Shown here: piece by piece, positions 1 through 64,000 of the stretch | How positions within the stretch are numbered: the stretch's first letter is position 1 | Layout of the letters: every line of letters begins with the position of its first letter | DNA from: Gordonibacter sp. 28C | GTDB lineage: Bacteria; Actinomycetota; Coriobacteriia; Coriobacteriales; Eggerthellaceae | Length of the DNA: 64,000 nucleotides | Assembly: GCF_003339845.1 (NCBI RefSeq) | Contig: NZ_PPTR01000002.1 | Span: 248,001-312,000 of the forward strand | Reading direction: 5' to 3' | Notes under the pieces: model-generated | The model's input: the letters and a program-made list of their open reading frames with translations, nothing else | What the model was told of the DNA's origin: nothing | The model's database searches: none | Position numbers and translations under genes: made by a program

Positions 1-622
1 CGCCGAGTTCATCCGCGTGTTCGAGGAGGAGGCACGCAAAGTGGGCGACGAGGTGAGCTTCCTCGCGCAGGGCACTATCTACCCCGACATCCTGGAGTCC
101 GACGGCGTGAAGGCGCACCACAACGTGGGCGGCCTGCCCGACGACCTGCAGTTCGAGCTGTGCGAGCCCGTGAAGCTGCTGTACAAAGACGAGGTGCGCG
201 TCATCGGCCGCGAGCTGGGCCTGCCCGAGTCCATGGTGGAGCGCCAGCCCTTCCCCGGCCCCGGCCTGGGCGTGCGTTGCCTCGGCGCCATCACGCGCGA
301 CCGCCTGGAGGCGCTGCGCGAGGCCGACGCCATCCTGCGCGATGAGTTCGCCGCGGCCGGCCTCGAGGGCAAAGTGTGGCAGTACTTCGTGAGCGTCCCC
401 GACTTCCGCGCCACCGGCGTCCGCGACGGGGTGCGCGCCTTCGAGTGGCCCGCCATCATCCGCGCGGTGAACACGGTTGACGCCATGACGGCGGAAGTGC
501 CGGAACTCGACTGGGCGCTGCTCAAGAAGATCACGGCGAGGATTTTGGACGAGGTGCCGGGTATCTGCCGCGTGGTGTACGACATCACGCCGAAGCCCAT
601 CGGCACCATCGAATGGGAGTAA
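1..622 (+). CDS. guaA: GMP synthase (glutamine-hydrolysing), 3' part
   Basis: This is the C-terminal part of GMP synthase, which aminates XMP to GMP with glutamine and ATP in the cytosol (last step of guanine nucleotide synthesis). The reading frame is open from base 2, so the gene starts outside the window; the GTG at 17 is only an internal codon. Visible are the end of the ATP-pyrophosphatase domain (VKAHHNVGGLPDD) and the dimerisation domain, with the family motif FPGPGLGVRCLG and the usual C-terminus ending in KPIGTIEWE. The glutamine amidotransferase domain is not in the window. A strong hairpin follows about 30 bases after the stop. Confidence 0.97.
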   Translation, partial: AEFIRVFEEEARKVGDEVSFLAQGTIYPDILESDGVKAHHNVGGLPDDLQFELCEPVKLLYKDEVRVIGRELGLPESMVERQPFPGPGLGVRCLGAITRDRLEALREADAILRDEFAAAGLEGKVWQYFVSVPDFRATGVRDGVRAFEWPAIIRAVNTVDAMTAEVPELDWALLKKITARILDEVPGICRVVYDITPKPIGTIEWE

Positions 623-654
623 AGGGCCTCCATAGCGCCACCCACAAAACCCTG

Positions 655-702
655 CTATAAAAAGACCTTTCCAACGATCCTATTGGCAAGGTCTTTTTAT
701 AG
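655..702. terminator. Bidirectional terminator between guaA and tag
   Basis: Perfect 15-bp inverted repeat (655-669 with 688-702), extended by an inner CCAA/TTGG pairing. The right arm contains TTTTT and the left arm AAAAA, so it can terminate guaA on the plus strand and tag on the minus strand, which converge here. Confidence 0.9.
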
Positions 703-725
703 CGACGCTAAACTTCGAATCCATT

Positions 726-1319
726 TCAGATTGCAGATCCGTCTTTCCCATCCAGCAGCTCCCGATGCACGAAGCAATCCACCACATGGTCGTTCACCAT
801 GCCGATGGATTGCAGGTAGGCGTACACGATGGTGGAGCCGACGAACTTGAAGCCGCGCTTCTTGAGATCCTTGCTGATGCGGTCGGAAAGCGGCGTGGTC
901 GCGGGCACGTCCGCCTGGGTTTCCCAATGGTTCACAATGGGGACGCCGTCCACGTATCCCCATATGAATGCATCGAAGCTCCCAAACTCATCGTCCACGT
1001 CCAGGAACAGCCTCGCGTTGGTCACGGCCGCCTCGATCTTGCGGCGATTGCGGATGATCCCTTCGTTCGCCACGAGCTCCTCGACTTTTTCCCTGCCGTA
1101 GAGCGCCACCTTGGCCGGGTCGAACCCGTCGAAAGCCTCCCGGTACGCTTCCCGCTTCTTGAGAACGGTTATCCACGAGAGGCCCGCTTGCGCGCCCTCC
1201 AAAACCAGCAGCTCGAACAGCTCGCGGTCGTCATGGGTAGGCCTTCCCCACTCGTTGTCGTGGTAGTCCAGGTAGATCGGAATATCTCCCGGCCACGAGC
1301 ATCTGGTTTTCTCTTCCAT
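726..1319 (-). CDS. tag: DNA-3-methyladenine glycosylase I
   Basis: Base-excision repair glycosylase of the Tag family; it removes 3-methyladenine from alkylated DNA. The protein (197 residues from this start) carries the N-terminal Cys in RCSWPG, the YHDNEWG motif with the first conserved His, the LSWITVLKKR stretch and, near the C-terminus, HVVDC. The Tag zinc site is built from two Cys and two His in these positions. I chose the ATG at 1319 because GAGGG lies 8 bases upstream and the family N-terminus begins at this point; the open frame extends 31 codons further but without family similarity. It converges with guaA. Confidence 0.93.
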   Translation of the reverse strand: MEEKTRCSWPGDIPIYLDYHDNEWGRPTHDDRELFELLVLEGAQAGLSWITVLKKREAYREAFDGFDPAKVALYGREKVEELVANEGIIRNRRKIEAAVTNARLFLDVDDEFGSFDAFIWGYVDGVPIVNHWETQADVPATTPLSDRISKDLKKRGFKFVGSTIVYAYLQSIGMVNDHVVDCFVHRELLDGKDGSAI

Positions 1320-1651
1320 GCGATCGACCCTCGTTCTCAAACCGTCGCTTAGCCTAGCGAAAACATCATACGACGTTTCGACCATGAGGCCTCGGACAAA
1401 ACGAACGTGCACATGCTCGAGTGCTCAGGCGGGTCGCGCAAGGAGAAGCGCGCGCATTGAAGGTTCGCCTTCCTCGTTCGCGCATCCAATCCGCGTTAAT
1501 TTCTTCTCTGATGCACGGCGTGAGACCGCTCGAGCCCTACGGCGTCGAACGTGAAAACGGAGGCGGCTCGCACGGCGTCGCTACCGTCGCCCGGACAAAG
1601 CAAGGCCCAAGCCGGTTCGATCTTTGGCGAACCGGCTGGGATCGGACCGCT
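1320..1651. other. Intergenic region upstream of tag
   Basis: 332 bases between two minus-strand genes. It should hold the tag promoter, but I see no convincing -35/-10 pair. The only clear structure is the hairpin at 1610-1637 after the surface-protein gene. Open frames here are not supported by any recognisable protein. Confidence 0.6.
1610..1637 (-). terminator. Hairpin after the surface-protein gene
   Basis: Inverted repeat AGCCGGTTCG / CGAACCGGCT with an 8-base loop, placed 15 bases after the stop of the minus-strand gene. There is no clean T tract, so termination is likely but not certain. Confidence 0.5.
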
Positions 1652-2860
1652 TTAAAACCTCCGAGACACCACCGTGGAAGCAGGATCGCTCTCGAGCTTG
1701 TCGATCTCGGTCTGCGATGCGTAAATGACTTGGCCTTCGAGCAGGACAGAACCATAGTAAGGCGCACTCCAAGTCGAGTCGGACTGAACCACCGTTTCCG
1801 TCATCGAACCGTTCGGCCAGGTAATCGAGATCCTGGAACCGGGCACTCCTTGGCCGTGAACGAATAGGTCGCCCGCGTAGACAACTTCGAACGCAGGAGG
1901 AACGCTCTTGGCCATCTTGACGTTCGAAACGGAGAAGTCGGCCAGGGGCGCGCCGTCGACGGTGACGCCTCCCGCGCCCACCTCCACGGCGTAGGCGGTC
2001 GAATCCGGCTGGTAGCCGACGGGCGCCTGCGTCTCCACCAGATCGTAGGTTCCGTACCCCACGTCGGGGAATACGACCATTCCCTCGTCCGTCGAGGTGG
2101 CGGTGAGCGCAGCGCCGCCCGACCGATCCTGCAGGGAGAACACCGCGCCGGCGAGGGGCTGCCCGGTCTCAAGGTCCAGCTTCGGGAACGATACGTCAAC
2201 GGCCTGCCTCGGAACGACGTACGTTCCCGTCGCGCCCAAGGCGTAGTCTTTTCCAAGAATCTTGACGTTCTCGGTCGTCGAAACGCCCGACGGGGCCGCC
2301 ACCGCCTGCGCCGAGCCGCCGCCCGCGAGGACGGGGGCCGCAAGCAGCGCCACGAGCAGAACCGACACGACGCCCGCGCCCCCCTTGCCCTTTTTCCGCA
2401 GAACGACCAACGCGGCTCCCGCCAAAGCAGCGAGGCCGACCAGCCCGCACGCCAGCAGGGGAAGGGGATCCGCCGTCTTCGCCAAGCTCTCGCCACCACC
2501 CGGGCCAACGGGAACGGGGACGGGGAGCTTCGCTTGGAAGTCGATCTCGAGGGACTCCCCCGGCTCGAGGCTCGCGGCCGCAACCGGCGCCTCCGTCGTG
2601 ACGAACCCGATCTCCGCGGGAAGGTCGACCGACAGCGTCGCCTCGCTCACGGCGAAATCGTTGCCGTTCGTGAAGACGGCCTTCCCCGTGACGGTGTCGC
2701 CGGCCTCGTACGCGGCCTTGTCGGTCGTCAGGTCGAGCGTCATGCCGTCCTGCCCCGCCTGGCCGGCGAAAGCGGTGCCCGGGATCAAGAGCAACGCCGT
2801 GGCGAAAAGGGCTATGACGAGGTTCCGTGCTGCGTTTCGTGTTGCGGTTTTGGCGCCCAT
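1652..2860 (-). CDS. Secreted or membrane surface protein with SpaA-type domain and internal sortase-like signal
   Basis: 402-residue extracytoplasmic protein. In order: signal peptide (about 1-32, ending TAFA-G); a beta-sandwich-like domain (about 40-112, DKAAYEAGDTVTGKAVF); a sortase-like LAKTAD (126-131) followed by a hydrophobic stretch (133-154) and RKKGKGG, the normal plan of a cell-wall sorting signal; a second hydrophobic stretch ending GGGSAQA (about 162-186) that resembles a signal peptide; a SpaA/Cna-B prealbumin-like domain (about 222-313, FPKLDLETGQPLAGAVFSL and YDLVETQAPVGY); and an Ig-like C-terminal domain (about 325-385). There is no sorting signal at the true C-terminus. The ATG at 2860 has AAAAGGAG 5 bases upstream; the frame is open further 5' but without a signal peptide. 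Probable role: adhesin or pilus-like surface protein; ligand unknown. Confidence 0.75.
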   Translation of the reverse strand: MGAKTATRNAARNLVIALFATALLLIPGTAFAGQAGQDGMTLDLTTDKAAYEAGDTVTGKAVFTNGNDFAVSEATLSVDLPAEIGFVTTEAPVAAASLEPGESLEIDFQAKLPVPVPVGPGGGESLAKTADPLPLLACGLVGLAALAGAALVVLRKKGKGGAGVVSVLLVALLAAPVLAGGGSAQAVAAPSGVSTTENVKILGKDYALGATGTYVVPRQAVDVSFPKLDLETGQPLAGAVFSLQDRSGGAALTATSTDEGMVVFPDVGYGTYDLVETQAPVGYQPDSTAYAVEVGAGGVTVDGAPLADFSVSNVKMAKSVPPAFEVVYAGDLFVHGQGVPGSRISITWPNGSMTETVVQSDSTWSAPYYGSVLLEGQVIYASQTEIDKLESDPASTVVSRRF

Positions 2861-3039
2861 ATCCACTCCTTTTCGGGTTTCCATGGGCGCACCATACCAA
2901 AGCCCTTTCAACGGTTGCGAATTTGTCACGAACACGTTGGATTCGAAGCTGTTCGCCGGCCTTTCTTGAACGACCGCCTGCCAACGAGACATCTCGAACG
3001 CGTTGCATCGCAACCGAACGACCCCTGGGCGCGAAATAG

Positions 3040-3927
3040 CTATCGGAAGGTCATGCGGTAGGCCAATGTGGCGCTCTCGCCCGGCTCGAGCGTGCGCACG
3101 CCGGGCTTCTCGGCCAGCTCGCGCGGGGAGAAACGGGCATCGGGCAGGGCCGACCACGGCTCGATGCACAGGTAGCGCGCGTCGTTCTGCCCCGCTTTCG
3201 TCCACAAGCCCAGGTAGGGGAAGTCGGGGAACTCGACGGTGACCGAATGGCCGTTCTTGGAGCAAGCCAGCATGGCCGTGCTGCCGGGCACGTTTTCCAG
3301 CACGATGGTGTCAATGCCCAGTTGCTCGGGCGTCTTCGCCAGACGGCCGTCTTCCAGCGGCACCGCGATCTTCGGCAGCGTCAGGATGCCCGCCTCGTCC
3401 ATACCGAACATCTCGATCTTGTCGAGTCTCTCGAAGAGCACGTGGTAGTCGGCCATGCGCTCGCCGGGTAGCAGGCGCGTCGCATAGGCCTCGTGGCCGC
3501 CCAGCTCGAACGGCATGGGAGCGTCGCCCGTGTTCTCCACGGTATGCGTTTTGACAAGGGTGCCGCCCTCGAGCGAGAAATCCACGGTCAAGCGGAAGCC
3601 GAAGGGATAGACGCCCCGAGTGCCTTCGTCGGATGCCGTCTCGAAGCGCACCTGCGTGTGCGACTCTTGCAAGACGGCGAACGCGCGGTCCCGGCAGAAG
3701 CCGTGCGTCGGCGCGGCTATCCTGCGGCCGTCAAGCTCGTACTCCCCGTCCCTCAAACGACCGATCAAGGGAAACAGCAAGGGCGCCCGTCGCCCCCACA
3801 CGGCCGGATCGCCCGACCACATGCGCTCGATACCGTCGCGCACGACGCTCTGCAACTCCGCGCCCACCGACGAGATGCGCACGGCAAGCGCGTCGTTTTC
3901 GAGCGCGCATATCAACGGATCCGCCAT
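3040..3927 (-). CDS. Aldose 1-epimerase family protein (LacX-like)
   Basis: 295-residue cytosolic protein of the galactose mutarotase superfamily, which interconverts alpha and beta anomers of aldoses or related sugar phosphates. Family signatures: GAELQSVVRDG near the N-terminus, WGRRAPLLFPLIGRL, PTHGFCRDRAF with the first conserved His, ELGGHEAY with the second, and YLCIEPW containing the expected catalytic Glu. This subgroup (LacX/YeaD-like) often has an unknown natural substrate. The ATG at 3927 has GGAGG 7 bases upstream. It lies just downstream of fbp on the same strand with an 87-base gap, which fits, but does not prove, a shared role in sugar metabolism. Confidence 0.88.
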   Translation of the reverse strand: MADPLICALENDALAVRISSVGAELQSVVRDGIERMWSGDPAVWGRRAPLLFPLIGRLRDGEYELDGRRIAAPTHGFCRDRAFAVLQESHTQVRFETASDEGTRGVYPFGFRLTVDFSLEGGTLVKTHTVENTGDAPMPFELGGHEAYATRLLPGERMADYHVLFERLDKIEMFGMDEAGILTLPKIAVPLEDGRLAKTPEQLGIDTIVLENVPGSTAMLACSKNGHSVTVEFPDFPYLGLWTKAGQNDARYLCIEPWSALPDARFSPRELAEKPGVRTLEPGESATLAYRMTFR

Positions 3928-4014
3928 CGACAATCCTCCACCCTGCAAGGAAATCTTTTTAAATAGGGAACGTGCTGCCACGCTTGAGAAGACTCGCCAC
4001 GAAGCAACGCCTTC

Positions 4015-5970
4015 CTACTTCCCGCACTCCGCGATCTCGCCGCGCCTATATGCGGCCAGCAGCTCCTCCAGCTCGGCGATCTGCTGCTTCAGCTCGGCGC
4101 CGATGTCGGTGTCGGCCACGAGGGTGCGCTTGTCCAGGCTCTCCACCACGCTGCGGGACGAGTGGATGTCCAGCTCGTTCACCACGGCGGCGCGCATCGA
4201 CTCGAGTGGCTCGTGCGCAGCGAGAACGAAGCCGTACGAGTTCGAGATCAGCGTGTAGCCCGCGATGCCGGTGGTGGGCTGGTAGGCCTTCGAGAAGCCG
4301 CCGTCGATGGTGAGCACGTGCCCGTTGCACTTCACCGGATCCTCGCCGTCCTTCACCTTCACGGGGATGTGGCCGCACACGATGCGCGACGTCTCGAAGT
4401 CCAGCCCGAAATCCTCGAACACGCCGGCCATCACGCGCTCGTCGTCCAGGTAGGTGTAGAACGGGTTCTTGACCTCCTTGCGCGCCTCCTTCTCGGCGAT
4501 GAGGTACAGCTCGAACGTGGCCATCTTGCTCTTCGCGAACAGGGGCGAGCCCTCCCCCAGCCACATGTACCACAAGAGGTCGCGGCCGCGCTTGCGCATC
4601 TCGGGGTCGGGGTCGAAGAACGCCGCGCGCACGTAGCGCTCCATGACGTCGTAGAGAGCGCGCCCCTTGTACTTCGTGCCGAATACGTCCGTCTCCATGA
4701 GCGAGCCGTCCGCGTTCAGCGGCACGCACGCGTGGAACAGCAGGTTGTTGTTGTACACCTTGTACAGGCTCCCCGCCTCCAAGAAGAAGCGCATGTGGCG
4801 CTGCAGCTTCTCGCAGCCGGTGAACGCCTGCTCGAGGCGCTGCATGACCTCCTCTTCCTCGGGCGTCAGCCGGTAGGGATCGGCCGGGTCCACCGTGGGG
4901 AATACCGTGTCGGTGAGCGCGTACTCGGTGCCGTCCAGCATCACGGTGCCGCGTTCGTAGTCGATCTTGTCCAGCAGCTTGCGCCCCTCCAAGCCGAAGC
5001 CGGGGTTCTCGTCGATGAGCTTGCCTTCCACCTTGAACTGGATGATGGCCATGGCCTTCTGGATCTTGACGTTCATCTCCAGCTCTTGCGGCGGCAGGTC
5101 GGGGTTGCCCTTCAGGCCGAACGCGACGCAGGGGTCGTCGGCGTACGCATCGAGCGCGAACGAGGCCAGCGGCAGGATGTTGATGCCGTAGGCGTCCTCC
5201 AAGATGGACAGGTTGCCGTAGCGCGCGCAGTTGCGCACGACGTGCGCAATGCAGCCGCGCTGGCCGAGCGAGGCGCCCATCCACACGATGTCGTGGTTGC
5301 CCCACTGCATGTCGAGCGAATGGTAACCCTGGAGCGTGTCCATGATGACGTCGGGGTACGGTCCCCGGTCGTAGATGTCGCCCACGATGTGCAGATGGTC
5401 GATGGCCAAACGCTGGATGAGCAGGCACAGCGCCTCGATGAGCGCGCCCACGCGGTCCGTGCGGATGACGGCGTCGATGATGGCGGCGTAGTAGGCCTTC
5501 TTGTCCGCGCCGTGACGGTCCTCCGTCATCAGCTCCTCGATGATGTAGGCGAAGTCGCGCGGCAGCGCCCTGCGCACGCGGGAGCGCGTGTACTTCTGGG
5601 CGGCGCGCTTGCACACGGCCACGAGGCGCGGCAGCGTTTCCTCGTACCACGCCTGCGGGTCGTCGGTCTGGGAAAGCACCAGCTCCATCTTCTCGCGCGG
5701 GTAGTAGATGAGCGTGGCCAGCGAGCGCTTCTCCTCGGCGCTCAAGGCGTCGCCGAACACGTCGTCGATCTTGAGGCGGATGGAGCCGGAGCCGTTGCGC
5801 AGGATGTGCGAGAACGCCTCGTACTCGCCGTGAATGTCCGAGGCGAAGAACTCGGTGCCCTTCGGAAGGTTCAGGATGGCGCTGAGGTTGATGATCTCCG
5901 CCGAAGCCTTGGCGGCGGTGGGAAACGACCGGGAGAGAAGTTCCAAGTACCGCTTTTCCGTCACATCCAT
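4015..5970 (-). CDS. fbp: Fructose-1,6-bisphosphatase, class III
   Basis: 651-residue class III enzyme of gluconeogenesis; it hydrolyses fructose-1,6-bisphosphate to fructose-6-phosphate. The calcineurin-like metallophosphatase signatures are present in order: FFASDIHGEYEAF (metal ligands Asp and His), DHLHIVGDIYDRGPYPD, MQWGNHDIVWMGA, and late IVCGHIPVKVKDGEDP plus LTIDGGFSKAYQ. Length matches the family (about 640-670). Class III enzymes are typical of Firmicutes and some Actinobacteria and differ from class I/II. AAGGAGG lies 6 bases before the ATG. A TATAAA lies on the minus strand at 6012-6017, about 40 bases upstream, as a possible -10. Confidence 0.96.
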   Translation of the reverse strand: MDVTEKRYLELLSRSFPTAAKASAEIINLSAILNLPKGTEFFASDIHGEYEAFSHILRNGSGSIRLKIDDVFGDALSAEEKRSLATLIYYPREKMELVLSQTDDPQAWYEETLPRLVAVCKRAAQKYTRSRVRRALPRDFAYIIEELMTEDRHGADKKAYYAAIIDAVIRTDRVGALIEALCLLIQRLAIDHLHIVGDIYDRGPYPDVIMDTLQGYHSLDMQWGNHDIVWMGASLGQRGCIAHVVRNCARYGNLSILEDAYGINILPLASFALDAYADDPCVAFGLKGNPDLPPQELEMNVKIQKAMAIIQFKVEGKLIDENPGFGLEGRKLLDKIDYERGTVMLDGTEYALTDTVFPTVDPADPYRLTPEEEEVMQRLEQAFTGCEKLQRHMRFFLEAGSLYKVYNNNLLFHACVPLNADGSLMETDVFGTKYKGRALYDVMERYVRAAFFDPDPEMRKRGRDLLWYMWLGEGSPLFAKSKMATFELYLIAEKEARKEVKNPFYTYLDDERVMAGVFEDFGLDFETSRIVCGHIPVKVKDGEDPVKCNGHVLTIDGGFSKAYQPTTGIAGYTLISNSYGFVLAAHEPLESMRAAVVNELDIHSSRSVVESLDKRTLVADTDIGAELKQQIAELEELLAAYRRGEIAECGK

Positions 5971-6430
5971 GTACAGCCTCCTTGCAGGGTACCGTTCAGC
6001 ACGTCAACCGTTTTATAGTAGCCGCTTGCGCGCCGCATGGGGCGACGTTGCATCCAAACGGCACGAATAGTCGATGGAAAAAGTCCGTGTCTTTTCCGGC
6101 CGAGCGCCGCCAAGCCCCTCTTCGCAAGCTTCGCAGAGCCCTTCCGCACCGCGAACCGCACGCGGACATCGCATCCCGTCCGAGCAGCCAAGGACTCGCG
6201 ACGCGTTTTCCTCCTGCAAGCTGCGAGAGCCGGCGCGTTTGTTCGATCCGCAGCCGCAACGGAAGATCGACTTGGGGTAGAATGGGGTAAGCGGTCTAGC
6301 ATTTACCGCAATACCGTCGAACCGCGAGGCCTTCTGCGCCTCCCCTGTTCGGAGCGCACTTTGCGAAACCCACGTCCGGATTGCGTCGTCCCGTTCAAGG
6401 GAGCGCGGCCCGTATAAGAAGAGGGAACGT
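5971..6430. other. Intergenic region between divergent fbp and diguanylate cyclase genes
   Basis: 460 bases separating two divergent genes, expected to hold both promoters. On the minus strand TATAAA at 6012-6017 is a plausible -10 for fbp. On the plus strand TAGAAT near 6277-6282 is a weak -10 candidate without a matching -35. I see no RNA gene, repeat or supported small protein. Confidence 0.5.
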
Positions 6431-9223
6431 ATGACCGAGACGAACGCAGCCGAAGAAAAGGCGGAGACCCCGCAGCCCGCAGCGAAAAAGGGCACGGATC
6501 GAAGCGAGGTGCTCGCCGACCCGCACGATGCCGAGGTCCTTGCGCGGGAGATGAACGAGCAGCTCCTCTTTCTCGGCGATATTTCCCGCTACCTGATCGT
6601 CGGCAAGAACCCGGACGAAGCTATTCACCAGGCGCTGCAGAAGATCCTGGAGCACTTCGACGGCGATCGATCCTACATCTTCGAGCTCGACGACGAGAGG
6701 CGGGAATCCAGCAACACCTACGAGGTGTGCGCCCCGCACGTCGTTTCGGAAAAGCCGAACCTGCAAAACGTGCCCTATCAAAAGCAAAGCTATCTTTTGG
6801 AGGAATTCCGCAGCAGCCGCGTGGTCTGCATCGAAAGCGTGGACGACATGCCGCCCGCCGGCAAAGAGGAGCAGCGAATTCTCCAGCGGCAGGGCATCCG
6901 CAACGTCTTCCTCGTGCCCCTGTGGAACGACGGCGAACTTATCGGCTGCACGGGAGTGGACAACCCGAAAAGGAACGCTCGGCATGCGAGCATCTTGGCG
7001 TCCGTCGGCGATTATATAGCAGCCATGCTCCTAAGGCGCGACCACGTCATGCGCATGGAGAAGGACAACGAGCTCATGCAACGCCTCATGAACGACACCC
7101 CCGGCGGCTTCGTGCGCATGAAGATGCTGCCCGGCGGCAACGCGGTCCCCGAGTTCATCAACGACGGCTTCTGCGAGATCATGGGCATGACCCACGACGA
7201 AGCCATGGCGCTCTACACCGAAAACGCCTACGCGGGCGTGCACCCCGACGACATTTCCGGCATCCAACGGGCGGCCGCGAAGGCCATGGAGGAAGACGCC
7301 ATGTTCTCGGCGCGAGCGCGCTTCCTCCACCGAGAGAAAGGCTACGTGCCGTTCCAAGCGTTCTACCGAACCACCACCGAACCCGACGGGTCGCAGTACA
7401 CGAACGGCTACTACGCCGATATGACCACAGAGGCGGAGCAGGAAGAGCGCCAGCGGGAGCTGCTCGACAACCTGCCCTGCGGGGCCATCATCTTCGAGAT
7501 CGACGCGAACGGCACCATAGACTCTCCGCACATCAACAAGCGCTACATGGAGCTGGTGAACCGATGCGACGAAGAGCTGCGCGCGCACGACTCCATCCAG
7601 GCCATACACCCCGACGACCGCGAGAGGCTTACGCGGTGCATCGACGACGCCATCCGGCAGAATTGCGACGTGGAGACCGACGTACGCGTGCTGAAGGGCG
7701 GAGGCGGTTACGTCGCATTCCATCTGGTGGGTCGCATCGTCGAAAAAGAAGAGCAGAAAACCGTCATGTACACCACCTACACGCCCATCAACGAAGAAAC
7801 CCGCTCGCTCAGCGTCGCGCTGGCAGACCAGCGCAGGGCCGAGCAACTGGCCCGAGAGACCAACGAGCAGCTGCGCTTCCTCAACGACGTGTCCCGCTGC
7901 CTGCTCACAGGCGACGACCCTCACGACGCGATCCACTCGGCGCTCCGAAAGACGATGGGGTACTTCGGCGGGGACCGATCCTATATCTTCGAATCGAACG
8001 ACGAGAAGCGCGAAACGTCCAACACCTACGAGGTGTGCGCTCCGGGGGTGACGCCGGAAAAGGACAACCTGCAGCACGTGCCTTTCGAGCTTCAAGAATA
8101 TGCTCTCGATCTGCTGCGAAAAGGCGAAAGCATCTACCTTGACAGCAAGAGCACGATAGCGAACAGCGGAATCGACGCGGAACGAATCATCACGAGCCAG
8201 GGCATTGACAGCATCATCCTCGTTCCGCTACGGGTCGGGAAACGGCTTGTCGGGTTCATGGGAGTGGACAACCCGAAACGGCACATCGTCCACATCAGCC
8301 ACCTCATGGGCCTAGGCGACTCCGTGACCGCCATCCTCCAGCGCCGCGACAACGAAGAGCAGATCCTGCGCGACAACCGCGTCATGCGGGACCTCATGAA
8401 CGACATGCCCGGGGGCTTCGTGCAGCAGCGAGTGAGCCCCGACGGCAAGACCGTACCGGTCTTCATCAACGAGGAGTTCTGCCGTATGAGCGGCATGAGC
8501 CACCGCGAGTGCGTCGAGTTCTACAGCGCGGACGGCTTCACCGGCGTGCACCCCGACGACAACGAGATGGCGAAGCGCGCGTTGGAGAACCTGATCGTCA
8601 CGAGGGAAACGCTGACGCTGCGCCTGAGGCTCATACGCGGCGACGGCAGCTACGTGCCCATGCAGGTGTTCTACCGGGTGACCGACGACCGCGACGGCAA
8701 CCTGCTGCTGAGCGGATACTACACCGACCTCACCGACCAGTTGGCCCTTGAAGAGCGCGAGATGGCCGAGCGCGACGAGCTGACCGGGCTGTTCAACCGA
8801 ACGAAGCTCGCGCATATGCGGATGGGCGCGTACCAGGAGCTCCAGTCCTGCGGCATCCTGTTCTTCGACGTGAACCGCCTCAAGATAGTGAACGACACGC
8901 AGGGCCACACCCAGGGAGACGTGCTGCTGCGCCTCGTCGCAGACGGCATCCGTTCCCTCGCCAACGACCGCGTCCACGGATACCGCTACGGCGGCGACGA
9001 GTTCCTCGCAGTGGTGTGCGACGGCACGGAGTCCGAGCTTGAGAAGCTGGTCGAGCAGTGGAAGGCGGACATGGGCGAGCTGGCGAGGGAGAGCGGAACC
9101 CCCGTTACCGCCGCCGTGGGAACCGCTTGGGGCGAGCGCCCGTTCTCGCTGAGCGATCTGATCCGCCAAGCGGATCAGGCGATGTACGAGAACAAGCACC
9201 GCAACAGGCAAGGGGCGGAGTAG
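6431..9223 (+). CDS. Diguanylate cyclase with duplicated GAF/PAS sensor modules
   Basis: 930-residue soluble signalling protein; the C-terminal GGDEF domain would make cyclic di-GMP from two GTP. Layout: GAF (about 45-200), PAS (about 215-330), degenerate PAS (about 345-455), second GAF (about 480-640), second full PAS (about 650-770), GGDEF (about 778-930). The two GAF-PAS blocks are an internal duplication: SNTYEVCAP, GVDNPKR, PGGFV and GVHPDD each occur twice. The GGDEF domain has DELTGLFNR, FDVNRLKIVND and an intact GGDEF at 854-858, so catalysis is expected. No RxxD inhibitory site precedes GGDEF. No membrane segment is seen, so the ligand is probably cytosolic. GAAGAGGGA precedes the ATG. 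Confidence 0.9.
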   Translation: MTETNAAEEKAETPQPAAKKGTDRSEVLADPHDAEVLAREMNEQLLFLGDISRYLIVGKNPDEAIHQALQKILEHFDGDRSYIFELDDERRESSNTYEVCAPHVVSEKPNLQNVPYQKQSYLLEEFRSSRVVCIESVDDMPPAGKEEQRILQRQGIRNVFLVPLWNDGELIGCTGVDNPKRNARHASILASVGDYIAAMLLRRDHVMRMEKDNELMQRLMNDTPGGFVRMKMLPGGNAVPEFINDGFCEIMGMTHDEAMALYTENAYAGVHPDDISGIQRAAAKAMEEDAMFSARARFLHREKGYVPFQAFYRTTTEPDGSQYTNGYYADMTTEAEQEERQRELLDNLPCGAIIFEIDANGTIDSPHINKRYMELVNRCDEELRAHDSIQAIHPDDRERLTRCIDDAIRQNCDVETDVRVLKGGGGYVAFHLVGRIVEKEEQKTVMYTTYTPINEETRSLSVALADQRRAEQLARETNEQLRFLNDVSRCLLTGDDPHDAIHSALRKTMGYFGGDRSYIFESNDEKRETSNTYEVCAPGVTPEKDNLQHVPFELQEYALDLLRKGESIYLDSKSTIANSGIDAERIITSQGIDSIILVPLRVGKRLVGFMGVDNPKRHIVHISHLMGLGDSVTAILQRRDNEEQILRDNRVMRDLMNDMPGGFVQQRVSPDGKTVPVFINEEFCRMSGMSHRECVEFYSADGFTGVHPDDNEMAKRALENLIVTRETLTLRLRLIRGDGSYVPMQVFYRVTDDRDGNLLLSGYYTDLTDQLALEEREMAERDELTGLFNRTKLAHMRMGAYQELQSCGILFFDVNRLKIVNDTQGHTQGDVLLRLVADGIRSLANDRVHGYRYGGDEFLAVVCDGTESELEKLVEQWKADMGELARESGTPVTAAVGTAWGERPFSLSDLIRQADQAMYENKHRNRQGAE

Positions 9224-9235
9224 CGGAGCAGGACG

Positions 9236-9260
9236 GGTCGAAGGTCGAAGGTCGAAGGTC
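9236..9260. repeat. Short tandem repeat GGTCGAA x3
   Basis: Three perfect 7-bp copies followed by a partial fourth, in the non-coding gap after the cyclase gene. Probably slippage; no function visible. Confidence 0.6.
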
Positions 9261-9287
9261 CGCTCGAACCGCCCCTGCGCAACAGAG

Positions 9288-9326
9288 AACGGCCCTCGGA
9301 CCGCAAAACCGGATCCGAGGGCCGTT
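9288..9326. terminator. Bidirectional hairpin between convergent genes
   Basis: Perfect 13-bp arms AACGGCCCTCGGA and TCCGAGGGCCGTT with a 13-base loop, between the convergent cyclase and RidA genes. No T tract follows in either direction. Confidence 0.65.
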
Positions 9327-9349
9327 CGGCGTTCATGCCGCTGCGTTCG

Positions 9350-10615
9350 CTACGCCAGCGGCGGGGTGCCCTCGGCGTTGCCGAAGATCGCGTCGATCTG
9401 CACCAGGGCGTCCATCGGCAGGGCCGAGGTGCCCACCACGCGACGCGCGGGCGCGCCGGTGAAGTAGCGGGCGTACGCGTCCTCGATGGCGGCGAGGTCG
9501 TCGAGGTTCCTCAAGTAGACGTTCACCTTGACGGCGTCTTCCATCGTGTGCTCGACGTTCTCGATGATGGCTTTGATGTTCTTGAGCGCCTGCTCGGCCT
9601 GCTCGGCCACGCCGCCGGCCACCAGCTTGCCCGACGCGGGGTCGACGCCGATCTGCGCCGAGATGTTGTTGTAGTGCGAGAAGGCCACGGACTGCGTGGA
9701 CAGCGGGTCGATCGGGGCGTTCGTCGTGTTGTTCGCCTCGATGATGAGGCCGTGGCGGGCCTCCACTTCCTGCGGGGGCGTGCCGTCGCCATGGGACACC
9801 ACGGCTTCGATCTGCACGAGGGCGTGCATCGGCAGCTCGGCGACCTCCACTACGGTGCGGGCGGGCACGTAGGCCACGGCGCGGGCGATGGCGGAATCCG
9901 GGAAGAAGCGCGTGTACACCTCGTTCACCGCGTCGAGGTCGGAGAGGTTCTTCAGGAAGACGGTGATCTTGACGATATCGTCGAAGGGCACGTCGATGCT
10001 CTCCAGAATGGCCTTGACGTTCTTGAGGCACTGGGCCGTCTGCTCAGCCACGCCGCCTGTCACGATCTGGTTCGTCTTCGGGTCGAGGGGCAGCTGGGCC
10101 GTGACGTTGTTGTAGTGCGAGAAGGCCACGGTCTGCGTGGACAGGGCGTCGTAAGGGGCGTTGTGCGTGTTGTTCGTGTACTTGACCAGGTCGCCCGCCT
10201 GCGGCTCGTTCGGGATGGTGCCCTCGCCGTTCGTCAGCAGCGCCTCGATCTGCACCAGGGCGCCCATCGGCAGGTCGGCCACGGCCATGACCGTGCGCGC
10301 GGGAACGTAGGTGGCGAAGAACGCGCGGTACACCTCGTCGACGGCGTCCATGTCGCGGATGTCGCGCACGAAGACGGTGAGCCTGGCAACGTCGTTCAGC
10401 GAGTGGTCGATGCTCTCGACGATGGCCTCGAGGTTCTCGAAGCACTGCTCGGCCTGCTCCAAGACGCCGCCCTCGACGATCTCGCCGGTCTCCGGGTCGA
10501 TGGGCAGCTGGGCCGAGATGTTGTTGTAGTGCGAGAACGCCACGGTCTGCGAACGCAGAGGGCTTTTCGGGGCGTCGTCGGTGTTCCTTGCCAATACCAC
10601 GTTGTCGCCGCTCAT
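9350..10615 (-). CDS. Protein of three fused RidA (YjgF/YER057c/UK114) domains
   Basis: 421 residues made of three consecutive RidA-type domains (about 5-128, 143-274, 292-412). RidA proteins hydrolyse reactive enamine/imine intermediates and normally assemble as trimers of one 130-residue chain. Each repeat has AFSHYNN (26, 164, 311) and the late PAR motif with the Arg that is essential in RidA (107, 253, 391). The Glu near the end of the fold is kept in repeats 1 and 2 (124, 270) but is Asp in repeat 3 (408). A single chain could therefore form the whole trimer with three non-identical sites. GGGAGG lies 6 bases before the ATG at 10615. The promoter region carries a large palindrome. Natural substrate unknown. 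Confidence 0.88.
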   Translation of the reverse strand: MSGDNVVLARNTDDAPKSPLRSQTVAFSHYNNISAQLPIDPETGEIVEGGVLEQAEQCFENLEAIVESIDHSLNDVARLTVFVRDIRDMDAVDEVYRAFFATYVPARTVMAVADLPMGALVQIEALLTNGEGTIPNEPQAGDLVKYTNNTHNAPYDALSTQTVAFSHYNNVTAQLPLDPKTNQIVTGGVAEQTAQCLKNVKAILESIDVPFDDIVKITVFLKNLSDLDAVNEVYTRFFPDSAIARAVAYVPARTVVEVAELPMHALVQIEAVVSHGDGTPPQEVEARHGLIIEANNTTNAPIDPLSTQSVAFSHYNNISAQIGVDPASGKLVAGGVAEQAEQALKNIKAIIENVEHTMEDAVKVNVYLRNLDDLAAIEDAYARYFTGAPARRVVGTSALPMDALVQIDAIFGNAEGTPPLA

Positions 10616-10726
10616 GTAGTACCTCCCTTGTATAGTGCTCCGCTTAACGATTCCTGCAACCAGGCCGCGCGGGCCTGCCTTCCCCTTTGGGCCGTTCCAT
10701 CGAGCCCCGTCTTTTGGGAAGGCTGC

Positions 10727-10756
10727 ATTATATCGTTTTGTGCACATGCACAAAAC
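10727..10756 (-). promoter_or_regulatory. Promoter with overlapping palindromic operator for the triple-RidA gene
   Basis: On the minus strand TATAAT (10727-10732) is preceded at 17 bases by TTTTGT. A palindrome with 10-bp perfect arms (GTTTTGTGCA / TGCACAAAAC, 2-base centre, 10735-10756) covers the -35 and most of the spacer, the classical position for a repressor site. The start codon is about 110 bases downstream. Confidence 0.7.
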
Positions 10757-10842
10757 AGGTTTCGAGCGATTTCTTTTTTCGGGGAAATCAGGCGATAGAC
10801 CGTTCGCCGGAAAATGTGGAAGCCCCTGGGGGCGCCATGCAG

Positions 10843-10866
10843 AAAACGGGTGCGAAGCCCGCGTTT
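10843..10866 (-). terminator. Terminator of the YhgE/Pip operon
   Basis: Read on the minus strand, a GC-rich stem (CGGG with CCCG, extended by neighbouring pairs) is followed by TTTTC. It lies about 85 bases after the stop of the minus-strand gene. Confidence 0.55.
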
Positions 10867-10948
10867 CATGCAGGATTATCGCACCTACCGCTCGCCGATT
10901 GGTTTCCGGCGTTTCCGCGCCCTCCGCAGAAAGTCCATCAATTCCGGC

Positions 10949-13135
10949 CTACCCCACCAGCTTGGAGGACTCCACCTGCTCCACGTACCAGTTCATGAAC
11001 TTCGCCAGCGGCTTGCGCAAGACGAGGCCGACGAGCGCCGCAGGCACCAGGAACAGCAGCAGCAAGCCGATCTCGATCCAGAAGTCGTTGCCGTAGACGC
11101 CGAACATGGCGGCGCGCATGGCGTTCACCACGTGCGTGGCGGGCAGCCAGGGGCTGAGACCTTGGATGAACGACGGCAGCAACTGCAGCGGGAACGACCC
11201 CCCGCAGCCCGTCACCTGCACGATCAGCAGCAGCACGGCGATGGCCTTGCCCAGGTTGGCGAACGCCGCCACCAGCGCGTAGATAAGGAACGTGAACACC
11301 AGGCCCGCCGTCCAGAAGCACAGCATGAAAAGCATCGGGTCCGCCACCTGCACCTGCAAGAACAGCATGTTCCCCAAACCCATGAGCGTGGTCTGCGCAA
11401 GCGAGATGAACGACATGACCCCGAAGCGGCCCAGGAACAGCTCGTGCGGCTTCGGATCCGCCAGACCCTCCCGCGCGCGCCCGGAAACCGTCGGCTTCAC
11501 CACCACCAGTATGAGAAGCGAGCCGATGAACAGGGCGAGCGTCGTGTACAGCGGGGCCATGGCGGATCCGAAGTTGTCCACCGGGAACACGGCGACGCGC
11601 TCGATGCCCACCGGGGCCGCCAGCGCCTTCGCCAGCACCTGCGAGTCCGACCCCAGCACCTGGCGGAGCAGCTCGACATCGCCGGTGGCCAGCGCCTGGT
11701 CGATGCCGTCCGCCAGCGTGCCCAACCCGGCCGAGGCGTCGTGCAGCTTCTGGACGACCGCGTCGATCTTGTCTGCGGCGCCCCCCATCAGGCCGCCGGC
11801 GGATCCCGCCGAATCGGACAGGCCGGAGCCCGCGGAACGCAGGTTGTCCATGCCGGCGCCCACATTGGCGGCAAGGGAGGCCGCGTCGTCGGCAAGCTGC
11901 TGCAGGCCCGGCCTCAGGTCGGTGTCGAACTCGTTTTTGAGGGCGGCGGCGTTTTGCCGCGCTTGGTTCGCCAGCTGCTTGATCTCCTCGCGCTCGGCCT
12001 GCGTGTCGGCATCGCCCGCCTCCAGTTTGGCGGCGGCGCTGCTCAGGTTGTCGCGCATGCCCGCCATCAGGTCGATGGACGCGTTCAAGCGGGCGATCGC
12101 GGCATCGACGGCCGGCCGGTACTCGTCGGGCACGCTCTCGCGCAGCTTCTCGAGCTCGTCGACGATGGCCTCGCATTGGGCGACCTGCCCGTCGAGCACC
12201 TCGGCCTGGCTGCGCATCTGCGCCGCGCATTCCCGCGCCCCCGCCGAAGCGGTGTCGAAGAGCGCGTCGACGGAGCTCGACACGGCCTCGAAACCCTGCC
12301 CGCTGCTCTCGATGGCGCGCGAAAGATCGTCGAGCGAGGCCCTGAGCGCATCGACCATGCTCTCGGCCGACGACGCGCCCTGCGATGCCGCGGCCCCCAT
12401 GCCGTCGATCTCGCCTTGGGCCGCGTCCACGAGCTTCGCGGAGTCGCAGATGAGCGACTGGGACGCGCGCGCGAGCGACGAGTACAGCGCCAGCACCGAC
12501 GCCGTCCGCTCCGTCTGGTCGCCCATGCTGCGCACGTGGTCGGCGACGTCGGCGATGCGGCCGTCCAGGCCGGACTCGTCGGCGTACTTGGTGAGCGAAT
12601 TGGCGATTCCCAGCGCCACCTCGGAAAGCGTTTCCGCGAACACCTCGTTCACCTGGTACGAGACGGAGTCCGCGCCCTTGTCGGTGATCTTGGGGGCGAT
12701 GGCGCTCTTCTTCTCGTTGGAATAGTAGACGATCTTCGCGTGCTGCACGTCGCTGGAATAGAACGTGAGCATGTCCCTGCTGAAGCCCTGCGGAATGACC
12801 ACCGCCGCATAGTAGCGGCCCGACTTCGCTCCGTCGACGGCGTCCTGCTCGGTGGTGAAGGTCCAGTCGATCTCGTCGTTGGCGCGCAGCGCGGACACCA
12901 CCTGCTCGCCCACGTTCACGCGCAAGGGCACCAGATCGCTCTCGTAGCCTTCGTCGACGTTGGCCACGGCCACGGTGAGGTTGCCTGTGTTGTCGAACAC
13001 GTTCCAGCAGGCGATGATGTTGTACCACGCGAAGATGGACGGCATGACCACCAGCCCGACCACGATGATGACGCTCATCGCGTTCGCGAACAGGTGCTTG
13101 AAGTCGCTGCGGACGAGGTGCCAGACGTTACTCAC
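10949..13135 (-). CDS. YhgE/Pip-family membrane protein (second of a tandem pair)
   Basis: 728-residue integral membrane protein of the YhgE/Pip superfamily, related to ABC-2 transporter permeases and to the phage infection protein Pip and EsaA. Plan: one N-terminal membrane helix (about 17-37, with the family's PSIFAWYNIIACWN just after it), a long extracytoplasmic region rich in heptad-like alanine/leucine coils (about 180-490), and about six C-terminal helices (about 520-715). Family signatures include VANVDEGYESDLVPLRVNVG and WTFTTEQDAVDGAKSGRYYA. The GTG start at 13135 lies inside GTGAGTAA, overlapping the upstream gene's stop by 8 bases, so translation is probably coupled. The frame is open 23 codons further 5', but that would run deep into the upstream gene. 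Cargo unknown. Confidence 0.85.
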   Translation of the reverse strand: MSNVWHLVRSDFKHLFANAMSVIIVVGLVVMPSIFAWYNIIACWNVFDNTGNLTVAVANVDEGYESDLVPLRVNVGEQVVSALRANDEIDWTFTTEQDAVDGAKSGRYYAAVVIPQGFSRDMLTFYSSDVQHAKIVYYSNEKKSAIAPKITDKGADSVSYQVNEVFAETLSEVALGIANSLTKYADESGLDGRIADVADHVRSMGDQTERTASVLALYSSLARASQSLICDSAKLVDAAQGEIDGMGAAASQGASSAESMVDALRASLDDLSRAIESSGQGFEAVSSSVDALFDTASAGARECAAQMRSQAEVLDGQVAQCEAIVDELEKLRESVPDEYRPAVDAAIARLNASIDLMAGMRDNLSSAAAKLEAGDADTQAEREEIKQLANQARQNAAALKNEFDTDLRPGLQQLADDAASLAANVGAGMDNLRSAGSGLSDSAGSAGGLMGGAADKIDAVVQKLHDASAGLGTLADGIDQALATGDVELLRQVLGSDSQVLAKALAAPVGIERVAVFPVDNFGSAMAPLYTTLALFIGSLLILVVVKPTVSGRAREGLADPKPHELFLGRFGVMSFISLAQTTLMGLGNMLFLQVQVADPMLFMLCFWTAGLVFTFLIYALVAAFANLGKAIAVLLLIVQVTGCGGSFPLQLLPSFIQGLSPWLPATHVVNAMRAAMFGVYGNDFWIEIGLLLLFLVPAALVGLVLRKPLAKFMNWYVEQVESSKLVG

Positions 13136-15761
13136 GAGCAGCGCCCCCTTCCGCCCCGTCGCTCGCGTCGCAGTCGGCGTCGACGTCGGAACTCGCGTTC
13201 GCATCCGTCTCGGCGCCCGAGCGCTCCATGGCGTTGCGCGCAGCGCCCAACCCGAGCAGCCCTTCCTCGGTCATGTCGTCGAGCCTCATCTGCCGCTCGA
13301 AGCTGGCGCGCAGGCTCTCCAGCACCACCAGGAACACGAACACCGCCACCAGCCACACCAGCCACGCGGTGAGCAGCCACACCTTCTCGGTGGGCGTGAG
13401 CGCGAAGACCACCGTGAGCGCGACCGGCACCGACAGGCCCAGGGCCACGGAGGCACGGATGAGGCGCGGGTACCATCGCGCGAAGCGCTCGTAGCGCGCC
13501 TGCAGCTCCTCGCGGTACTCGTCTTTGTCCGACAGCGCGCGGAACAGCTGCGAGAACCGGTAGGGGCGCGCGGGTATCTCCACGTCCTCGCCGTTGAAGA
13601 TGCCGCTTTCCCTCACCTGGCCGGCCACCATGCGGTTGACGTTCGCCATCAGGGGACGCACCAGCAGCCCCAGCGCCATGAACAGCGCGAAGAACAGCGC
13701 CAGCGTGCCGATGGCGTCCGCGTAGTGCGATCCGTAGAAGCCGCATATGGCCTCGCGCATGGCGCCGATGCCGTACGTGAACGGGAAGAACGGGTAGACG
13801 GCCTGGAAGAAGCCCGAGGTCATCTCGATGGGGTACAACCCCGTGGCGCCCGGAATCTGCGCGAACACGAGCACGATGCAGATCCCCTTGCCGATGTGCT
13901 GCAACGTGACCGAAAGCGCGTAGATGATGCTCAGGTACGAAAGCGAGGCCACGGCGGCCGCGAAGAACAGCGCCGCCGCGTTGGCGGCCTGCACGCCGAG
14001 CGCCAGCACGCCGGCGCAGCAGATCACCGCCTGCAGCACGGCCATGGCCGCAAGCAGCAGGAAGCGGCCCAGGTAGCGCTGCGTGACGGTGAGGTTGCGA
14101 ATGCCCTCGCCGTCCACCTCCTGCTTCATGATGACCAGCAGCATGAAGGCGCCTATCCAAAACGTCAGGTTCATGAACAGCGGGGCCATGGCCGAGCCGT
14201 AGGCGTTCAGCTCGTAGAGCTGCTCGGTGACGAGCTCGGTGGGAGAGCCCATGAAGTCGGCGATCTTGGAGGCGTCGAGGCCGTCTTCGCCGAACGCCTT
14301 CGTCAGGGCATCCGATTCGCTCAGCGCCAGCACGTCCGTGCGCACGGTGTCCATGTCCCGCTCGAGGTCGCCGAGCATGCCGTCGGTTTGGCCGAGCGCG
14401 TCCTTGGCGACGCCCAGCGTGGAGGAAAGCTGGTCGAGCACGAGCTGGGCCTGGTCGATGAGCAAGCGCTGGTTCGACACGGCGGTCGCCAGCGACGCCG
14501 ACGTCGCGCCCAGCTGCGCCAGGCTCTCGTTGACGGCGGGTATCGTGGTGCCGAACAGGCTGTTCGAATAGGCCTCGGCTCCGCTGGCCGCCTGCTGCAC
14601 GGCGGCGTTGAGGGAATCGCTCGCTTGCGACACGGCCTGCGTGGCGCTACCCGCCTGGTCGTTGAGCTTGCCCAGGCCCTCCAACGTTTTCTCGGCGTCG
14701 GCGGCGTTTCTGTCGAGCTCGTCGGCGATGTCCCGCATCGCTTGCTTGGCCGTCTCGTCGACCTGCGAATCCGCCAACTCCCGCAGATAGGCGGCGAGGG
14801 CCTTGCTCTCGTCGACCACGGCCTGCCCCTGCGCCAGCGTGGTGCCGATGCTCCCCTGGGCCTCTCCCGCCGCGCCGATAAGGCCGGACGCCGCCTCGTT
14901 CGCCTTGGAAGACGCCTGGGAAACCGCAGCCAGCCCTTGGCTCACGGCGGGCATGGCCGCCGCGGAGAAGCCCGCCAGCTCGGATTGCATCCGCATCGTC
15001 AGGTCGGAAATGGTCGAAAGCGCGTCGCTTGCGGTCCCCGCCGCCGTGCGCGCGCGGCCGAGCGCGTCCCTCGCATCGCCCACCTTGCCCTGCGCCTGGT
15101 CGGTGGCCGACGATATCTCCGCGAACGAGGCGCGGGCGTCGCCCACCGCCCGCACGACCTCCGCTATCTCGGAGACGGCCCGGGAGCGCGACGCGTCCAT
15201 CGTTTCGCGCGACTCGTCCAGCGCTTGGTCGATGGCGTCGGCGGCGACGTCGCTCACCGTGGACACGAACGTCGAGTTGATGGTCTCGTCGAGCGTGCTG
15301 GCGCCCGTGTCGGTGATCTTGGGGGCCACAGGGCCGGCCTTCTCGTTCACGTAGTACTCCAGCTTGGGCTGCGTGAAATCCCCCGTGGTCAACGAGAGCA
15401 GTTGCTCGGTGAAGTTCTCGGGGATGACGAACGCGGCGTAGCTTTCCCCCGACTCAAGCTCGCGCATGGCGGCGTCGCGGTCGGTGAACGCCCAGTCGAG
15501 CTGCGTGTTCTCATGCAGCTCGTCCACGATCATGTCCCCCACGTGCAGCTCGCCGGTGAGGTCGCTCTTGCCGCCCGCGTCCTCGTTCACCACGCACACG
15601 CGCAGGTTGCCCGTGTTGTCGTAGGGGTTCCAGAAGCCCACGACGTTGTACCAGGTGTACACCGAGGGCAAAACGAGCAGGGCGAGCACCACCACCAGGG
15701 CCGGAGGCACTTTGAGCAGGCGCAGGACATCGCGCTTGAATACGCGCCACACGTTTCCCAT
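13128..15761 (-). CDS. YhgE/Pip-family membrane protein (first of a tandem pair)
   Basis: 877-residue paralogue of the next gene. It begins MGNVWRVFKRDVLRLL, the normal YhgE N-terminus, followed by a membrane helix and PSVYTWYNVVGFWNP, then VVNEDAGGKSDLTGELHVG and a coiled extracytoplasmic region (about 160-430), then about six helices (about 500-720). A C-terminal extension follows: a cytosolic stretch, two further helices (about 780-830) and a tail ending in acidic/alanine-rich sequence. ATG 15761 is preferred over GTG 15785 because AAAGGGG lies about 11 bases upstream and the family starts here. Together the two proteins probably form one membrane complex; no ATPase or regulator is adjacent. 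Confidence 0.85.
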   Translation of the reverse strand: MGNVWRVFKRDVLRLLKVPPALVVVLALLVLPSVYTWYNVVGFWNPYDNTGNLRVCVVNEDAGGKSDLTGELHVGDMIVDELHENTQLDWAFTDRDAAMRELESGESYAAFVIPENFTEQLLSLTTGDFTQPKLEYYVNEKAGPVAPKITDTGASTLDETINSTFVSTVSDVAADAIDQALDESRETMDASRSRAVSEIAEVVRAVGDARASFAEISSATDQAQGKVGDARDALGRARTAAGTASDALSTISDLTMRMQSELAGFSAAAMPAVSQGLAAVSQASSKANEAASGLIGAAGEAQGSIGTTLAQGQAVVDESKALAAYLRELADSQVDETAKQAMRDIADELDRNAADAEKTLEGLGKLNDQAGSATQAVSQASDSLNAAVQQAASGAEAYSNSLFGTTIPAVNESLAQLGATSASLATAVSNQRLLIDQAQLVLDQLSSTLGVAKDALGQTDGMLGDLERDMDTVRTDVLALSESDALTKAFGEDGLDASKIADFMGSPTELVTEQLYELNAYGSAMAPLFMNLTFWIGAFMLLVIMKQEVDGEGIRNLTVTQRYLGRFLLLAAMAVLQAVICCAGVLALGVQAANAAALFFAAAVASLSYLSIIYALSVTLQHIGKGICIVLVFAQIPGATGLYPIEMTSGFFQAVYPFFPFTYGIGAMREAICGFYGSHYADAIGTLALFFALFMALGLLVRPLMANVNRMVAGQVRESGIFNGEDVEIPARPYRFSQLFRALSDKDEYREELQARYERFARWYPRLIRASVALGLSVPVALTVVFALTPTEKVWLLTAWLVWLVAVFVFLVVLESLRASFERQMRLDDMTEEGLLGLGAARNAMERSGAETDANASSDVDADCDASDGAEGGAARE

Positions 15762-15940
15762 GCCCGCCGAGACCCCTTTCCGCACCCGATCGAAATACCG
15801 GTCAATGATACTCCTACCGCGAGGGACCGTCAGGCAAGTTTGACGGATCGGCGCGTTTTGTCAATCCGCAGCGAAGGCCCGAGCAGAGACCGAAGGCCGA
15901 ACCTTTTTCGTCATCCTGCGGAAACCGAAGCCGGACCCCC

Positions 15941-16056
15941 GTTGTCATCCTGAGCGGAGCGCGAAGCGCGCAGTCGAAGGATCTTCAAGAACGAAAGCCC
16001 TCTGTTGCCGAAGATCCTTCGACTCCGGCCTTGCGGCCTCCGCTCAGGATGACAAC
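15941..16056. repeat. Palindromic intergenic repeat, copy 1
   Basis: Long imperfect palindrome: the left side begins GTTGTCATCCTGAGCG and ends GTCGAAGGATCTTC, the right side begins GAAGATCCTTCGAC and ends CGCTCAGGATGACAAC. A second, shorter copy with the same arms lies at 21110-21200. This fits a dispersed palindromic repeat family. Confidence 0.85.
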
Positions 16057-16093
16057 GGGGGCAGCCTTGCGGCCTCCGCTCAGGACGACAACA
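16026..16093. repeat. Direct repeat of the palindrome's right end
   Basis: A block GCCTTGCGGCCTCCGCTCAG followed by GA(T/C)GACAAC occurs at 16028-16056 and again at 16064-16092, differing at only one or two bases. It looks like partial duplication of copy 1. Confidence 0.75.
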
Positions 16094-16158
16094 GGGACGA
16101 CCTCCTTTCGCAAGCGCTGCCAGGCTTCCGCCTCTCCCAGTTGCGTCCCGTCATCGCC

Positions 16159-16164
16159 TATAAT
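16159..16164 (+). promoter_or_regulatory. Possible -10 of tex
   Basis: TATAAT 39 bases before the GTG start of tex. No good -35 is seen at the usual distance. Confidence 0.45.
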
Positions 16165-16202
16165 GGCAAGCCGACACATCCTCGAGATCAGGAGCAAAGA
16201 CC

Positions 16203-18356
16203 GTGCCTTCCATCCAAGCAACCATCGCCCAGGAGCTGAACCTCACCGCCGCGCAGGTGGCGGCCGTCATCGCCCTCATCGACGAGGGGAACACCATCCC
16301 CTTCATCGCCCGCTACCGCAAGGAGGCCACCGGCGGCGTGGACGACGCCACGCTGCGCGACCTGGACGAGCGCCTTGCCTACCTGCGCAACCTCGAGGCC
16401 CGCAAAGACGAGGTGCTGCGCTCGATCGAGGAGCAGGGCAAGCTCACGGCCGACCTGCGCGCGAAGATCGAGGCCGCCACGGTCATGCAGCGCGTGGAGG
16501 ACCTGTACAAGCCCTATCGGAAGAAGCGCGCCACCCGAGCCTCGAAGGCGCGCGACGCCGGGCTCGAGCCGCTCGCGCTGCTCATCCTCGCTCAGGGGCG
16601 CAGCGGCAAGGAACCGCTGGCCCTGGCCGCCGACCTCGTGAACGCGGAAGCCGGCTTCCCCACCCCCGAAGCCGCGCTGCAGGGCGCCCAGGACATCGTG
16701 GCCGAGGTCGTCGCCGACGACGCCGAGCACGTCGCGGCCCTGCGCACCTTCACCAAGCGCAACGGCGCGCTCGCCGTCGAGGCGGCCGACGCCGCCGAGA
16801 AGACCGTCTACGAGGCGTACTACGATTTCTCCGAGCCGCTGACGCGCATCCCCAACCACCGCGTCCTCGCCGTCAACCGCGGCGAGAAGGAGGGCAAGCT
16901 CAAGGTGAAGGTGCGCGTCGACGCCGATGCGGCCATCGAACAGCTGGAGCGCCGCATCGTGCGCGGCACCGGCCCGTTCGCCGCGCCCCTGAAAGCCGCC
17001 ATCACGGACGGTTACAAGCGCCTGATCGCGCCGTCGGTGGAGCGCGACCTGCGCGCCGAGCTCACCGAGCGCGCCGAGACGGACGCCATCCGCGTGTTCG
17101 CCAAGAACACCGAGAGCCTGCTGCAGCAGCGCCCCGTGCGCGGCGCGCGCGTCATCGCGCTCGACCCCGGCTACCGCACGGGCTGCAAGGTGGCCGTGCT
17201 GGACGAGTACGGCAAGCTGCTCGACCACACCACCGTCTACCCCACCCCGCCGCGCTCCCAGGTGAAGGAGACGCAGGCACGGCTGGCGGAGTACGTGCGG
17301 CGCTACGACGTCAACGTCATCGTCATCGGCAACGGAACGGGCAGCCGCGAGACCGAGGAGGTGGTGGCCGACCTCATACCCCAGCTGAATAAACCCGTGC
17401 GCTACACCATCGTGAACGAAGCCGGCGCGTCGGTGTACTCGGCGTCCAAGCTGGCGAGCGAGGAGTACCCCGACCTCGATGTCACCACGCGCGGCGCCAT
17501 GAGCCTGGGCCGCCGCCTGCAGGACCCGCTGGCGGAGCTCGTGAAGATCCCGCCCCAGTCCATCGGCGTGGGCCAGTACCAGCACGACCTCAACCAGGCG
17601 GCGCTCGAGCGCGCGCTCACGGGCGTGGTGGAGAACGTGGTGAACCGCGTGGGCGTCGACCTCAACACGGCCAGTCCCAGCCTCTTGGGCTACGTGTCGG
17701 GCGTCAGCGCCGCCGTAGCCCGAAACATCGTGGCCTACCGCGAGGAGCACGGCGCGTTCGCCGACCGCAAGGAGCTCAAGAAGGTGCCGAAGCTGGGCGC
17801 GAAGGCCTTCCAAAACTGCGCGGGCTTCCTGCGCATCAGCGGCGGGAAGAACCCGCTGGACGCCACGAGCGTGCACCCCGAAAGCTACGCCGCAGCGGGT
17901 GAGCTGCTCAAGCGGGCGAAGGTGAATCCCGAAGCGCTCGCGGACGGCGGCGTCCCCGACATCGCAAGCCGCCTCGGCGACGTGGACGCGCTGGCCGCCG
18001 AGCTGGGCGTGGGCGCGCCCACGCTGCGCGACATCGTGGCCGAGCTGGAGAAGCCGGGCCGCGACCCGCGCGACGACGCGCCGGAGGTCGTGTTCAGCGA
18101 GGGCGTGCGCGACTTCGACGACCTCGCGCCGGGCATGGAGCTCACCGGCACCGTGCGCAACGTCGTGGACTTCGGCGCGTTCGTGGACGTGGGCGTGAAG
18201 CAGGACGGCCTCGTGCACGTGTCCAAGATGGCCGACCGCTTCGTCAAGCACCCGAGCGAGGTGGTAGCCGTGGGCGACACGGTCACCGTGTGGGTGACCG
18301 GCGTGGACAAGGACCGCGGCAAGATCTCCCTTTCCATGGTGAAGGGCAAGGCGTAA
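16203..18356 (+). CDS. tex: Tex-family RNA-binding protein (transcription accessory factor)
   Basis: 717-residue cytosolic nucleic-acid binding protein of the Tex/YhgF family, implicated in transcription and stress tolerance. Domains in order: helical Tex N-terminal part (about 1-190, with NTIPFIARYRKEATGGVDD and VEDLYKPYRKKR), a YqgF-like RNase H fold (about 314-420, VIALDPGYRTGCKVAVLD), helix-hairpin-helix repeats (about 490-560, with GVDLNTASPSLLGYVSG), and a C-terminal S1 domain (about 637-712, GTVRNVVDFGAFVDVGVKQD). Length is typical for the family. The GTG start has AGGAG 8 bases upstream and the N-terminus aligns with the family. Confidence 0.95.
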   Translation: MPSIQATIAQELNLTAAQVAAVIALIDEGNTIPFIARYRKEATGGVDDATLRDLDERLAYLRNLEARKDEVLRSIEEQGKLTADLRAKIEAATVMQRVEDLYKPYRKKRATRASKARDAGLEPLALLILAQGRSGKEPLALAADLVNAEAGFPTPEAALQGAQDIVAEVVADDAEHVAALRTFTKRNGALAVEAADAAEKTVYEAYYDFSEPLTRIPNHRVLAVNRGEKEGKLKVKVRVDADAAIEQLERRIVRGTGPFAAPLKAAITDGYKRLIAPSVERDLRAELTERAETDAIRVFAKNTESLLQQRPVRGARVIALDPGYRTGCKVAVLDEYGKLLDHTTVYPTPPRSQVKETQARLAEYVRRYDVNVIVIGNGTGSRETEEVVADLIPQLNKPVRYTIVNEAGASVYSASKLASEEYPDLDVTTRGAMSLGRRLQDPLAELVKIPPQSIGVGQYQHDLNQAALERALTGVVENVVNRVGVDLNTASPSLLGYVSGVSAAVARNIVAYREEHGAFADRKELKKVPKLGAKAFQNCAGFLRISGGKNPLDATSVHPESYAAAGELLKRAKVNPEALADGGVPDIASRLGDVDALAAELGVGAPTLRDIVAELEKPGRDPRDDAPEVVFSEGVRDFDDLAPGMELTGTVRNVVDFGAFVDVGVKQDGLVHVSKMADRFVKHPSEVVAVGDTVTVWVTGVDKDRGKISLSMVKGKA

Positions 18357-18525
18357 AGCCCCTCCCCCGATCCTCCGCCCCATCGGCAGGGCGGGCTCCC
18401 TTCTTGCAGCACAGCATCCGCTGGCGAACGAAATGCGGAAAAGAGGGGTGAAAGGGCGGAAAACCGCCTCGATACACTACCATGTCAAAGAAACCGACTA
18501 CGCGGAAAGCAGGCGATCCTTCGGC

Positions 18526-21063
18526 ATGGAACCGGTCCATTCGAACGCAACGGCGGCAAACGCAGACCGCTGCCAGCACGGCCCCGACCGCATCCAGGTG
18601 CGCGGGGCGCGCGTGCACAACCTGAAGAACATCGACGTGGACATCCCGCTCGGCCGGCTCGTGGGCATCGCGGGCGTGTCGGGGTCGGGCAAGTCCTCCC
18701 TCGCTCTGGGCGTGCTGTACGCCGAGGGATCGCGCCGCTACCTGGAGGCGCTCTCCACCTACACGCGGCGGCGCCTCACGCAGGCGGGCCGCGCGGCGGT
18801 GGACGAGGTGCTGCACGTGCCCGCGGCCCTCGCCCTGCACCAGCGCCCCGCCGTGCCCGGCGTGCGCAGCACTTTCGGCACGTCCACCGAGCTGCTGAAC
18901 AGCCTGCGCCTGCTGTTCTCGCGCGCAGGCAGCCACGTGTGCCCGAACGGCCACCGCGTGCCTCCCACGCTGAACGTCGCCGCGGAGCGCCCCATCACGT
19001 GCCCCGTCTGCGGCGTGGAGTTCTTCGGCCCCGGCGCGGAGGACCTGGCCTTCAACAGCGGCGGCGCCTGCCCCGAGTGCGACGGCACGGGCATCGTGCG
19101 CACCGTGGATCGGGATTCGCTCGTGCCCGACGAGACGCTCTCCATCGACGAGGGCGCCGTCGCGCCGTGGAGCACGCTCATGTGGGACCTCATGAAGCAG
19201 GTCGCGCGCGAGATGGGCGTGCGCACCGACGTGCCCTTCAACCAGCTGACGCCCGCCGAGCGCGACATCGTGTTCAACGGCCCGGCCGAGAAGAAGCACA
19301 TCCTGTACAAGGCCAAGAAGACCGACACCTTCGCCGAGCTGGACTTCACCTACTACAACGCCGTCTACACCGTGGAGAACGCGCTGGCGAAGGTGAAGGA
19401 CGAGAAGGGCCTGAAGCGCGTGGCCCGCTTCCTCAAGCAGGGCGCCTGTCCCGTCTGCCACGGCACGCGCCTATCCGAGGCGGCGCGCCGGCCGCAGGTG
19501 GCGGGCATCAACCTGGCCGAGGCGTCCGCGAAGACCTTGGGGGAGCTGGTCGCATGGGTGGATGCCGTGCCCGACGGCCTCGCGCCCGAGATGCGCCCGA
19601 TGGCCGCGAACATCGCCGAGTCGTTCCAGCACACGGCCGGCCGCCTCGTTGACCTGGGGCTGGACTACCTCGCGCTCGACCGCGCGGGCTCCACGCTCTC
19701 CACCGGCGAGCGCCAGCGCGTGCAGCTGGCTCGCGCCGTGCGCAACCGCACCACCGGCGTGCTGTACGTGCTGGACGAGCCGTCCATCGGCCTGCACCCG
19801 TCGAACGTGGACGGCCTCCTGGACGTGATGCGCGACCTCTTGGCCGACGGCAACTCCATCGTCATGGTGGACCACGACACGCGCATCCTCTCCGCCGCCG
19901 ACCACATCGTCGAGATAGGCCCCGGCGCCGGCGCGGACGGCGGGCGCGTGATCGCGCAGGGCTCCGTGGCCCAGATCGAGGCGGACCCCGCCTCGCGCAC
20001 CGGCGGTTTCCTCTCCGGCGCGCAGTCGGTGCGCGTGCGCCGGCGCGCGGCAGCGGAGCACGTCTTCGACCTCGGCCGCATCCGGCTGGCCACGGACGCG
20101 CTGCACACGGTGAAGCCGCTCGAGGTAGCCATCCCGCGTGGCCGCCTGACCGCCGTGACGGGCGTGTCCGGCTCGGGCAAGACCACGCTCGTGCTGGAGA
20201 GCCTCGTCCCGGCGCTCAAGGCGCGCGCGAGCGGCGCCAAGCTCCCCGCCCACGTTTGCGCGATCGAGGCCGAGGGCATCGATCGCGCGAACCTCATCGA
20301 CGCCTCCCCCATCGGCATCAACGTGCGCTCCACCGTGGCCACCTACGCCGACGTCCACGACGAGCTGCGCCGCGCTTTCGCGCGCACGCCCGACGCCAAG
20401 GCAGCCGGGCTTAAAGCGGGCGACTTCTCCTACAACACGGGCAAGCTGCGTTGCCCCGAATGCGACGGCACGGGCTCCATCAGCCTGGACGTGCAGTTCC
20501 TGCCCGACGTGGACATCACCTGCCCCGTGTGCGGCGGCTCGCGCTACGCCCCGGAGGCCGACCGCATCCGCCGGCCGCATGCCGACGACCCGGTGGATAT
20601 GGTCTCGCTGCCCGACCTCATGGCCCGGAGCGTGGACGAGGCCCTGGAAGCCGTGGCGGACCTCAAGAAGGCGCGTGCCCGCCTGCAGACGCTTCACGAC
20701 CTAGGGCTCGGCTACCTCACGCTGGGCGAGGCCACGCCGGCGCTGTCGGGCGGCGAGGCCCAGCGCCTGAAGCTGGCCAGCGAGATGGGGCGCGAGCAGG
20801 AAGACGCCGTGTTCGTGTTCGACGAGCCCACCATCGGCCTGCACCCCTTGGACGTGCGCACGCTGCTCGAGGTGTTCGAGCGCCTGGTGGAACGCGGCGC
20901 GACGGTCGTGGTCATCGAGCACGACCTGGACGTCATCGCCAACGCCGACTACGTGGTGGACCTCGGCCCCGGCGGCGGCGCCCTCGGCGGCCGCATCGTG
21001 GCCGTCGGCACCCCCGAGGAGGCGGCCGCGAACCCCGATAGCGTCACCGGCAGGTACCTGTAG
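18526..21063 (+). CDS. UvrA-like ABC ATPase without UvrB-binding domain
   Basis: 845 residues with two ABC ATPase modules of the UvrA type. Module 1: GVSGSGKSSLALGVLYAEG and signature STGERQRVQLARAV. Module 2: GVSGSGKTTLVLES and LSGGEAQRLKLASEM. The zinc module CPECDGTG...CPVCGG and the typical FLPDV are present. Between the first CPNGH/CPVCG cysteines and AFNSGGACPECDGTG, canonical UvrA has a UvrB-binding insertion of roughly 110 residues; it is missing here, and the whole protein is shorter than the usual 940-970. This matches UvrA2/DrrC-like proteins, linked to drug or DNA-damage tolerance rather than classical excision repair. The frame is open to an ATG at 18433, but that region contains a GGCGG/CCGCC hairpin and has no family match; neither start has a strong ribosome site. 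Confidence 0.85.
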   Translation: MEPVHSNATAANADRCQHGPDRIQVRGARVHNLKNIDVDIPLGRLVGIAGVSGSGKSSLALGVLYAEGSRRYLEALSTYTRRRLTQAGRAAVDEVLHVPAALALHQRPAVPGVRSTFGTSTELLNSLRLLFSRAGSHVCPNGHRVPPTLNVAAERPITCPVCGVEFFGPGAEDLAFNSGGACPECDGTGIVRTVDRDSLVPDETLSIDEGAVAPWSTLMWDLMKQVAREMGVRTDVPFNQLTPAERDIVFNGPAEKKHILYKAKKTDTFAELDFTYYNAVYTVENALAKVKDEKGLKRVARFLKQGACPVCHGTRLSEAARRPQVAGINLAEASAKTLGELVAWVDAVPDGLAPEMRPMAANIAESFQHTAGRLVDLGLDYLALDRAGSTLSTGERQRVQLARAVRNRTTGVLYVLDEPSIGLHPSNVDGLLDVMRDLLADGNSIVMVDHDTRILSAADHIVEIGPGAGADGGRVIAQGSVAQIEADPASRTGGFLSGAQSVRVRRRAAAEHVFDLGRIRLATDALHTVKPLEVAIPRGRLTAVTGVSGSGKTTLVLESLVPALKARASGAKLPAHVCAIEAEGIDRANLIDASPIGINVRSTVATYADVHDELRRAFARTPDAKAAGLKAGDFSYNTGKLRCPECDGTGSISLDVQFLPDVDITCPVCGGSRYAPEADRIRRPHADDPVDMVSLPDLMARSVDEALEAVADLKKARARLQTLHDLGLGYLTLGEATPALSGGEAQRLKLASEMGREQEDAVFVFDEPTIGLHPLDVRTLLEVFERLVERGATVVVIEHDLDVIANADYVVDLGPGGGALGGRIVAVGTPEEAAANPDSVTGRYL

Positions 21064-21109
21064 GACCAGGCGAGCCGACCGGCACCCCGAGCGAGCAAGG
21101 CTCCCCGGC

Positions 21110-21200
21110 TGTCATCCTGAGCGCAGTCGAAGGATCTTCGACAACGGGAGACCTCCTGCGCTGAAGATCCTTCGACTCGCTTTGCTCGCTCAGGATGACA
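21110..21200. repeat. Palindromic intergenic repeat, copy 2
   Basis: Imperfect palindrome with the same arms as the element at 15941-16056: TGTCATCCTGAGCG and AGTCGAAGGATCTTC on the left, GAAGATCCTTCGACT and CGCTCAGGATGACA on the right. It sits between two convergent genes and could also act as their terminator. Confidence 0.85.
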
Positions 21201-21230
21201 AAGGAAGGAACGGCGAAAAAGAAGCAAAGG

Positions 21231-21554
21231 CTATGCATCCACCTCGATGTCCGCGATGTCGTCGAAGGCGATGCGGGTGCGGACGACGGTGACAGTACGG
21301 GCCGCGAGGTCGATGTCGCTCACTAGGCCGCGCGTCGTCACGTACGCCTCGCCGTCGTAGTGGACGACGCGCGCCATCGTGCGCCGCTCCACCTGCGCGA
21401 AGCGCTGCGACAGCTCGAGCGCCTCCTCGTCGGTCAGCTCGCGCTTCGGCTCCACCGTGCGCTCGCGCTCGCGGATGAGGTCGTAGTAGCCCCTGAGCGC
21501 CGCGAAGGGCATGAACTGCTGCGCGCGGTCGGCGCGGGGGCGCTGCTCAGGCAT
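21231..21554 (-). CDS. YolD-like protein
   Basis: 107-residue protein of the YolD-like family. Such proteins are often encoded beside Y-family polymerases of the UvrX/UmuC type. Visible features: ADRAQQFMPFAALRGYYDLI near the N-terminus (the family's conserved start), an acidic helix LTDEEALELSQRFAQVE, and a C-terminal beta-rich half ending RIAFDDIADIEVDA. Its ATG overlaps the polymerase stop codon (ATGCCTGA), so the two are co-translated from one mRNA. Precise role unknown; probably an accessory or regulator of the polymerase. Confidence 0.8.
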   Translation of the reverse strand: MPEQRPRADRAQQFMPFAALRGYYDLIRERERTVEPKRELTDEEALELSQRFAQVERRTMARVVHYDGEAYVTTRGLVSDIDLAARTVTVVRTRIAFDDIADIEVDA

Positions 21555-22896
21555 GGTGGCCCCCTATCTGCTCGTTGCGCTCGCGCGCCGTGGCCTTCTC
21601 CTTCAAGCTGGTGCCGCGCAGAAGCGCGTTCTTGCCGAACCGGTCCTTCACGGCCAGCACCGCCTTTTGCAGGTTGCGCTCCTCGGCCTCCGCAGCCTCG
21701 TCTGTGAACAGGTCCATCGTGGCGAATTCCTCGGGCATCACGCCTCCAAAGCCCACGCTGATGCGACGAATGGGAAGGTCCTTGCGCGTCGTTTCCTCGA
21801 ACAGGTCGAGGAAACGCGGCATGAGCTTGGAGTAGAGGTTCGTGCGGTCGGGCTGTCGGCGCGTGGCGCCGGTGTGGGCTCCGCCGCGCCTGCCGCTTGC
21901 GGGACGCCTTCCGTGGCCGCCGTCGAAATACGCGCCGGGCCCCTCCCGCCCATCCGGATCCGCATCCGCTCCCCGCTCTTTCGCGTACCCCACGTACAGC
22001 GATATCGAATCGGCCACCAAGCCTTTGTCCACCAGGTCGAGCACCAGCTGGTCCACCATCTCCTTCAGCACGTCCTTCGCCTCGTCGTGGGCGTAGTCGC
22101 ACGGCAGCGCTTGGCCGTTCATCAGCGAGTGCGCGCTGGGCTCGTAGGCGTGGATGTCGGCGATGGTGCACGGCTCCACCCCGTGAGCGTGGTCGATCAG
22201 GTACTCGGCGTTCACGCCGAACTCGCGGTACAGCGTGCTCTCGCTCATCTCGCACACGCCGCGCAGGTCGTACACGGCGTACTTCGCCAGGCGCTTCGCG
22301 ATGCCCGGACCGATGTTCCAGATGTCGGTGATGGGCCGGTGGGTTTGAATGGTGCGCTCGAACTCGGCCTGGTCGAGATAGCCGATATGGTCGTCCACGT
22401 GCTTCGCCGTTATGTCCAGCGCCACCTTGGCCAGAAACAGGTTCGTGCCCACGCCGGCCGTGGCGCAGATGCCCGTCTCGGCCAGCACCGCGTCCATGAG
22501 CATGACGGCGAACTCCTTGGCGTTCACCTGGTACAACGCCAGATACGGCGTCGCGTCGATGAAGCACTCGTCGATAGAGTACGCGTGGACGTCCTCGGGC
22601 GACACATAGCGCAAGTAGACGGAATAGATGTTGGCGGAAACCTCCATGTAGCGCTGCATGCGCGGCTTCGCCATGACGTAGTCCACGCCCGTGGGAATGT
22701 CGAACACGCGGCAGCGGCTCGAAAGCCCCAGCGCCTTCATGGACGGCGTGATGGCCAGGCAGATGGTCTTCTCCGTGCGGTCGGGGTCGGCCACGACGAG
22801 GTTCGCCGTCAGCGGGTCCAGCCCGCGGTCGACGCATTCGACGCTCGCGTAGAAGCTCTTCAAATCGATGCACATGTACGTGCGCTCCTTGGCCAC
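21547..22896 (-). CDS. Y-family (translesion) DNA polymerase, UmuC/UvrX-like
   Basis: 449-residue error-prone polymerase of the ImpB/MucB/SamB family, acting in DNA lesion bypass. The catalytic carboxylates are visible: Asp11 in MCIDLKSFYASVE and Asp109-Glu110 in YSIDECFID. Also seen are the GVGTNLFLAKVALD region, the helix-hairpin-helix IWNIGPGIAKRLAKY and a little-finger domain ending GTSLKEKATARERNEQIGGH, the pattern of the UvrX/UmuC subgroup. A Gly/Arg-rich insert (about residues 310-345, rich in GG, RR and GR) interrupts the little finger and may be a linker. I chose GTG at 22896 because AGGAGG lies 5 bases upstream. A LexA-like box overlaps the predicted transcription start. Confidence 0.9.
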   Translation of the reverse strand: MAKERTYMCIDLKSFYASVECVDRGLDPLTANLVVADPDRTEKTICLAITPSMKALGLSSRCRVFDIPTGVDYVMAKPRMQRYMEVSANIYSVYLRYVSPEDVHAYSIDECFIDATPYLALYQVNAKEFAVMLMDAVLAETGICATAGVGTNLFLAKVALDITAKHVDDHIGYLDQAEFERTIQTHRPITDIWNIGPGIAKRLAKYAVYDLRGVCEMSESTLYREFGVNAEYLIDHAHGVEPCTIADIHAYEPSAHSLMNGQALPCDYAHDEAKDVLKEMVDQLVLDLVDKGLVADSISLYVGYAKERGADADPDGREGPGAYFDGGHGRRPASGRRGGAHTGATRRQPDRTNLYSKLMPRFLDLFEETTRKDLPIRRISVGFGGVMPEEFATMDLFTDEAAEAEERNLQKAVLAVKDRFGKNALLRGTSLKEKATARERNEQIGGHHA

Positions 22897-22922
22897 GCCG
22901 CCCTCCTCACCGCACAATCATA

Positions 22923-22936
22923 GAAACACTTGTTCG
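22923..22936 (-). promoter_or_regulatory. LexA (SOS) box before the Y-family polymerase
   Basis: On the minus strand the site reads CGAACAAGTGTTTC; it matches 12 of 14 positions of the Gram-positive LexA box CGAAC-N4-GTTCG, including the purine/pyrimidine pattern of the centre. TATACT at 22940-22945 is a possible -10 just upstream, so the box would cover the transcription start, an ideal repressor position. Confidence 0.75.
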
Positions 22937-23051
22937 TACAGTATACTTCTTTTCCAACGGAAACCTTGTGCGGATATTGCATGGATCTTGCGCGGATCTT
23001 GCTCGAATCCAACGCCGAAAAATTCTACTCTCATCAGGTATTACACCATGG

Positions 23052-23057
23052 TACACT
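23052..23057 (+). promoter_or_regulatory. -10 hexamer placing transcription start at the ATG
   Basis: TACACT ends 7 bases before the A of the ATG at 23064. With normal spacing, transcription would begin at the start codon itself, giving a leaderless mRNA. No ribosome-binding sequence is present upstream. The -35 is poor. Confidence 0.4.
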
Positions 23058-23063
23058 CGCGCC

Positions 23064-24023
23064 ATGAACATGATCCTCGCCTATACGTCCGCACTCGAAT
23101 TCTGGCGCTCCGCCCTCAGCGACGCGGGCTCCGCGCGCGATCCGTGCCGCACGTGCAAGCTCCCCGAGAACGCGCCGACCTCGTTTTTCGCGCAGGAACA
23201 CCCGCTTGTCAAAAACGGAGCCCTTTCCCTCCCCGTCCACGTCCTGGCACTCGATGGGCACCGAAGGAACACGCCCGGGCTCGTCGTTCATCAAACGAAG
23301 CCCCTGCCCGTCGGCTCGCTGCGAGCGATCACGCTTCCAAACGGTGGCGAGGCCCTTCTTGTCACGAGCCCCGAGCTGACCTTCGTTCACCTGGCCTCGC
23401 TCCTGAGCTTCCCCCGCGCGGTTCATCTAGGCTGCGAGCTCTGCGGCACCTACGCACCCGACGAAAGCCAGCCCTACCGCGTCAGGAACAGGACGCCCCT
23501 CACCACGCCCGCGAGATTGGCCGCCTACCTGAACAGGATCGAGGGTGTACGCGGCGCGAAAGCCGCGCGTCAGGCGCTTCCCTTCGTGATGAGCGGGTCG
23601 GCTTCTCCGCGCGAGTCCACCTTGACCGCGCTGCTGACGCTTCCCTGCACGCGGGGAGGAAGCAACGTGTCCCGGCCGCGCATGAACGCCCCCGTCCCGC
23701 TCGGCAAGCGAGCCGGCTGGATCACCGACCGCGATTTCTTCCGATGCGATTTGCTCTGGCCCGGCGAGAAGGTGGCCGTCGAGTACGACAGCACGCTGTG
23801 CCACACCGGCGCGACGCGCATCGCCGAGGACGCCGCGCGTCGCAACGCGCTCGAATCCCTCGGCCTCACCGTAGTGACCGCAACGTGGCGGCAAGTGACC
23901 AACTATCGCGAGTACAACCGTTTCGCACGCATCCTGGCCGGGCACTTGGGCACAAGGATCAGACCGCGATGCCGCGACTACCCCGCCCGACAGCTCGCGC
24001 TTCGCTCGGAACTGCTTCGTTAA
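23064..24023 (+). CDS. Protein with C-terminal endonuclease-like (DUF559/Vsr-like) fold
   Basis: 319 residues, no signal peptide or membrane helix. The N-terminal two thirds contain a Cys pair (CRTCKLPEN) and the segment ITLPNGGEALLVTSPELTFVHLA, a winged-helix/AbiEi-like arrangement. The C-terminus has DLLWPGEKVAVEYDS followed by a His and then NALESLGLTVVTATWRQV; this D...EYD...H...R pattern resembles the PD-(D/E)xK-type fold of DUF559/Vsr nucleases. I do not know a characterised homologue. The start is uncertain: ATG 23064 or 23070 fits the conserved-looking N-terminus, whereas the open frame reaches 22968. It could be a solitary antitoxin- or restriction-related protein, but no partner gene is adjacent. 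Confidence 0.6.
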   Translation: MNMILAYTSALEFWRSALSDAGSARDPCRTCKLPENAPTSFFAQEHPLVKNGALSLPVHVLALDGHRRNTPGLVVHQTKPLPVGSLRAITLPNGGEALLVTSPELTFVHLASLLSFPRAVHLGCELCGTYAPDESQPYRVRNRTPLTTPARLAAYLNRIEGVRGAKAARQALPFVMSGSASPRESTLTALLTLPCTRGGSNVSRPRMNAPVPLGKRAGWITDRDFFRCDLLWPGEKVAVEYDSTLCHTGATRIAEDAARRNALESLGLTVVTATWRQVTNYREYNRFARILAGHLGTRIRPRCRDYPARQLALRSELLR

Positions 24024-24373
24024 CGCCGCCTTCCGGTTCTTCGATGTCGCTCCTGTGCGCGCTCGTGGCCGAATACGACGGAAGTTCGTCATGCGGTATA
24101 CCGCACATGGTTGGTTGCGAGTATTGCCTCTTTCGCGAACAGGGGAAACACTGCAGGCTGCTGGAGACCCCATGCGCACGACAAAAACCGAAGCTTCAAG
24201 ATGACAAATTTCCGTCATATTCGGCCACGATTCGCCAAATCAGACACGCAGGCCGTCTGCACCCGCGGCGGCACCGCGCTCCGCGCGCAGACCGCCTGCA
24301 ACGCCCATCCGCACCCCTCGGCCGCGCTGCACGCACCCGCGTCGGTGCCGCCGCATGCGAACGCCACGCCTCC
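24024..24373. other. Gap holding a short inverted-repeat element
   Basis: 350 bases between convergent genes. It holds the 166-bp element at 24064-24229 and inside it a perfect 14-bp palindrome, TGCGGTATACCGCA, at 24092-24105. The remainder, to the ABC transporter stop, shows no structure I can name. Confidence 0.6.
24064..24229. mobile_element. MITE-like element with 29-bp inverted ends
   Basis: The 29-bp end at 24064-24092 (begins CGTGGCCGAATA) is the inverse of 24201-24229 (ends TATTCGGCCACG) with 26 of 29 bases matching. The two ends enclose 108 bp without a gene. Similarity stops sharply inside and outside the ends, as in a miniature inverted-repeat element. No obvious target-site duplication is visible. 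Confidence 0.55.
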
Positions 24374-26161
24374 CTATTCCAGGTACGCGCCCGTCTGGCG
24401 GCTCCACAAATTCGCGTACTCGCCGCCGGCCTCGATGAGCCGGGCGTGCGGGCCGTCCTCGGCCACCTTGCCGCCGTCGAGCACCACGATGCGGTCGAGG
24501 CTGGCCACCGTGGACAGGCGGTGCGCCACCACGATGCACGTGCGCCCGCGCATGAGCGTGGCCAGCGCGTCTTGCACCAGCTGCTCGCTTTCGGAGTCGA
24601 GCGCGCTCGTGGCCTCGTCCAGCACGAGCACCGGACAGTCGGCCAGAAGCGCCCGCGCGATGGCGATACGCTGGCGCTGCCCGCCCGACAGCTTCACGCC
24701 GCGCTCGCCCGTGACGGTGTCGAAGCCCTGCGGCAGCCGCTCGATGAACTCCAGCGCGTTCGCCTGGCGCGCCGCTTCGCGGATCTGCTCCATCGTGGCG
24801 TCGGGCCGCCCGTAGGCGATGTTCTCGGCGATGCTGCGATGGAACAGCAGCGCCTCCTGCGGCACGTAGGCGATCTGGCGGCGCAGCGACTGCTGCGTCG
24901 TCTCGGCGATGTTCTGCCCGTCGATGAGGATGAGCCCCTCCTGGATGTCGGACAGGCGCAGCAGCAGCTTCGTGAGCGTGGTCTTCCCCGCCCCGCTCGT
25001 GCCCACGAGGCCCACGCGCTGGCCCGCGGGGATGTGCAGCTCGAAGTCGTCGAACACGTGCGTGCACGCGTCGCCGTCGGTGTACCAGAAGTCGATGCCC
25101 TCGAAGTCGATGGCGCCCTCGCGCACCTCCAGCTCGGGCGCGCCGGGCTTGTCGTCCACGAGGCGCGGCTCGTCGAGGATCACGGTCATGCCGCTCGCGT
25201 CGCCGAACGCGCGGTTGAAGCGCTGCAGCCCGTTGTTGATGAAGTTGAACTGGTTCGTCACCGTGTAGGTGTAGGTGAACATCACCACCAGCGTGCCGGG
25301 CGTGATGCCGTACCACGCGTTGCCGCCCGCGATGAACACGGCCACCACGCTCATGATGACGATGGTGATGCACGCCGTCACGATGCCGCGCGTCAGCGAC
25401 GCCCACATGCGCTTCGAGTCGCGCGCCACCACCTCGCGGTTCGCCTGGTCGAACAGCCCCCGCTCGTAATCCTCGCGCCCGTAAGTCTTCACCGCCAGGA
25501 TGTTCGCCACCGAATCGGACAGCTCGCCCGACAGCTGGTTCTGCGCGCTGGCCGCCTGCTCGTTGAGGTGCAGGATGCGCTTGTACATGTAGTACGACAC
25601 GCCCGCGTACACCGCCAGCAGCACCATGAGGATGGCCACGTACACCGGCACGCGGGGCGCCAGGATGGCGCAGGTGAACACCACCGAGCAGATGACCGGC
25701 AGAAACGGGAACGTGATGGTTTCCAGCAGAAGCTGGTAGGCGCTCATGAACTTCGTCGTCTGGCTGACCAGCGTGCCGCCGAAACGGTTGGAGTGGAACG
25801 ACATCGATTGGTTCGACAGCGCGTCGAACGACATGGTAGCCAAATCGTAGGATGCGGCGATCTCCAGCCGGTACATGGTGTAGTCCTGCACCTTGCTGGC
25901 CGCCTGGCCGGCCACGTTGATGAGGATGAGCGCCAGGATGTAGGGGCCGAACACCGCGAACACCTCGTCGGGCGCCACCGAGCCCGCGCTCACGCGATCC
26001 ACGACGAGGCTCATGACGTAGGGGTTACCGTACGAAAGCAGCGCCACGAACAGAAACGTCGCGGTCATGAGCGCGGCGAACAACCCGAGGTGCTTTCGGG
26101 TGACCAGCCAGAAGTAGTGGAGCGTGCGGCGCGTCGTCGACGGAGCCCCGGTTCGTGCCAT
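24374..26161 (-). CDS. ABC transporter, fused permease and ATPase (half-transporter)
   Basis: 595-residue type IV exporter half: six membrane helices (about 25-310), then an ABC ATPase. Walker A GTSGAGKTT (about 387-395), Q-loop AYVPQEALLF, signature LSGGQRQRIAIARAL (about 491-505), Walker B VLVLDEATSALDS (about 511-523) and H-loop VVAHRLSTVA are all intact. Such proteins export lipids, peptides or drugs as homo- or heterodimers. No second half-transporter is adjacent, so a homodimer is likely. The ATG at 26161 has AAGGGA 6 bases upstream; the open frame runs 20 codons further without membrane character. Substrate unknown. Confidence 0.9.
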   Translation of the reverse strand: MARTGAPSTTRRTLHYFWLVTRKHLGLFAALMTATFLFVALLSYGNPYVMSLVVDRVSAGSVAPDEVFAVFGPYILALILINVAGQAASKVQDYTMYRLEIAASYDLATMSFDALSNQSMSFHSNRFGGTLVSQTTKFMSAYQLLLETITFPFLPVICSVVFTCAILAPRVPVYVAILMVLLAVYAGVSYYMYKRILHLNEQAASAQNQLSGELSDSVANILAVKTYGREDYERGLFDQANREVVARDSKRMWASLTRGIVTACITIVIMSVVAVFIAGGNAWYGITPGTLVVMFTYTYTVTNQFNFINNGLQRFNRAFGDASGMTVILDEPRLVDDKPGAPELEVREGAIDFEGIDFWYTDGDACTHVFDDFELHIPAGQRVGLVGTSGAGKTTLTKLLLRLSDIQEGLILIDGQNIAETTQQSLRRQIAYVPQEALLFHRSIAENIAYGRPDATMEQIREAARQANALEFIERLPQGFDTVTGERGVKLSGGQRQRIAIARALLADCPVLVLDEATSALDSESEQLVQDALATLMRGRTCIVVAHRLSTVASLDRIVVLDGGKVAEDGPHARLIEAGGEYANLWSRQTGAYLE

Positions 26162-26257
26162 GCGGATTCCCTTCTCTTGCATCCGCTTGATTATGCCACA
26201 ACAAGGCGAGGCCCGGGACAACTCCCGGGCCTCGTAGCGCGCTTCGGCCGCAAGGGC

Positions 26258-29200
26258 CTACCGCGTCTGATCCTCTTCCTCGTTTCCGAGCTCCTTCGCA
26301 GCGGCCTTCTGCTGCTCGTTGAACTGGTCGGCGCTGCGCTTCTCCGCGTCTGTCGCCTTCTTGAACTCGGTGGGCTGGTTAAGCACCACCTGCGGGTACG
26401 GGATGCTGATGTCGTACTTGTCGAAGATCAACTTCATCTCGCGGTTCAGGTCGCGCTCCAGCTGGATGCGGTCCGTCTCCGCGCACTGCACCACGATGCG
26501 GATGTTCACGCTGTTGTCACCCAGCGCCACCACGCCCTTGTAGAACGGGCCGTCGATGATGGCCGGCAGGCGCTTGCGGACGAACGGCAGCTCCTTTGCC
26601 AGGATGTTCTCCACGCGCTCGAGCGACTCGCCGTACTCTATCCCGACGTCGCACGAGGCGTAGGACGTCTCCTTGGTCATGTTGATCACGTTGCTGATGT
26701 CGCTGTTGCGGATGACCTTGATGTTCTGCGAGCCGTCCTCCACCTTCGTGGTGCGCACGCCTATCTCCACCACGGTGCCGCGCCAGTCGCCCACCTTGAT
26801 GATGTCGCCCACGCGGAACTCGCCCTCGAAGATGATGAACAGGCCCGACAGGATATCCGACACCAGCTCCTTCGCGCCGAAGCTGATGGCGATGGACAGG
26901 ATGCCCGCCGAGGCAAGCAGCGTCGTGGTGTCCACGCCCACCAGGGCCAGGCAGTAGTACAGCATGCCGATGATGGTGGCGTACTTGATGAAGCTGCCCA
27001 ACAGGCGGCACACGGTCTCGCCGCGGGCGCCCAGCACGGTGGCCAGCAGGTTCAGCAGCTTTTGCACCACCGCGACCACGGTGAGGGCCACGCACACGAA
27101 CATGAGGCATGCGGTAAGGGCGAACACGTTCAGACCGCGCTCCCACTCGCCGCCAAGAATGTAGGAGAAGATGGAGTTGCTGCCGAAGAAGCGGTCCTGG
27201 AACACCACGGCCACGCACACGGCGACCACCGAGATGCCCACGAGCCACTTCACCACCGCTGCCGTCTTCTGCTCGGCCGTGCGCTCTTCCCACCTGAACG
27301 ATCGGTCGAGCCAGCGGCTTGCGGCGGACTCGGTCTTGGCCACACGACCGCTCGGCATCTTCACGTCGAACATGCGCGATTCGGTTCCCTCCTCCTTGCG
27401 CCGAGGCGCAGAGGAGCTGCGACGGGGTTCGAACGACAGCAGCAGGAATATCACCGCCAGGCACACCAGGGCCACGCCGCCCGTGGCGAGCGTCAGGGGA
27501 ACGCGCTCGGCCATGAGCTCGCCTTCGGCGCCGGCGATGTAGAGGTAGTAGTCGTCCGTTTCGGCCGATGAGGCGTAGTACTGCACGCCGTCGACGGACA
27601 CGTAGTCGCAGTACCCGTCCTTCAGCTGGTTTTCCGTCATGCCGTGCTCGAGCGCGTTCTTGCCGACGAGCCGCTGGTCGGGGAAGTAGGCGAACGTGTC
27701 GTCGGCCTTGCTCACCGCGAAGGCGAACCCGTCGGATCCGGCCTTCACGCCGTCGAGCACGCTGCCGATCTGCACGGTGGACAGCAGGTTCTCCAAGCGC
27801 GTCGGGCGGACGCTGATCTGCACGAGGCCGCTCGCGTTGCCCTTCGCGTCATGCAGCGACACGCCGATGTACTGGCGCAGCTCGCCGGTTATGTCGTCGG
27901 CCCGCGGCTCCTGGACCACCGCGTCGGCGCCCTGGAGCAGCCTCCTGAACTCGTAGGACTGGTCGTCGGGGTTCTCGCTCAAGGTGAAGTTCGTGTACGA
28001 GGAGCTGGTGGCCGTCATGAAGCCGGTCTCGTCGTAGACGTACAGGTACTGTATCTGGAGCACGTCGCCGAGCTTCTTCAAATCGTCGCTGTTCGCCAGC
28101 GCGGGGTTGCGATCGAGGATGTAACCCGCCACGCGGCATTTGCTCAGGTAGCGCTCGCCGTACTGGTTGCTGAGATCGTCCGTGCGGTCGTTCGCGCGTT
28201 GGATGGTCTCCACCATCTCGTCGGCGCGCTCGTTGTTGGCCACCGACTGCGACGAGAGCGCGAACAGCGTTTGCATGTAGAACGACACCAGCAGGATGCC
28301 CAAAAAGCCCACGAGCGACAGCACGGCCGCCTTCCTGCCGATGACCTTGTTGTAGCGCAACGGCCCCATTTCGCGATAGTTCTCGGAGTCGTGCCCTTGG
28401 CGCTCGTCCTCGCGCATGACGAACACGCCGTACATGATGACCACGACCATGACCGCGAAGAAGATGAACAGGATGACGCCCACCGTGATGTTGCGCGTGG
28501 CGGCCATGTCGCTTTCGGGCACGGCGGCGATGTAGTACGTGTCGCCGATCTTGCTCACGTGACAGTACAGCGACTCGCCGTCCAGCGTCATCCACGAGAA
28601 GGCGCCGTTTTCCAAATCGGCCGCGTCGATTCCCTTGTCGATGGCGTCGGCGCCCACCAGGTTCCTGTTCGGGTGGTACTCAACCAGGTAGTCTTGCGCC
28701 GACACCGCGAACATATAGCCGTGCTGGCCTATGGCGATGTTCTTGAGCACGCTTTCGGTGGAACCCGCGATCTGCGTCAACTCGCGCAGCTCCGCGGGGT
28801 TCTGCTCGATCACCACCATGGTGGAATCGTCGATGCGGGCGGCGTAGTAGCGCATGAGCCAGTCTTGGTCGGGCAGCTCTATCTCCACCGCCTTCGACGG
28901 CTTCCCGTCCTCGAACACCGTGCGCAGCTGGTTGAAGCGAGAGTAGGTGAAATTCGCGCGCGTGTCCTGAGCCTGCGCGATCAGATTCCCTTCGCGGTCG
29001 ACCACCATGACGTTGTCGACGCCTAGAAGATCCTGGTACTCGGCCATCTTCGCCGGCGTGGCTTCGAACCCCGTGTTGTTGTTCGCCATGAAAGCCACGC
29101 TCTCGGCCTTCGATTGGAATATGGCATCGTACGTGGCCGTGTTCTGCTTGACGCCGTCGTCGGCGTCCACCAGCAAATCGGGAAGCGCGCCCGCCTCCTG

Positions 29201-29332
29201 CTGCATTTCCTGGGTGTAGCCGTCCAGCGACAGGTCGGTCTGCATCGTGGCCAGCAACACGCCCATGGCGGCCATGCTGACCGCCGCGACCGCGATGAGG
29301 ATGGCGATCTTGACTTTGAGTTTTCTCGACAT
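26258..29332 (-). CDS. Mechanosensitive channel (MscS) fused to two Cache-type sensor domains
   Basis: 1024 residues. Order: membrane helix (8-30); extracytoplasmic dCache-like sensor (32-280, VMVVDREGNLIAQAQD and IGQHGYMFAVSAQDYLVEYHPN); helices 282-304 and 335-358; a second dCache-like sensor (360-605, YLYVYDETGFMTAT and GSDGFAFAVSKADDTFAYFPD); helix 612-633; cytosolic linker; MscS core (690-985) with pore-helix-like ASAGILSIAISFGAKELVSDILSG, then FIIFEGEFRVGDIIKVGDWRG and IPYPQVV. The sensors resemble those of chemoreceptors, so this looks like a ligand-gated or ligand-tuned MscS channel. GGGGAGG lies 9 bases before the ATG; the frame's 5' extension is the shadow of the upstream gene. The start is 17 bases after the stop of the binding-protein gene, so both are in one operon. 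Confidence 0.88.
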   Translation of the reverse strand: MSRKLKVKIAILIAVAAVSMAAMGVLLATMQTDLSLDGYTQEMQQEAGALPDLLVDADDGVKQNTATYDAIFQSKAESVAFMANNNTGFEATPAKMAEYQDLLGVDNVMVVDREGNLIAQAQDTRANFTYSRFNQLRTVFEDGKPSKAVEIELPDQDWLMRYYAARIDDSTMVVIEQNPAELRELTQIAGSTESVLKNIAIGQHGYMFAVSAQDYLVEYHPNRNLVGADAIDKGIDAADLENGAFSWMTLDGESLYCHVSKIGDTYYIAAVPESDMAATRNITVGVILFIFFAVMVVVIMYGVFVMREDERQGHDSENYREMGPLRYNKVIGRKAAVLSLVGFLGILLVSFYMQTLFALSSQSVANNERADEMVETIQRANDRTDDLSNQYGERYLSKCRVAGYILDRNPALANSDDLKKLGDVLQIQYLYVYDETGFMTATSSSYTNFTLSENPDDQSYEFRRLLQGADAVVQEPRADDITGELRQYIGVSLHDAKGNASGLVQISVRPTRLENLLSTVQIGSVLDGVKAGSDGFAFAVSKADDTFAYFPDQRLVGKNALEHGMTENQLKDGYCDYVSVDGVQYYASSAETDDYYLYIAGAEGELMAERVPLTLATGGVALVCLAVIFLLLSFEPRRSSSAPRRKEEGTESRMFDVKMPSGRVAKTESAASRWLDRSFRWEERTAEQKTAAVVKWLVGISVVAVCVAVVFQDRFFGSNSIFSYILGGEWERGLNVFALTACLMFVCVALTVVAVVQKLLNLLATVLGARGETVCRLLGSFIKYATIIGMLYYCLALVGVDTTTLLASAGILSIAISFGAKELVSDILSGLFIIFEGEFRVGDIIKVGDWRGTVVEIGVRTTKVEDGSQNIKVIRNSDISNVINMTKETSYASCDVGIEYGESLERVENILAKELPFVRKRLPAIIDGPFYKGVVALGDNSVNIRIVVQCAETDRIQLERDLNREMKLIFDKYDISIPYPQVVLNQPTEFKKATDAEKRSADQFNEQQKAAAKELGNEEEDQTR

Positions 29333-29349
29333 GTTCCAGCGCCTCCCCG

Positions 29350-30195
29350 TCAGTCCCACTTGTCCGTCAGCTCGGCGACCGTACCGTCGTCGATCATCGC
29401 CTGAACGGCGTCGGAAACCGGTTTGCTCAAGGGGGAGTCCTTCTGCGTGGCCACACCATAGCTCTGGGTGGCGATCTTGAAACCGAGAATGCTGCGGCCG
29501 TCGTTCAGGTACGTGTGGGCGATGCTGCCGTCCATGCACGCGGCGTCGACGGTGCCCTCCTCCAGCGCTTGGCTGAGATCCCGATACGAGTCGAGCTGCA
29601 CCAAGCGGAAGTTGTCGAACACCGTTTCCGCGTGGTCCTCGGTCTGAGAGACCACCTCGCCCGACGTGAAGCCCACGTCCGTCAACCTCTGCGCCAGCTG
29701 CGGAGCCGTGTTCGCTCCGGACATGGTGGCGATCGTCTTGCCCTTGAGTCCCTCGATGCCGGCGACGAGCGAGCTGTTCTCCACCATCACGATGGAGGAG
29801 TCCTCGTAGTACGCCGGCGAGAAGTCGAAGTTCTTCTCGCGCGACTCCGCGACGGAATAACAGGCGACCAGGCAGTCCACGTCGCCGTTCTGCAGCATGT
29901 CCTTGCGGTTCTCAGGCAGCACGGTCACGAACTCCACATCGTCGTAGCCCAGCCGCTCGGCCATCTCGTTGGCTATGTCGATCTCCAGGCCGTAGTACTT
30001 GCCCGTGTCCTCGTTGAGGTAGCCGAAGCCCACCACGTCGCTGCGCACGCCCACCCGCAGCGTTTTGCCGTTGCCCGCAGCCTCTTTGCCGCCATCGCCG
30101 CCGCACCCGGCCAGTCCCGCGAGCGCAAGCGCGAGCGCGAGCGCAAGGGCGGCGAGCAGGAGCGCCACGCCCCTTCTCATGCCAGCTTTGCCCAT
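29350..30195 (-). CDS. Amino-acid-type solute-binding lipoprotein (SBP family 3)
   Basis: 281-residue extracytoplasmic lipoprotein. The signal peptide has a striking Ala-Leu repeat and ends with the lipobox LAGC (lipid-bearing Cys31). The rest is a family 3 solute-binding fold: TLRVGVRSDVVGFGYLNEDT, YYGLEIDIANEMAERLGY, VDCLVACYSVAESREKNFDFSPAYYEDS and a late KDSPLSKPVSDAVQAMIDDG. These proteins usually deliver polar amino acids to an ABC permease, but no permease or ATPase is present. Instead the next gene is the Cache-MscS channel. GGAGG lies 6 bases before the ATG. A role as ligand sensor for the channel is an inference. Confidence 0.88.
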   Translation of the reverse strand: MGKAGMRRGVALLLAALALALALALAGLAGCGGDGGKEAAGNGKTLRVGVRSDVVGFGYLNEDTGKYYGLEIDIANEMAERLGYDDVEFVTVLPENRKDMLQNGDVDCLVACYSVAESREKNFDFSPAYYEDSSIVMVENSSLVAGIEGLKGKTIATMSGANTAPQLAQRLTDVGFTSGEVVSQTEDHAETVFDNFRLVQLDSYRDLSQALEEGTVDAACMDGSIAHTYLNDGRSILGFKIATQSYGVATQKDSPLSKPVSDAVQAMIDDGTVAELTDKWD

Positions 30196-30394
30196 CCTTC
30201 TCCTCCGATCCGAGTACCTCTACCCCCGCCGCAGCGCGCCCCGTGCAAGCTTCGGCGCGTGCGGGCCCATCTTGAAAAACGCGGCGCAACCTGCCCGAGC
30301 GCTTTTGAGCGCGATGCGGTCGCATATGCGTCGCTAAAACTGTAAGTATGCCAAAACGAAAGGAGGACAACGGGGTCGAACGAAGGTTCAAATT

Positions 30395-30424
30395 ATTATT
30401 AAGGGTTGCCAAACCGCAGGTCAA
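30395..30424 (-). promoter_or_regulatory. Promoter of the SBP/MscS operon
   Basis: On the minus strand TTGACC (30419-30424) and AATAAT (30395-30400) are separated by 18 bases, in an unusually AT-rich patch. Confidence 0.6.
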
Positions 30425-30480
30425 AAAGGTAAGGCGATGCGGATGAAGCCGCAGCCGCGAACCTCTTTGACGGCAAAGAA

Positions 30481-30517
30481 AAGCGGCCTTGGCGGGACGA
30501 TCCCGCCAAGGCCGCTT
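30481..30517 (-). terminator. icd terminator
   Basis: Perfect 17-bp inverted repeat (30481-30497 with 30501-30517, 3-base loop); on the minus strand it is followed by TTCTTT, completing a U-rich tract after icd. Confidence 0.9.
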
Positions 30518-30541
30518 CCGCGTTCGCAAGAATGCGCGCCG

Positions 30542-31744
30542 TTACGCCGCCAAGCGCTTGGCCACGGCCAAGATGAAGTCGCGCGTGCTGAGCTTGACGG
30601 GGTTCGGCAGCGTGGTGATGAGCGCGAGATCGCCCGTCATCTCGCCGGCCTCGATGGTGTCAAGCGTGGCCTTCTCCAAACGGTCGGCGAACGCCACGAG
30701 GTCGTCCAGGCCGTCCAGCTCACCGCGCTTGCGCAGCGCGCCCGACCACGCGAAGATGGTGGCCACCGAGTTCGTGGAGGTCTCCTCGCCCTTCAGGTGC
30801 TTGTAGTAGTGGCGCTGCACCGTGCCGTGCGCGGCCTCGTACTCGTAATAGCCCTGGGGGCTCACCAGCACCGACGTCATCATGGCCAGCGAGCCAAAGG
30901 CGCTCGACACCATGTCGCTCATCACGTCGCCGTCGTAGTTCTTGCACGCCCAGATGAAGCCGCCGTCGGCCTTCATCACGCGCGCCACGGCGTCGTCGAT
31001 GAGCGTGTAGAAGTACTCGATCCCGGCTTCCTCGAAGCGCGCGGCGTACTCGGCGTCGTAGATCTCCTGAAAGATGTCCTTGAAGCGGTGGTCGTACTTT
31101 TTGGAGATGGTGTCCTTCGTGGCGAACCAGATGTCCTGGCGCACGTCGAGCGCGTACTCGAAGCAGCTGCGCGCGAAGCTCTCGATGGACGCGTCCAGGT
31201 TGTGCATGCCCTGGGCGATGCCGGGGCCGTCGAACTTCTGCACCAGCTCGCGCGTCTCGGCGCCGTCGGCCGCGGTGTACACCAGCTCCACCGTGCCGGG
31301 GCCGGGAATGCGCAGCTCGGCGTTCTTGTACACGTCGCCGTAGGCGTGACGGGCGATGGTGATGGGCTTCGTCCAGTTGCGCACGCACGGCTCGATGCCC
31401 GCGACCGTGATGGGCGTGCGGAACACCGTGCCGTCCAGGATGGCGCGGATGGTGCCGTTGGGGCTCTTCCACATCTGCTTGAGGTCGTACTCGTCCATGC
31501 GCGCGGCGTTCGGCGTGATGGTGGCGCATTTCACGGCCACGCCCAGGCGCTTCGTGGCCTCGGCGGAGTCCACCGTCACCTGGTCGTCGGTGGCGTTGCG
31601 GTGCTCCAGGCCCAGATCGTAGTACTCGGTTTTCAAATCGATGTGCGGCTCTAGCAGCTCGTCTTTGATCATCTGCCAGATGATGCGCGTCATCTCGTCG
31701 CCATCCATCTCCACCAGCGGCGTGGTCATCTGAATTTTCGCCAT
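30542..31744 (-). CDS. icd: Isocitrate dehydrogenase (NADP+)
   Basis: 400-residue TCA-cycle enzyme converting isocitrate to 2-oxoglutarate and CO2 with NADP+. It belongs to the eukaryotic-like dimeric subgroup: it starts [21 protein letters not shown] and contains [39 protein letters not shown] (isocitrate binding Ser, Asn, Arg), [13 protein letters not shown] (metal-binding Asp) and [24 protein letters not shown] (coenzyme region). AAAGGG lies 5 bases before the ATG and a strong terminator follows. Aconitase, the preceding enzyme of the cycle, is encoded at the right end of the window. Confidence 0.96.
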
Positions 31745-31962
31745 GGTCGCCCTTTCGTCCTCATGCGGCCGCCCCGACCCTCCGGGCGCGGCAAACCCGT
31801 TTTCTCGTACCCGACCATGATACCGTCAGATTCAGCCGAATCGCCCCGAAAACAGAGCAAGAACCGGAGCCGCCGGCCCCAACCGCGCGGCGCCGGCCGG
31901 AATCGCCCCGCAGGAGCGGGCTGCCGCCCCTGCGATCGCCCCGCTCAGGCAACGCCCAGCTT

Positions 31963-32541
31963 CTAGGCGAACAAAGGGCGCCCGATGAAACCCGACACAC
32001 CGTTCGCCACGAGGGTCTGCATCATTTCGAGGAATTCCTCGGGCGGCAGGTCCCTGCCGTTCCCGCCCCACTGGCTCACGAGGCCGAACATCGCGTGGAA
32101 CATGAACGCGGCAAGGTACTCGACGTTCGGCTCGTCCTCCGACACGCCCGTGACCTGCAAGAAGAACGGCATCATGGTCCGCTTCACCTTCACGAGGAAC
32201 CGCGGGTCGCCCTTGTCGCCCAGCAGCACGAGCACCTCCTCGTTGTGCGTGGCGAACAGCTGCGCGCACCGCATCGAGAACTCGTGGAGGCTGCGCGGGA
32301 TCCCTGCGCCGACGATGGCCGCCGCATTGCGCTCGAGCTCGTCCAGCAGCTCGTCCTCCAGCTGATCGAGCAGGTCGTACACGTCGGTGAAGTACTCGTA
32401 GAACGTTCCGCGGTTGTAGCCGGCGTCCTTGGTCACCGCCCCCACCGTCACCTGCTCGATGCCGCCCTCGCGATACCGTTTCCAAAACGAGTCCATGAGC
32501 TTCTTGCGCGTCTGCGCCGTCTGCTCCGGCTGCTTCTTCAT
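31963..32541 (-). CDS. TetR-family regulator divergent from ABC exporter
   Basis: 192-residue repressor-type protein. The N-terminal helix-turn-helix is clear (about 24-55: IEQVTVGAVTKDAGYNRGTFYEYFTDVYDLLDQ), the rest is a variable ligand-binding helical bundle. It is transcribed away from a three-gene ABC-2 exporter operon, with 128 bases between start codons, and so probably controls that operon and itself. GGAGG lies 8 bases before the ATG. Two sites sharing CAAC/GTTG half-sites sit in the divergent region. Ligand unknown. Confidence 0.88.
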   Translation of the reverse strand: MKKQPEQTAQTRKKLMDSFWKRYREGGIEQVTVGAVTKDAGYNRGTFYEYFTDVYDLLDQLEDELLDELERNAAAIVGAGIPRSLHEFSMRCAQLFATHNEEVLVLLGDKGDPRFLVKVKRTMMPFFLQVTGVSEDEPNVEYLAAFMFHAMFGLVSQWGGNGRDLPPEEFLEMMQTLVANGVSGFIGRPLFA

Positions 32542-32570
32542 GCCATGCGCCTCCGATCGTCCGACATTCG

Positions 32571-32634
32571 CAACGAAGTTGTCGGTTGATGTACGGGCTT
32601 GCGCCCCCTATGCTTTTATCACACAACACGTTGT
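32571..32634. promoter_or_regulatory. Two candidate TetR operators
   Basis: CAACGAAGTTG (32571-32581) and ACAACACGTTGT (32623-32634) are palindromes with related CAAC/GTTG arms, 41 bases apart, in the divergent region between the TetR gene and the ABC operon. Confidence 0.5.
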
Positions 32635-32669
32635 TGGATAGTTTACCACAAGCGTAAGGGGTGATGCGC

Positions 32670-33581
32670 ATGCCCGAGATAGCGATTTCCCATCTGACGA
32701 AGGACTACGGCCACGGCCGCGGCGTGTTCGACGTGTCCATCGAGGTGGAACGCGGGGAGTGCTTCGGCTTCCTCGGCCCGAACGGCGCCGGCAAGACCAC
32801 CACCATCCGCCACCTCATGGGCTTCTCCCGCCCGCAAGCAGGCACGACCGCCATCCTCGGGCAGGATTGTTGGACGCGCTCCGCCGAGCTGCAGCGCAGC
32901 GTGGGCTACCTGCCGGGCGAGATCGCACTGCCCGCCGGCATGACCGGCACGGCGTTCCTGCGCATGATGGAGCGGATGCGCGGCGTGCGCAACGACGAGC
33001 ATCTGAAGCTGCTGCTCGACACGTTCGACCTGGACCCGAGCATCTCCACGCGCGAGATGAGCCTGGGCGTGAAGCGCAAGATGGCCGTGGTCACCGCGTT
33101 CATGCACGATCCGGACATCCTGATCCTCGACGAGCCCACGAGCGGCCTCGACCCCGTCATGCAGCAGGTGTTCATCGACTACGTGCGATGGGAGAAAGGA
33201 CGCGGCAAAACCGTCTTCCTCTCTTCGCACCTATTCAACGAGGTCGACGCCACCTGCGACCGCATCGCCATCATCAAAGACGGGCGCATCGTGTCGCAGT
33301 TCGAGACGAACGAGTTCCACCAGCGCGGCGAGAGGTTCTACCAGGTGTCCTTCGCAAGCGACAACGCCTATCGCGCGTTCACCGCCCTGCCCTACGAGTT
33401 CGCCGCGCAGAGCCCCGAACGGCGCCGGGCGAAGATCCACGTGAACGACGCCCAGGCGAACCGGCTGATCGCCGACCTCGCCGACACGGACGTGACCGAC
33501 TTCGAGGAGATCCCCTTCACCCTGGAGGACTACTTCATGCAGTTCTACCGGGAAGACCGCCAATACGAGGAGGTGAGGTAG
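32670..33581 (+). CDS. ABC transporter ATPase (first of two paralogues)
   Basis: 303-residue cytosolic ATPase for an ABC-2 type exporter. Walker A GPNGAGKTTT, a non-standard signature MSLGVKRKMAV, Walker B ILILDEPTSGLDP and H-loop FLSSHLFNEV are present, followed by a C-terminal domain of about 90 residues as in BcrA/CcmA-like drug exporters. ATG 32670 is chosen because AAGGGG lies 8 bases upstream; an upstream GTG/ATG pair at 32661-32664 has poor spacing. It shares TKDYGHGRGVFD with the next gene, evidence of duplication. Its stop abuts the next start without a gap. Confidence 0.9.
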   Translation: MPEIAISHLTKDYGHGRGVFDVSIEVERGECFGFLGPNGAGKTTTIRHLMGFSRPQAGTTAILGQDCWTRSAELQRSVGYLPGEIALPAGMTGTAFLRMMERMRGVRNDEHLKLLLDTFDLDPSISTREMSLGVKRKMAVVTAFMHDPDILILDEPTSGLDPVMQQVFIDYVRWEKGRGKTVFLSSHLFNEVDATCDRIAIIKDGRIVSQFETNEFHQRGERFYQVSFASDNAYRAFTALPYEFAAQSPERRRAKIHVNDAQANRLIADLADTDVTDFEEIPFTLEDYFMQFYREDRQYEEVR

Positions 33582-34484
33582 ATGGAAGACGCCGTCATCC
33601 GCGTGGACGGCCTGACCAAGGACTACGGCCACGGTCGCGGCGTGTTCGACCTCGACCTGCGCGTCAAGCGGGGCGAGGTGTTCGGCTACGTGGGCACGAA
33701 CGGCTCCGGCAAAACCACCACCATCCGCCACCTCATGGGCTTCATCAAGCCCGACGCGGGCAGCACGTCGATCTTGGGGATGGACTCGTGGCGCGATTCC
33801 ACGCGCATCATGAACCACGTGAGCTACGTGCCGGGCGAGATCGCCTTCCCCAGCCTGCCCACCGGCACCGCCTTCCTGAAATCGCAGGCCGAGTTCCTGG
33901 GCGTGACCGATTTCACGTACCTGAACCACGTGGTGAAGCTGCTGCAGCTGGACCCGTCGGCCAACCTCAAGCGCATGTCGAAGGGCATGAAGCAGAAGAC
34001 GGCCATCGCCGCCGCGCTCATGGGCGACAAGGAGATCCTCGTGCTGGACGAGCCCACCACCGGCCTGGACCCGCTCATGCGCGACACGTTCCTCGACCTC
34101 GTGCGCGCCGAGAAGGCGAAGGGACGCACCGTGTTCATGTCGAGCCACATCTTCGAGGAGATCGAGGAAGTGTGCGACCGCGTGGCCATGATCAGGGACG
34201 GCAAGATCATCGAGGTGTTCGACCTGCGCGAGCTGCGAAACGGCGACGCGAGGACCTTCCATGTCGCGTTCGCGTCGCGCAGCGAAGCCGGGCGCTTCGC
34301 AGGCGCGTGGAAACCCGTGAAGTCCGTCGACGAAGCTGCGGCCACCGTCACCGTCGAGGTGTCGGCGAAGGACCTCAACCACCTGCTGCGCACGCTGAAA
34401 GCCTATTCGGTGGCCTCGTTGAGCGAAGAGCATTTCACGCTGGAGCAGCACTTCAAGAACGTGTACCTGAAGGGAGCGAACTAA
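33582..34484 (+). CDS. ABC transporter ATPase (second of two paralogues)
   Basis: 300-residue ATPase, paralogous to the preceding gene and probably its heterodimer partner. Walker A GTNGSGKTTT, signature MSKGMKQKTAI, Walker B ILVLDEPTTGLDP and H-loop FMSSHIFEEI are intact. Both copies have the S-x-G-x-K-x-K form of the signature that is common in ABC-2 drug exporters. The ATG follows directly after the TAG of the upstream gene, whose last codons (GAGGAGGTGAGG) supply the ribosome site; one base separates its stop from the permease start. Confidence 0.9.
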   Translation: MEDAVIRVDGLTKDYGHGRGVFDLDLRVKRGEVFGYVGTNGSGKTTTIRHLMGFIKPDAGSTSILGMDSWRDSTRIMNHVSYVPGEIAFPSLPTGTAFLKSQAEFLGVTDFTYLNHVVKLLQLDPSANLKRMSKGMKQKTAIAAALMGDKEILVLDEPTTGLDPLMRDTFLDLVRAEKAKGRTVFMSSHIFEEIEEVCDRVAMIRDGKIIEVFDLRELRNGDARTFHVAFASRSEAGRFAGAWKPVKSVDEAAATVTVEVSAKDLNHLLRTLKAYSVASLSEEHFTLEQHFKNVYLKGAN

Positions 34485-34485
34485 C

Positions 34486-35691
34486 ATGGGCGCGAACACC
34501 AAGACGACGCGCTTCTTCTCGAAGCCTTTGATGAAGCAGACTTTCAAGTCCAACCTGGTGCTGGCCTTGGTCATCCTGGTCATCATGTGCGGCATGTGCG
34601 TGGTCATCAACTACGCGACGAACCTCATGGGTTCCGACAGCAAAAGCGAGCTGACCGCAGACGAGAAGACCGAGGCGCAGCAGGACTTCTACTCGTACCT
34701 GTACGCCATGGCCTCCTACGACGAGATGGCGCAGGCCGACCTGTCCTACGACGACTTCGCCAGCACGTCGGACAAGGCGCCCTACGAAACGCTGTTCGAT
34801 CTCATGAACAAGCAAGCCGACCTGGACCTGAGCGTCCAAGGGCTGCAAGACGCGGCGGTGCAGCTGGAGAAGTCCGACGTTCCGCTCGACACCTACGTCG
34901 AGCAGTTCGAGTACGTGTACGCGCTGGGCCAGGTGAAAGGCGTGTTCAGCGGCGACGACCTCGATATCGAGGACATGATGAACACCATGTTCGCCACCAT
35001 GGGCGTGTCCACCGACCTCATGGACACCATGGGCTCCATGGACAGCACGTCCATGCTCAACCAGATGTACTTCACGGTGATGGGGCTGCTGCCCATCCTG
35101 CTGCTCATCGTGATCGTTGCGAACTCGCTCGTGGCCGACAAGGTGGACAAGGGATCGATGGCCTACGTGCTGTCCACGCCCACGAAGCGCTCGGCCGTGG
35201 CCATCACCCAGGCGACCTACCTGATCGTGGTGCCGCTCGTCATCATCGGCATCGTGTGCTGCGTGCGCATCGGATCGTCGATCGCGCTGTTCGGCGAGGT
35301 GAACGTGGAGAAAACCGTCATGTTGTACGCGGGCATGTACGTTCTCGTCGAGGCGATCGCGGGCCTGTGCTATTTCGGCAGCTGCGTGTTCAGCCAGAGC
35401 AAGAAGTCCATGGCCTTCGGCGGCGGCCTCACCGTGTGGTTCTTCCTCGCATCGCTTCTGGGCATGTTCGGCTCCCAGAGCCTCGTCGACATGGGCATCG
35501 GCGTGGAGGCGCTCGGGGTGTTCAACAACCTCACGCTCATCGGGCTGTTCGACATCAACGCCATCGGCACCATCGGCTCGGGTGCCGTGGACTACGCCTT
35601 CGTGTGGAAGCTGGCCGTGCTGGCCGCCGTGGCCGTCGTCTGCTACGTCGCAGGCGCCATCCGCTTCCAGAAGAAGGACCTGCCGCTGTAA
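34486..35691 (+). CDS. ABC-2 type permease
   Basis: 401-residue membrane subunit of the exporter. One N-terminal helix (about 22-45) is followed by a large acidic extracytoplasmic region (about 50-200, Met- and Asp-rich) and then five to six helices (about 205-390). VADKVDKGSMAYVLSTPTKR is the typical ABC-2 cytosolic loop. Together with the two ATPases it would form an exporter for an unknown compound under control of the divergent TetR. GGGAG precedes the ATG inside the upstream gene's end. Confidence 0.88.
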   Translation: MGANTKTTRFFSKPLMKQTFKSNLVLALVILVIMCGMCVVINYATNLMGSDSKSELTADEKTEAQQDFYSYLYAMASYDEMAQADLSYDDFASTSDKAPYETLFDLMNKQADLDLSVQGLQDAAVQLEKSDVPLDTYVEQFEYVYALGQVKGVFSGDDLDIEDMMNTMFATMGVSTDLMDTMGSMDSTSMLNQMYFTVMGLLPILLLIVIVANSLVADKVDKGSMAYVLSTPTKRSAVAITQATYLIVVPLVIIGIVCCVRIGSSIALFGEVNVEKTVMLYAGMYVLVEAIAGLCYFGSCVFSQSKKSMAFGGGLTVWFFLASLLGMFGSQSLVDMGIGVEALGVFNNLTLIGLFDINAIGTIGSGAVDYAFVWKLAVLAAVAVVCYVAGAIRFQKKDLPL

Positions 35692-35700
35692 AGCGGCAGG
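35679..35700 (+). terminator. Hairpin over the permease stop codon
   Basis: Arms CCTGCCGCT and AGCGGCAGG with loop GTAA, which contains the stop codon bases. No T tract follows, so efficiency is doubtful. Confidence 0.5.
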
Positions 35701-35893
35701 CGGAGATATCTCGAGATGCGCTTGCGCGGCAAGCGCCCCGCTCATGCCGCGCAAGGTCGCCCGGAATGCCTCGCAAAGGGACAGTTCCCTTTCGAGGCGT
35801 TCCGGCTCAAGATCCTTCTCCGCTTGCACGCCCCTCCCGCAAGCGCGATAATCGAGTCTTCGATACCGTGCTCGACGAAGCAAGGAGACGCCC

Positions 35894-36544
35894 ATGAAGG
35901 TGCTCGCCGTCAACGGAAGCCCGCGCAAGAACAGGAACACGGCAACGCTTCTCGAAGCGGCCCTCGAAGGCGCGACGTCCGCCGGCGCGCAGACCGAGCT
36001 CGTGCACCTGAGCGACTTGAACTGCAAGGGCTGTGCGAGCTGCTTCGCCTGCAAGCTGAAGGACGGTCGGCTCGTCGGGCGCTGCGCCCTGCGCGACGAC
36101 CTCTCGCCCGTGCTCCAGCGCGCCATGGAAAGCGACGTGGTGATCTTGGGGTCGCCCATCTACCTGGGCGGCGTCACCGCCGCGACGAAGGCGTTCCTCG
36201 AACGCCTCGTGTTCCCGTGCCTGTCCTACGACGCGCCCGACCGCCGGTGCTTCGAGGGGCGCATCGCCACCGGCTTCGTTTACGCCATGGGCATGCCGCA
36301 CGACCGGGTGGAGGCAGCGGGCTACCCGCATCTGTTCGACGAGAACAAACGATATCTGGAGCTTCTGCGCGGTCCGTCCGCGTACGTGGTCTCGGCCGAC
36401 AACTACCAGTTCGACGACTACGCCCGCTACGCGGCCTCGAACTTCGACGAGCCGCACAAGGCCGCCGTTCGCGCCGAACGCTTCCCCCAAGAGTTGCAAG
36501 CCGCCCGTGACATGGCGGCGAGGCTGTGCGCGGTTTCCGCCTAA
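35894..36544 (+). CDS. NADPH-dependent FMN reductase/flavodoxin-like protein with Cys cluster
   Basis: 216-residue flavoprotein of the iron-sulfur-flavoprotein/NAD(P)H:FMN reductase superfamily. FMN phosphate-binding loop: NGSPRKNRNTATLL (7-20). SPIYLGGVTAATKAFLER forms the second flavin loop. Between them is an unusual Cys series C44-x2-C47-x2-C50-x2-C53 and C64. Archaeal-type Isf proteins bind a 4Fe-4S cluster with a compact Cys motif in the same place, so a cluster is possible here. It probably transfers electrons to quinones, metals or Fe-S partners. AAGGAG lies 6 bases before the ATG. Its stop overlaps the stop of the convergent LuxR gene by 4 bases. Confidence 0.82.
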   Translation: MKVLAVNGSPRKNRNTATLLEAALEGATSAGAQTELVHLSDLNCKGCASCFACKLKDGRLVGRCALRDDLSPVLQRAMESDVVILGSPIYLGGVTAATKAFLERLVFPCLSYDAPDRRCFEGRIATGFVYAMGMPHDRVEAAGYPHLFDENKRYLELLRGPSAYVVSADNYQFDDYARYAASNFDEPHKAAVRAERFPQELQAARDMAARLCAVSA

Positions 36545-37944
36545 TCGGCCTCGATGGATGAAACGTAGTCGATCAGCTTCTGTTGCGCGTGTATGTCCGT
36601 CTTGTTGTAGACATGGTAGATGTGAACGCGAGCCGTGTTCCTTGAAATGAACAGCTGCTTGCCTATGTATTCCGCCGTTCTGCCTTTGCACAACAGGAAA
36701 AGTATTTCGGCCTCGCGCTCGGTCAGCCCGCACTCGCCCCGAACGATGTCGCATTGCCGCCTCAAAAGCGCATCCGGCCCCTTGTCCGGAACGCCAACGG
36801 GCACTCCCTTGCCCGCATTCCCCTCGCCGTCCTCCCGTGCGAAGGGGGTGGCAAGGCTCGGTGTGAAAAATACGGCAGACACCACCAGCACCAATACAAC
36901 AGCCGCGTCGGCGTAGACGACGAGATCCTGGCTGCCTCCCACCGCCAGCCCCAAGGCAACGAGCGAACCCGCGAAGAAGCCCGCCAGAAGGGGAAGCAGG
37001 GCCCGCGAGATCACCGGCGTGTCCAAGTTGCCGATCTTGACGCACTGGCCGAAAGCCCACCCAAGGTTGCGCAGAAAGTAGAAGCCGAACAACCCCAGCA
37101 GCACGCCGTTGGCAACCGGTGCCAAGAACTCCGGCTCCACCATAATGCAGAGGAAGCAGCCGGCCGCCACCAACACCACCGCTTCGTTAACCAGCTTGTC
37201 GTTGCTCTTGCGCGGCAGCAACCCGGCAAGAACGACTCCCAGAGCCAACAGGGCAACAACAACCAGGCCGTTTGCCTCGTACTTCAGGGAGAAGGACGCC
37301 GTCATGCCGAACACGATGCCGTACAGGGCGTTGGCAAACGGAGCGCGCTTGTTGAAGCGCGCGAAAATGTTCACCAGGGGCTTGTCCTCATCCGCCTCGA
37401 TGTCCTTCGCCTCCGCAAGCTCCGCGCTTAAAAGCACCGCCCCCACGAAAGCCAGGATGACGAAGGGGACCACCACCTGCTCAACTGCCATCAGCGCAAA
37501 GCACGTCGCCAGCGAGAAAGCCGCCGCCACGCCGTGAACGCGCATCGGGCCGGACAGCACGTCCGAAAGAAAAAGCATCGCGACGATCACCGTCCAGCTC
37601 AAAGCGCCCGAAAGGGCGGCTGAGATAGCGGCGACCGCCAGATTTCCCGGCATCATGCGCAGGGAAACGAGCAGGGCAGCCATCAAAACGCCGAAGCACA
37701 GGCCGCACGCCATCGGGCATGTGCGCTCGATGTCGGTCAGCACTTGGGCAAGGCTGGGCAAGCTCAGCAGGAAGGCGGCCACGGCGAACCCGCCGGCAAA
37801 GCACGCCAGCAAGAAAACGTCCAGCAGCGGCGGCATTGCGATAGCCGAGGCGACAAGCAGGCACACGCACGTTCCCAAGCACCACGATAGGGCGCCGTGC
37901 AGCACCGCACGCGTGCCCGACACCACGGTTTTTCGCTCCCCCAT
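36541..37944 (-). CDS. Membrane-bound LuxR-family regulator
   Basis: 467 residues: about 12 predicted membrane helices (roughly 12-370), then a cytosolic LuxR helix-turn-helix (about 402-460: LTEREAEILFLLCKGRTAEYIGKQLF and RNTARVHIYHVYNKT). This architecture is expanded in Eggerthellaceae, where such proteins have been shown to act as substrate-responsive activators of neighbouring metabolic genes, including catechol dehydroxylases. Here it is the last gene of a minus-strand block with a membrane protein, an Fe-S protein and a molybdopterin enzyme, 97 bases after the former. It probably senses the enzyme's substrate or an exported product. Stop overlaps the convergent flavoprotein gene. Confidence 0.9.
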   Translation of the reverse strand: MGERKTVVSGTRAVLHGALSWCLGTCVCLLVASAIAMPPLLDVFLLACFAGGFAVAAFLLSLPSLAQVLTDIERTCPMACGLCFGVLMAALLVSLRMMPGNLAVAAISAALSGALSWTVIVAMLFLSDVLSGPMRVHGVAAAFSLATCFALMAVEQVVVPFVILAFVGAVLLSAELAEAKDIEADEDKPLVNIFARFNKRAPFANALYGIVFGMTASFSLKYEANGLVVVALLALGVVLAGLLPRKSNDKLVNEAVVLVAAGCFLCIMVEPEFLAPVANGVLLGLFGFYFLRNLGWAFGQCVKIGNLDTPVISRALLPLLAGFFAGSLVALGLAVGGSQDLVVYADAAVVLVLVVSAVFFTPSLATPFAREDGEGNAGKGVPVGVPDKGPDALLRRQCDIVRGECGLTEREAEILFLLCKGRTAEYIGKQLFISRNTARVHIYHVYNKTDIHAQQKLIDYVSSIEAD

Positions 37945-38041
37945 AGCTCTCCCTGCCCCTAAACGTCAGAAGCCTGCCCCATCGCGCGGACGGGGCAGGC
38001 GCGTTTACACGCTTATTCAGATAGTACCCAGAGCGAGACGA

Positions 38042-38593
38042 TCACGCAAATGCTTGATCGTCCTTCGATGCGCGAGGGCCGCCGTCCGGGGCGCCTCCTT
38101 GCGCGATCTTCCTCGGATCAAAACCGCTGACCTTCGCAGCTATCGCCGTCGACAGCGGAAGAACGATCAACACCAATACGAACACGCAGGGAAGCGCGAT
38201 GGGGTACACGTGGAGCCACGCGTCGATGGTGCCCATCAAGCCGAGCGCCTGAATGTTGTTCACCCAGCACAGAATCATGCTCAGAATCGTTGTGAACACC
38301 ACGTCGAATATCAGGGCGGTTATCAGGCTCGACGCAACCTTGTTGGTAATGCGCAGAGCGGCGACCGCTTTATTCGCCCAATTCGAGACGGGAAGGGCTT
38401 CGCCGATGAAGCAGGCTACGCAATATCCCGGAATGAACATCACGATAGAGTTCAACGGGGTGAAGATGGGCGCTTGCGGCGCGGCGGCCTGCGCGCTGCC
38501 CAAAATCAGGCATACGAAGAAAATCGTTATGACGAAGTTCACGACCATGTTCATAATACGACCGAAACCTGCAGGTCCTTGATAGTACGGCAT
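38042..38593 (-). CDS. Small membrane protein of the molybdoenzyme block (DUF2798-like)
   Basis: 183 residues with four predicted helices (about 15-35, 46-66, 92-112, 126-150) and a short charged C-terminus. The two halves look related (GRIMNMVVNFVITIFF and ASSLITALIFDVVFTTI), reminiscent of two DUF2798 repeats, but I am not certain of the family. It has no heme-ligating His pairs as in DmsC/NrfD, so a quinol-oxidising role is not supported. Position between the Fe-S subunit and the LuxR gene suggests transport or retention of substrate. AGAGG lies 6 bases before the ATG. Confidence 0.6.
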   Translation of the reverse strand: MPYYQGPAGFGRIMNMVVNFVITIFFVCLILGSAQAAAPQAPIFTPLNSIVMFIPGYCVACFIGEALPVSNWANKAVAALRITNKVASSLITALIFDVVFTTILSMILCWVNNIQALGLMGTIDAWLHVYPIALPCVFVLVLIVLPLSTAIAAKVSGFDPRKIAQGGAPDGGPRASKDDQAFA

Positions 38594-38652
38594 GTTATTC
38601 CTCTCTTCGGAAATACAGTAGGAACCCCGAGCGCTCTTGTGCGAAGTCGCTG

Positions 38653-38994
38653 CTATTTCTCAATCACGTAAAGGCATTGCTTGGCATCGGTAAGCCCCTT
38701 GGCCAACTCTTCCACCTCTCCGAACCGAAGGCAGTTCGCGAAGCAGTGCTTCACGCAGGTGGGCAGCTCCCCCTCGGAGGTGCGCGCGGCGCAGGCGTCG
38801 CATTGGTCCGTCGGCACCGGCAGGTACGAATGCTGCCATTTCTCGGCACCCCCCTTGTCCTCGTAAGGCCAAACGCCGATCTGGGTGACGACGATGCCGT
38901 TCTCCCCCACTTTCATGCCATGCTCGGTCTGGCAGGCAAGCTCGCAACCGTGGCAGCCGTAGCACCAGCGAGCATCGATAAGCAGTGCTTTCAT
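38653..38994 (-). CDS. Ferredoxin-like 4Fe-4S electron-transfer subunit
   Basis: 113-residue cytosolic protein related to DmsB/PhsB-type subunits but half their length. Nine cysteines fall in two groups: C11-x2-C14-x2-C17-x3-C21 (WCYGCHGCELAC) and C65-x2-C68 with C80-x3-C84-x3-C88. This allows two 4Fe-4S clusters instead of the four of DmsB. Nine bases separate its start from the stop of the molybdopterin gene upstream, so it is very probably that enzyme's electron donor or acceptor subunit. Confidence 0.85.
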   Translation of the reverse strand: MKALLIDARWCYGCHGCELACQTEHGMKVGENGIVVTQIGVWPYEDKGGAEKWQHSYLPVPTDQCDACAARTSEGELPTCVKHCFANCLRFGEVEELAKGLTDAKQCLYVIEK

Positions 38995-39003
38995 GGCTCT
39001 CTC

Positions 39004-41241
39004 CTATTCCTCGTACTTTCGGACGGCGCAGAGCTGCGCCTTGATGTTCGTGCCGAACCCGTGCTTTCCGCAGTCGTACTCGCACAGGTTGTTGACGTTC
39101 ACGTCCATGACCCCGTACAGGTCCTCGGGGTCGCCCTCGGGGAACCACCAGGCATGGTCGGTCTGGATGTTGCCCTCCATGATCTCGGGCGTCACGCGCA
39201 AGCGCATGTGGGCTTTGCCGTTGTTGTTGTAAAGCTCCACGATGTCGTTGTCTTTCACGCCGTATTTCTCCGCATCGGCGGGGTTCATCTGGGCAAGCGG
39301 CTCCTTCACGATAGCGCGCATGCGCGGCATGTTGCGATGCTCGGAGTGGAACGTGGTCCAGCGACGCACGCCCGTGGTAAGGATGAGCGGGTACTTCTCG
39401 TACAAGTCCGGCGTGGCCAGCGGGCCGGGACGCACTTCCTCGTAGTAAGGCAGCGGATCCTGCCCGATCGACTGGAACATGCCGCACCAAAGCTCGATGC
39501 GCCCGGTCGACGTGTTGAAGCCCGGCTGCCCGTCGGGACGCAGCAGGCCCTTTTCATACTTGCGGTACTGGAATGCGGGGAGAACCGGAGACACCTCGCA
39601 CAGTTCCTCGAAGGTGTATCCCGTGGGCTTGATCATCTCGGTGAACATCTCCTCGACCGTGTCCCACGGCCAACCTTTCGGGTTGAAGCGCTTGCCCAGC
39701 TCCAAGTTGATCTGCTGGTCGGATTTCGATTCGCCGCGCGGTTCGGTCACTTTGACCATGGCGGCGGCGCGCTGGGAGCCGGTCGTCAGAGCCACGCCGT
39801 TGCGCTCGGGGAACAGGCACACCGGCAGCACGACGTCGGCAAGCGCCATGGTCGTGGGCGTCATGTACGGAGTGACGTCGACGAAGAAGTCGAGCTTCTG
39901 GAAGGCCCTGAGCACCCGCTCGGGCTCCGGCGCCATGCAGCTGATGGGGTTCATCGTCTGGTTCCAGCAGGCATGCAGCTCGTAAGGCTCGCCCGACTCA
40001 AGAACCTTGAGCACCTCTTCCGATTCGGTGTACGGGGTGGCGAACGCGTACATGGGGTATTTTTTGATGCCGATCTTCTTGGCGAGCTGTTCCTGGCTGA
40101 TGAGCTCCCTGCCCCAGCCTCCGGCGTATCCGCCGGGGAGGATGTCGGTCGGCATGATCATGCCGCCGGGCACGTCGACGTTTCCCGTGATCTGGAACAC
40201 CGTCTGCATGGCATGCGCCGCCGGCACCGCTTCCGCATTGGACGAATCGGCCGCAAGACCCCATTGCAGGGCGGCCGGACCGTCTTCTACGATCATGCGG
40301 GTTGCCCGGACGATATCGTCTTCTGCAAGCCAGGTGATGGCGGCCACCTTTGAAAGCGGGTACTCCTTGGCGCGCTCCGCCAACTGCTCGAAGCCGTAGC
40401 ACCACTTATCGACGAAGTCCTTGTCGTACAGGTCGTTCTCGATAAGGTAGTTGATCATGCCCATGGCCAAGGCGCCGTCGGTGCCGGGACGCGGGCGCAG
40501 GACGAGGTCGGCTCGGGACGACAGCCAGGTGATCTTGGGATCGACGTTGATGAGCTTCGAGCCGCGCTTGAGGCATTCGACCATCCAGTACCCCATCACC
40601 CCGTCGGAGTTGGACACGAGCAGGTTCACGCCCACGTTGAAGATGACGCCGGGAGCGCGCCATTCAGGATTGTCGAAGCGGTCGACGAACTGCTGCGAGT
40701 AATCCGCCAGCCAAAAGCCGCCCAGCGTGCCGACCATGCCGGCGATGCGCGGCAGATAGCAGGAATCGCCCGATTGCCCGACGCCGCCGAAGTTGGGACT
40801 GCCGAACGACCAGGAAAGACGCGTGATGTAAGGCGTGATGTCCCGCCCGGTTCCCTGCTGGAATATCACGGATTCCGCGCCGTACTTCTCTTTGATGTCG
40901 TTGAAGGTCGCCTCGATGAGGTCGTATGCCTCGTCCCAGGTGATGCGCTCGAACTTGTCCTTGCCGCGATCTTCCCGCGCCCGCTTCAAGGGATAGAGCA
41001 AGCGGTCGTCTGCCGCCAGCGCATCGGGAACCGCGAAGCACCGCGCGCACAAACGGCCCTGGTTGAACGGAGTCGCCTCATCCCCTTCGATTTTCGTGAC
41101 GTTGCCTTGGTCGTCGGTGTGGATCTTGATGCCGCAGCCGTTGTGGCAGCCCGGCGCCGTCCAGGCGCTTGTGCGCGTTACCGTCTCCCCGTCTTTCCTC
41201 GTATGGAGCGGAAAGCCTTGTCCTGCCGCTATGGTTTCCAT
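39004..41241 (-). CDS. Molybdopterin-dependent oxidoreductase, DMSO-reductase superfamily
   Basis: 745-residue catalytic subunit binding bis-MGD. N-terminal Fe-S site: C32-x3-C36 and C65-x2-C68; the third Cys of the usual C-x3-C-x3-C is Ile40. FGSPNFGGVG is followed by Cys161, a plausible molybdenum ligand. Other family marks: ITWDEAYDLIEATFNDIKEKYG, NSDGVMGYWMVECLKRGSKLINVDPK, and the C-terminal molydopterin-binding domain with DNDIVELYNNNGKAHMRL. There is no twin-Arg signal, so it should be cytosolic. Size and the small Fe-S partner recall pyrogallol transhydroxylase, acetylene hydratase and the catechol dehydroxylases of Eggerthella. Substrate unknown. GGAAGG lies about 5 bases before the ATG; the frame's 42-codon extension is untranslated in my view. 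Confidence 0.88.
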   Translation of the reverse strand: METIAAGQGFPLHTRKDGETVTRTSAWTAPGCHNGCGIKIHTDDQGNVTKIEGDEATPFNQGRLCARCFAVPDALAADDRLLYPLKRAREDRGKDKFERITWDEAYDLIEATFNDIKEKYGAESVIFQQGTGRDITPYITRLSWSFGSPNFGGVGQSGDSCYLPRIAGMVGTLGGFWLADYSQQFVDRFDNPEWRAPGVIFNVGVNLLVSNSDGVMGYWMVECLKRGSKLINVDPKITWLSSRADLVLRPRPGTDGALAMGMINYLIENDLYDKDFVDKWCYGFEQLAERAKEYPLSKVAAITWLAEDDIVRATRMIVEDGPAALQWGLAADSSNAEAVPAAHAMQTVFQITGNVDVPGGMIMPTDILPGGYAGGWGRELISQEQLAKKIGIKKYPMYAFATPYTESEEVLKVLESGEPYELHACWNQTMNPISCMAPEPERVLRAFQKLDFFVDVTPYMTPTTMALADVVLPVCLFPERNGVALTTGSQRAAAMVKVTEPRGESKSDQQINLELGKRFNPKGWPWDTVEEMFTEMIKPTGYTFEELCEVSPVLPAFQYRKYEKGLLRPDGQPGFNTSTGRIELWCGMFQSIGQDPLPYYEEVRPGPLATPDLYEKYPLILTTGVRRWTTFHSEHRNMPRMRAIVKEPLAQMNPADAEKYGVKDNDIVELYNNNGKAHMRLRVTPEIMEGNIQTDHAWWFPEGDPEDLYGVMDVNVNNLCEYDCGKHGFGTNIKAQLCAVRKYEE

Positions 41242-41342
41242 GCCGCCCTTCCTTTCCTCGTCCCTCGTCTTATGGGGCTTCATGAAACGAAGTATGGAAG
41301 GGCAACGTCCGGCTGTCTTAATCAACAGGAGCTTATTTACCG

Positions 41343-41387
41343 AGGCAGGCTGCGGATAATGCTGCAAGCATTATCCGCAGCCTGCCT
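41343..41387. terminator. Strong 21-bp inverted repeat with T tract
   Basis: Perfect 21-bp arms (41343-41363 and 41367-41387) with loop GCA, and TTTTT from 41387 on the plus strand. It lies between the end of the helicase gene and the start of the molybdopterin gene, both on the minus strand, where the T tract is on the wrong side for them. It may still block helicase read-through, or act on plus-strand transcripts. Confidence 0.65.
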
Positions 41388-41486
41388 TTTTCGCTTGAGG
41401 GGGAAGCTTGAGCGATAGGCGCGCCTTTGCCGTCCGAGCCCGCTCGCTCAGACAACCGGGCTCTCACGCTTTGCGCGAGCAGGCGG

Positions 41487-44120
41487 TCAGGAGATCGCCC
41501 CTACGGAGGGCGAAAGCAGTTCCTCGGCGAACCCCACGCGGAAGTTCTTGAACACGGCCTCGCCCTCCTCTTGGGTGGCGTCCAAATCCACATCCGCCAT
41601 GATGCCGAAGTCGTGGTCGCCGGCCTCGTCGCTGAATATCTGGTGCACGTGCCACACGCGGTCTGCCTTCTCGTCTGCCTCGTCGATGGAGAGGTAGGCC
41701 ATCGAGCGGGCGTCCGCATCGATGGATATCTCCTCGTGCGCCTCGAAGTACGCGTCCAGCGCGCGCTGCCAGCGCGGCTCGCCGCAGCCCCACTCCGCAT
41801 CGATCGCTCCCAGCTCGGCGACGCGCCCCTGCGCGGCCAGCCGCACGCGGCGGAACAGCGCGTTGCGCACGAGCACGGTGAGCCCGCGGCGGTCGGCCAC
41901 CACCGCGTCGCCCGCCTGCGGGGGCGCGGCGTCCAAGATGGATCCCGCGCTCTCCCATTCGTCCACCAGGCTCGAGTCCACCGAGCGCACCACGAAGCCG
42001 AGCCACGCCACGATGTCCTCCAAGCGCTCGTCGCGCCGCTCGGCCGGAATCGTGCGGTCGAGCACGCGGTACGCGTCGGCCAGGTAGCGCAAAAGCGTTC
42101 CCTCCGACCGCGCGATCTTGTAGCGGCCCACGTAGGTCTTGAAGTCCGACACCGTCTCCACCATGTCGCGCACCACCGACTTCGGCTCCAGCTGGAAGTC
42201 GCGCGCCCAGGGCACCTCCTCGCAGTAGCGCTCGAACGCGGCATCCAGCAAATCCTCCAGCGGACGCGGGTACGTCACCTCGGCGATGCGCTCCATGCGC
42301 TCGTCGTACTCCACGCCGTCGGCCTTCATCTCGGCGATGGCCTTCTCGCGCGCCTGGCGCTCCTGCGCGCGCAGCACCTGGCGCGGGTTCTCCAGCGTGG
42401 CTTCGGCCATGGAGATGACGTCGAGCGCGTAGCTCTCGTCCTCGGGGTCCAACAGCTCAAGCGCCGCCAGCAGAAACGGCGACAGGGGCTGGTCCAGCGC
42501 GAAGTCCTCCGGCAGATCCACCGTGGTCACGTACTCCACGGCGCCGTCCTCGCCCTCCAGGCGCTCCACCACGTCGGCGTTGACGAGCGTGTCGAATATC
42601 TCGTCGGCGCGCACCCGCAGCGCCGCCTTCTCCTCGTCGGTCTGCGCCGAGTCGGCGATGAGCCGGCGCACCCGGCTGTACGCGTCGCCGCCCTGCACCA
42701 CCTCGGACAGCACCATAGAGTGCGTGATCTTCATGCGCGGCTTCAGCGTTTCCGGCACGGCCTCGATCAGCCGCTCGAAGGTCTGCTTGTTCCACGTGAC
42801 GAAGCCCTCGGGCGGCTGCCGCTTCTTGATCTTGCGGATCTTCTTCGGATCGTCGCCGGCCTTCGCCAGCAGTTTCGCGTTCTCGATGTCGTGCTCGGGC
42901 GCGAGCGCGACCACCATGCCCTCGGTGTCGAAGCCCGACCTCCCGGCCCGCCCGACGATCTGATGGAACTCGCGGGCGCGCAGCCGGCGCATGCGGTGTC
43001 CGTCGAACTTCGTGAGCGCCGTGAGCACCACCGTGTGGATGGGCACGTTGATGCCCACGCCCAGCGTGTCCGTGCCGCAGATCACCGGCAGAAGCCCCTG
43101 CTGGGCCAGCTTCTCCACCAGCAGACGGTAGCGCGGCAGCATGCCCGCGTGGTGCACGCCCACGCCGCTTGCCAGCAGGCGCTTGAGCGTCTTGCCGAAC
43201 GCCGTGGTGAAACGCGTTCCCTTCACCGCCTCCTTCACCTGCTCGCGCTGCTCCTTGCTGGCCACGCCGTAGCTCGACAGCGACTGGGCCGTGGCCAGCG
43301 CCGCGTCCTGCGAGAAGTGCACCAGGTACAGCGGGGCCTCTCCTTTGCGCAGCGCCAGCTCCACCGTGCCCTCCAACGGCATCTCCACGTACTCGTAGGC
43401 CAGCGGCACAGGGCGCGGCGCGTCGGCCACCACGTCGACGTCCGTGCCGGTGCGCTGTTTAAGCGACGCGGCGATGTCGGTCACGTCGCCCAGCGTGGCG
43501 CTCATGAGCAAGAACTGCGTCTTCGGCAGCGTGAGCAGGGGAACCTGCCACGCCCAGCCGCGGTCCGCGTCGCCGTAGAAGTGGAACTCGTCCATGGCCA
43601 CGCAGCCCACGTCGGCGCGTTCCCCTTCCCGCAACGCGAGGTTCGCCAGTATCTCGGCCGTGCAGCAGATGACGGGCGCGCCCGCGTTGATGTGGGCGTC
43701 GCCCGTGATCATGCCCACGTTCTCGCGACCCAGCAGGTCAACCAAATCGAAGAACTTCTCGCTCACGAGCGCCTTGATGGGGGCCGTGTAGTACGCCCGG
43801 CGCCCCGTGGCCAGCGCCATGAAATGCAGCCCCAGCGCCACGAGCGACTTGCCCGACCCCGTGGGCGTGCCCAAGATGACGTGGTCGCCCACCATGAGGT
43901 CCATGAGCGCCTCTTCCTGGTGCGGCCACAGCTCGATGCCGCGCGCGGCCGTCCACTCGAGGAACCGATCGAGCGCCTCGTCCGGCGTCAGCCACGGCTC
44001 CGGCTCGGGCTCACCCTCCTCGGGCTCCCACCACGGGGGCGCGAGCCGCCCGAGCGAACCGTGCGCGAAGGCCTCCCCTTGGAGGGACTCCGTCGTTTCT
44101 TCTGCTGAGCGTTCAACCAT
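41487..44120 (-). CDS. Ski2-like superfamily 2 helicase (DUF3516 C-terminus)
   Basis: 877-residue ATP-dependent RNA or DNA helicase. Motifs: ELWPHQEEALMDLM (Q-like), GTPTGSGKSLVALGL (motif I), TAPIKALVSEKF (Ia), CVAMDEFHFYGD (II, a DEFH variant of DEVH), LLMSATLGD (III), then RLLASGVGVHHAGMLPRYR, VICGTDTLGVGINVPIHTVV and HQIVGRAGRSGFDTEG (V, VI). The long C-terminal region (about 430-877) is the DUF3516-type extension of actinobacterial members, with no catalytic motif. Role is probably RNA processing or decay. The ATG at 44120 has GGAGG 9 bases upstream; the earlier TTG in the frame is too close to it. Confidence 0.88.
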   Translation of the reverse strand: MVERSAEETTESLQGEAFAHGSLGRLAPPWWEPEEGEPEPEPWLTPDEALDRFLEWTAARGIELWPHQEEALMDLMVGDHVILGTPTGSGKSLVALGLHFMALATGRRAYYTAPIKALVSEKFFDLVDLLGRENVGMITGDAHINAGAPVICCTAEILANLALREGERADVGCVAMDEFHFYGDADRGWAWQVPLLTLPKTQFLLMSATLGDVTDIAASLKQRTGTDVDVVADAPRPVPLAYEYVEMPLEGTVELALRKGEAPLYLVHFSQDAALATAQSLSSYGVASKEQREQVKEAVKGTRFTTAFGKTLKRLLASGVGVHHAGMLPRYRLLVEKLAQQGLLPVICGTDTLGVGINVPIHTVVLTALTKFDGHRMRRLRAREFHQIVGRAGRSGFDTEGMVVALAPEHDIENAKLLAKAGDDPKKIRKIKKRQPPEGFVTWNKQTFERLIEAVPETLKPRMKITHSMVLSEVVQGGDAYSRVRRLIADSAQTDEEKAALRVRADEIFDTLVNADVVERLEGEDGAVEYVTTVDLPEDFALDQPLSPFLLAALELLDPEDESYALDVISMAEATLENPRQVLRAQERQAREKAIAEMKADGVEYDERMERIAEVTYPRPLEDLLDAAFERYCEEVPWARDFQLEPKSVVRDMVETVSDFKTYVGRYKIARSEGTLLRYLADAYRVLDRTIPAERRDERLEDIVAWLGFVVRSVDSSLVDEWESAGSILDAAPPQAGDAVVADRRGLTVLVRNALFRRVRLAAQGRVAELGAIDAEWGCGEPRWQRALDAYFEAHEEISIDADARSMAYLSIDEADEKADRVWHVHQIFSDEAGDHDFGIMADVDLDATQEEGEAVFKNFRVGFAEELLSPSVGAIS

Positions 44121-44253
44121 GCGGGGCAACCTCCGGGGCTCGAAATCACGTCGAATGCGTATTTTACTCGCAACCGCCCCCGCACGCCGCCCGAGAACGC
44201 CGAATCAACCGAGGATGCACGATCCCTCCCGTCGCCCTGCGCGGCCCGCATAC

Positions 44254-44262
44254 TGTTATAAT
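44254..44262 (+). promoter_or_regulatory. Extended -10 promoter of the ornithine cyclodeaminase gene
   Basis: TGTTATAAT: a perfect TATAAT with the TGn extension, about 65 bases before the ATG. Extended -10 promoters can work with a poor -35, as seen here. Confidence 0.6.
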
Positions 44263-44326
44263 CGAGCACCGAACAGACAAGGGACGGGCGAAACCCCTCC
44301 CTTCCACCTCGACCAGGAGGTCGACC

Positions 44327-45445
44327 ATGAGCTTCGCATTGAACCCCTACACCGCGCCCGACTTCGCGAAGGCCCCGCTCGCGGACGCGCCGGACGCGGT
44401 CATGGAGCCCGCCCCGAAAGACGGCGTGGCCCCGCAAGGCTATCACGCCCTGAGCGTGTACCCCGAGTACTTCAAAATCGACGGAGAATGGCTGCTCGCC
44501 GAGGACAGCCGCATGGACTGCGTGCCCGTCTACGAAGGCGGGAAGATACACGTGCGCGAGTTCCGCCACCTCAAACAGGGCGACCTCGTGGTGTGCGGCC
44601 GCACGGAAACGGGCGCACACGGCATCTACGTCCATACCGACGGCTTCTGCCCCGCCGACTGCGGCGCGGAGGCGCCCGATGACGCGGGCCGACGCGCGGA
44701 CAACTTCGCCTTCCGCCTGGGCCGCTCGCGGGAAACCGCGTTCTCCCGCGAGTACGACGAGCTCTACGAGCTGCTGAAGTACGAGCGCGAGCACGGCTAC
44801 ATCGTGTGGGTCATGGGGCCGGCGTTCTCGTTCAACGGCTTCTCGCGCACGGCCTTCTCGAAAATCGTGAACGCCGGCTTTGCCGACGCGGTGTTCGCCG
44901 GCAACGCGCTCGCCACGCACGACCTGGAGGGCTCGTACTTCCACACGGCGCTCGGGCAGGACATCGAGACGCAGGAGAACCGCCCGCTCGGCCATTACAA
45001 CCACCTGGACACCATCAACCGCGTGCGGTTCCACGGCTCCATCGCCCGGTTCCTCGAAGAGGAGCAGGTGGACAACGGCATCATGTACGCGCTGGAGAAG
45101 AACAACGTGCCCTACGTGCTGGCCGGCTCCATCCGAGACGACGGCCCGATGCCCAGCGTGATAAGCAACGTTTACGAAGCGCAGGACGCCATGCGCCACC
45201 ACCTGCGCAAAGCAACCACCGTCGTGTGCATGGCCACCATGCTGCATTCAATCGCCACCGGCAACATGACGCCGTCCTACCGCGTGCTCGAGGACGGCAC
45301 CGTGCGGCAGGTGTACTTCTATTGCGTGGACATCGCCGAGTTCGCCGTCAACAAGCTCACCGACCGCGGCTCGCTGGCCTCGCGCGGCATCGTGACGAAC
45401 GTGCAGGACTTCATCGCGAACGTGGCGAAGGGGCTCGGGCTGTAG
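44327..45445 (+). CDS. Ornithine cyclodeaminase, ArgZ/archaeal type (LOR/SDH-like)
   Basis: 372-residue NAD-dependent enzyme of the TIGR00300/ArgZ-C family; characterised members convert L-ornithine to L-proline plus ammonia, unlike the unrelated mu-crystallin-type Ocd. Family signatures: FAGNALATHDLEGSYFHTALG (from about 190), GHYNHLDTINRVRFHGSI, NGIMYALEKNNVPYVLAGSI, RDDGPMPSVISNVYEAQDAM (from about 270), ATMLHSIATGNMTPSYRV and VNKLTDRGSLASRGIVTNV. The N-terminal half carries the Saccharop_dh_N/LOR-like domain. AGGAGG lies 6 bases before the ATG. It stands alone between convergent or divergent neighbours. In this family it would link arginine/ornithine catabolism, known in Eggerthella, to proline; that link is inference. 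Confidence 0.85.
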   Translation: MSFALNPYTAPDFAKAPLADAPDAVMEPAPKDGVAPQGYHALSVYPEYFKIDGEWLLAEDSRMDCVPVYEGGKIHVREFRHLKQGDLVVCGRTETGAHGIYVHTDGFCPADCGAEAPDDAGRRADNFAFRLGRSRETAFSREYDELYELLKYEREHGYIVWVMGPAFSFNGFSRTAFSKIVNAGFADAVFAGNALATHDLEGSYFHTALGQDIETQENRPLGHYNHLDTINRVRFHGSIARFLEEEQVDNGIMYALEKNNVPYVLAGSIRDDGPMPSVISNVYEAQDAMRHHLRKATTVVCMATMLHSIATGNMTPSYRVLEDGTVRQVYFYCVDIAEFAVNKLTDRGSLASRGIVTNVQDFIANVAKGLGL

Positions 45446-45502
45446 CGGGCGCGCGCCGCCGTCCGGCCAACGGTGCACGGGCAGGCGGGCGGGCCGCACA
45501 TC

Positions 45503-45527
45503 GCCGACGGGCCGCCGGACCGTCGGC
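45503..45527. terminator. GC-rich hairpin after ornithine cyclodeaminase gene
   Basis: GCCGACGG and CCGTCGGC with a 9-base loop, between two convergent genes. No T tract. Confidence 0.4.
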
Positions 45528-45576
45528 GGCGCAAGGCCGGTCGGAGCCGACGGCTCGCAACCGGGGCCTCGAACGA

Positions 45577-45942
45577 TTACCCGAGCGGCAGCGCCAGCTG
45601 CTCGGGTCCGCCGGACGTCTCGAGGGGAGGCCAGCGATGCCTCGCCATGTCGATGGTCTCGTCGTCCGCGAAGGCCACGCCCTCGTCTTCCAGAAGCCGC
45701 CGCTGCACGCGCTTCCCGCCGAATGCGTACGTCGGCGCGAGCGTTCCCTTGGCGTTCACGATGCGATGGCACGGCAGATCCCACCCGCGCTGCACGCGGC
45801 TCATGGCGAGCCCCACCTCGCGCGACGCCTTGGGGTATCCCGCCAGCTCCGCGATGGTGCCGTACGTGCACACCGACCCCGCCGGCACCCTGCGAACCTG
45901 CTCGTACACGCGCTCGAAGAACAGGTCGTCCATCTCGATCAT
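45577..45942 (-). CDS. MGMT-type alkyltransferase domain protein
   Basis: 122 residues from this start. It is the isolated DNA-binding/alkyl-acceptor domain of O6-alkylguanine-DNA alkyltransferase: FFERVYEQVRRVPAGSVCTYGTIAELAG (helix-turn-helix region), then LPCHRIVNAKGTL with the acceptor Cys kept, and GGKRVQRRLLEDEGV. ATL proteins of the same size replace this Cys by Trp or Ala, so this one may be catalytically active despite lacking the N-terminal domain. The start is uncertain: ATG 45942 or 45933 both precede the conserved part, and the frame is open to 46032 with several GTG/TTG choices. Confidence 0.82.
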   Translation of the reverse strand: MIEMDDLFFERVYEQVRRVPAGSVCTYGTIAELAGYPKASREVGLAMSRVQRGWDLPCHRIVNAKGTLAPTYAFGGKRVQRRLLEDEGVAFADDETIDMARHRWPPLETSGGPEQLALPLG

Positions 45943-46152
45943 CCCCGAGCCCGCTGCCGCCGCATCCTGCACGGCCACCACCCCCTCGCCCGTCCCAATG
46001 CCCCAGAAGAGGCCAGGCTCCTTTTGGGGCAAGGCACCTTTTCGAACGCCTTTTCAAGATCATGATACCGCAACCTGACGCCCGCGCCCGGCACCCCCGA
46101 CGCAGCCTGCGATAGAGCGCTGTTCTTTTTGCAGTTTGAGAGCGCAAACGCA

Positions 46153-46178
46153 GGAAGGCGGGCCGAAGCCCGCCTTCC
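46153..46178 (-). terminator. Hairpin after YhgE-like gene
   Basis: Perfect 11-bp arms GGAAGGCGGGC / GCCCGCCTTCC; on the minus strand the loop is the stable tetraloop TTCG. It follows the minus-strand gene by 25 bases, without a T tract. Confidence 0.65.
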
Positions 46179-46202
46179 GTTTCGCGCGCTATGCAAGGTC
46201 GG

Positions 46203-47648
46203 CTAAGCCGCGACGACCTCTTTCTCGGCCTTCTTGCCGGGAAGGAGCGCCGCGATGCACGCCAGCGCCGCACCGACCACGCCGACGATCACGAGCGGGG
46301 CGCTGCCTGCGTTCCAAGCACCCGCATCCAGGTACAGGATGGCGCGGATACCCTCGCTCATGAAGCGCTGCGGCGCCCACGGGTACACCCAGTCCTGCCA
46401 GAACGCCGGCAGAGCTTCGAACGGGAACGTGCCCGTCATCATGCCGAGCGCGAATCCCACCACCGCCAGGAGCGCACCGAGCCCTGTGGAGATGTTGAAC
46501 GCCCCCACGAACAGCAGCATCACGCAGAAGCTGGCGAGCCACATGAATGGCACGATGGTGCCCATGGGAGCCTCGATGCCCGCAACCCACAGCAGCATGC
46601 AGTACGCGCACAGGCTGACGATCAGCGAGGCCGCAACGGCGTATGCCGCCTGGATGCCGATCGACTTCCAGCGCTCGGCGCTCGTCGCGCCGGGCTTCTT
46701 CTTGAAGATGCGGCTCAGGAACAGGCCGGTCATCATCGAAACCATGAACAGGGGCATGATGGCAAGCTGGAGCGACACCATGCCGGACATCGGATTCGCC
46801 GATGCGGCGTCGTCGCCGGAAGCCGTGCCGGTGTGGATGGTCTCGACGTCAACCTCGACGCCCATTTCCTGGAACATCGACGAGATGCTCGTGCTCATCT
46901 GGCTGGCCACCAGGGGACTCTTCGCCTTGTCGATGATCACCTTGAGCGCGGGGGCCTCGACATCGGCGGTTTCCGTCGCCGTTTCGGACTGCCCGGCAAG
47001 CGCGGACAGCGCGGCGGCCTGGTCGGAAGCGCCGGTCTGACCGGCCGCGGCGGCCATCGCGGCGGCCTGGTCGCTGCTTGCGTCAGTCGCCCCGCCCGCA
47101 GCTGCGGCGGCCATAGCCGCAGCCTGATCGCCCCCAGCAGCGTCGCCGCCAGCGGCCAGCGCCGCCATCGCCGCGGCCTGGTCGCCCGCAGCAGCGGCGC
47201 CACCGGCAGCCGCGGCCTGGGCGGCGGCCGCCGCCTGCGCCTGCGCGGCCATCAGAGCCTGGGCCTGCGCCAGCGACGCCTGCGTCTCGGCCTGCTTCGC
47301 AGCCATCTGCTGGGCGCTGAAGTCCGCAGGCACGACCAGCGCGCCGTAGTACTCGCCGTTCTCAAGGGCCTCGTCCAGCTCCTCCTGGCTGCCCACCTTC
47401 GTCCAGGCGATGGGCGATTCCTCGCCGTCCTCCGTCGTCGAGGACGTGATGCCCTCGATCATGGTCTCGCCGGCGTTCATGGTGCCCTGCGACGTCTCCA
47501 CGCCCTCGTCGAGCGAGAGCACGGCGAACGGCAACCCCTTCATCTCCATGTTGGCCATGGGGTAGAACATGACGGACATGACGCACGCCACCACGATGCC
47601 GAGCACTAACGGCACCACGTATTTCGCTTTCCCGAGTTTTTCGAACAT
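46203..47648 (-). CDS. YhgE/ABC-2-like membrane protein with Ala-rich DQAAA repeats
   Basis: 481 residues. N-terminal helix (10-30), an extracytoplasmic region that starts like YhgE proteins (FAVLSLDEGVETSQG, then LDEALENGEYYGALVVPADFS at 91-111), an Ala/Gln-rich low-complexity stretch (about 112-222) with four DQAAA units at 156, 174, 193 and 209, then a region near 232-285, and about six C-terminal helices (about 290-470). The last helices and the loop FPFEALPAFWQDWVYPWAPQRFM resemble ABC-2/YhgE C-termini. AAGGAGG lies 6 bases before the ATG. A TetR gene is divergent from it, suggesting control of this exporter-like protein. Confidence 0.8.
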   Translation of the reverse strand: MFEKLGKAKYVVPLVLGIVVACVMSVMFYPMANMEMKGLPFAVLSLDEGVETSQGTMNAGETMIEGITSSTTEDGEESPIAWTKVGSQEELDEALENGEYYGALVVPADFSAQQMAAKQAETQASLAQAQALMAAQAQAAAAAQAAAAGGAAAAGDQAAAMAALAAGGDAAGGDQAAAMAAAAAGGATDASSDQAAAMAAAAGQTGASDQAAALSALAGQSETATETADVEAPALKVIIDKAKSPLVASQMSTSISSMFQEMGVEVDVETIHTGTASGDDAASANPMSGMVSLQLAIMPLFMVSMMTGLFLSRIFKKKPGATSAERWKSIGIQAAYAVAASLIVSLCAYCMLLWVAGIEAPMGTIVPFMWLASFCVMLLFVGAFNISTGLGALLAVVGFALGMMTGTFPFEALPAFWQDWVYPWAPQRFMSEGIRAILYLDAGAWNAGSAPLVIVGVVGAALACIAALLPGKKAEKEVVAA

Positions 47649-47787
47649 CGGGAGCCTCCTTCCAATCTGCCGCCGGGCACTTGACCGACCCTTCGGCATC
47701 ACTTATCCTTAGAGGGCATTTTATTGGTCTATCTGACTAATTAAAATAGATAATATTGTTCTCGTTGTCTAGTTTTGAGGTGCAGCG
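47649..47787. promoter_or_regulatory. AT-rich divergent promoter region, YhgE-like gene and TetR gene
   Basis: 139 bases; 47721-47760 is far richer in A+T than its surroundings and contains TATCT/AGATA half-sites (47730-47734 and 47748-47752). Both promoters and a TetR operator are expected here; exact hexamers are unclear. Confidence 0.45.
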
Positions 47788-48432
47788 ATGCCACGACCGC
47801 GCAAAGACCAGGAGGGGCCCAGCGCCCGCGAACGCATGGAGGAAGCGTTCTGGGAGGCCCTCACCGAGAAGCCCTACGCCAAGATCACCGTCGGCGAGAT
47901 CGCGCAGCGGGCCCATGTCAACAAAAACGCCTTCTACTACCATTACGACGGGCTGCAGGCGCTGGCCGAACAGGCGCTCGACCATATGCTCCCTCGAGAG
48001 GTCGCCCGCATGCTTCTGATGAGGGGAGGGTTGCCGGAGGACATGGACGACGCCCAGATAAGCGCCCTGGCAAACGAGCCCAACCTTAAAAAGCGCCTGG
48101 ATCGGGCGCTGCTGGTCGTGGGCAAGCACGGATCGAGCGAGCTGGTGTCCGTGCTCAAAAACCTGGTCATGCAAACCTGGTTCGACCTGTTCAACGTGGA
48201 CGGGTCGCGCTTGAGCAGCGAGGCCATGGTGGTGGTCAGGTTCACCTTGGGCGGCCTGCTCGAGATTATAAGCGACGAAGCCTGCCACGGGAACAACGCC
48301 AATCCGATACAAGCCATCCTCGGCTCGGGCATCGCGGCAACCGCCTCGGCGAAGGTCGTGGAAACGCTGCGAGCCGCTGCAAGCGAGAACCCTCACGGTC
48401 GACCGTCCCGTCCGCAAGCGGAAAACCAGTAG
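47788..48432 (+). CDS. TetR-family regulator (YhgE/CmpB locus)
   Basis: 214 residues. Helix-turn-helix near residues 30-62: YAKITVGEIAQRAHVNKNAFYYHYDGLQALAEQAL. The C-terminal ligand domain is of the type found in TetR_C regulators of this genus, with FTLGGLLEIISDEA. It is divergent from the YhgE-like gene and 4 bases upstream of a CmpB-family gene, so it may control both. The ATG follows GAGGTGCAGCG. Confidence 0.88.
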   Translation: MPRPRKDQEGPSARERMEEAFWEALTEKPYAKITVGEIAQRAHVNKNAFYYHYDGLQALAEQALDHMLPREVARMLLMRGGLPEDMDDAQISALANEPNLKKRLDRALLVVGKHGSSELVSVLKNLVMQTWFDLFNVDGSRLSSEAMVVVRFTLGGLLEIISDEACHGNNANPIQAILGSGIAATASAKVVETLRAAASENPHGRPSRPQAENQ

Positions 48433-48436
48433 CGCC

Positions 48437-49195
48437 GTGTTTGCCTCGGCGAAGCATCGGAAGCGCGCACGGGGGCCGAAAGGAACCCCCGTCGCAAACG
48501 TCGCGCACGGCAAGCGCCCCGTCGATCCCGGTCGCTTCGTCGCCCCGAGCTTCTACAATCTGTTTTGGATTTTCATCGTGTGCAGCGTCGGAGGCTTGGT
48601 CGTGGAAACGCTGGTGAGCTATCCCGTGGACGGCGTATGGAAGGATCGAGCCGGGCTGGTGTGGGGCCCGCTCTCGCCCATCTACGGCGTGGGCGGCGTG
48701 CTGGTCACCGTCGCGCTCAACCGGCTGCGCGACGCGCGAACCATCGTCCTGTTCGCGGCGGCGGCCGTCGTCGGCGGCCTGTTCGAGCTCGTGGCCGGCT
48801 GGTTCTGGGAAAGCGCGTTCGGCATCGTCGCCTGGAGCTACGCCGACCAGCCCTTCAACATCGGGGGTTACACCTGCTTGGGGATAGCGCTCGTCTGGGG
48901 CTTGGCCGGCCTGGTGTGGATGAAAGGGGTGCTGCCGGCCGTCATGCGCCTCGTCGACCTGATCCCCGCGCCCTTGCGCACCGCCGCCACGGCGGTCCTG
49001 GCGGCGTTCGTCGCCGTCGACGTGGTCGTCACGCTGATGGCCTTCAACTGCTGGTTCGAGCGGCTGGCCGGCGCCTCCGTCGACACCCCCGTGCAGGAGT
49101 TCTTCGCCGAGCACTTCGACGACGGGTTCATGGAAGGGCGCTTCCAAACCATGTCGCTCTACCCCTCCCTCGCCGATCGGGGCGACGATCGTTGA
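48437..49195 (+). CDS. CmpB-family membrane protein (putative ABC permease), copy 1
   Basis: 252 residues with about five helices (about 40-60, 80-98, 104-122, 142-162, 180-205). FWIFIVCSVGGLVVETLVSY, WGPLSPIYGVGGVLV, and FELVAGWFWESAFGIVAWSY match the ABC_trans_CmpB (PF06541) pattern of polytopic proteins of unknown function. The GTG start is 4 bases after the TetR stop; translation is probably coupled since no good ribosome site is visible. Two further CmpB proteins lie 7 kb downstream. Confidence 0.78.
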   Translation: MFASAKHRKRARGPKGTPVANVAHGKRPVDPGRFVAPSFYNLFWIFIVCSVGGLVVETLVSYPVDGVWKDRAGLVWGPLSPIYGVGGVLVTVALNRLRDARTIVLFAAAAVVGGLFELVAGWFWESAFGIVAWSYADQPFNIGGYTCLGIALVWGLAGLVWMKGVLPAVMRLVDLIPAPLRTAATAVLAAFVAVDVVVTLMAFNCWFERLAGASVDTPVQEFFAEHFDDGFMEGRFQTMSLYPSLADRGDDR

Positions 49196-49210
49196 ACAAA
49201 ATATTACAAT

Positions 49211-49231
49211 TTGTTTATTTTATTTAAACAA
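49211..49231. promoter_or_regulatory. Palindromic AT-rich site before the activase gene
   Basis: TTGTTTA and TAAACAA separated by 7 bases, in an AT-rich island directly after the CmpB gene and about 115 bases before the activase start. Candidate operator or hairpin terminator for the upstream gene. Confidence 0.5.
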
Positions 49232-49345
49232 TATGCCTAATACAATGCAACTAGAGGACATCACGTTACGCGGTTGGCCCGTTCTTTCGCAGGCTGCGCT
49301 AGATCAGGAGGGCAAAAGAACCCGGCAAGATGTCGAGGAGTTGCC

Positions 49346-52300
49346 ATGTCACGAACGGTACCGGAAACGGAACGAACCCCTTCGCCCTCCTTGCGCGTCG
49401 GCATCGACGTGGGGTCCACCACGGTCAAGGCGGTCGCCATCGACCCCGCGACGAGCGAGGTGCTGTTCTCCCGATACCGCCGCCACCATGCGCGCCAAAC
49501 CTCGAGCGTCGCGCATCTGCTCGAAGAGATCCGCGAAGCGCTGCCCGGCGCGACCATGCGCTGCGCCGTCACCGGATCGGGCGGCACCACCGTGGCCGAA
49601 GCTCTGGGCGCACCTTATATCCAAGAAGTGGTGGCGAACTCCGTCGCCCTCCAACACCGCCACGCTTCCGCGCGCACGGCCATCGAACTGGGCGGCCAGG
49701 ACGCGAAGATCGTCTTCCTCTCCCCCGACGAGCGCACCGGGCAGCCGACAGTCTCCGACATGCGCATGAACGGCTCGTGCGCCGGCGGAACGGGCGCGTT
49801 CCTCGACGAGATCGCCGCGCTGCTGAACGTGCCCGTCGAAGAATTCGACGCGCTGGCCGCCTGCGGCACGTCGGTGCACGTCGTGTCGGGACGTTGCGGC
49901 GTGTACGCCAAAACCGACATCCAGCCCCTGCTCAACCGCGGCGTGCCCAAAGAGGACCTCGCGCTGTCCACGTTCCACGCCGTGGCGAAGCAGACCATCG
50001 GCGGTCTGGCTCAGGGCCTGGACATCGAGGCCCCCGTCGTGTTCGAAGGAGGCCCCCTGACGTTCAACCCCACGCTCGTGCGCGTGTTCGCCGAACGACT
50101 CGGCCTCGACGACGGGGACGTCGTCGTGCCCAAGCATCCCGAGACCTTCGTCGCTCTGGGCGCCGCGCTCGCGGTGGGAGGCCCCCTTGCCGAGAACGCC
50201 CCCGCCCTCGAGCTCGATCGCGCGGCGTCCGTCCTCGCGATCCTCGACGACGACGCGGCGCGCGCGGACGACGCGGCCGCCGCCTTTTTCGCCGACGCCG
50301 ACGAGCGCCGCGCCTTCGAGCTGCGCCATGCGGCCGCCGACGGCCGCCGACACGAGCCCCGGCGCGGCGAGGCGGTGCGAGCCTACCTGGGCATCGACTC
50401 AGGCAGCACCACGACGAAGTTCGCCCTCATCGGAGAAGACGGGGGCCTTCTCGACTGGTTCTACGCCTCGAACGAGGGGGAGCCGCTCGCCGTGACGCGC
50501 GACGCCCTGCTCGCGCTGCGCGACCGCTACCGTCGCGCGGGGGCCGGCCTCGACATCGTGGCCGCGGGAACCACCGGCTACGGCGAGATGCTGTTCGCCG
50601 AAGCGTACCGCGCCGACTGCCACGTTGTGGAGACCTCGGCCCACGCCCGGGCCGCCCGCACCTGCCAGCCCGACGCCACGTTCGTGTTGGACATAGGCGG
50701 CCAGGACATGAAGGCCATTTGGATGGACGACGGCGTTATCACGAACATCGTGGTGAACGAGGCGTGCTCGTCGGGGTGCGGCTCGTTTCTGGAGGGGTTC
50801 GCCGCAACGCTCGGCATTCCCGTGGAGGGCATCGCCGAGGCCGCGTTCTCGTCGGCGTCGCCCGCGTCGCTCGGCAGCCGCTGCACCGTGTTCATGAACA
50901 GCGGCATCGTCACCGAGCAACGCAGCGGGAAGACGCCCGCCGACATCATGGCGGGGCTCTGCCGCTCCATCGTGGAGAACGTGTTCACCAAGGTCATCCG
51001 CGTGTCGAACCTGGACGGCCTGGGAGAGCGCATCGTGGTGCAGGGCGGCACGTTCGCCAACGACGCCGTGCTGCGCGCCTTCGAGGCCTACATCGGCCGC
51101 CCTGTCGTGCGCGCGCCCCACCCCGGGCTCATGGGAGCCCTCGGCGCGGCGCTCTTGACCAAGGAGCGGGTGGAGGCGGAACCGGGCGGGACCGCCGCCC
51201 ATCGCACAAGCTTCATCGGGCTCGACGCGCTGGAGACGCTCTCGTGCACGCAGGAGCAGGACGTGCCCTGCCCGTTCTGCTCCAACCGTTGCAACCGCAC
51301 GCTCGCGCGGTTCTCGTCCGGCACGGTGCTGGTCACCGGCAACCGCTGCCCGAAGGGCGAAGTCGTCGGGGATCCGGCCGATCCCGCAGTGCGCCAGAAG
51401 GCGAAGCGCGCGGCCGAAGAGCGCAACGGCGTGCCAAACCTGTTCGACGAACGCGAGGCCCTGCTGTTCCGAGATTACCCGCACGCCCGGCTGGCGCCCG
51501 AGAACGGAACGGTCATCGGATTGCCCCGCGTGCTGTCGCTCTGGGACAACGCGCCATTCTGGCGCACGCTCTTCCGGTCCCTCGGTTTCACGGTGAGGCT
51601 GTCGCGGCCCAGTTCGCGCGCGCTGTACGAAAGCGGGCTGTCCTCCGTCACCTCCGACACGGTGTGCTTTCCCGCCAAGCTCGTCCACGGGCACGTGCGC
51701 GACCTTGCCGAGCGGGGCGTCGACCGCATCTTCATGCCCATGGTCACGGTGGTGGAGCCCGAGGGCACGGCGGACACGAGCGAGTCCATGTGCGCAGTGG
51801 TCAAAGGCTACCCCATGGTCGTCCGCTCGTCCGACGACCCGCAGAGTCGCTGGGCCGTTCCCTTCGACACGCCGCTGTTCCACTGGTACACCAACCGCGA
51901 CCGCGAACGCCAGCTCGCCGCATACCTGAACGAGACGTTCGGCATTCCCGCCGACCAGGTCAAGCTCGCCATTGCGGCGGGCGACGCGGCACAGGCCGCC
52001 TTCAAAAGCGAGCTCGAGCGGCGCGGCGCCGAAGTGCTGGAGAGCGTCGAGCGCTCGGGCGGCTACGCCGTGGTGCTGGCCTCGCGCCCCTACCAGAACG
52101 ATCCCCTGGTCAACCACGGGCTCCCTGGGCTGTTCGTGGAATACGGCGTGCCCGTGCTCACCGCCGACGCGGTGCCCGGCGTGCGCGACGTCGACCTTTC
52201 GAACAGCCGCTTGGACATCGTCAACAACTACCACGCCCGCATGCTCGCCAGCGCGCTCATAGCCGCGCGCAGCGAGCACCTCGAGTACGCGCAGGTGGTG

Positions 52301-53968
52301 AGCTTCGGCTGCGGTCACGACGCCTACCTGTCCGACGAGATCGCCCGCCTCATGAAAGAGGCGGGCGGCAAGGCGCCGCTCGTGCTGAAGGTGGACGAGA
52401 GCGACGCCGAGGGTCCGCTGCGCATCCGCGTGCGCTCGTTCGTGGAGACCGTTGACCTCCGTCGCCGAAAGGCCATCCGGGCCGGAAGCGAAGCAAACGC
52501 CGGGGCGCGCCCCGCGCCGGGCGCCGCAGAGGCGCGGAGCCTCCCCGCGCCGCGTTCCCTGCCCGATCCTTATCCTGCGAAGTACCGCGAGCGGGACCGG
52601 CGCGAGAAGGTGGTGCTCGTGCCGAACACCTCGCATGCGTTCTGCCGCCTCATGACGGCCGCGTTCCGCAAGCAGGGACTGCGCGCCGAGCCGCTCGACA
52701 TCGGCCGCGACGACGCCATCCGGCTGGGAAAGCGCTACGTCCACAACGACATCTGCTTTCCCGCGCAAATCGTCATCGGCGAAGCGCTGGCCGCCCTCGA
52801 GAGCGGTCGCTACGACGCGGACGAGGTCGCCATCGGCATGGGCAAGTACATCGGCGACTGCCGCCTCACCCACTACAGCGCGCTGTTGCGAAAGGCTCTT
52901 GACGACGCCGGATACGAGCGCGTCCCCATCCTCACGAACGACGACGCGGACGACCACGACCTGCACCCCGGCTTCCGCCTGAGCGTCGCGTCGGCCGTGC
53001 GCATCGCCTTCGCGCTGCCCATGGTCGACGTGCTGGAGGAGCTGCTGCGCAAGATGCGCCCCTACGAGCTGGAACCGGGCTCCTCCGACCGCGCCTTCGA
53101 GGCCGCCCTCGACCGCGTGGTCGAAGGCTTGGAGCGCGACGGCGTCGGCGGCGCGAAACGCGGCTTCAAGCAGGCCGTGCGCATCATGGGACGGGTGCGC
53201 TACGATCGCTCCCGTCCGCGCCCGCGCGTGCTCATCGTCGGCGAGTACCTCCTGAACTTCCACCCCGGCGCGAACCACGATATCGAGGCTTACCTGGAGC
53301 GCAGCGGCTTCGAGGTCGTCGAAGCGCGCATGACCGACGTCATCCGCAAGACGTACTTCTACCAACACGCCCAGGTGAGAGAGTACCACGTCGACCGCCC
53401 GCTGCCGAAGAGGGCCTGGTTCGCCGTCGCCGACAACGTCTTCGAGGTCGCCCACGACGCGTGCGACCGCATCGCGGCCGCCCACCCACTCTACGAGCGC
53501 GCCGTTCGCATGCCCGAGCTGGTGCGCGAAAGCGACGACATAGTCCACCACACGTTCGATGCGGGCGAGGGCGTGCTCATCCCCGGCGAGATACTCCATC
53601 ACGCCGCGCACGGCTGCCGCGCCTTCGTCATCCTGCAGCCGTTCGGCTGCCTGCCCAACCATGTGGTGGGGCGCGGCATCGCGAAAAGCCTGAAGCGGCG
53701 CTATCCTAACGTGCAGATACTGCCGCTGGACTACGACCCCGACGTCAGCTTCGCCAACGTGGAGAACCGCCTGCAGATGCTCGTCATGAACGCCCGCGCG
53801 CAAGCGGCCGAGCCGAACGCGATCGACCCGAACGAGGCAACGAACACGATCGGCGCCATCGCGCCGTCGCCGTCGCGACCCAAGGAGCAACCGTGGCAAG
53901 ACCGAAGAAGCAACCAGGAGAACCCGACGTACGGCAACGCATCGGCGACGCCTGCTGGGAACTGCTAG
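49346..53968 (+). CDS. Giant 2-hydroxyacyl-CoA dehydratase activase (two BadF/HgdC ATPase domains plus DUF2229)
   Basis: 1540 residues. Two ASKHA-fold ATPase modules in tandem, like HgdC/BadF: first (about 17-280) with GIDVGSTTVKAV and cluster Cys145 (NGSCAGGTGAF) and Cys184 (SGRCGVY); second (about 347-605) with GIDSGSTTTKFAL, Cys474 (NEACSSGCGSF) and Cys513 (GSRCTVF). HgdC dimers hold one 4Fe-4S cluster between subunits; this chain could do so internally. A Cys-rich knuckle (642-668, CPFCSNRC) is followed by DUF2229 (about 722-940) and a C-terminal region related to the dehydratase D-component fold. Such proteins transfer a high-energy electron to a radical dehydratase, but none is adjacent. 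ATG 49346 has GAGGAG 5 bases upstream. Its last 76 bases overlap the TetR gene. Confidence 0.88.
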   Translation: MSRTVPETERTPSPSLRVGIDVGSTTVKAVAIDPATSEVLFSRYRRHHARQTSSVAHLLEEIREALPGATMRCAVTGSGGTTVAEALGAPYIQEVVANSVALQHRHASARTAIELGGQDAKIVFLSPDERTGQPTVSDMRMNGSCAGGTGAFLDEIAALLNVPVEEFDALAACGTSVHVVSGRCGVYAKTDIQPLLNRGVPKEDLALSTFHAVAKQTIGGLAQGLDIEAPVVFEGGPLTFNPTLVRVFAERLGLDDGDVVVPKHPETFVALGAALAVGGPLAENAPALELDRAASVLAILDDDAARADDAAAAFFADADERRAFELRHAAADGRRHEPRRGEAVRAYLGIDSGSTTTKFALIGEDGGLLDWFYASNEGEPLAVTRDALLALRDRYRRAGAGLDIVAAGTTGYGEMLFAEAYRADCHVVETSAHARAARTCQPDATFVLDIGGQDMKAIWMDDGVITNIVVNEACSSGCGSFLEGFAATLGIPVEGIAEAAFSSASPASLGSRCTVFMNSGIVTEQRSGKTPADIMAGLCRSIVENVFTKVIRVSNLDGLGERIVVQGGTFANDAVLRAFEAYIGRPVVRAPHPGLMGALGAALLTKERVEAEPGGTAAHRTSFIGLDALETLSCTQEQDVPCPFCSNRCNRTLARFSSGTVLVTGNRCPKGEVVGDPADPAVRQKAKRAAEERNGVPNLFDEREALLFRDYPHARLAPENGTVIGLPRVLSLWDNAPFWRTLFRSLGFTVRLSRPSSRALYESGLSSVTSDTVCFPAKLVHGHVRDLAERGVDRIFMPMVTVVEPEGTADTSESMCAVVKGYPMVVRSSDDPQSRWAVPFDTPLFHWYTNRDRERQLAAYLNETFGIPADQVKLAIAAGDAAQAAFKSELERRGAEVLESVERSGGYAVVLASRPYQNDPLVNHGLPGLFVEYGVPVLTADAVPGVRDVDLSNSRLDIVNNYHARMLASALIAARSEHLEYAQVVSFGCGHDAYLSDEIARLMKEAGGKAPLVLKVDESDAEGPLRIRVRSFVETVDLRRRKAIRAGSEANAGARPAPGAAEARSLPAPRSLPDPYPAKYRERDRREKVVLVPNTSHAFCRLMTAAFRKQGLRAEPLDIGRDDAIRLGKRYVHNDICFPAQIVIGEALAALESGRYDADEVAIGMGKYIGDCRLTHYSALLRKALDDAGYERVPILTNDDADDHDLHPGFRLSVASAVRIAFALPMVDVLEELLRKMRPYELEPGSSDRAFEAALDRVVEGLERDGVGGAKRGFKQAVRIMGRVRYDRSRPRPRVLIVGEYLLNFHPGANHDIEAYLERSGFEVVEARMTDVIRKTYFYQHAQVREYHVDRPLPKRAWFAVADNVFEVAHDACDRIAAAHPLYERAVRMPELVRESDDIVHHTFDAGEGVLIPGEILHHAAHGCRAFVILQPFGCLPNHVVGRGIAKSLKRRYPNVQILPLDYDPDVSFANVENRLQMLVMNARAQAAEPNAIDPNEATNTIGAIAPSPSRPKEQPWQDRRSNQENPTYGNASATPAGNC

Positions 53969-54537
53969 AGACCCGCCATCTCCGCGACATGACGGTGGGA
54001 GACGTCACCGACCGGGCGCGCTGCAATCGCGGAACGTTCTATTACTACTACACCGACCTGAACGACCTCGTAAGCAGCGTTCTCGAGCGCGAGCTCACCG
54101 CGGACGGCTCCTGGCCGGCGGCCGTCTTCCGCCTGACCGCCGGCCAGGAGCCGTCCGAGAACTGGCAGAAAAGCGTTCGAAGCATCGAGCGCGTGCGCCT
54201 TGTCATGGACCGCGGGGGCATGGGCCTCGTGCTGGCGAAGACCTTGGAAGTGGCAATGCGGATGTGGACGACCGTCCTCTGCCCCGACGGCTCGCCGCTC
54301 AAAGAAGAGGCGCGGCTCGCCATCGAGTACTCGGTCAGCGGCACGCTGGGACTGCTCGCGCTCGCAGGCGCAACCAAGTCGGGCGGCACCGACGCCTATC
54401 GACCGGCGCTCATGTTCCTGCAGAGCAACGCCTGGTTCCTGCTCGACAAGATCAGCGCGGCGCAGAACGTTTCCGAGAACGAGCTGCGCGCGCGGCTCGC
54501 CATCGTCGCCCGCATTGCGGAAAGCACGAAGCCATGA
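53893..54537 (+). CDS. TetR-family regulator overlapping the activase gene
   Basis: 214 residues. Helix-turn-helix at about 28-60: LRDMTVGDVTDRARCNRGTFYYYYTDLNDLVSSVL. GTG start at 53893 with AAGGAG 5 bases upstream lies inside the end of the activase gene in another frame, overlapping 76 bases. It is paralogous to the next, convergent TetR protein: same length and shared motifs such as LCPDG...EAR..IEYSV.G.LG.L. Probably regulates the island it sits in. Confidence 0.88.
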   Translation: MARPKKQPGEPDVRQRIGDACWELLETRHLRDMTVGDVTDRARCNRGTFYYYYTDLNDLVSSVLERELTADGSWPAAVFRLTAGQEPSENWQKSVRSIERVRLVMDRGGMGLVLAKTLEVAMRMWTTVLCPDGSPLKEEARLAIEYSVSGTLGLLALAGATKSGGTDAYRPALMFLQSNAWFLLDKISAAQNVSENELRARLAIVARIAESTKP

Positions 54538-54560
54538 CGTCGAGGGGCCTCGCGCCGTCG

Positions 54561-54580
54561 CGTCGAGGGGCCCCTCGACG
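54561..54580. terminator. Perfect 20-bp palindrome between convergent TetR genes
   Basis: CGTCGAGGGGCCCCTCGACG, fully self-complementary, in the 63-base gap between two convergent TetR genes. Probably a bidirectional terminator; no T tract. Confidence 0.5.
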
Positions 54581-54600
54581 CCTCCCCGCCGACGAGAACC

Positions 54601-55245
54601 TCACTCCGTCGACAGCTGCATGAACCGATTGAACATCTTAAGGCGCAGGAGCACCTCGTCTTGGGGTATTCCCTGCGCCTCGCTGATCTGCGAAAGCATG
54701 AACGAAGCCGACTCGCCCATGAAGCGTTCGGGAATGCAAACCTCCCCTCCCTTCGCGTCTTGGCTGCCCGCGAACGAGAGCACTCCCAATACGCCGCCGA
54801 CCGCGTACTCAACGATGAAACGCGCGTCCGGCGACAGTTCCGCGCCGTCCGGGCACAGCACCGTCCGCCACATGCCCAATATCGTCTCCTTGATCAGCCC
54901 CTCCACCCGATCCATGCCGCCCCGCTTCATCACGAGAGCGAGGCGCTTCATGCGATTCCCCTCCACAATGCGCGCGAACAGGTCTTCGCCGGCTCCGGTC
55001 ACCAAGTTGAAGATATCGTTCGGCAGCGCTCCGTCGCCCATCAGCTCGCGTTCGACGGCGGCGGAAACGAGCGCGTCGATATCGGCGTAGTGGTAGTAGA
55101 AGGTCCCGCGGTTGCACTGCGCTTCCGAGCAGATGGCGCCGATGGTCAGATCCTGCAGGCGGCGATCTTCCAGCAATTTCCAGAACGCCTCCACCAGCTT
55201 CTGCCGGGCGTCGGGCGCCCCGGCGTCTTTCTTCGGTCTGCCCAT
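54601..55245 (-). CDS. TetR-family regulator divergent from the CmpB pair
   Basis: 214 residues with helix-turn-helix at about 28-60: LQDLTIGAICSEAQCNRGTFYYHYADIDALVSAAV. Closely related to the preceding convergent TetR protein (ERELMGDG against ERELTADG; VLCPDGAELSPDARFIVEYAVGG against the matching segment). ATG 55245 has GAGAGG 9 bases upstream and matches the paralogue's N-terminus (GRPKK); the frame is open 65 codons further but through the AT-rich promoter region. It is divergent from two CmpB genes and may control them. Confidence 0.87.
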   Translation of the reverse strand: MGRPKKDAGAPDARQKLVEAFWKLLEDRRLQDLTIGAICSEAQCNRGTFYYHYADIDALVSAAVERELMGDGALPNDIFNLVTGAGEDLFARIVEGNRMKRLALVMKRGGMDRVEGLIKETILGMWRTVLCPDGAELSPDARFIVEYAVGGVLGVLSFAGSQDAKGGEVCIPERFMGESASFMLSQISEAQGIPQDEVLLRLKMFNRFMQLSTE

Positions 55246-55550
55246 GCGGTGCCGCCTCTCGTTTCCGCTCCCAGAATCTTCGAGCATTATAGCGAACAGA
55301 TAATTTATTAAATATAGTGTATGGTGCTTATTATGCAATATGTTGTGTTTTCTAAGGGCGTTTCGCAAGTTCACCTGAGCACCGCGCAACGAGCGCCCCT
55401 CGAAACGCCACGAGCGACCGAAAGCCCTCTTATACGGCATCGATGGAAAGAAGCGTTACGGTATAATTGAAAAGCATATAGGCGAAGCGGCTGCGAAAGA
55501 GCCCTGCGCCCCGGCATCGGTTCGTCCCACACGGTTTGGAGACTCCGCCC
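55246..55550. other. AT-rich divergent promoter region, TetR and CmpB pair
   Basis: 305 bases. A strongly AT-rich patch (about 55285-55350) contains the palindrome ATTTATTAAAT (55303-55313), a candidate operator close to the TetR start. TATAAT at 55462-55467 is a likely -10 for the CmpB pair. No gene seen. Confidence 0.55.
55462..55467 (+). promoter_or_regulatory. -10 hexamer of the CmpB pair
   Basis: TATAAT about 84 bases before the CmpB start; the -35 is not recognisable. Confidence 0.45.
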
Positions 55551-56651
55551 ATGGCAAAAGATTTCAGCAATCCGAAGAAGCTCGGCTTCATGCGGCTTCT
55601 CCAGTTCTTTTTCGCGTTCAACGTGGTGGTCACCATCGGGCTGCTGGTGTTCTACATCAAGGGCAGCTACGAGCTGGAGTTCTCGGACATCCTCGATTTC
55701 GTCAACCTTATGTTCGACGCCGTCAGCTTCTGGCTCATCTGGCAGCGCAAGCGGCTGGCGCGTTACTTCATCATCGGGTTCAGCCTGTTCAACATCGTCC
55801 TAGGCACCGCCTTCAACATCGCCACCGGCGTGTTCAACCCCGTGGACCAGCTGTTCGCCTGCTCGTCCGACATCGTCCTGCTCGTGTACTTCCTCACGTC
55901 GCGCCGCGCGAAGGCGGTGCTCACCAAGCCCTTCAACGCCGAGGTCAAGCAGCAGGAGCTCTCGAAGGACATCAACTACTACCGACCCAAGACCTGGGCG
56001 TTCTGGCGTAACCTCATCATATACTTCTGCGTGTTCAGCGTGGTGGGACACTGGATGGAGGCCGGCTACTGCACGCTCATCCGCTTCGGTCTCATCCCCG
56101 GCATCTACGACCCGAACTCCCAGATCTGGTCGGACTGGCTCTATCCCTTCCTCGTCTACGGGTTCGGCGCCGTGGCGTGCGTGCTGTTGCTTTACCCCGT
56201 CAAGAACCTCTTAGAGAAGCATATAGGCAGCCGCGTGGTGCCGCTCGTCATCAGCTTCGTCATCAACGCGCTCGTGTGCACGCTCATCGAGCTGGCCATG
56301 GGCCTCATGCTCAACCAGCCCGGGCCCGACGGCAAGCTGCCGCTCTGGGACTACAGCGACATGTTCTGCAACTTCATGGGCCAGGTGTGCCTGCAGAACG
56401 CCGTTGCCTTCGGCGTGGTGGCAACGCTCATGACCTGGGTCATCTATCCGGCGCTCGAGGGCCTGCTCGCCAAGGTGCCCCGCGACGGCATGAACATCGC
56501 CTTCATCGCCGTGGTCGTCGGGTTCTGCATCCTGTTCTTCCTGTACTGCATCAACGTGCTCATTCCCGGCATCGAGGTGACGTCGGACGACGACACGGGC
56601 GAAAGCACGATCGAGTTCTCGCGCCAGTACGACTCCGATGCGGGCGCATAG
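55551..56651 (+). CDS. CmpB-family membrane protein, copy 2 (with extra N-terminal membrane domain)
   Basis: 366 residues. N-terminal half (about 12-120) has three or four helices not found in the other two CmpB copies. The C-terminal half (about 145-345) is the CmpB domain: FWRNLIIYFCVFSVVGHWMEAGY, YPFLVYGFGAVACVLLLYP, IELAMGLMLNQP and LWDYSDMFCNFMGQVCLQN. The tail is acidic. ATG 55551 has GGAG 9 bases upstream. It is followed by a shorter paralogue after 22 bases. No ATPase is nearby, so the ABC label of the family may be misleading; function unknown. Confidence 0.78.
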   Translation: MAKDFSNPKKLGFMRLLQFFFAFNVVVTIGLLVFYIKGSYELEFSDILDFVNLMFDAVSFWLIWQRKRLARYFIIGFSLFNIVLGTAFNIATGVFNPVDQLFACSSDIVLLVYFLTSRRAKAVLTKPFNAEVKQQELSKDINYYRPKTWAFWRNLIIYFCVFSVVGHWMEAGYCTLIRFGLIPGIYDPNSQIWSDWLYPFLVYGFGAVACVLLLYPVKNLLEKHIGSRVVPLVISFVINALVCTLIELAMGLMLNQPGPDGKLPLWDYSDMFCNFMGQVCLQNAVAFGVVATLMTWVIYPALEGLLAKVPRDGMNIAFIAVVVGFCILFFLYCINVLIPGIEVTSDDDTGESTIEFSRQYDSDAGA

Positions 56652-56673
56652 GGCCCTCGGGGACGCATAACCC

Positions 56674-57276
56674 ATGCCCCTTCTATCCAAAGAAGACGAG
56701 CTCCATGGCTACGCGCCGGACTCCTTCGCGTTCTGGCGCAACCTGGCCGTGTACTTCTGCGTGTTCAGCGTGCTCGGACACTGGATGGAGATCGCCTACT
56801 GCTCGTTCATGAACCTGTTCGGCATCGTGGACGCCGACTCGCTCGTATGGGACGACCCGATGTACCCCTTCCTTGTGTACGGGGTGGGCACCGCCGTGTG
56901 CGTGATCGTATTGGTGCCGCTCAAGACGGCGCTGGTCGCCCGCCGCAAGACCTTGGCGGGCGCGGGTGTGCAGTTCTACGCGGCCACGGTGATCATCTGC
57001 ATGCTCATGGAGCTGGCCATGGGCTTCATGCTGAACCAGCCGAATGCCGCAGGCGTCTACCCGCTATGGGACAACTCCCAGCTGCCGCTCAACGTGCTCG
57101 GCCAGGCATGGCTCGTGAACGACGTGGCGCTGGGCGCCGTGGCCATGGTGTACACCTGGATCATCTACCCCCTGTGCCAAAAGGCGCTCGCCAAGCTGCC
57201 TCTACGGGTGATGAACGCGGCATCGGCGCTCGTCATCATCGGCTTCATCGCCCTGTGCGCGGTCAAGTTCTCGTAA
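56674..57276 (+). CDS. CmpB-family membrane protein, copy 3
   Basis: 200 residues with about five helices, consisting of the CmpB domain only: FWRNLAVYFCVFSVLGHWMEIAY, YPFLVYGVGTAVCVIVLVPL, MELAMGFMLNQP, LWDNSQLPLNVLGQAWLVND. It is clearly a tandem duplicate of the C-terminal half of the upstream gene and is probably co-transcribed and co-assembled with it. The ribosome site is weak (GGGACG), consistent with coupling. Confidence 0.78.
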   Translation: MPLLSKEDELHGYAPDSFAFWRNLAVYFCVFSVLGHWMEIAYCSFMNLFGIVDADSLVWDDPMYPFLVYGVGTAVCVIVLVPLKTALVARRKTLAGAGVQFYAATVIICMLMELAMGFMLNQPNAAGVYPLWDNSQLPLNVLGQAWLVNDVALGAVAMVYTWIIYPLCQKALAKLPLRVMNAASALVIIGFIALCAVKFS

Positions 57277-57365
57277 TCACGCTTGCCGTCCGCGCGAAGA
57301 CGGCGAAACGAGCGTCCGGGAGCCGCGCCGGGCAACTCCCGTCTCGCGTAACCGCCCTCCCAACG

Positions 57366-57399
57366 TCGAAGCGGCGCCGTCTGCGCGGCGCCGCTTCGA
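57366..57399. terminator. Bidirectional hairpin between convergent genes
   Basis: Perfect 14-bp arms TCGAAGCGGCGCCG / CGGCGCCGCTTCGA with a 6-base loop, between the CmpB pair and the convergent unknown gene. Confidence 0.65.
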
Positions 57400-57440
57400 T
57401 CCTGCTATATCTCGGGCCGACCGGCCCGCCGGGATCAGTG

Positions 57441-58013
57441 TCAACCGGTAAGGCCGTAGTTCTCCGCCAGCTGCGCTGATTTGACGCGAATGCCCTTTTC
57501 GTTGAGGGCCCAGTGTTCGAACAGCACCGTGTTGCCGCTCGTGAACACGTCGTAGATGCCGTCGAACGACAAGCCGCCGCAGGTGAACGCACCCTCGATC
57601 GACGTGAAGTACGCGGCCGCGTCTTCGTTGAAAGCCCCGTCTTCGAACGCGAGGACGCGCGCCTTCTTCCCGTGGCCGCCCAGCGGCACGAGCACGGTGT
57701 TCCCGGAGAACTCCACAGGCAGGCCGCGCCCCGCGAACGGCACGCGCTCCGCCGCCTGCGCCGGTTCGAAGCGATCGACCCACTGCTTGCCGTCGTGCCG
57801 AGCCCACGCGGCCCACGCCTTCGTGAAGCGCAGGGTATCGTCGCCGTACAGAGCCTCGAAGAACTCGCGGTACGTCGACGCCCCGTCCAGATGCTCGCGG
57901 AACTCGGGCCGCATCCCTCCCCCGATGGAAACCAGCGAGAGCACGCGGGTACAACCTTTGCGCTGCCGCTCATCTAAACCGTTGACCTGGTCTTTCAGCT
58001 CGCAGTAATCCAT
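57441..58013 (-). CDS. Unknown soluble protein
   Basis: 190 residues, no signal peptide, membrane helix or motif I recognise. The N-terminus is charged and helical (DYCELKDQVNGLDERQRKGC), the middle contains FFEALYGDDTLRFTKAWAAWARHDGKQW, and the rest appears beta-rich (GNTVLVPLGGHGKKARVLAFEDG). AGG lies 6 bases before the ATG in GAGGTAGGAT. Codon use matches its neighbours, so it looks like a genuine resident gene. I assign no function. Confidence 0.65.
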   Translation of the reverse strand: MDYCELKDQVNGLDERQRKGCTRVLSLVSIGGGMRPEFREHLDGASTYREFFEALYGDDTLRFTKAWAAWARHDGKQWVDRFEPAQAAERVPFAGRGLPVEFSGNTVLVPLGGHGKKARVLAFEDGAFNEDAAAYFTSIEGAFTCGGLSFDGIYDVFTSGNTVLFEHWALNEKGIRVKSAQLAENYGLTG

Positions 58014-58146
58014 ATCCTACCTCGTTTCCCCCTGTTCGCGTCCAAGCGCGCCTTTAGCATACAGTATAGCGCGCGGAACCACGCACGGCACCTGCGGCAA
58101 CGAGCCCCTTTTACCGACGGGTCGAAGGGGCTCGAAAGAAGCTCTA

Positions 58147-59076
58147 TCAGCGCGTCGGCGGCTGTTGGTTCGGCGGATAACCGGAACGATACGCCCCGCC
58201 TGCCAACTCGAACGGCATCGGGTCGTCCTGCCCGCGCCACGCCGGCACGTCGAACTGCCTCGTCCAATACCCCAACGCCCGCGTGACCATCGCCATGACG
58301 AACATCGCCAAAACCATGGACGCGAACCCCGCGAGCACCGCCAGCACGACGGCCACGCCGCCGATGGCGAACACCATGCTCACGATGGCCGCATCGGGAC
58401 GGCTCGCGTTGATGTTGAGGTTGCCGCCCGTGACGGCGACGCCGACGGCCACGCACACGAACACCACCAGAAACGTGATGATGGACGCCACGACGGTCAC
58501 CGCAATGCCCATCAGAACGGCCATGCCCAGAATGCGCAAGATGCCGTTGAAGTCATGGCGCAGCATGCTCCAGACCTTTCCGAACTGGAAGCCGGCCGAC
58601 AAGCGCCCGTAGATGCTCATGCGCATGGAGCCGACCCAGAAAAAGAACACCGCGAACAGGCTCGCCGCTATCGACAAGACGAAGAACACCAAGCCGACAA
58701 GGCCCGACGCCATGCCCAGCGGAAGCGACATGAACCCGGAACGGTATCCCCAGCCAGCCCAGAACCCGAAGGAGCCGCCGGTCAGAATGGACCCGATGAT
58801 CTCGACCACCCAGGGGAGCAGCGAGCACGCGAGCCCGATGACGAGCACGAAGAACCCGCGGCTGTACAACCTGCCGTCCTCGTTGCCGAAGATATGCTCG
58901 GGCATGGGCGAGCGAACGCCCCATGCCATGTCGCGCGCCCAACCGTACAGGTAGCCCGCCACCACGATGGCTCCGAATATAGGGATGAGACTCACCAAGC
59001 CCAGCAGCAACAGCTTGCCGAACCATCCGGGCGAGCTCTTGATGTCGTTCCAAGCGGCGGAAAAGTACCCTTGCAT
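58147..59076 (-). CDS. DUF4013-type membrane protein
   Basis: 309 residues with about five or six helices (about 22-42, 75-100, 125-155, 180-215, 235-270). FGKLLLLGLVSLIPIFGAIVVAGYLYGWARDMAWG at the N-terminus and the segment PMPEHIFGNEDGRLYSRGF match the DUF4013 pattern of membrane proteins of unknown role. The C-terminus is Pro/Gln-rich and cytosolic. ATG 59076 has AGGAG 5 bases upstream. No obvious operon partner. Confidence 0.75.
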   Translation of the reverse strand: MQGYFSAAWNDIKSSPGWFGKLLLLGLVSLIPIFGAIVVAGYLYGWARDMAWGVRSPMPEHIFGNEDGRLYSRGFFVLVIGLACSLLPWVVEIIGSILTGGSFGFWAGWGYRSGFMSLPLGMASGLVGLVFFVLSIAASLFAVFFFWVGSMRMSIYGRLSAGFQFGKVWSMLRHDFNGILRILGMAVLMGIAVTVVASIITFLVVFVCVAVGVAVTGGNLNINASRPDAAIVSMVFAIGGVAVVLAVLAGFASMVLAMFVMAMVTRALGYWTRQFDVPAWRGQDDPMPFELAGGAYRSGYPPNQQPPTR

Positions 59077-59245
59077 GGCGGCTCCTATCCGTTCGTCTGC
59101 ACGCATGCGCAGCCCGTCGATTCTCTTGCTTACCAGTTTACGCGCTTAACTATACGGACGCTTCGAAAAACGAGAAAGAACCGTTGCCGACACGTCAGCC
59201 AATCTCGCAATTCCCGTCAGATTCGAAACCCGCATAACGACAAAA

Positions 59246-59273
59246 GGGGCCCGCTGCAAAAGCAACGGGCCCC
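59246..59273 (-). terminator. Terminator of rplJ-rplL
   Basis: On the minus strand GGGGCCCG pairs with CGGGCCCC around a TTGC/GCA-closed loop and is followed by TTTTG. It lies about 45 bases after the rplL stop. Confidence 0.85.
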
Positions 59274-59316
59274 TTGCGCGCGACCGCATGGCCGCGACTC
59301 AACACGCAGCGATAAG

Positions 59317-59694
59317 CTACTTGAGGGTGACGGCGGCGCCGGCTTCCTCGAGCTTGGCCTTGATCTCCTCGGCCTTGTCCTTGGCCACGCCCTCCTGGAT
59401 CGGCTTCGGCGCGCCCTCGACCAGCTCCTTGGCCTCCTTCAGGCCCAGGCTCGTGATCTCGCGGACAACCTTGATGACGGCGATCTTGTTGTCGCCGAAG
59501 CCCTCGAGCACGACGTCGAAGTCGGTCTTCTCCTCGGCGGCGGCGCCACCTTCGGCAGGAGCGGCGGCGGCCACGGCCACGGGGGCGGCGGCGGAAACGC
59601 CAAAGGTCTCCTCGATATCCTTCACCAGTTCAGAAGCCTCGAGCAGGGACATCTCCTTGAGGGCCTCGATAATCTCTTCGCGAGTAACAGCCAT
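59317..59694 (-). CDS. rplL: Ribosomal protein L7/L12
   Basis: 125-residue stalk protein of the large ribosomal subunit, which recruits translation factors. N-terminal dimer domain (about 1-33, [22 protein letters not shown]), Ala/Glu-rich hinge (about 34-55) and globular C-terminal domain (about 56-125, [22 protein letters not shown] and [12 protein letters not shown]-type motif present as [16 protein letters not shown]). AAAGGA lies about 7 bases before the ATG. It is downstream of rplJ with a 90-base gap containing a hairpin. Confidence 0.98.
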
Positions 59695-59712
59695 GTTAGT
59701 TTCCTTTCAAAG

Positions 59713-59732
59713 CGGTCGGGCCTTCCCGACCG
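59713..59732 (-). promoter_or_regulatory. Hairpin between rplJ and rplL
   Basis: CGGTCGGG and CCCGACCG with a 4-base loop in the intergenic mRNA. It may be a processing site or a partial terminator that sets the higher L7/L12 dose; no T tract follows. Confidence 0.4.
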
Positions 59733-59784
59733 GTCTTGTACAACTTTCGGTTAGGCAGCGCTCGTCACGCTGCCAAGCTGCGGG

Positions 59785-60306
59785 TTAAGCAGCTTCTTTC
59801 TGATCGGCCACGGCCTTCGTGGCCTGGGCCAAACCGCTCGGCACGCCGTTGAGCGCCACGGCAAGGCCGCGGGCAACACCGGAAATGGCGCCGGCGATCT
59901 GAGCCAGCAGCTCTTCGCGGGACGGGAGAGAAGCGATAGCCTCCACCTGCGCGGCGGAAACCTGCGCGCCTTCCATCAAGCCGCCCTTGATCTCCAGGTT
60001 CTGGTTGGTCTTTGCGAACGTCTTCACGGCCTTGGCGGCAGCAGCCACGTCTTCGCCGGCGAACACGAACGCGCTCGGACCTTCCAGCATATCGTCGAGC
60101 GTGGGCAGATCCGACTCCTCCAGCGCGATGTGCATGAGCGTGTTCTTGTACACTTTCAGGCTCGCACCGGTCTCGCGGATAGCCACGCGCAACGCCTGGA
60201 TGTCCTTCACCGTCAGGCCGCAGTAGTCCACGACCCACACAGCGGAAACGCCGTCCAGGTCCTCTTTGATCTTGGCGAGCATCTCTTGGTTCTTCACGTT
60301 GGGCAT
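59785..60306 (-). CDS. rplJ: Ribosomal protein L10
   Basis: 173-residue base of the ribosomal stalk; it binds 23S rRNA and carries L7/L12 dimers on its C-terminal helix. Typical segments: NVKNQEMLAKIKEDLDGVSAVWVVDYCGLTVKDIQALRVAIRE, then NTLMHIALEESDLPTLDDMLEGPSAFVF. The start at 60306 has AAGGAGG 8 bases upstream; the frame's 30-codon extension is the leader. L10 normally represses its own operon by binding the mRNA leader. Confidence 0.97.
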   Translation of the reverse strand: MPNVKNQEMLAKIKEDLDGVSAVWVVDYCGLTVKDIQALRVAIRETGASLKVYKNTLMHIALEESDLPTLDDMLEGPSAFVFAGEDVAAAAKAVKTFAKTNQNLEIKGGLMEGAQVSAAQVEAIASLPSREELLAQIAGAISGVARGLAVALNGVPSGLAQATKAVADQKEAA

Positions 60307-60565
60307 GTAGTACACCTCCTTCTTCTCAAACTCGGGTTCCGCCCCTCGCGGGTGGGATCGTCGCCTGAGAAAAGGGAACGACCCCCGCCGTCTCATGACA
60401 GCAGGGGTCGTCTAAGCGCGAAACTTATACAACCACCTCGGCGGGCCGCACCTCGTGCGATTAAACCTTGCGGTGCCTGCTGTCTTGGGCAGCGGAACTA
60501 TCCATCATCGCGCCGCCTCCGAAAAGGCAGCCATTACATTGTGCCACCAATCCGGAGATTGTCAA
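60307..60565 (-). ncRNA. rplJ leader (L10 autoregulatory leader candidate)
   Basis: About 230 bases of untranslated leader between the promoter and rplJ. It contains a stem ACGACCCC / GGGGTCGT (60378-60411) which on the minus strand is followed by TTCCCTTTTC, an attenuator-like arrangement. In many bacteria this leader binds the L10-L12 complex. The exact secondary structure was not computed. Confidence 0.55.
60538..60565 (-). promoter_or_regulatory. Promoter of rplJ-rplL
   Basis: On the minus strand a perfect TTGACA (60560-60565) and CACAAT (60538-60543) are 16 bases apart. It lies immediately downstream of the stop of the next upstream gene. Confidence 0.65.
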
Positions 60566-60589
60566 CCGTCTTGCCTTATAAAACCGAGC

Positions 60590-62500
60590 TTATGCGGCGT
60601 TCCCAGCCGCATCGCCCGTAGCCTGGGCCTCCTTGGCCGTGGCGGCCGCCGAGGCGCCGTCCGCCGCGAGGATCTCCTCGACGGGATTCGTGGGCTCGGC
60701 CTCCACGTACTTGAAGGCGATGGGGTCGCCCTCCTTGTACCCCACGATCTCGATGAGGCCCGGAAGCGCGAAGTCGTAGATGTCGGAGCCGTCTTCCAGC
60801 TTCACGTAGAAGTGGGAGTTGCCCTCCACCACCGCCTGCGCGATGTGCACGATCTTGCCCTGCGCCTCCAGCACGCCCAATGCCTCGGCGTCACCCGTCG
60901 ACACGCCGTTGGTGGCCAACAAGGCCTGATAGGACTTCTGGCACTCCGCCACCGTGTCTCCTATGGCCACGTACTGGTACTGCTTGATGTTGATCATGGC
61001 GAATTTCTTCACGAGACCCGCGTCGTCTTTCAGCGCCATGAAGTACGTGGGCTCGTTCGACACGTTGATGAGCAGCGGGAACGTGGCCTGGTAGCGCAGG
61101 TTCTGCACCTGGCCCTCGGCCGACTGCATGGCCGACGCCTCCGTCGCGCCCGGCACCGAATAGAAGTGCGACTCGGCCGAACGCTGGTTCACCAGCACGA
61201 AGCCCACGATGGAGTTGTCGGCGGTGGCCGAGGTCACGCCCGTGTACACCCACACGTCGTCGTCCTTGGCGATGTAGTTGTAACCCAGGAGGCCGTCGGA
61301 GCCCGGCGTGGTCTGCACCACGCCCGCCTGACCGAACACCGAGTTCAGCCAACCGTCCTTGTACTTGCCGCTCCAGTTGTACTGCTCGATAAGCAGCTCG
61401 GCGGGAAACGCACGGTCGACCCACTGCGGCACGTCCTCGATGGCCAAATCCTGCGTCTCGCCCGTCGTCGCGTCGCACAGCACCACGCGGTTGATGGTCG
61501 TGCCGCCGAACAGGCCGATCGTGCGGGTCTGCACCGGGCAGATCCACCACGGATGGCCGTCCTCGTCGATCTCGAACGACTTCTCGTCGAACATGTAGAA
61601 CGGATAGCTCAGCTGCACGTGGCGGTCGATGTTGCGCACGAGCGGCTCGGACTGCGAGTAGTGTATGGGGCTGTCGCCCAACTTCACGATCTCGGCATCC
61701 TGCGTCGTCATGTTCACCAGCGCGTAGGCGGGAATGCCCGCCTCGCGGTTCGTGAACCACTTGAACAGGTCGGCGTAGCCCAGCGGGCTCACGCGCACCG
61801 GCGCGCCCTTGTAGTTGATCTGGCTGTACAGCGGCGAAATCTCGAACTGGCTCACGAACTCGGGGATCGAGCCCATCTCGCGGTTGCCCAGAAGCACGGC
61901 GGAGTCGCGGTCGATGATGGGAATCTCCGAATAGTTCACTTCTTTGATGTCGTTGGCGAAGTCGAGCGTGTCGGTCTGCAGCACGTTCGCGTACTTCTCG
62001 GCGTTGCCGGGGAAGATGGACAGCGACATGATGGCGCCGATCACTCCCAGCACGGCCACGGCCACCGGCACGTAGCTCGCGAACTTGAACGCCTTGGCCT
62101 TGCCGGGGTTCGCCTCTATCTTGCCCGCGCCCGCCTTGTAGCTGTGCGACCGGCTCCAAAACACCAGGAACAGCGGCAGCAAGATGAACACGGCCACGAA
62201 CATCCACGTGTCGGTGCTGTGGATGTTGATGGGCGGATGGAACCACCAGTAGGCGCACAGGCCGATGATCACGATGACGATGGCGGCGATGATGAGCGCC
62301 TTCTTGCCCCAAGCCGCCATGCGGTCCGCGAACGGGACCTCCATGTGCGCATGCGGCGGCTTCGCGCCGCCCCCGTTGCCGCCGGAGCGACCTGCGCCGT
62401 CCGACGGAGCCTCCGCGTCGGCGTCGAACCGACCGTCCACATTGACCCCTGATTGCTTGAGCGCCTCTAGCAGCGCGTCGATTCCGGATGTCTGTTTCAC
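60590..62500 (-). CDS. Large membrane-anchored protein of unknown function
   Basis: 636 residues: cytosolic N-terminus rich in Gly/Ser (about 1-60), three helices (about 68-86, 98-115, 141-162), then an extracytoplasmic domain of roughly 470 residues with many aromatic and beta-type segments (YSEIPIIDRDSAVLLGNREM, HPWWICPVQTRTIGLFGGTT, DDVWVYTGVTSATADNSIVG). I know similar proteins only as uncharacterised conserved membrane proteins; no catalytic motif is evident. The GTG start at 62500 has AAGGG 5 bases upstream and begins KQTSGIDALLEALKQSG. The open frame continues far upstream, but only as a shadow of the aconitase gene. Confidence 0.75.
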   Translation of the reverse strand: MKQTSGIDALLEALKQSGVNVDGRFDADAEAPSDGAGRSGGNGGGAKPPHAHMEVPFADRMAAWGKKALIIAAIVIVIIGLCAYWWFHPPINIHSTDTWMFVAVFILLPLFLVFWSRSHSYKAGAGKIEANPGKAKAFKFASYVPVAVAVLGVIGAIMSLSIFPGNAEKYANVLQTDTLDFANDIKEVNYSEIPIIDRDSAVLLGNREMGSIPEFVSQFEISPLYSQINYKGAPVRVSPLGYADLFKWFTNREAGIPAYALVNMTTQDAEIVKLGDSPIHYSQSEPLVRNIDRHVQLSYPFYMFDEKSFEIDEDGHPWWICPVQTRTIGLFGGTTINRVVLCDATTGETQDLAIEDVPQWVDRAFPAELLIEQYNWSGKYKDGWLNSVFGQAGVVQTTPGSDGLLGYNYIAKDDDVWVYTGVTSATADNSIVGFVLVNQRSAESHFYSVPGATEASAMQSAEGQVQNLRYQATFPLLINVSNEPTYFMALKDDAGLVKKFAMINIKQYQYVAIGDTVAECQKSYQALLATNGVSTGDAEALGVLEAQGKIVHIAQAVVEGNSHFYVKLEDGSDIYDFALPGLIEIVGYKEGDPIAFKYVEAEPTNPVEEILAADGASAAATAKEAQATGDAAGNAA

Positions 62501-62598
62501 GGCATCCCTTTCCCGTATCCCTCGATTGCCTAAAGTATCCATTATACGGCAAAGCGCCCGGTTGCTCGTCGCGACCGGGCGCCAACGTTGCTTTGCCC

Positions 62599-64000
62599 TT
62601 ACAATAAACTTCTCAACACGTACGGAAGGATGCCGCCGTGCTCGAAGTAGCACCCCTCGGTCGGCGTGTCCACGCGCACCGTCGCCTTGAAGGACGCCGC
62701 CGAGCCGTCGGCCCGCTCCACGCTCACGTCCACCACGCGCGGCTCGGGCAGCCCTCGGGAGAAGTCGATCGGCGCCACCGTGTAGCGCTCGGTGCCGTCG
62801 AGCCCCAGGCTCTCCGCGCTCTCGCCCTCGGCGAACTGCAAGGGCAGGACCCCCATGCCGATGAGGTTCGAGCGATGGATGCGCTCGAAGCTCTCGGCGA
62901 ACGCGGCGCGGATGCCCAGCAGCGCCGGCCCCTTCGCCGCCCAGTCGCGCGACGAGCCGCTGCCGTACATCTTGCCGGCCACCACCACGAGCGGCACGCC
63001 CGCGGATTCGTACCCCATGGCCGCATCGAACAGCGGGCGCACGTCGCCCGTCAGAAAGTCGTGCGTCCAGCCGCCTTTCCTGCCCTCGGCCAGCATGTTC
63101 TGCAGCTTCACGTTCGCGAACGTGCCGCGCATCATCACCTCGTGGTTGCCGCGCCGCGCTCCGTACGTGTTGAAGTCGGCCGAAGCGACGCCGCGCTCTT
63201 CCAGATAGCGCGCCGCCGGAGAATCGGCCGCGATGGAACCGGCCGGCGATATGTGGTCGGTGGTGATGAAGTCGCCGAGCCGCGCAAGCGCCCGGGCTCC
63301 CTCGATGGGCTCCGGGGCCGACGGCTCGCGCTCCATGCCGTCGAAGTAGGGGGCGCGCCGCACGTAGGTGGAATCGTCGTCCCATGCGAACGTGTCGCTC
63401 GGCTCGCTTCCCAGCGCCTGCCAGGCTGCGTCGCCGTCGTACAACCCGCGCGCGCCGTCCTCGTACAATCCGCGCGTGACCTGCGCGTCTACCAGAGCGT
63501 CGATCTCCGCCTCGCTCGGCCAGATGTCGGCCAGGTGCACCGGCGCGCCGTCCTCGCGGTACCCCAGCGCATCGTGCTCCAGGTCCACGTCCATCGTGCC
63601 CGCCAAGGCATAGGCGACGACCGTGGCCGGCGCAGCCAGGTAGTTCTGCGACACGTCGGGCGAGATGCGCCCCTCGAAGTTGCGGTTGCCCGACAGCACG
63701 CTCGCCAGCTCGATGTCGTCGGCAACGGCGTGCAGCTCGTCGGCTACGGGGCCCGAGTTGCCGATGCAGCTCATGCAGCCGAACCCGCACGTGTAGAAGC
63801 CCAGTTGACGCAAACCGTCCAAAAGCCCGGCGCGTTCGAGCAGCAGCTCGGTGGCCTTGCTGCCCGGCGCGAGGATGGTCTTCACCCACGGCTTGGGCGA
63901 AAGGCCCGCCGCGGCCGCCTTCTGCGCCACGAGCCCGCAGGCCAGCATCATGCGCGGGTCGGTGGCCGTGGTGCAGCTCGTCACGGCCGCGATGGCCAGC
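62599..64000 (-). CDS. acnA: Aconitate hydratase, 3' part
   Basis: C-terminal 467 residues of the AcnA/IRP-type aconitase, which isomerises citrate to isocitrate through a 4Fe-4S cluster. The frame is open to the window edge, so the 5' end is missing; the GTG at 63984 is internal. Seen are FYTCGFGCMSCIGNSGPVADEL (two cluster cysteines), NRNFEGRISPDVSQNYLAAPATVVAYALAG, and the swivel domain with GDFITTDHISPAGSI, FNTYGARRGNHEVMMRGTFAN and KMYGSGSSRDWAAKGPALLGI. It provides the substrate for icd, encoded 31 kb away on the same strand. It ends 98 bases before the next gene. Confidence 0.96.
   Translation of the reverse strand, partial: LAIAAVTSCTTATDPRMMLACGLVAQKAAAAGLSPKPWVKTILAPGSKATELLLERAGLLDGLRQLGFYTCGFGCMSCIGNSGPVADELHAVADDIELASVLSGNRNFEGRISPDVSQNYLAAPATVVAYALAGTMDVDLEHDALGYREDGAPVHLADIWPSEAEIDALVDAQVTRGLYEDGARGLYDGDAAWQALGSEPSDTFAWDDDSTYVRRAPYFDGMEREPSAPEPIEGARALARLGDFITTDHISPAGSIAADSPAARYLEERGVASADFNTYGARRGNHEVMMRGTFANVKLQNMLAEGRKGGWTHDFLTGDVRPLFDAAMGYESAGVPLVVVAGKMYGSGSSRDWAAKGPALLGIRAAFAESFERIHRSNLIGMGVLPLQFAEGESAESLGLDGTERYTVAPIDFSRGLPEPRVVDVSVERADGSAASFKATVRVDTPTEGCYFEHGGILPYVLRSLL

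Follow-up and report, generated by a model that had tools for sequence, protein, structure and literature searches.

Two subtypes of catechol dehydroxylase have been described, the Eggerthella-type and the Gordonibacter-type (PMC7028382, PMC11887054, PMC11585353, PMC11574389). The Eggerthella-type combines a large, Tat-exported alpha subunit with a four-cluster beta subunit and a membrane anchor (PMC7028382, PMC11887054, PMC11585353, PMC11574389). The Gordonibacter-type is a cytoplasmic alpha-beta enzyme, in which an alpha subunit of about 750-800 aa without a Tat signal is adjoined by a small Fe-S beta subunit (PMC11887054, PMC7028382). The nearest solved relative of catechol dehydroxylases is acetylene hydratase (PMC7028382), where Cys9, Cys12, Cys16 and Cys46 bind the cluster and Asp13 is essential (PMC12096430). 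The transmembrane LuxR regulators DadR, HcdR and CadR activate neighbouring enzyme genes on substrate (PMC9734109). Dehydroxylases that share a function cluster at about 72-75% identity (threshold from PMC11585353), and one survey counted 126 sequence clusters of such enzymes, most of them without an assigned substrate. As a rule, one enzyme of this kind stands for one particular molecule of the diet or the host that the gut flora alters.

The locus described here lies in a window of 64,000 nucleotides of Gordonibacter sp. 28C. Overall, its layout is ordinary and its occupant is unusually diverged; a conserved paralogue outside the window, which is free of Fe-S ligands, is the more surprising gene pair.

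Layout of the gene block and its insertion site

The block consists of four intact consecutive ORFs on the minus strand (36541-41241), each preceded by a plausible ribosome-binding site (Table 1). An enzyme, an Fe-S subunit, a small membrane protein and a LuxR regulator thus follow each other on one strand, as the preliminary description had stated. The alpha and beta genes are separated by 9 bp. Co-transcription of the block including the LuxR gene, on the other hand, is doubtful: because the LuxR gene is preceded by a hairpin, whose stem measures 12 bp and whose U tract is weak, it may be transcribed separately from the upstream genes or only partly together with them. The inverted repeat upstream of alpha occurs once in the genome and is probably a terminator. 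A role as a repeated operator was rejected, given that the repeat is unique and that near-matches with three mismatches were no commoner than in the control. An Rfam and tRNA search of the 64-kb window gave no match.

Table 1. Positions of the features of the gene block and its surroundings within the window.
Feature	Position	Strand	Basis or remark
Alpha subunit, bis-MGD molybdopterin enzyme, 745 aa, cytosolic	39004..41241	-	ORF, Pfam domains, alignment
Beta subunit, 2x[4Fe-4S] electron-transfer protein, 113 aa	38653..38994	-	ORF, cluster cysteines
Small 4-TM membrane protein, DUF2798 (PF11391), 183 aa	38042..38593	-	Pfam, hydropathy
Membrane LuxR regulator, 467 aa, about 11 TM + GerE	36541..37944	-	Pfam, hydropathy
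Terminator-like hairpin, 12-bp stem, weak U tract	37966..38001, limits approximate	-	Between 4-TM gene and LuxR
Perfect inverted repeat, 20-21 bp, T tract on + strand	41343..41387		Upstream of alpha
Inserted/variable segment	36530..41516		Sister species G001: 64 bp at same place

Judged from the comparison with the sister species G001, the 5-kb cassette is either gained or differentially lost, because G001 carries only 64 bp at the same site between conserved flanking genes (helicase, 97% identical; FMN reductase, 91% identical). A search of the insertion edges for flanking direct repeats (8 bp or longer) found none. The adjoining ABC-transporter block (31824-35842), which codes for two ATPases and one permease, likewise has next to nothing corresponding to it at this site in G001, so this stretch of the chromosome is variable. 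The G+C content of the cassette is lower, at 61% against 65-69% (the helicase has 69%), and its third codon positions are coding-like (GC3 0.72-0.85). The species-specific insertion, the lower G+C content and the loss of many conserved residues (see below) would all suit an acquired gene set that is decaying or scarcely used; four open frames, a full set of metal ligands, good ribosome-binding sites and the GC3 values argue against decay, which we regard as quite improbable.

A diverged member of a known clade

The alpha subunit contains the Pfam domains Fe4S4, Molybdopterin and Molydop_binding, and a sequence scan found neither a Tat motif nor a transmembrane segment in it. Given this size, the missing Tat signal and the small Fe-S beta subunit next door, the candidate is a member of the cytosolic two-subunit Gordonibacter-type catechol dehydroxylase clade and not a new system. 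The Eggerthella-type was rejected, since its combination of a Tat-exported large alpha subunit, a four-cluster beta subunit and a membrane anchor does not fit the candidate. The preliminary description had correctly linked this layout to substrate-induced catechol dehydroxylases with membrane LuxR sensors, and its short (745 residues), apparently cytosolic alpha subunit was confirmed. It went wrong in reading the length, the location and an altered motif as signs of a new kind of enzyme: they are ordinary Gordonibacter-type traits, found also in the 28 alpha genes of the family in this genome, and the label 'undescribed metabolic system' is not supported. A beta gene was recognised immediately downstream of 26 of these 28 alpha genes; within five genes, a LuxR gene was found at 15 or more of them and an MFS transporter gene at 16.

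Two trees placed the candidate within an alpha subclade from Coriobacteriia (SH-aLRT 99; 100/98 in the careful tree), which is adjoined by a sequence from Anaerolineales (Chloroflexota). The wider, fully supported family also holds, in other branches, two enzymes of the urolithin (eam) cluster and a pair resembling Eldh. These anchors were assigned by synteny and not by accession numbers: the urolithin enzymes were recognised because an amidohydrolase, MFS genes and a LuxR lie next to them, the arrangement given in PMC12771579, and the adjacent pair, whose members are 76% identical to each other, fits (+)-Eldh1/2, which are adjacent genes with 74% identity (PMC11887054). No anchor enzyme falls in the candidate's own subclade, where none is tied to a measured reaction; the reaction of the candidate is therefore derived from the family.

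Within this clade the candidate stands far apart. Neither a set of 149 relatives nor 398 genomes of the class, which presumably include the species from which all characterised enzymes come, contained an alpha protein with more than 55% identity. The best match in the named genomes was 54%, in a Coriobacteriia MAG; plasmid records gave matches of only 31%, and the viral contigs searched held no relatives. Since no genome searched contained a match above 55%, the candidate lies outside the 72-75% range of shared function, with 55% as its best identity in the 398 class genomes and presumably less than 72% to any enzyme with a known substrate. It deviates at 33 of the 213 positions fixed in the subclade (other members deviate at 0-22), including W203V, H218Y, D457T, P603V, W667I and W669E, and in the trees it forms the longest branch of its clade. 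The word 'orphan' used for the block earlier is thus right in the strict sense, as the genomes searched hold no relative of the alpha subunit above 55% identity and no orthologue of the sensor domain, and the sister species lacks the cassette at this site.

How far the function has shifted with the sequence needs to be weighed carefully. The lost fixed residues and the orthologue-free sensor could mark a chemistry or substrate class other than catechol para-dehydroxylation, which we consider unlikely. A related reading is that a catechol dehydroxylase scaffold was neofunctionalised into a reductase or dehydroxylase of a non-catechol, for example a 21-hydroxy corticoid steroid or a drug. This would agree with the longest branch and the largest number of lost conserved positions in the clade, and a corticoid-dehydroxylating Mo enzyme of Eggerthella/Gordonibacter has been reported (PMC11574389). 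However, all ligand and core residues are retained, and the divergence by itself may stem from an unsampled donor lineage; we assign this reading a low probability as well. The substrate itself may well be new, as had been supposed; what points to this is the lack of an alpha orthologue above 55% identity, of clade residues and of an MFS gene, the unique sensor and the inserted cassette, and not the length, location or motif of the alpha subunit.

The Fe-S region was also examined by alignment with acetylene hydratase. Its relevant residues are A29/C32/C36/C65/C68. C32, C36 and C65 align with Cys12, Cys16 and Cys46 of acetylene hydratase, Ala29 stands at Cys9, Cys68 is an extra cysteine, and His33 occupies the position of Asp13. 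An altered motif had been noted earlier with Ile in place of the third Cys and a CxxC at its end. The CxxC (C65/C68) is real; the Ile replacement is not, and it is the first Cys that is missing (Ala29). Nor is the alteration a special trait, because [G/A/P]PGCHxGCG...GRLCxRC and Cys161 are shared throughout the clade: in almost every comparator, position 29 is Gly, Ala or Pro, position 33 is His, and positions 32, 36, 65, 68 and 161 are Cys. Cys161 aligns with the metal ligand Cys141 of acetylene hydratase, which agrees with its earlier naming as a candidate metal ligand, and it is predicted to bind Mo (or W). All family Fe-S and Mo ligands are retained in the candidate. Across the family, the alpha subunits of the Gordonibacter-type show a nearly invariant CX3C...CX2C together with His at the Asp13 position. 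One review described Gordonibacter enzymes as lacking an Fe-S motif; from the alignment we propose that a rearranged ligand set (C32, C36, C65, C68) replaces the standard motif in these alpha subunits.

In a sequence search against solved proteins, acetylene hydratase was the best match of alpha (E 1e-70), followed by thiosulfate reductase (E 1e-46). An AlphaFold model built with 17 aligned sequences reached a pLDDT of 85.6 and a pTM of 0.89, with residues 26-35 at low confidence; the model from the single sequence was useless at pLDDT 33. With this predicted fold, acetylene hydratase again came out closest (Z 39.9). The enzyme of Pelobacter acetylenicus (2e7z) resembles the model in fold, over 685 residues at 2.4 A, and in its Cys metal ligand. 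It differs in having 29.5% identity to the candidate in the tree alignment, in Asp13 (His33 here), in the first Fe-S Cys, which is absent here while Cys68 is new, and in the beta partner that the candidate has. Identity with acetylene hydratase was rejected on Asp13 and on Cys9 of the Cys9/12/16/46 cluster, neither of which is kept. More broadly, a non-redox enzyme, be it a hydratase or a transhydroxylase, would fit this closest solved relative, but the replacement of the essential Asp13 and the coupled two-cluster electron-transfer subunit speak against it, and the non-redox reading is very improbable. Pyrogallol-phloroglucinol transhydroxylase in particular was rejected: its structure 4v4c matched over only 200 residues (E 2e-10) and ranked far below acetylene hydratase both by sequence and in Foldseek.

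Partner proteins, sensor and proposed function

Each of the cluster cysteines of the beta subunit (C11,14,17,21 and C65,68,80,84) occurs in 68-70 of the 70 related beta subunits compared. The third gene is less typical. The 4-TM DUF2798 protein fills the slot normally taken by an MFS transporter, and the cassette contains no MFS transporter, a component that is usual but not defining for the family. The 4-TM protein seems to be an accessory that recurs, and it may serve transport: a distant relative (hhalign E 1e-5, probability 82%) sits in the same slot beside a subclade member of the L052 type, which occurs in several genera, and a closer relative follows an alpha-beta pair in G003. Other DUF2798 relatives (L145, L146, L150-L153; L114:2901-3443) were found beside a carbon-nitrogen hydrolase and an MFS gene, EamA transporters, or an S15 peptidase. 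Such relatives are often near LuxR regulators. In Coriobacteriia, DUF2798 proteins may generally act as small membrane accessories; a literature search on it yielded nothing useful.

The LuxR protein has 11 TM segments predicted by hydropathy and a GerE domain at 407-460 (E 5e-11). The enzyme genes therefore do have their own membrane LuxR beside them, with about 11 TM helices and a DNA-binding domain, as had been claimed; such a neighbour is common in the family, though not universal. No orthologue of its sensor (TM) domain was found in 398 genomes, which leaves no relative from which its inducer could be predicted.

Taken together, we favour the view that the cassette encodes an acquired or retained, substrate-induced reductive dehydroxylase (Mo or W) of the Gordonibacter-type, and by analogy its substrate is probably a catechol- or polyhydroxylated aromatic from diet or host. 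We counted against this view that no enzyme of the candidate's own subclade is tied to a measured reaction, as well as the 33 of 213 changed fixed positions, the absent MFS transporter and the position of the LuxR gene behind a hairpin. In the proposed scheme, the 11-TM LuxR would sense the substrate at the membrane and, once activated, would switch on the alpha-beta-4TM operon in the manner of DadR, HcdR and CadR. The 4-TM protein could serve in substrate entry, in product exit or as a membrane tether of the complex. Electrons would pass from a low-potential donor to the two [4Fe-4S] clusters of beta, then probably to one alpha cluster (C32/C36/C65/C68), and from there to the Mo-bis-MGD centre on Cys161. 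At this Mo (or W) centre the aromatic substrate would be reductively dehydroxylated and so used as an electron acceptor. The cassette is compact and species-specific and has its own sensor, which makes it easy to move and test.

Unusual paralogues and comparison with known systems

The same genome contains a paralogous alpha-beta pair (770 and 119 aa) at L064:6044-8736 on the minus strand, corresponding to contig C12:150043-152735. Its alpha subunit carries C32S, C36Y, C65N and C68N and retains the Mo-ligand Cys. In its beta subunit CxxCxxCxxxC reads FSGNHAAEIAC, and the second cysteine set is gone. Alpha orthologues (L155-L183) are 96-98% identical in the genus and 71-95% identical in roughly 25 other genomes drawn from many genera, and the same replacements were seen in all orthologues. 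This molybdoenzyme dimer, with no Fe-S relay, is highly unusual and would be expected either to perform non-redox chemistry or to receive electrons directly. The joint loss of all four alpha cysteines and nearly every beta cluster cysteine suggests that the two sets belong to one electron chain in the family, and it is indirect evidence for the rearranged ligand set proposed above. The conserved pair makes the need for electron transfer in the family directly testable. It could be the published Gp Hcdh, which the literature gives as the most transcribed catechol dehydroxylase of the human gut: it has 770 aa, is spread over genera and is absent from Eggerthella-like genomes, although length alone does not single it out, as a reading of 770 aa is possible for several paralogues. 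In another paralogue (L058:6157-8496, minus strand), Asp replaces Cys32 (PPGDHPVGCG) beside a normal beta subunit with eight cysteines; an Asp-ligated cluster is possible there.

Among the known systems, the Eggerthella-type enzymes (Dadh, El Hcdh, Cadh) share with the candidate the bis-MGD family, control by TM-LuxR proteins and the respiratory use of catechols. The 12-TM LuxR family of E. lenta (DadR, HcdR, CadR) shares the arrangement of 10-12 TM helices followed by GerE in a gene adjoining the enzyme, whereas the sensor part of the candidate's regulator has no orthologue in the 398 genomes. The closest likeness is to the Gordonibacter-type enzymes (Dodh, Gp Hcdh, Gs Vadh, (-)-Eddh, (+)-Eldh1/2, Eadh1-3): a cytosolic alpha subunit of about 750-770 aa without a Tat signal, a small beta subunit directly downstream, a LuxR-type regulator nearby and acetylene hydratase as the nearest solved protein. 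From these the candidate differs by an identity of at most 55% in the genomes searched, by the absent MFS transporter and by the greatest divergence in its subclade.
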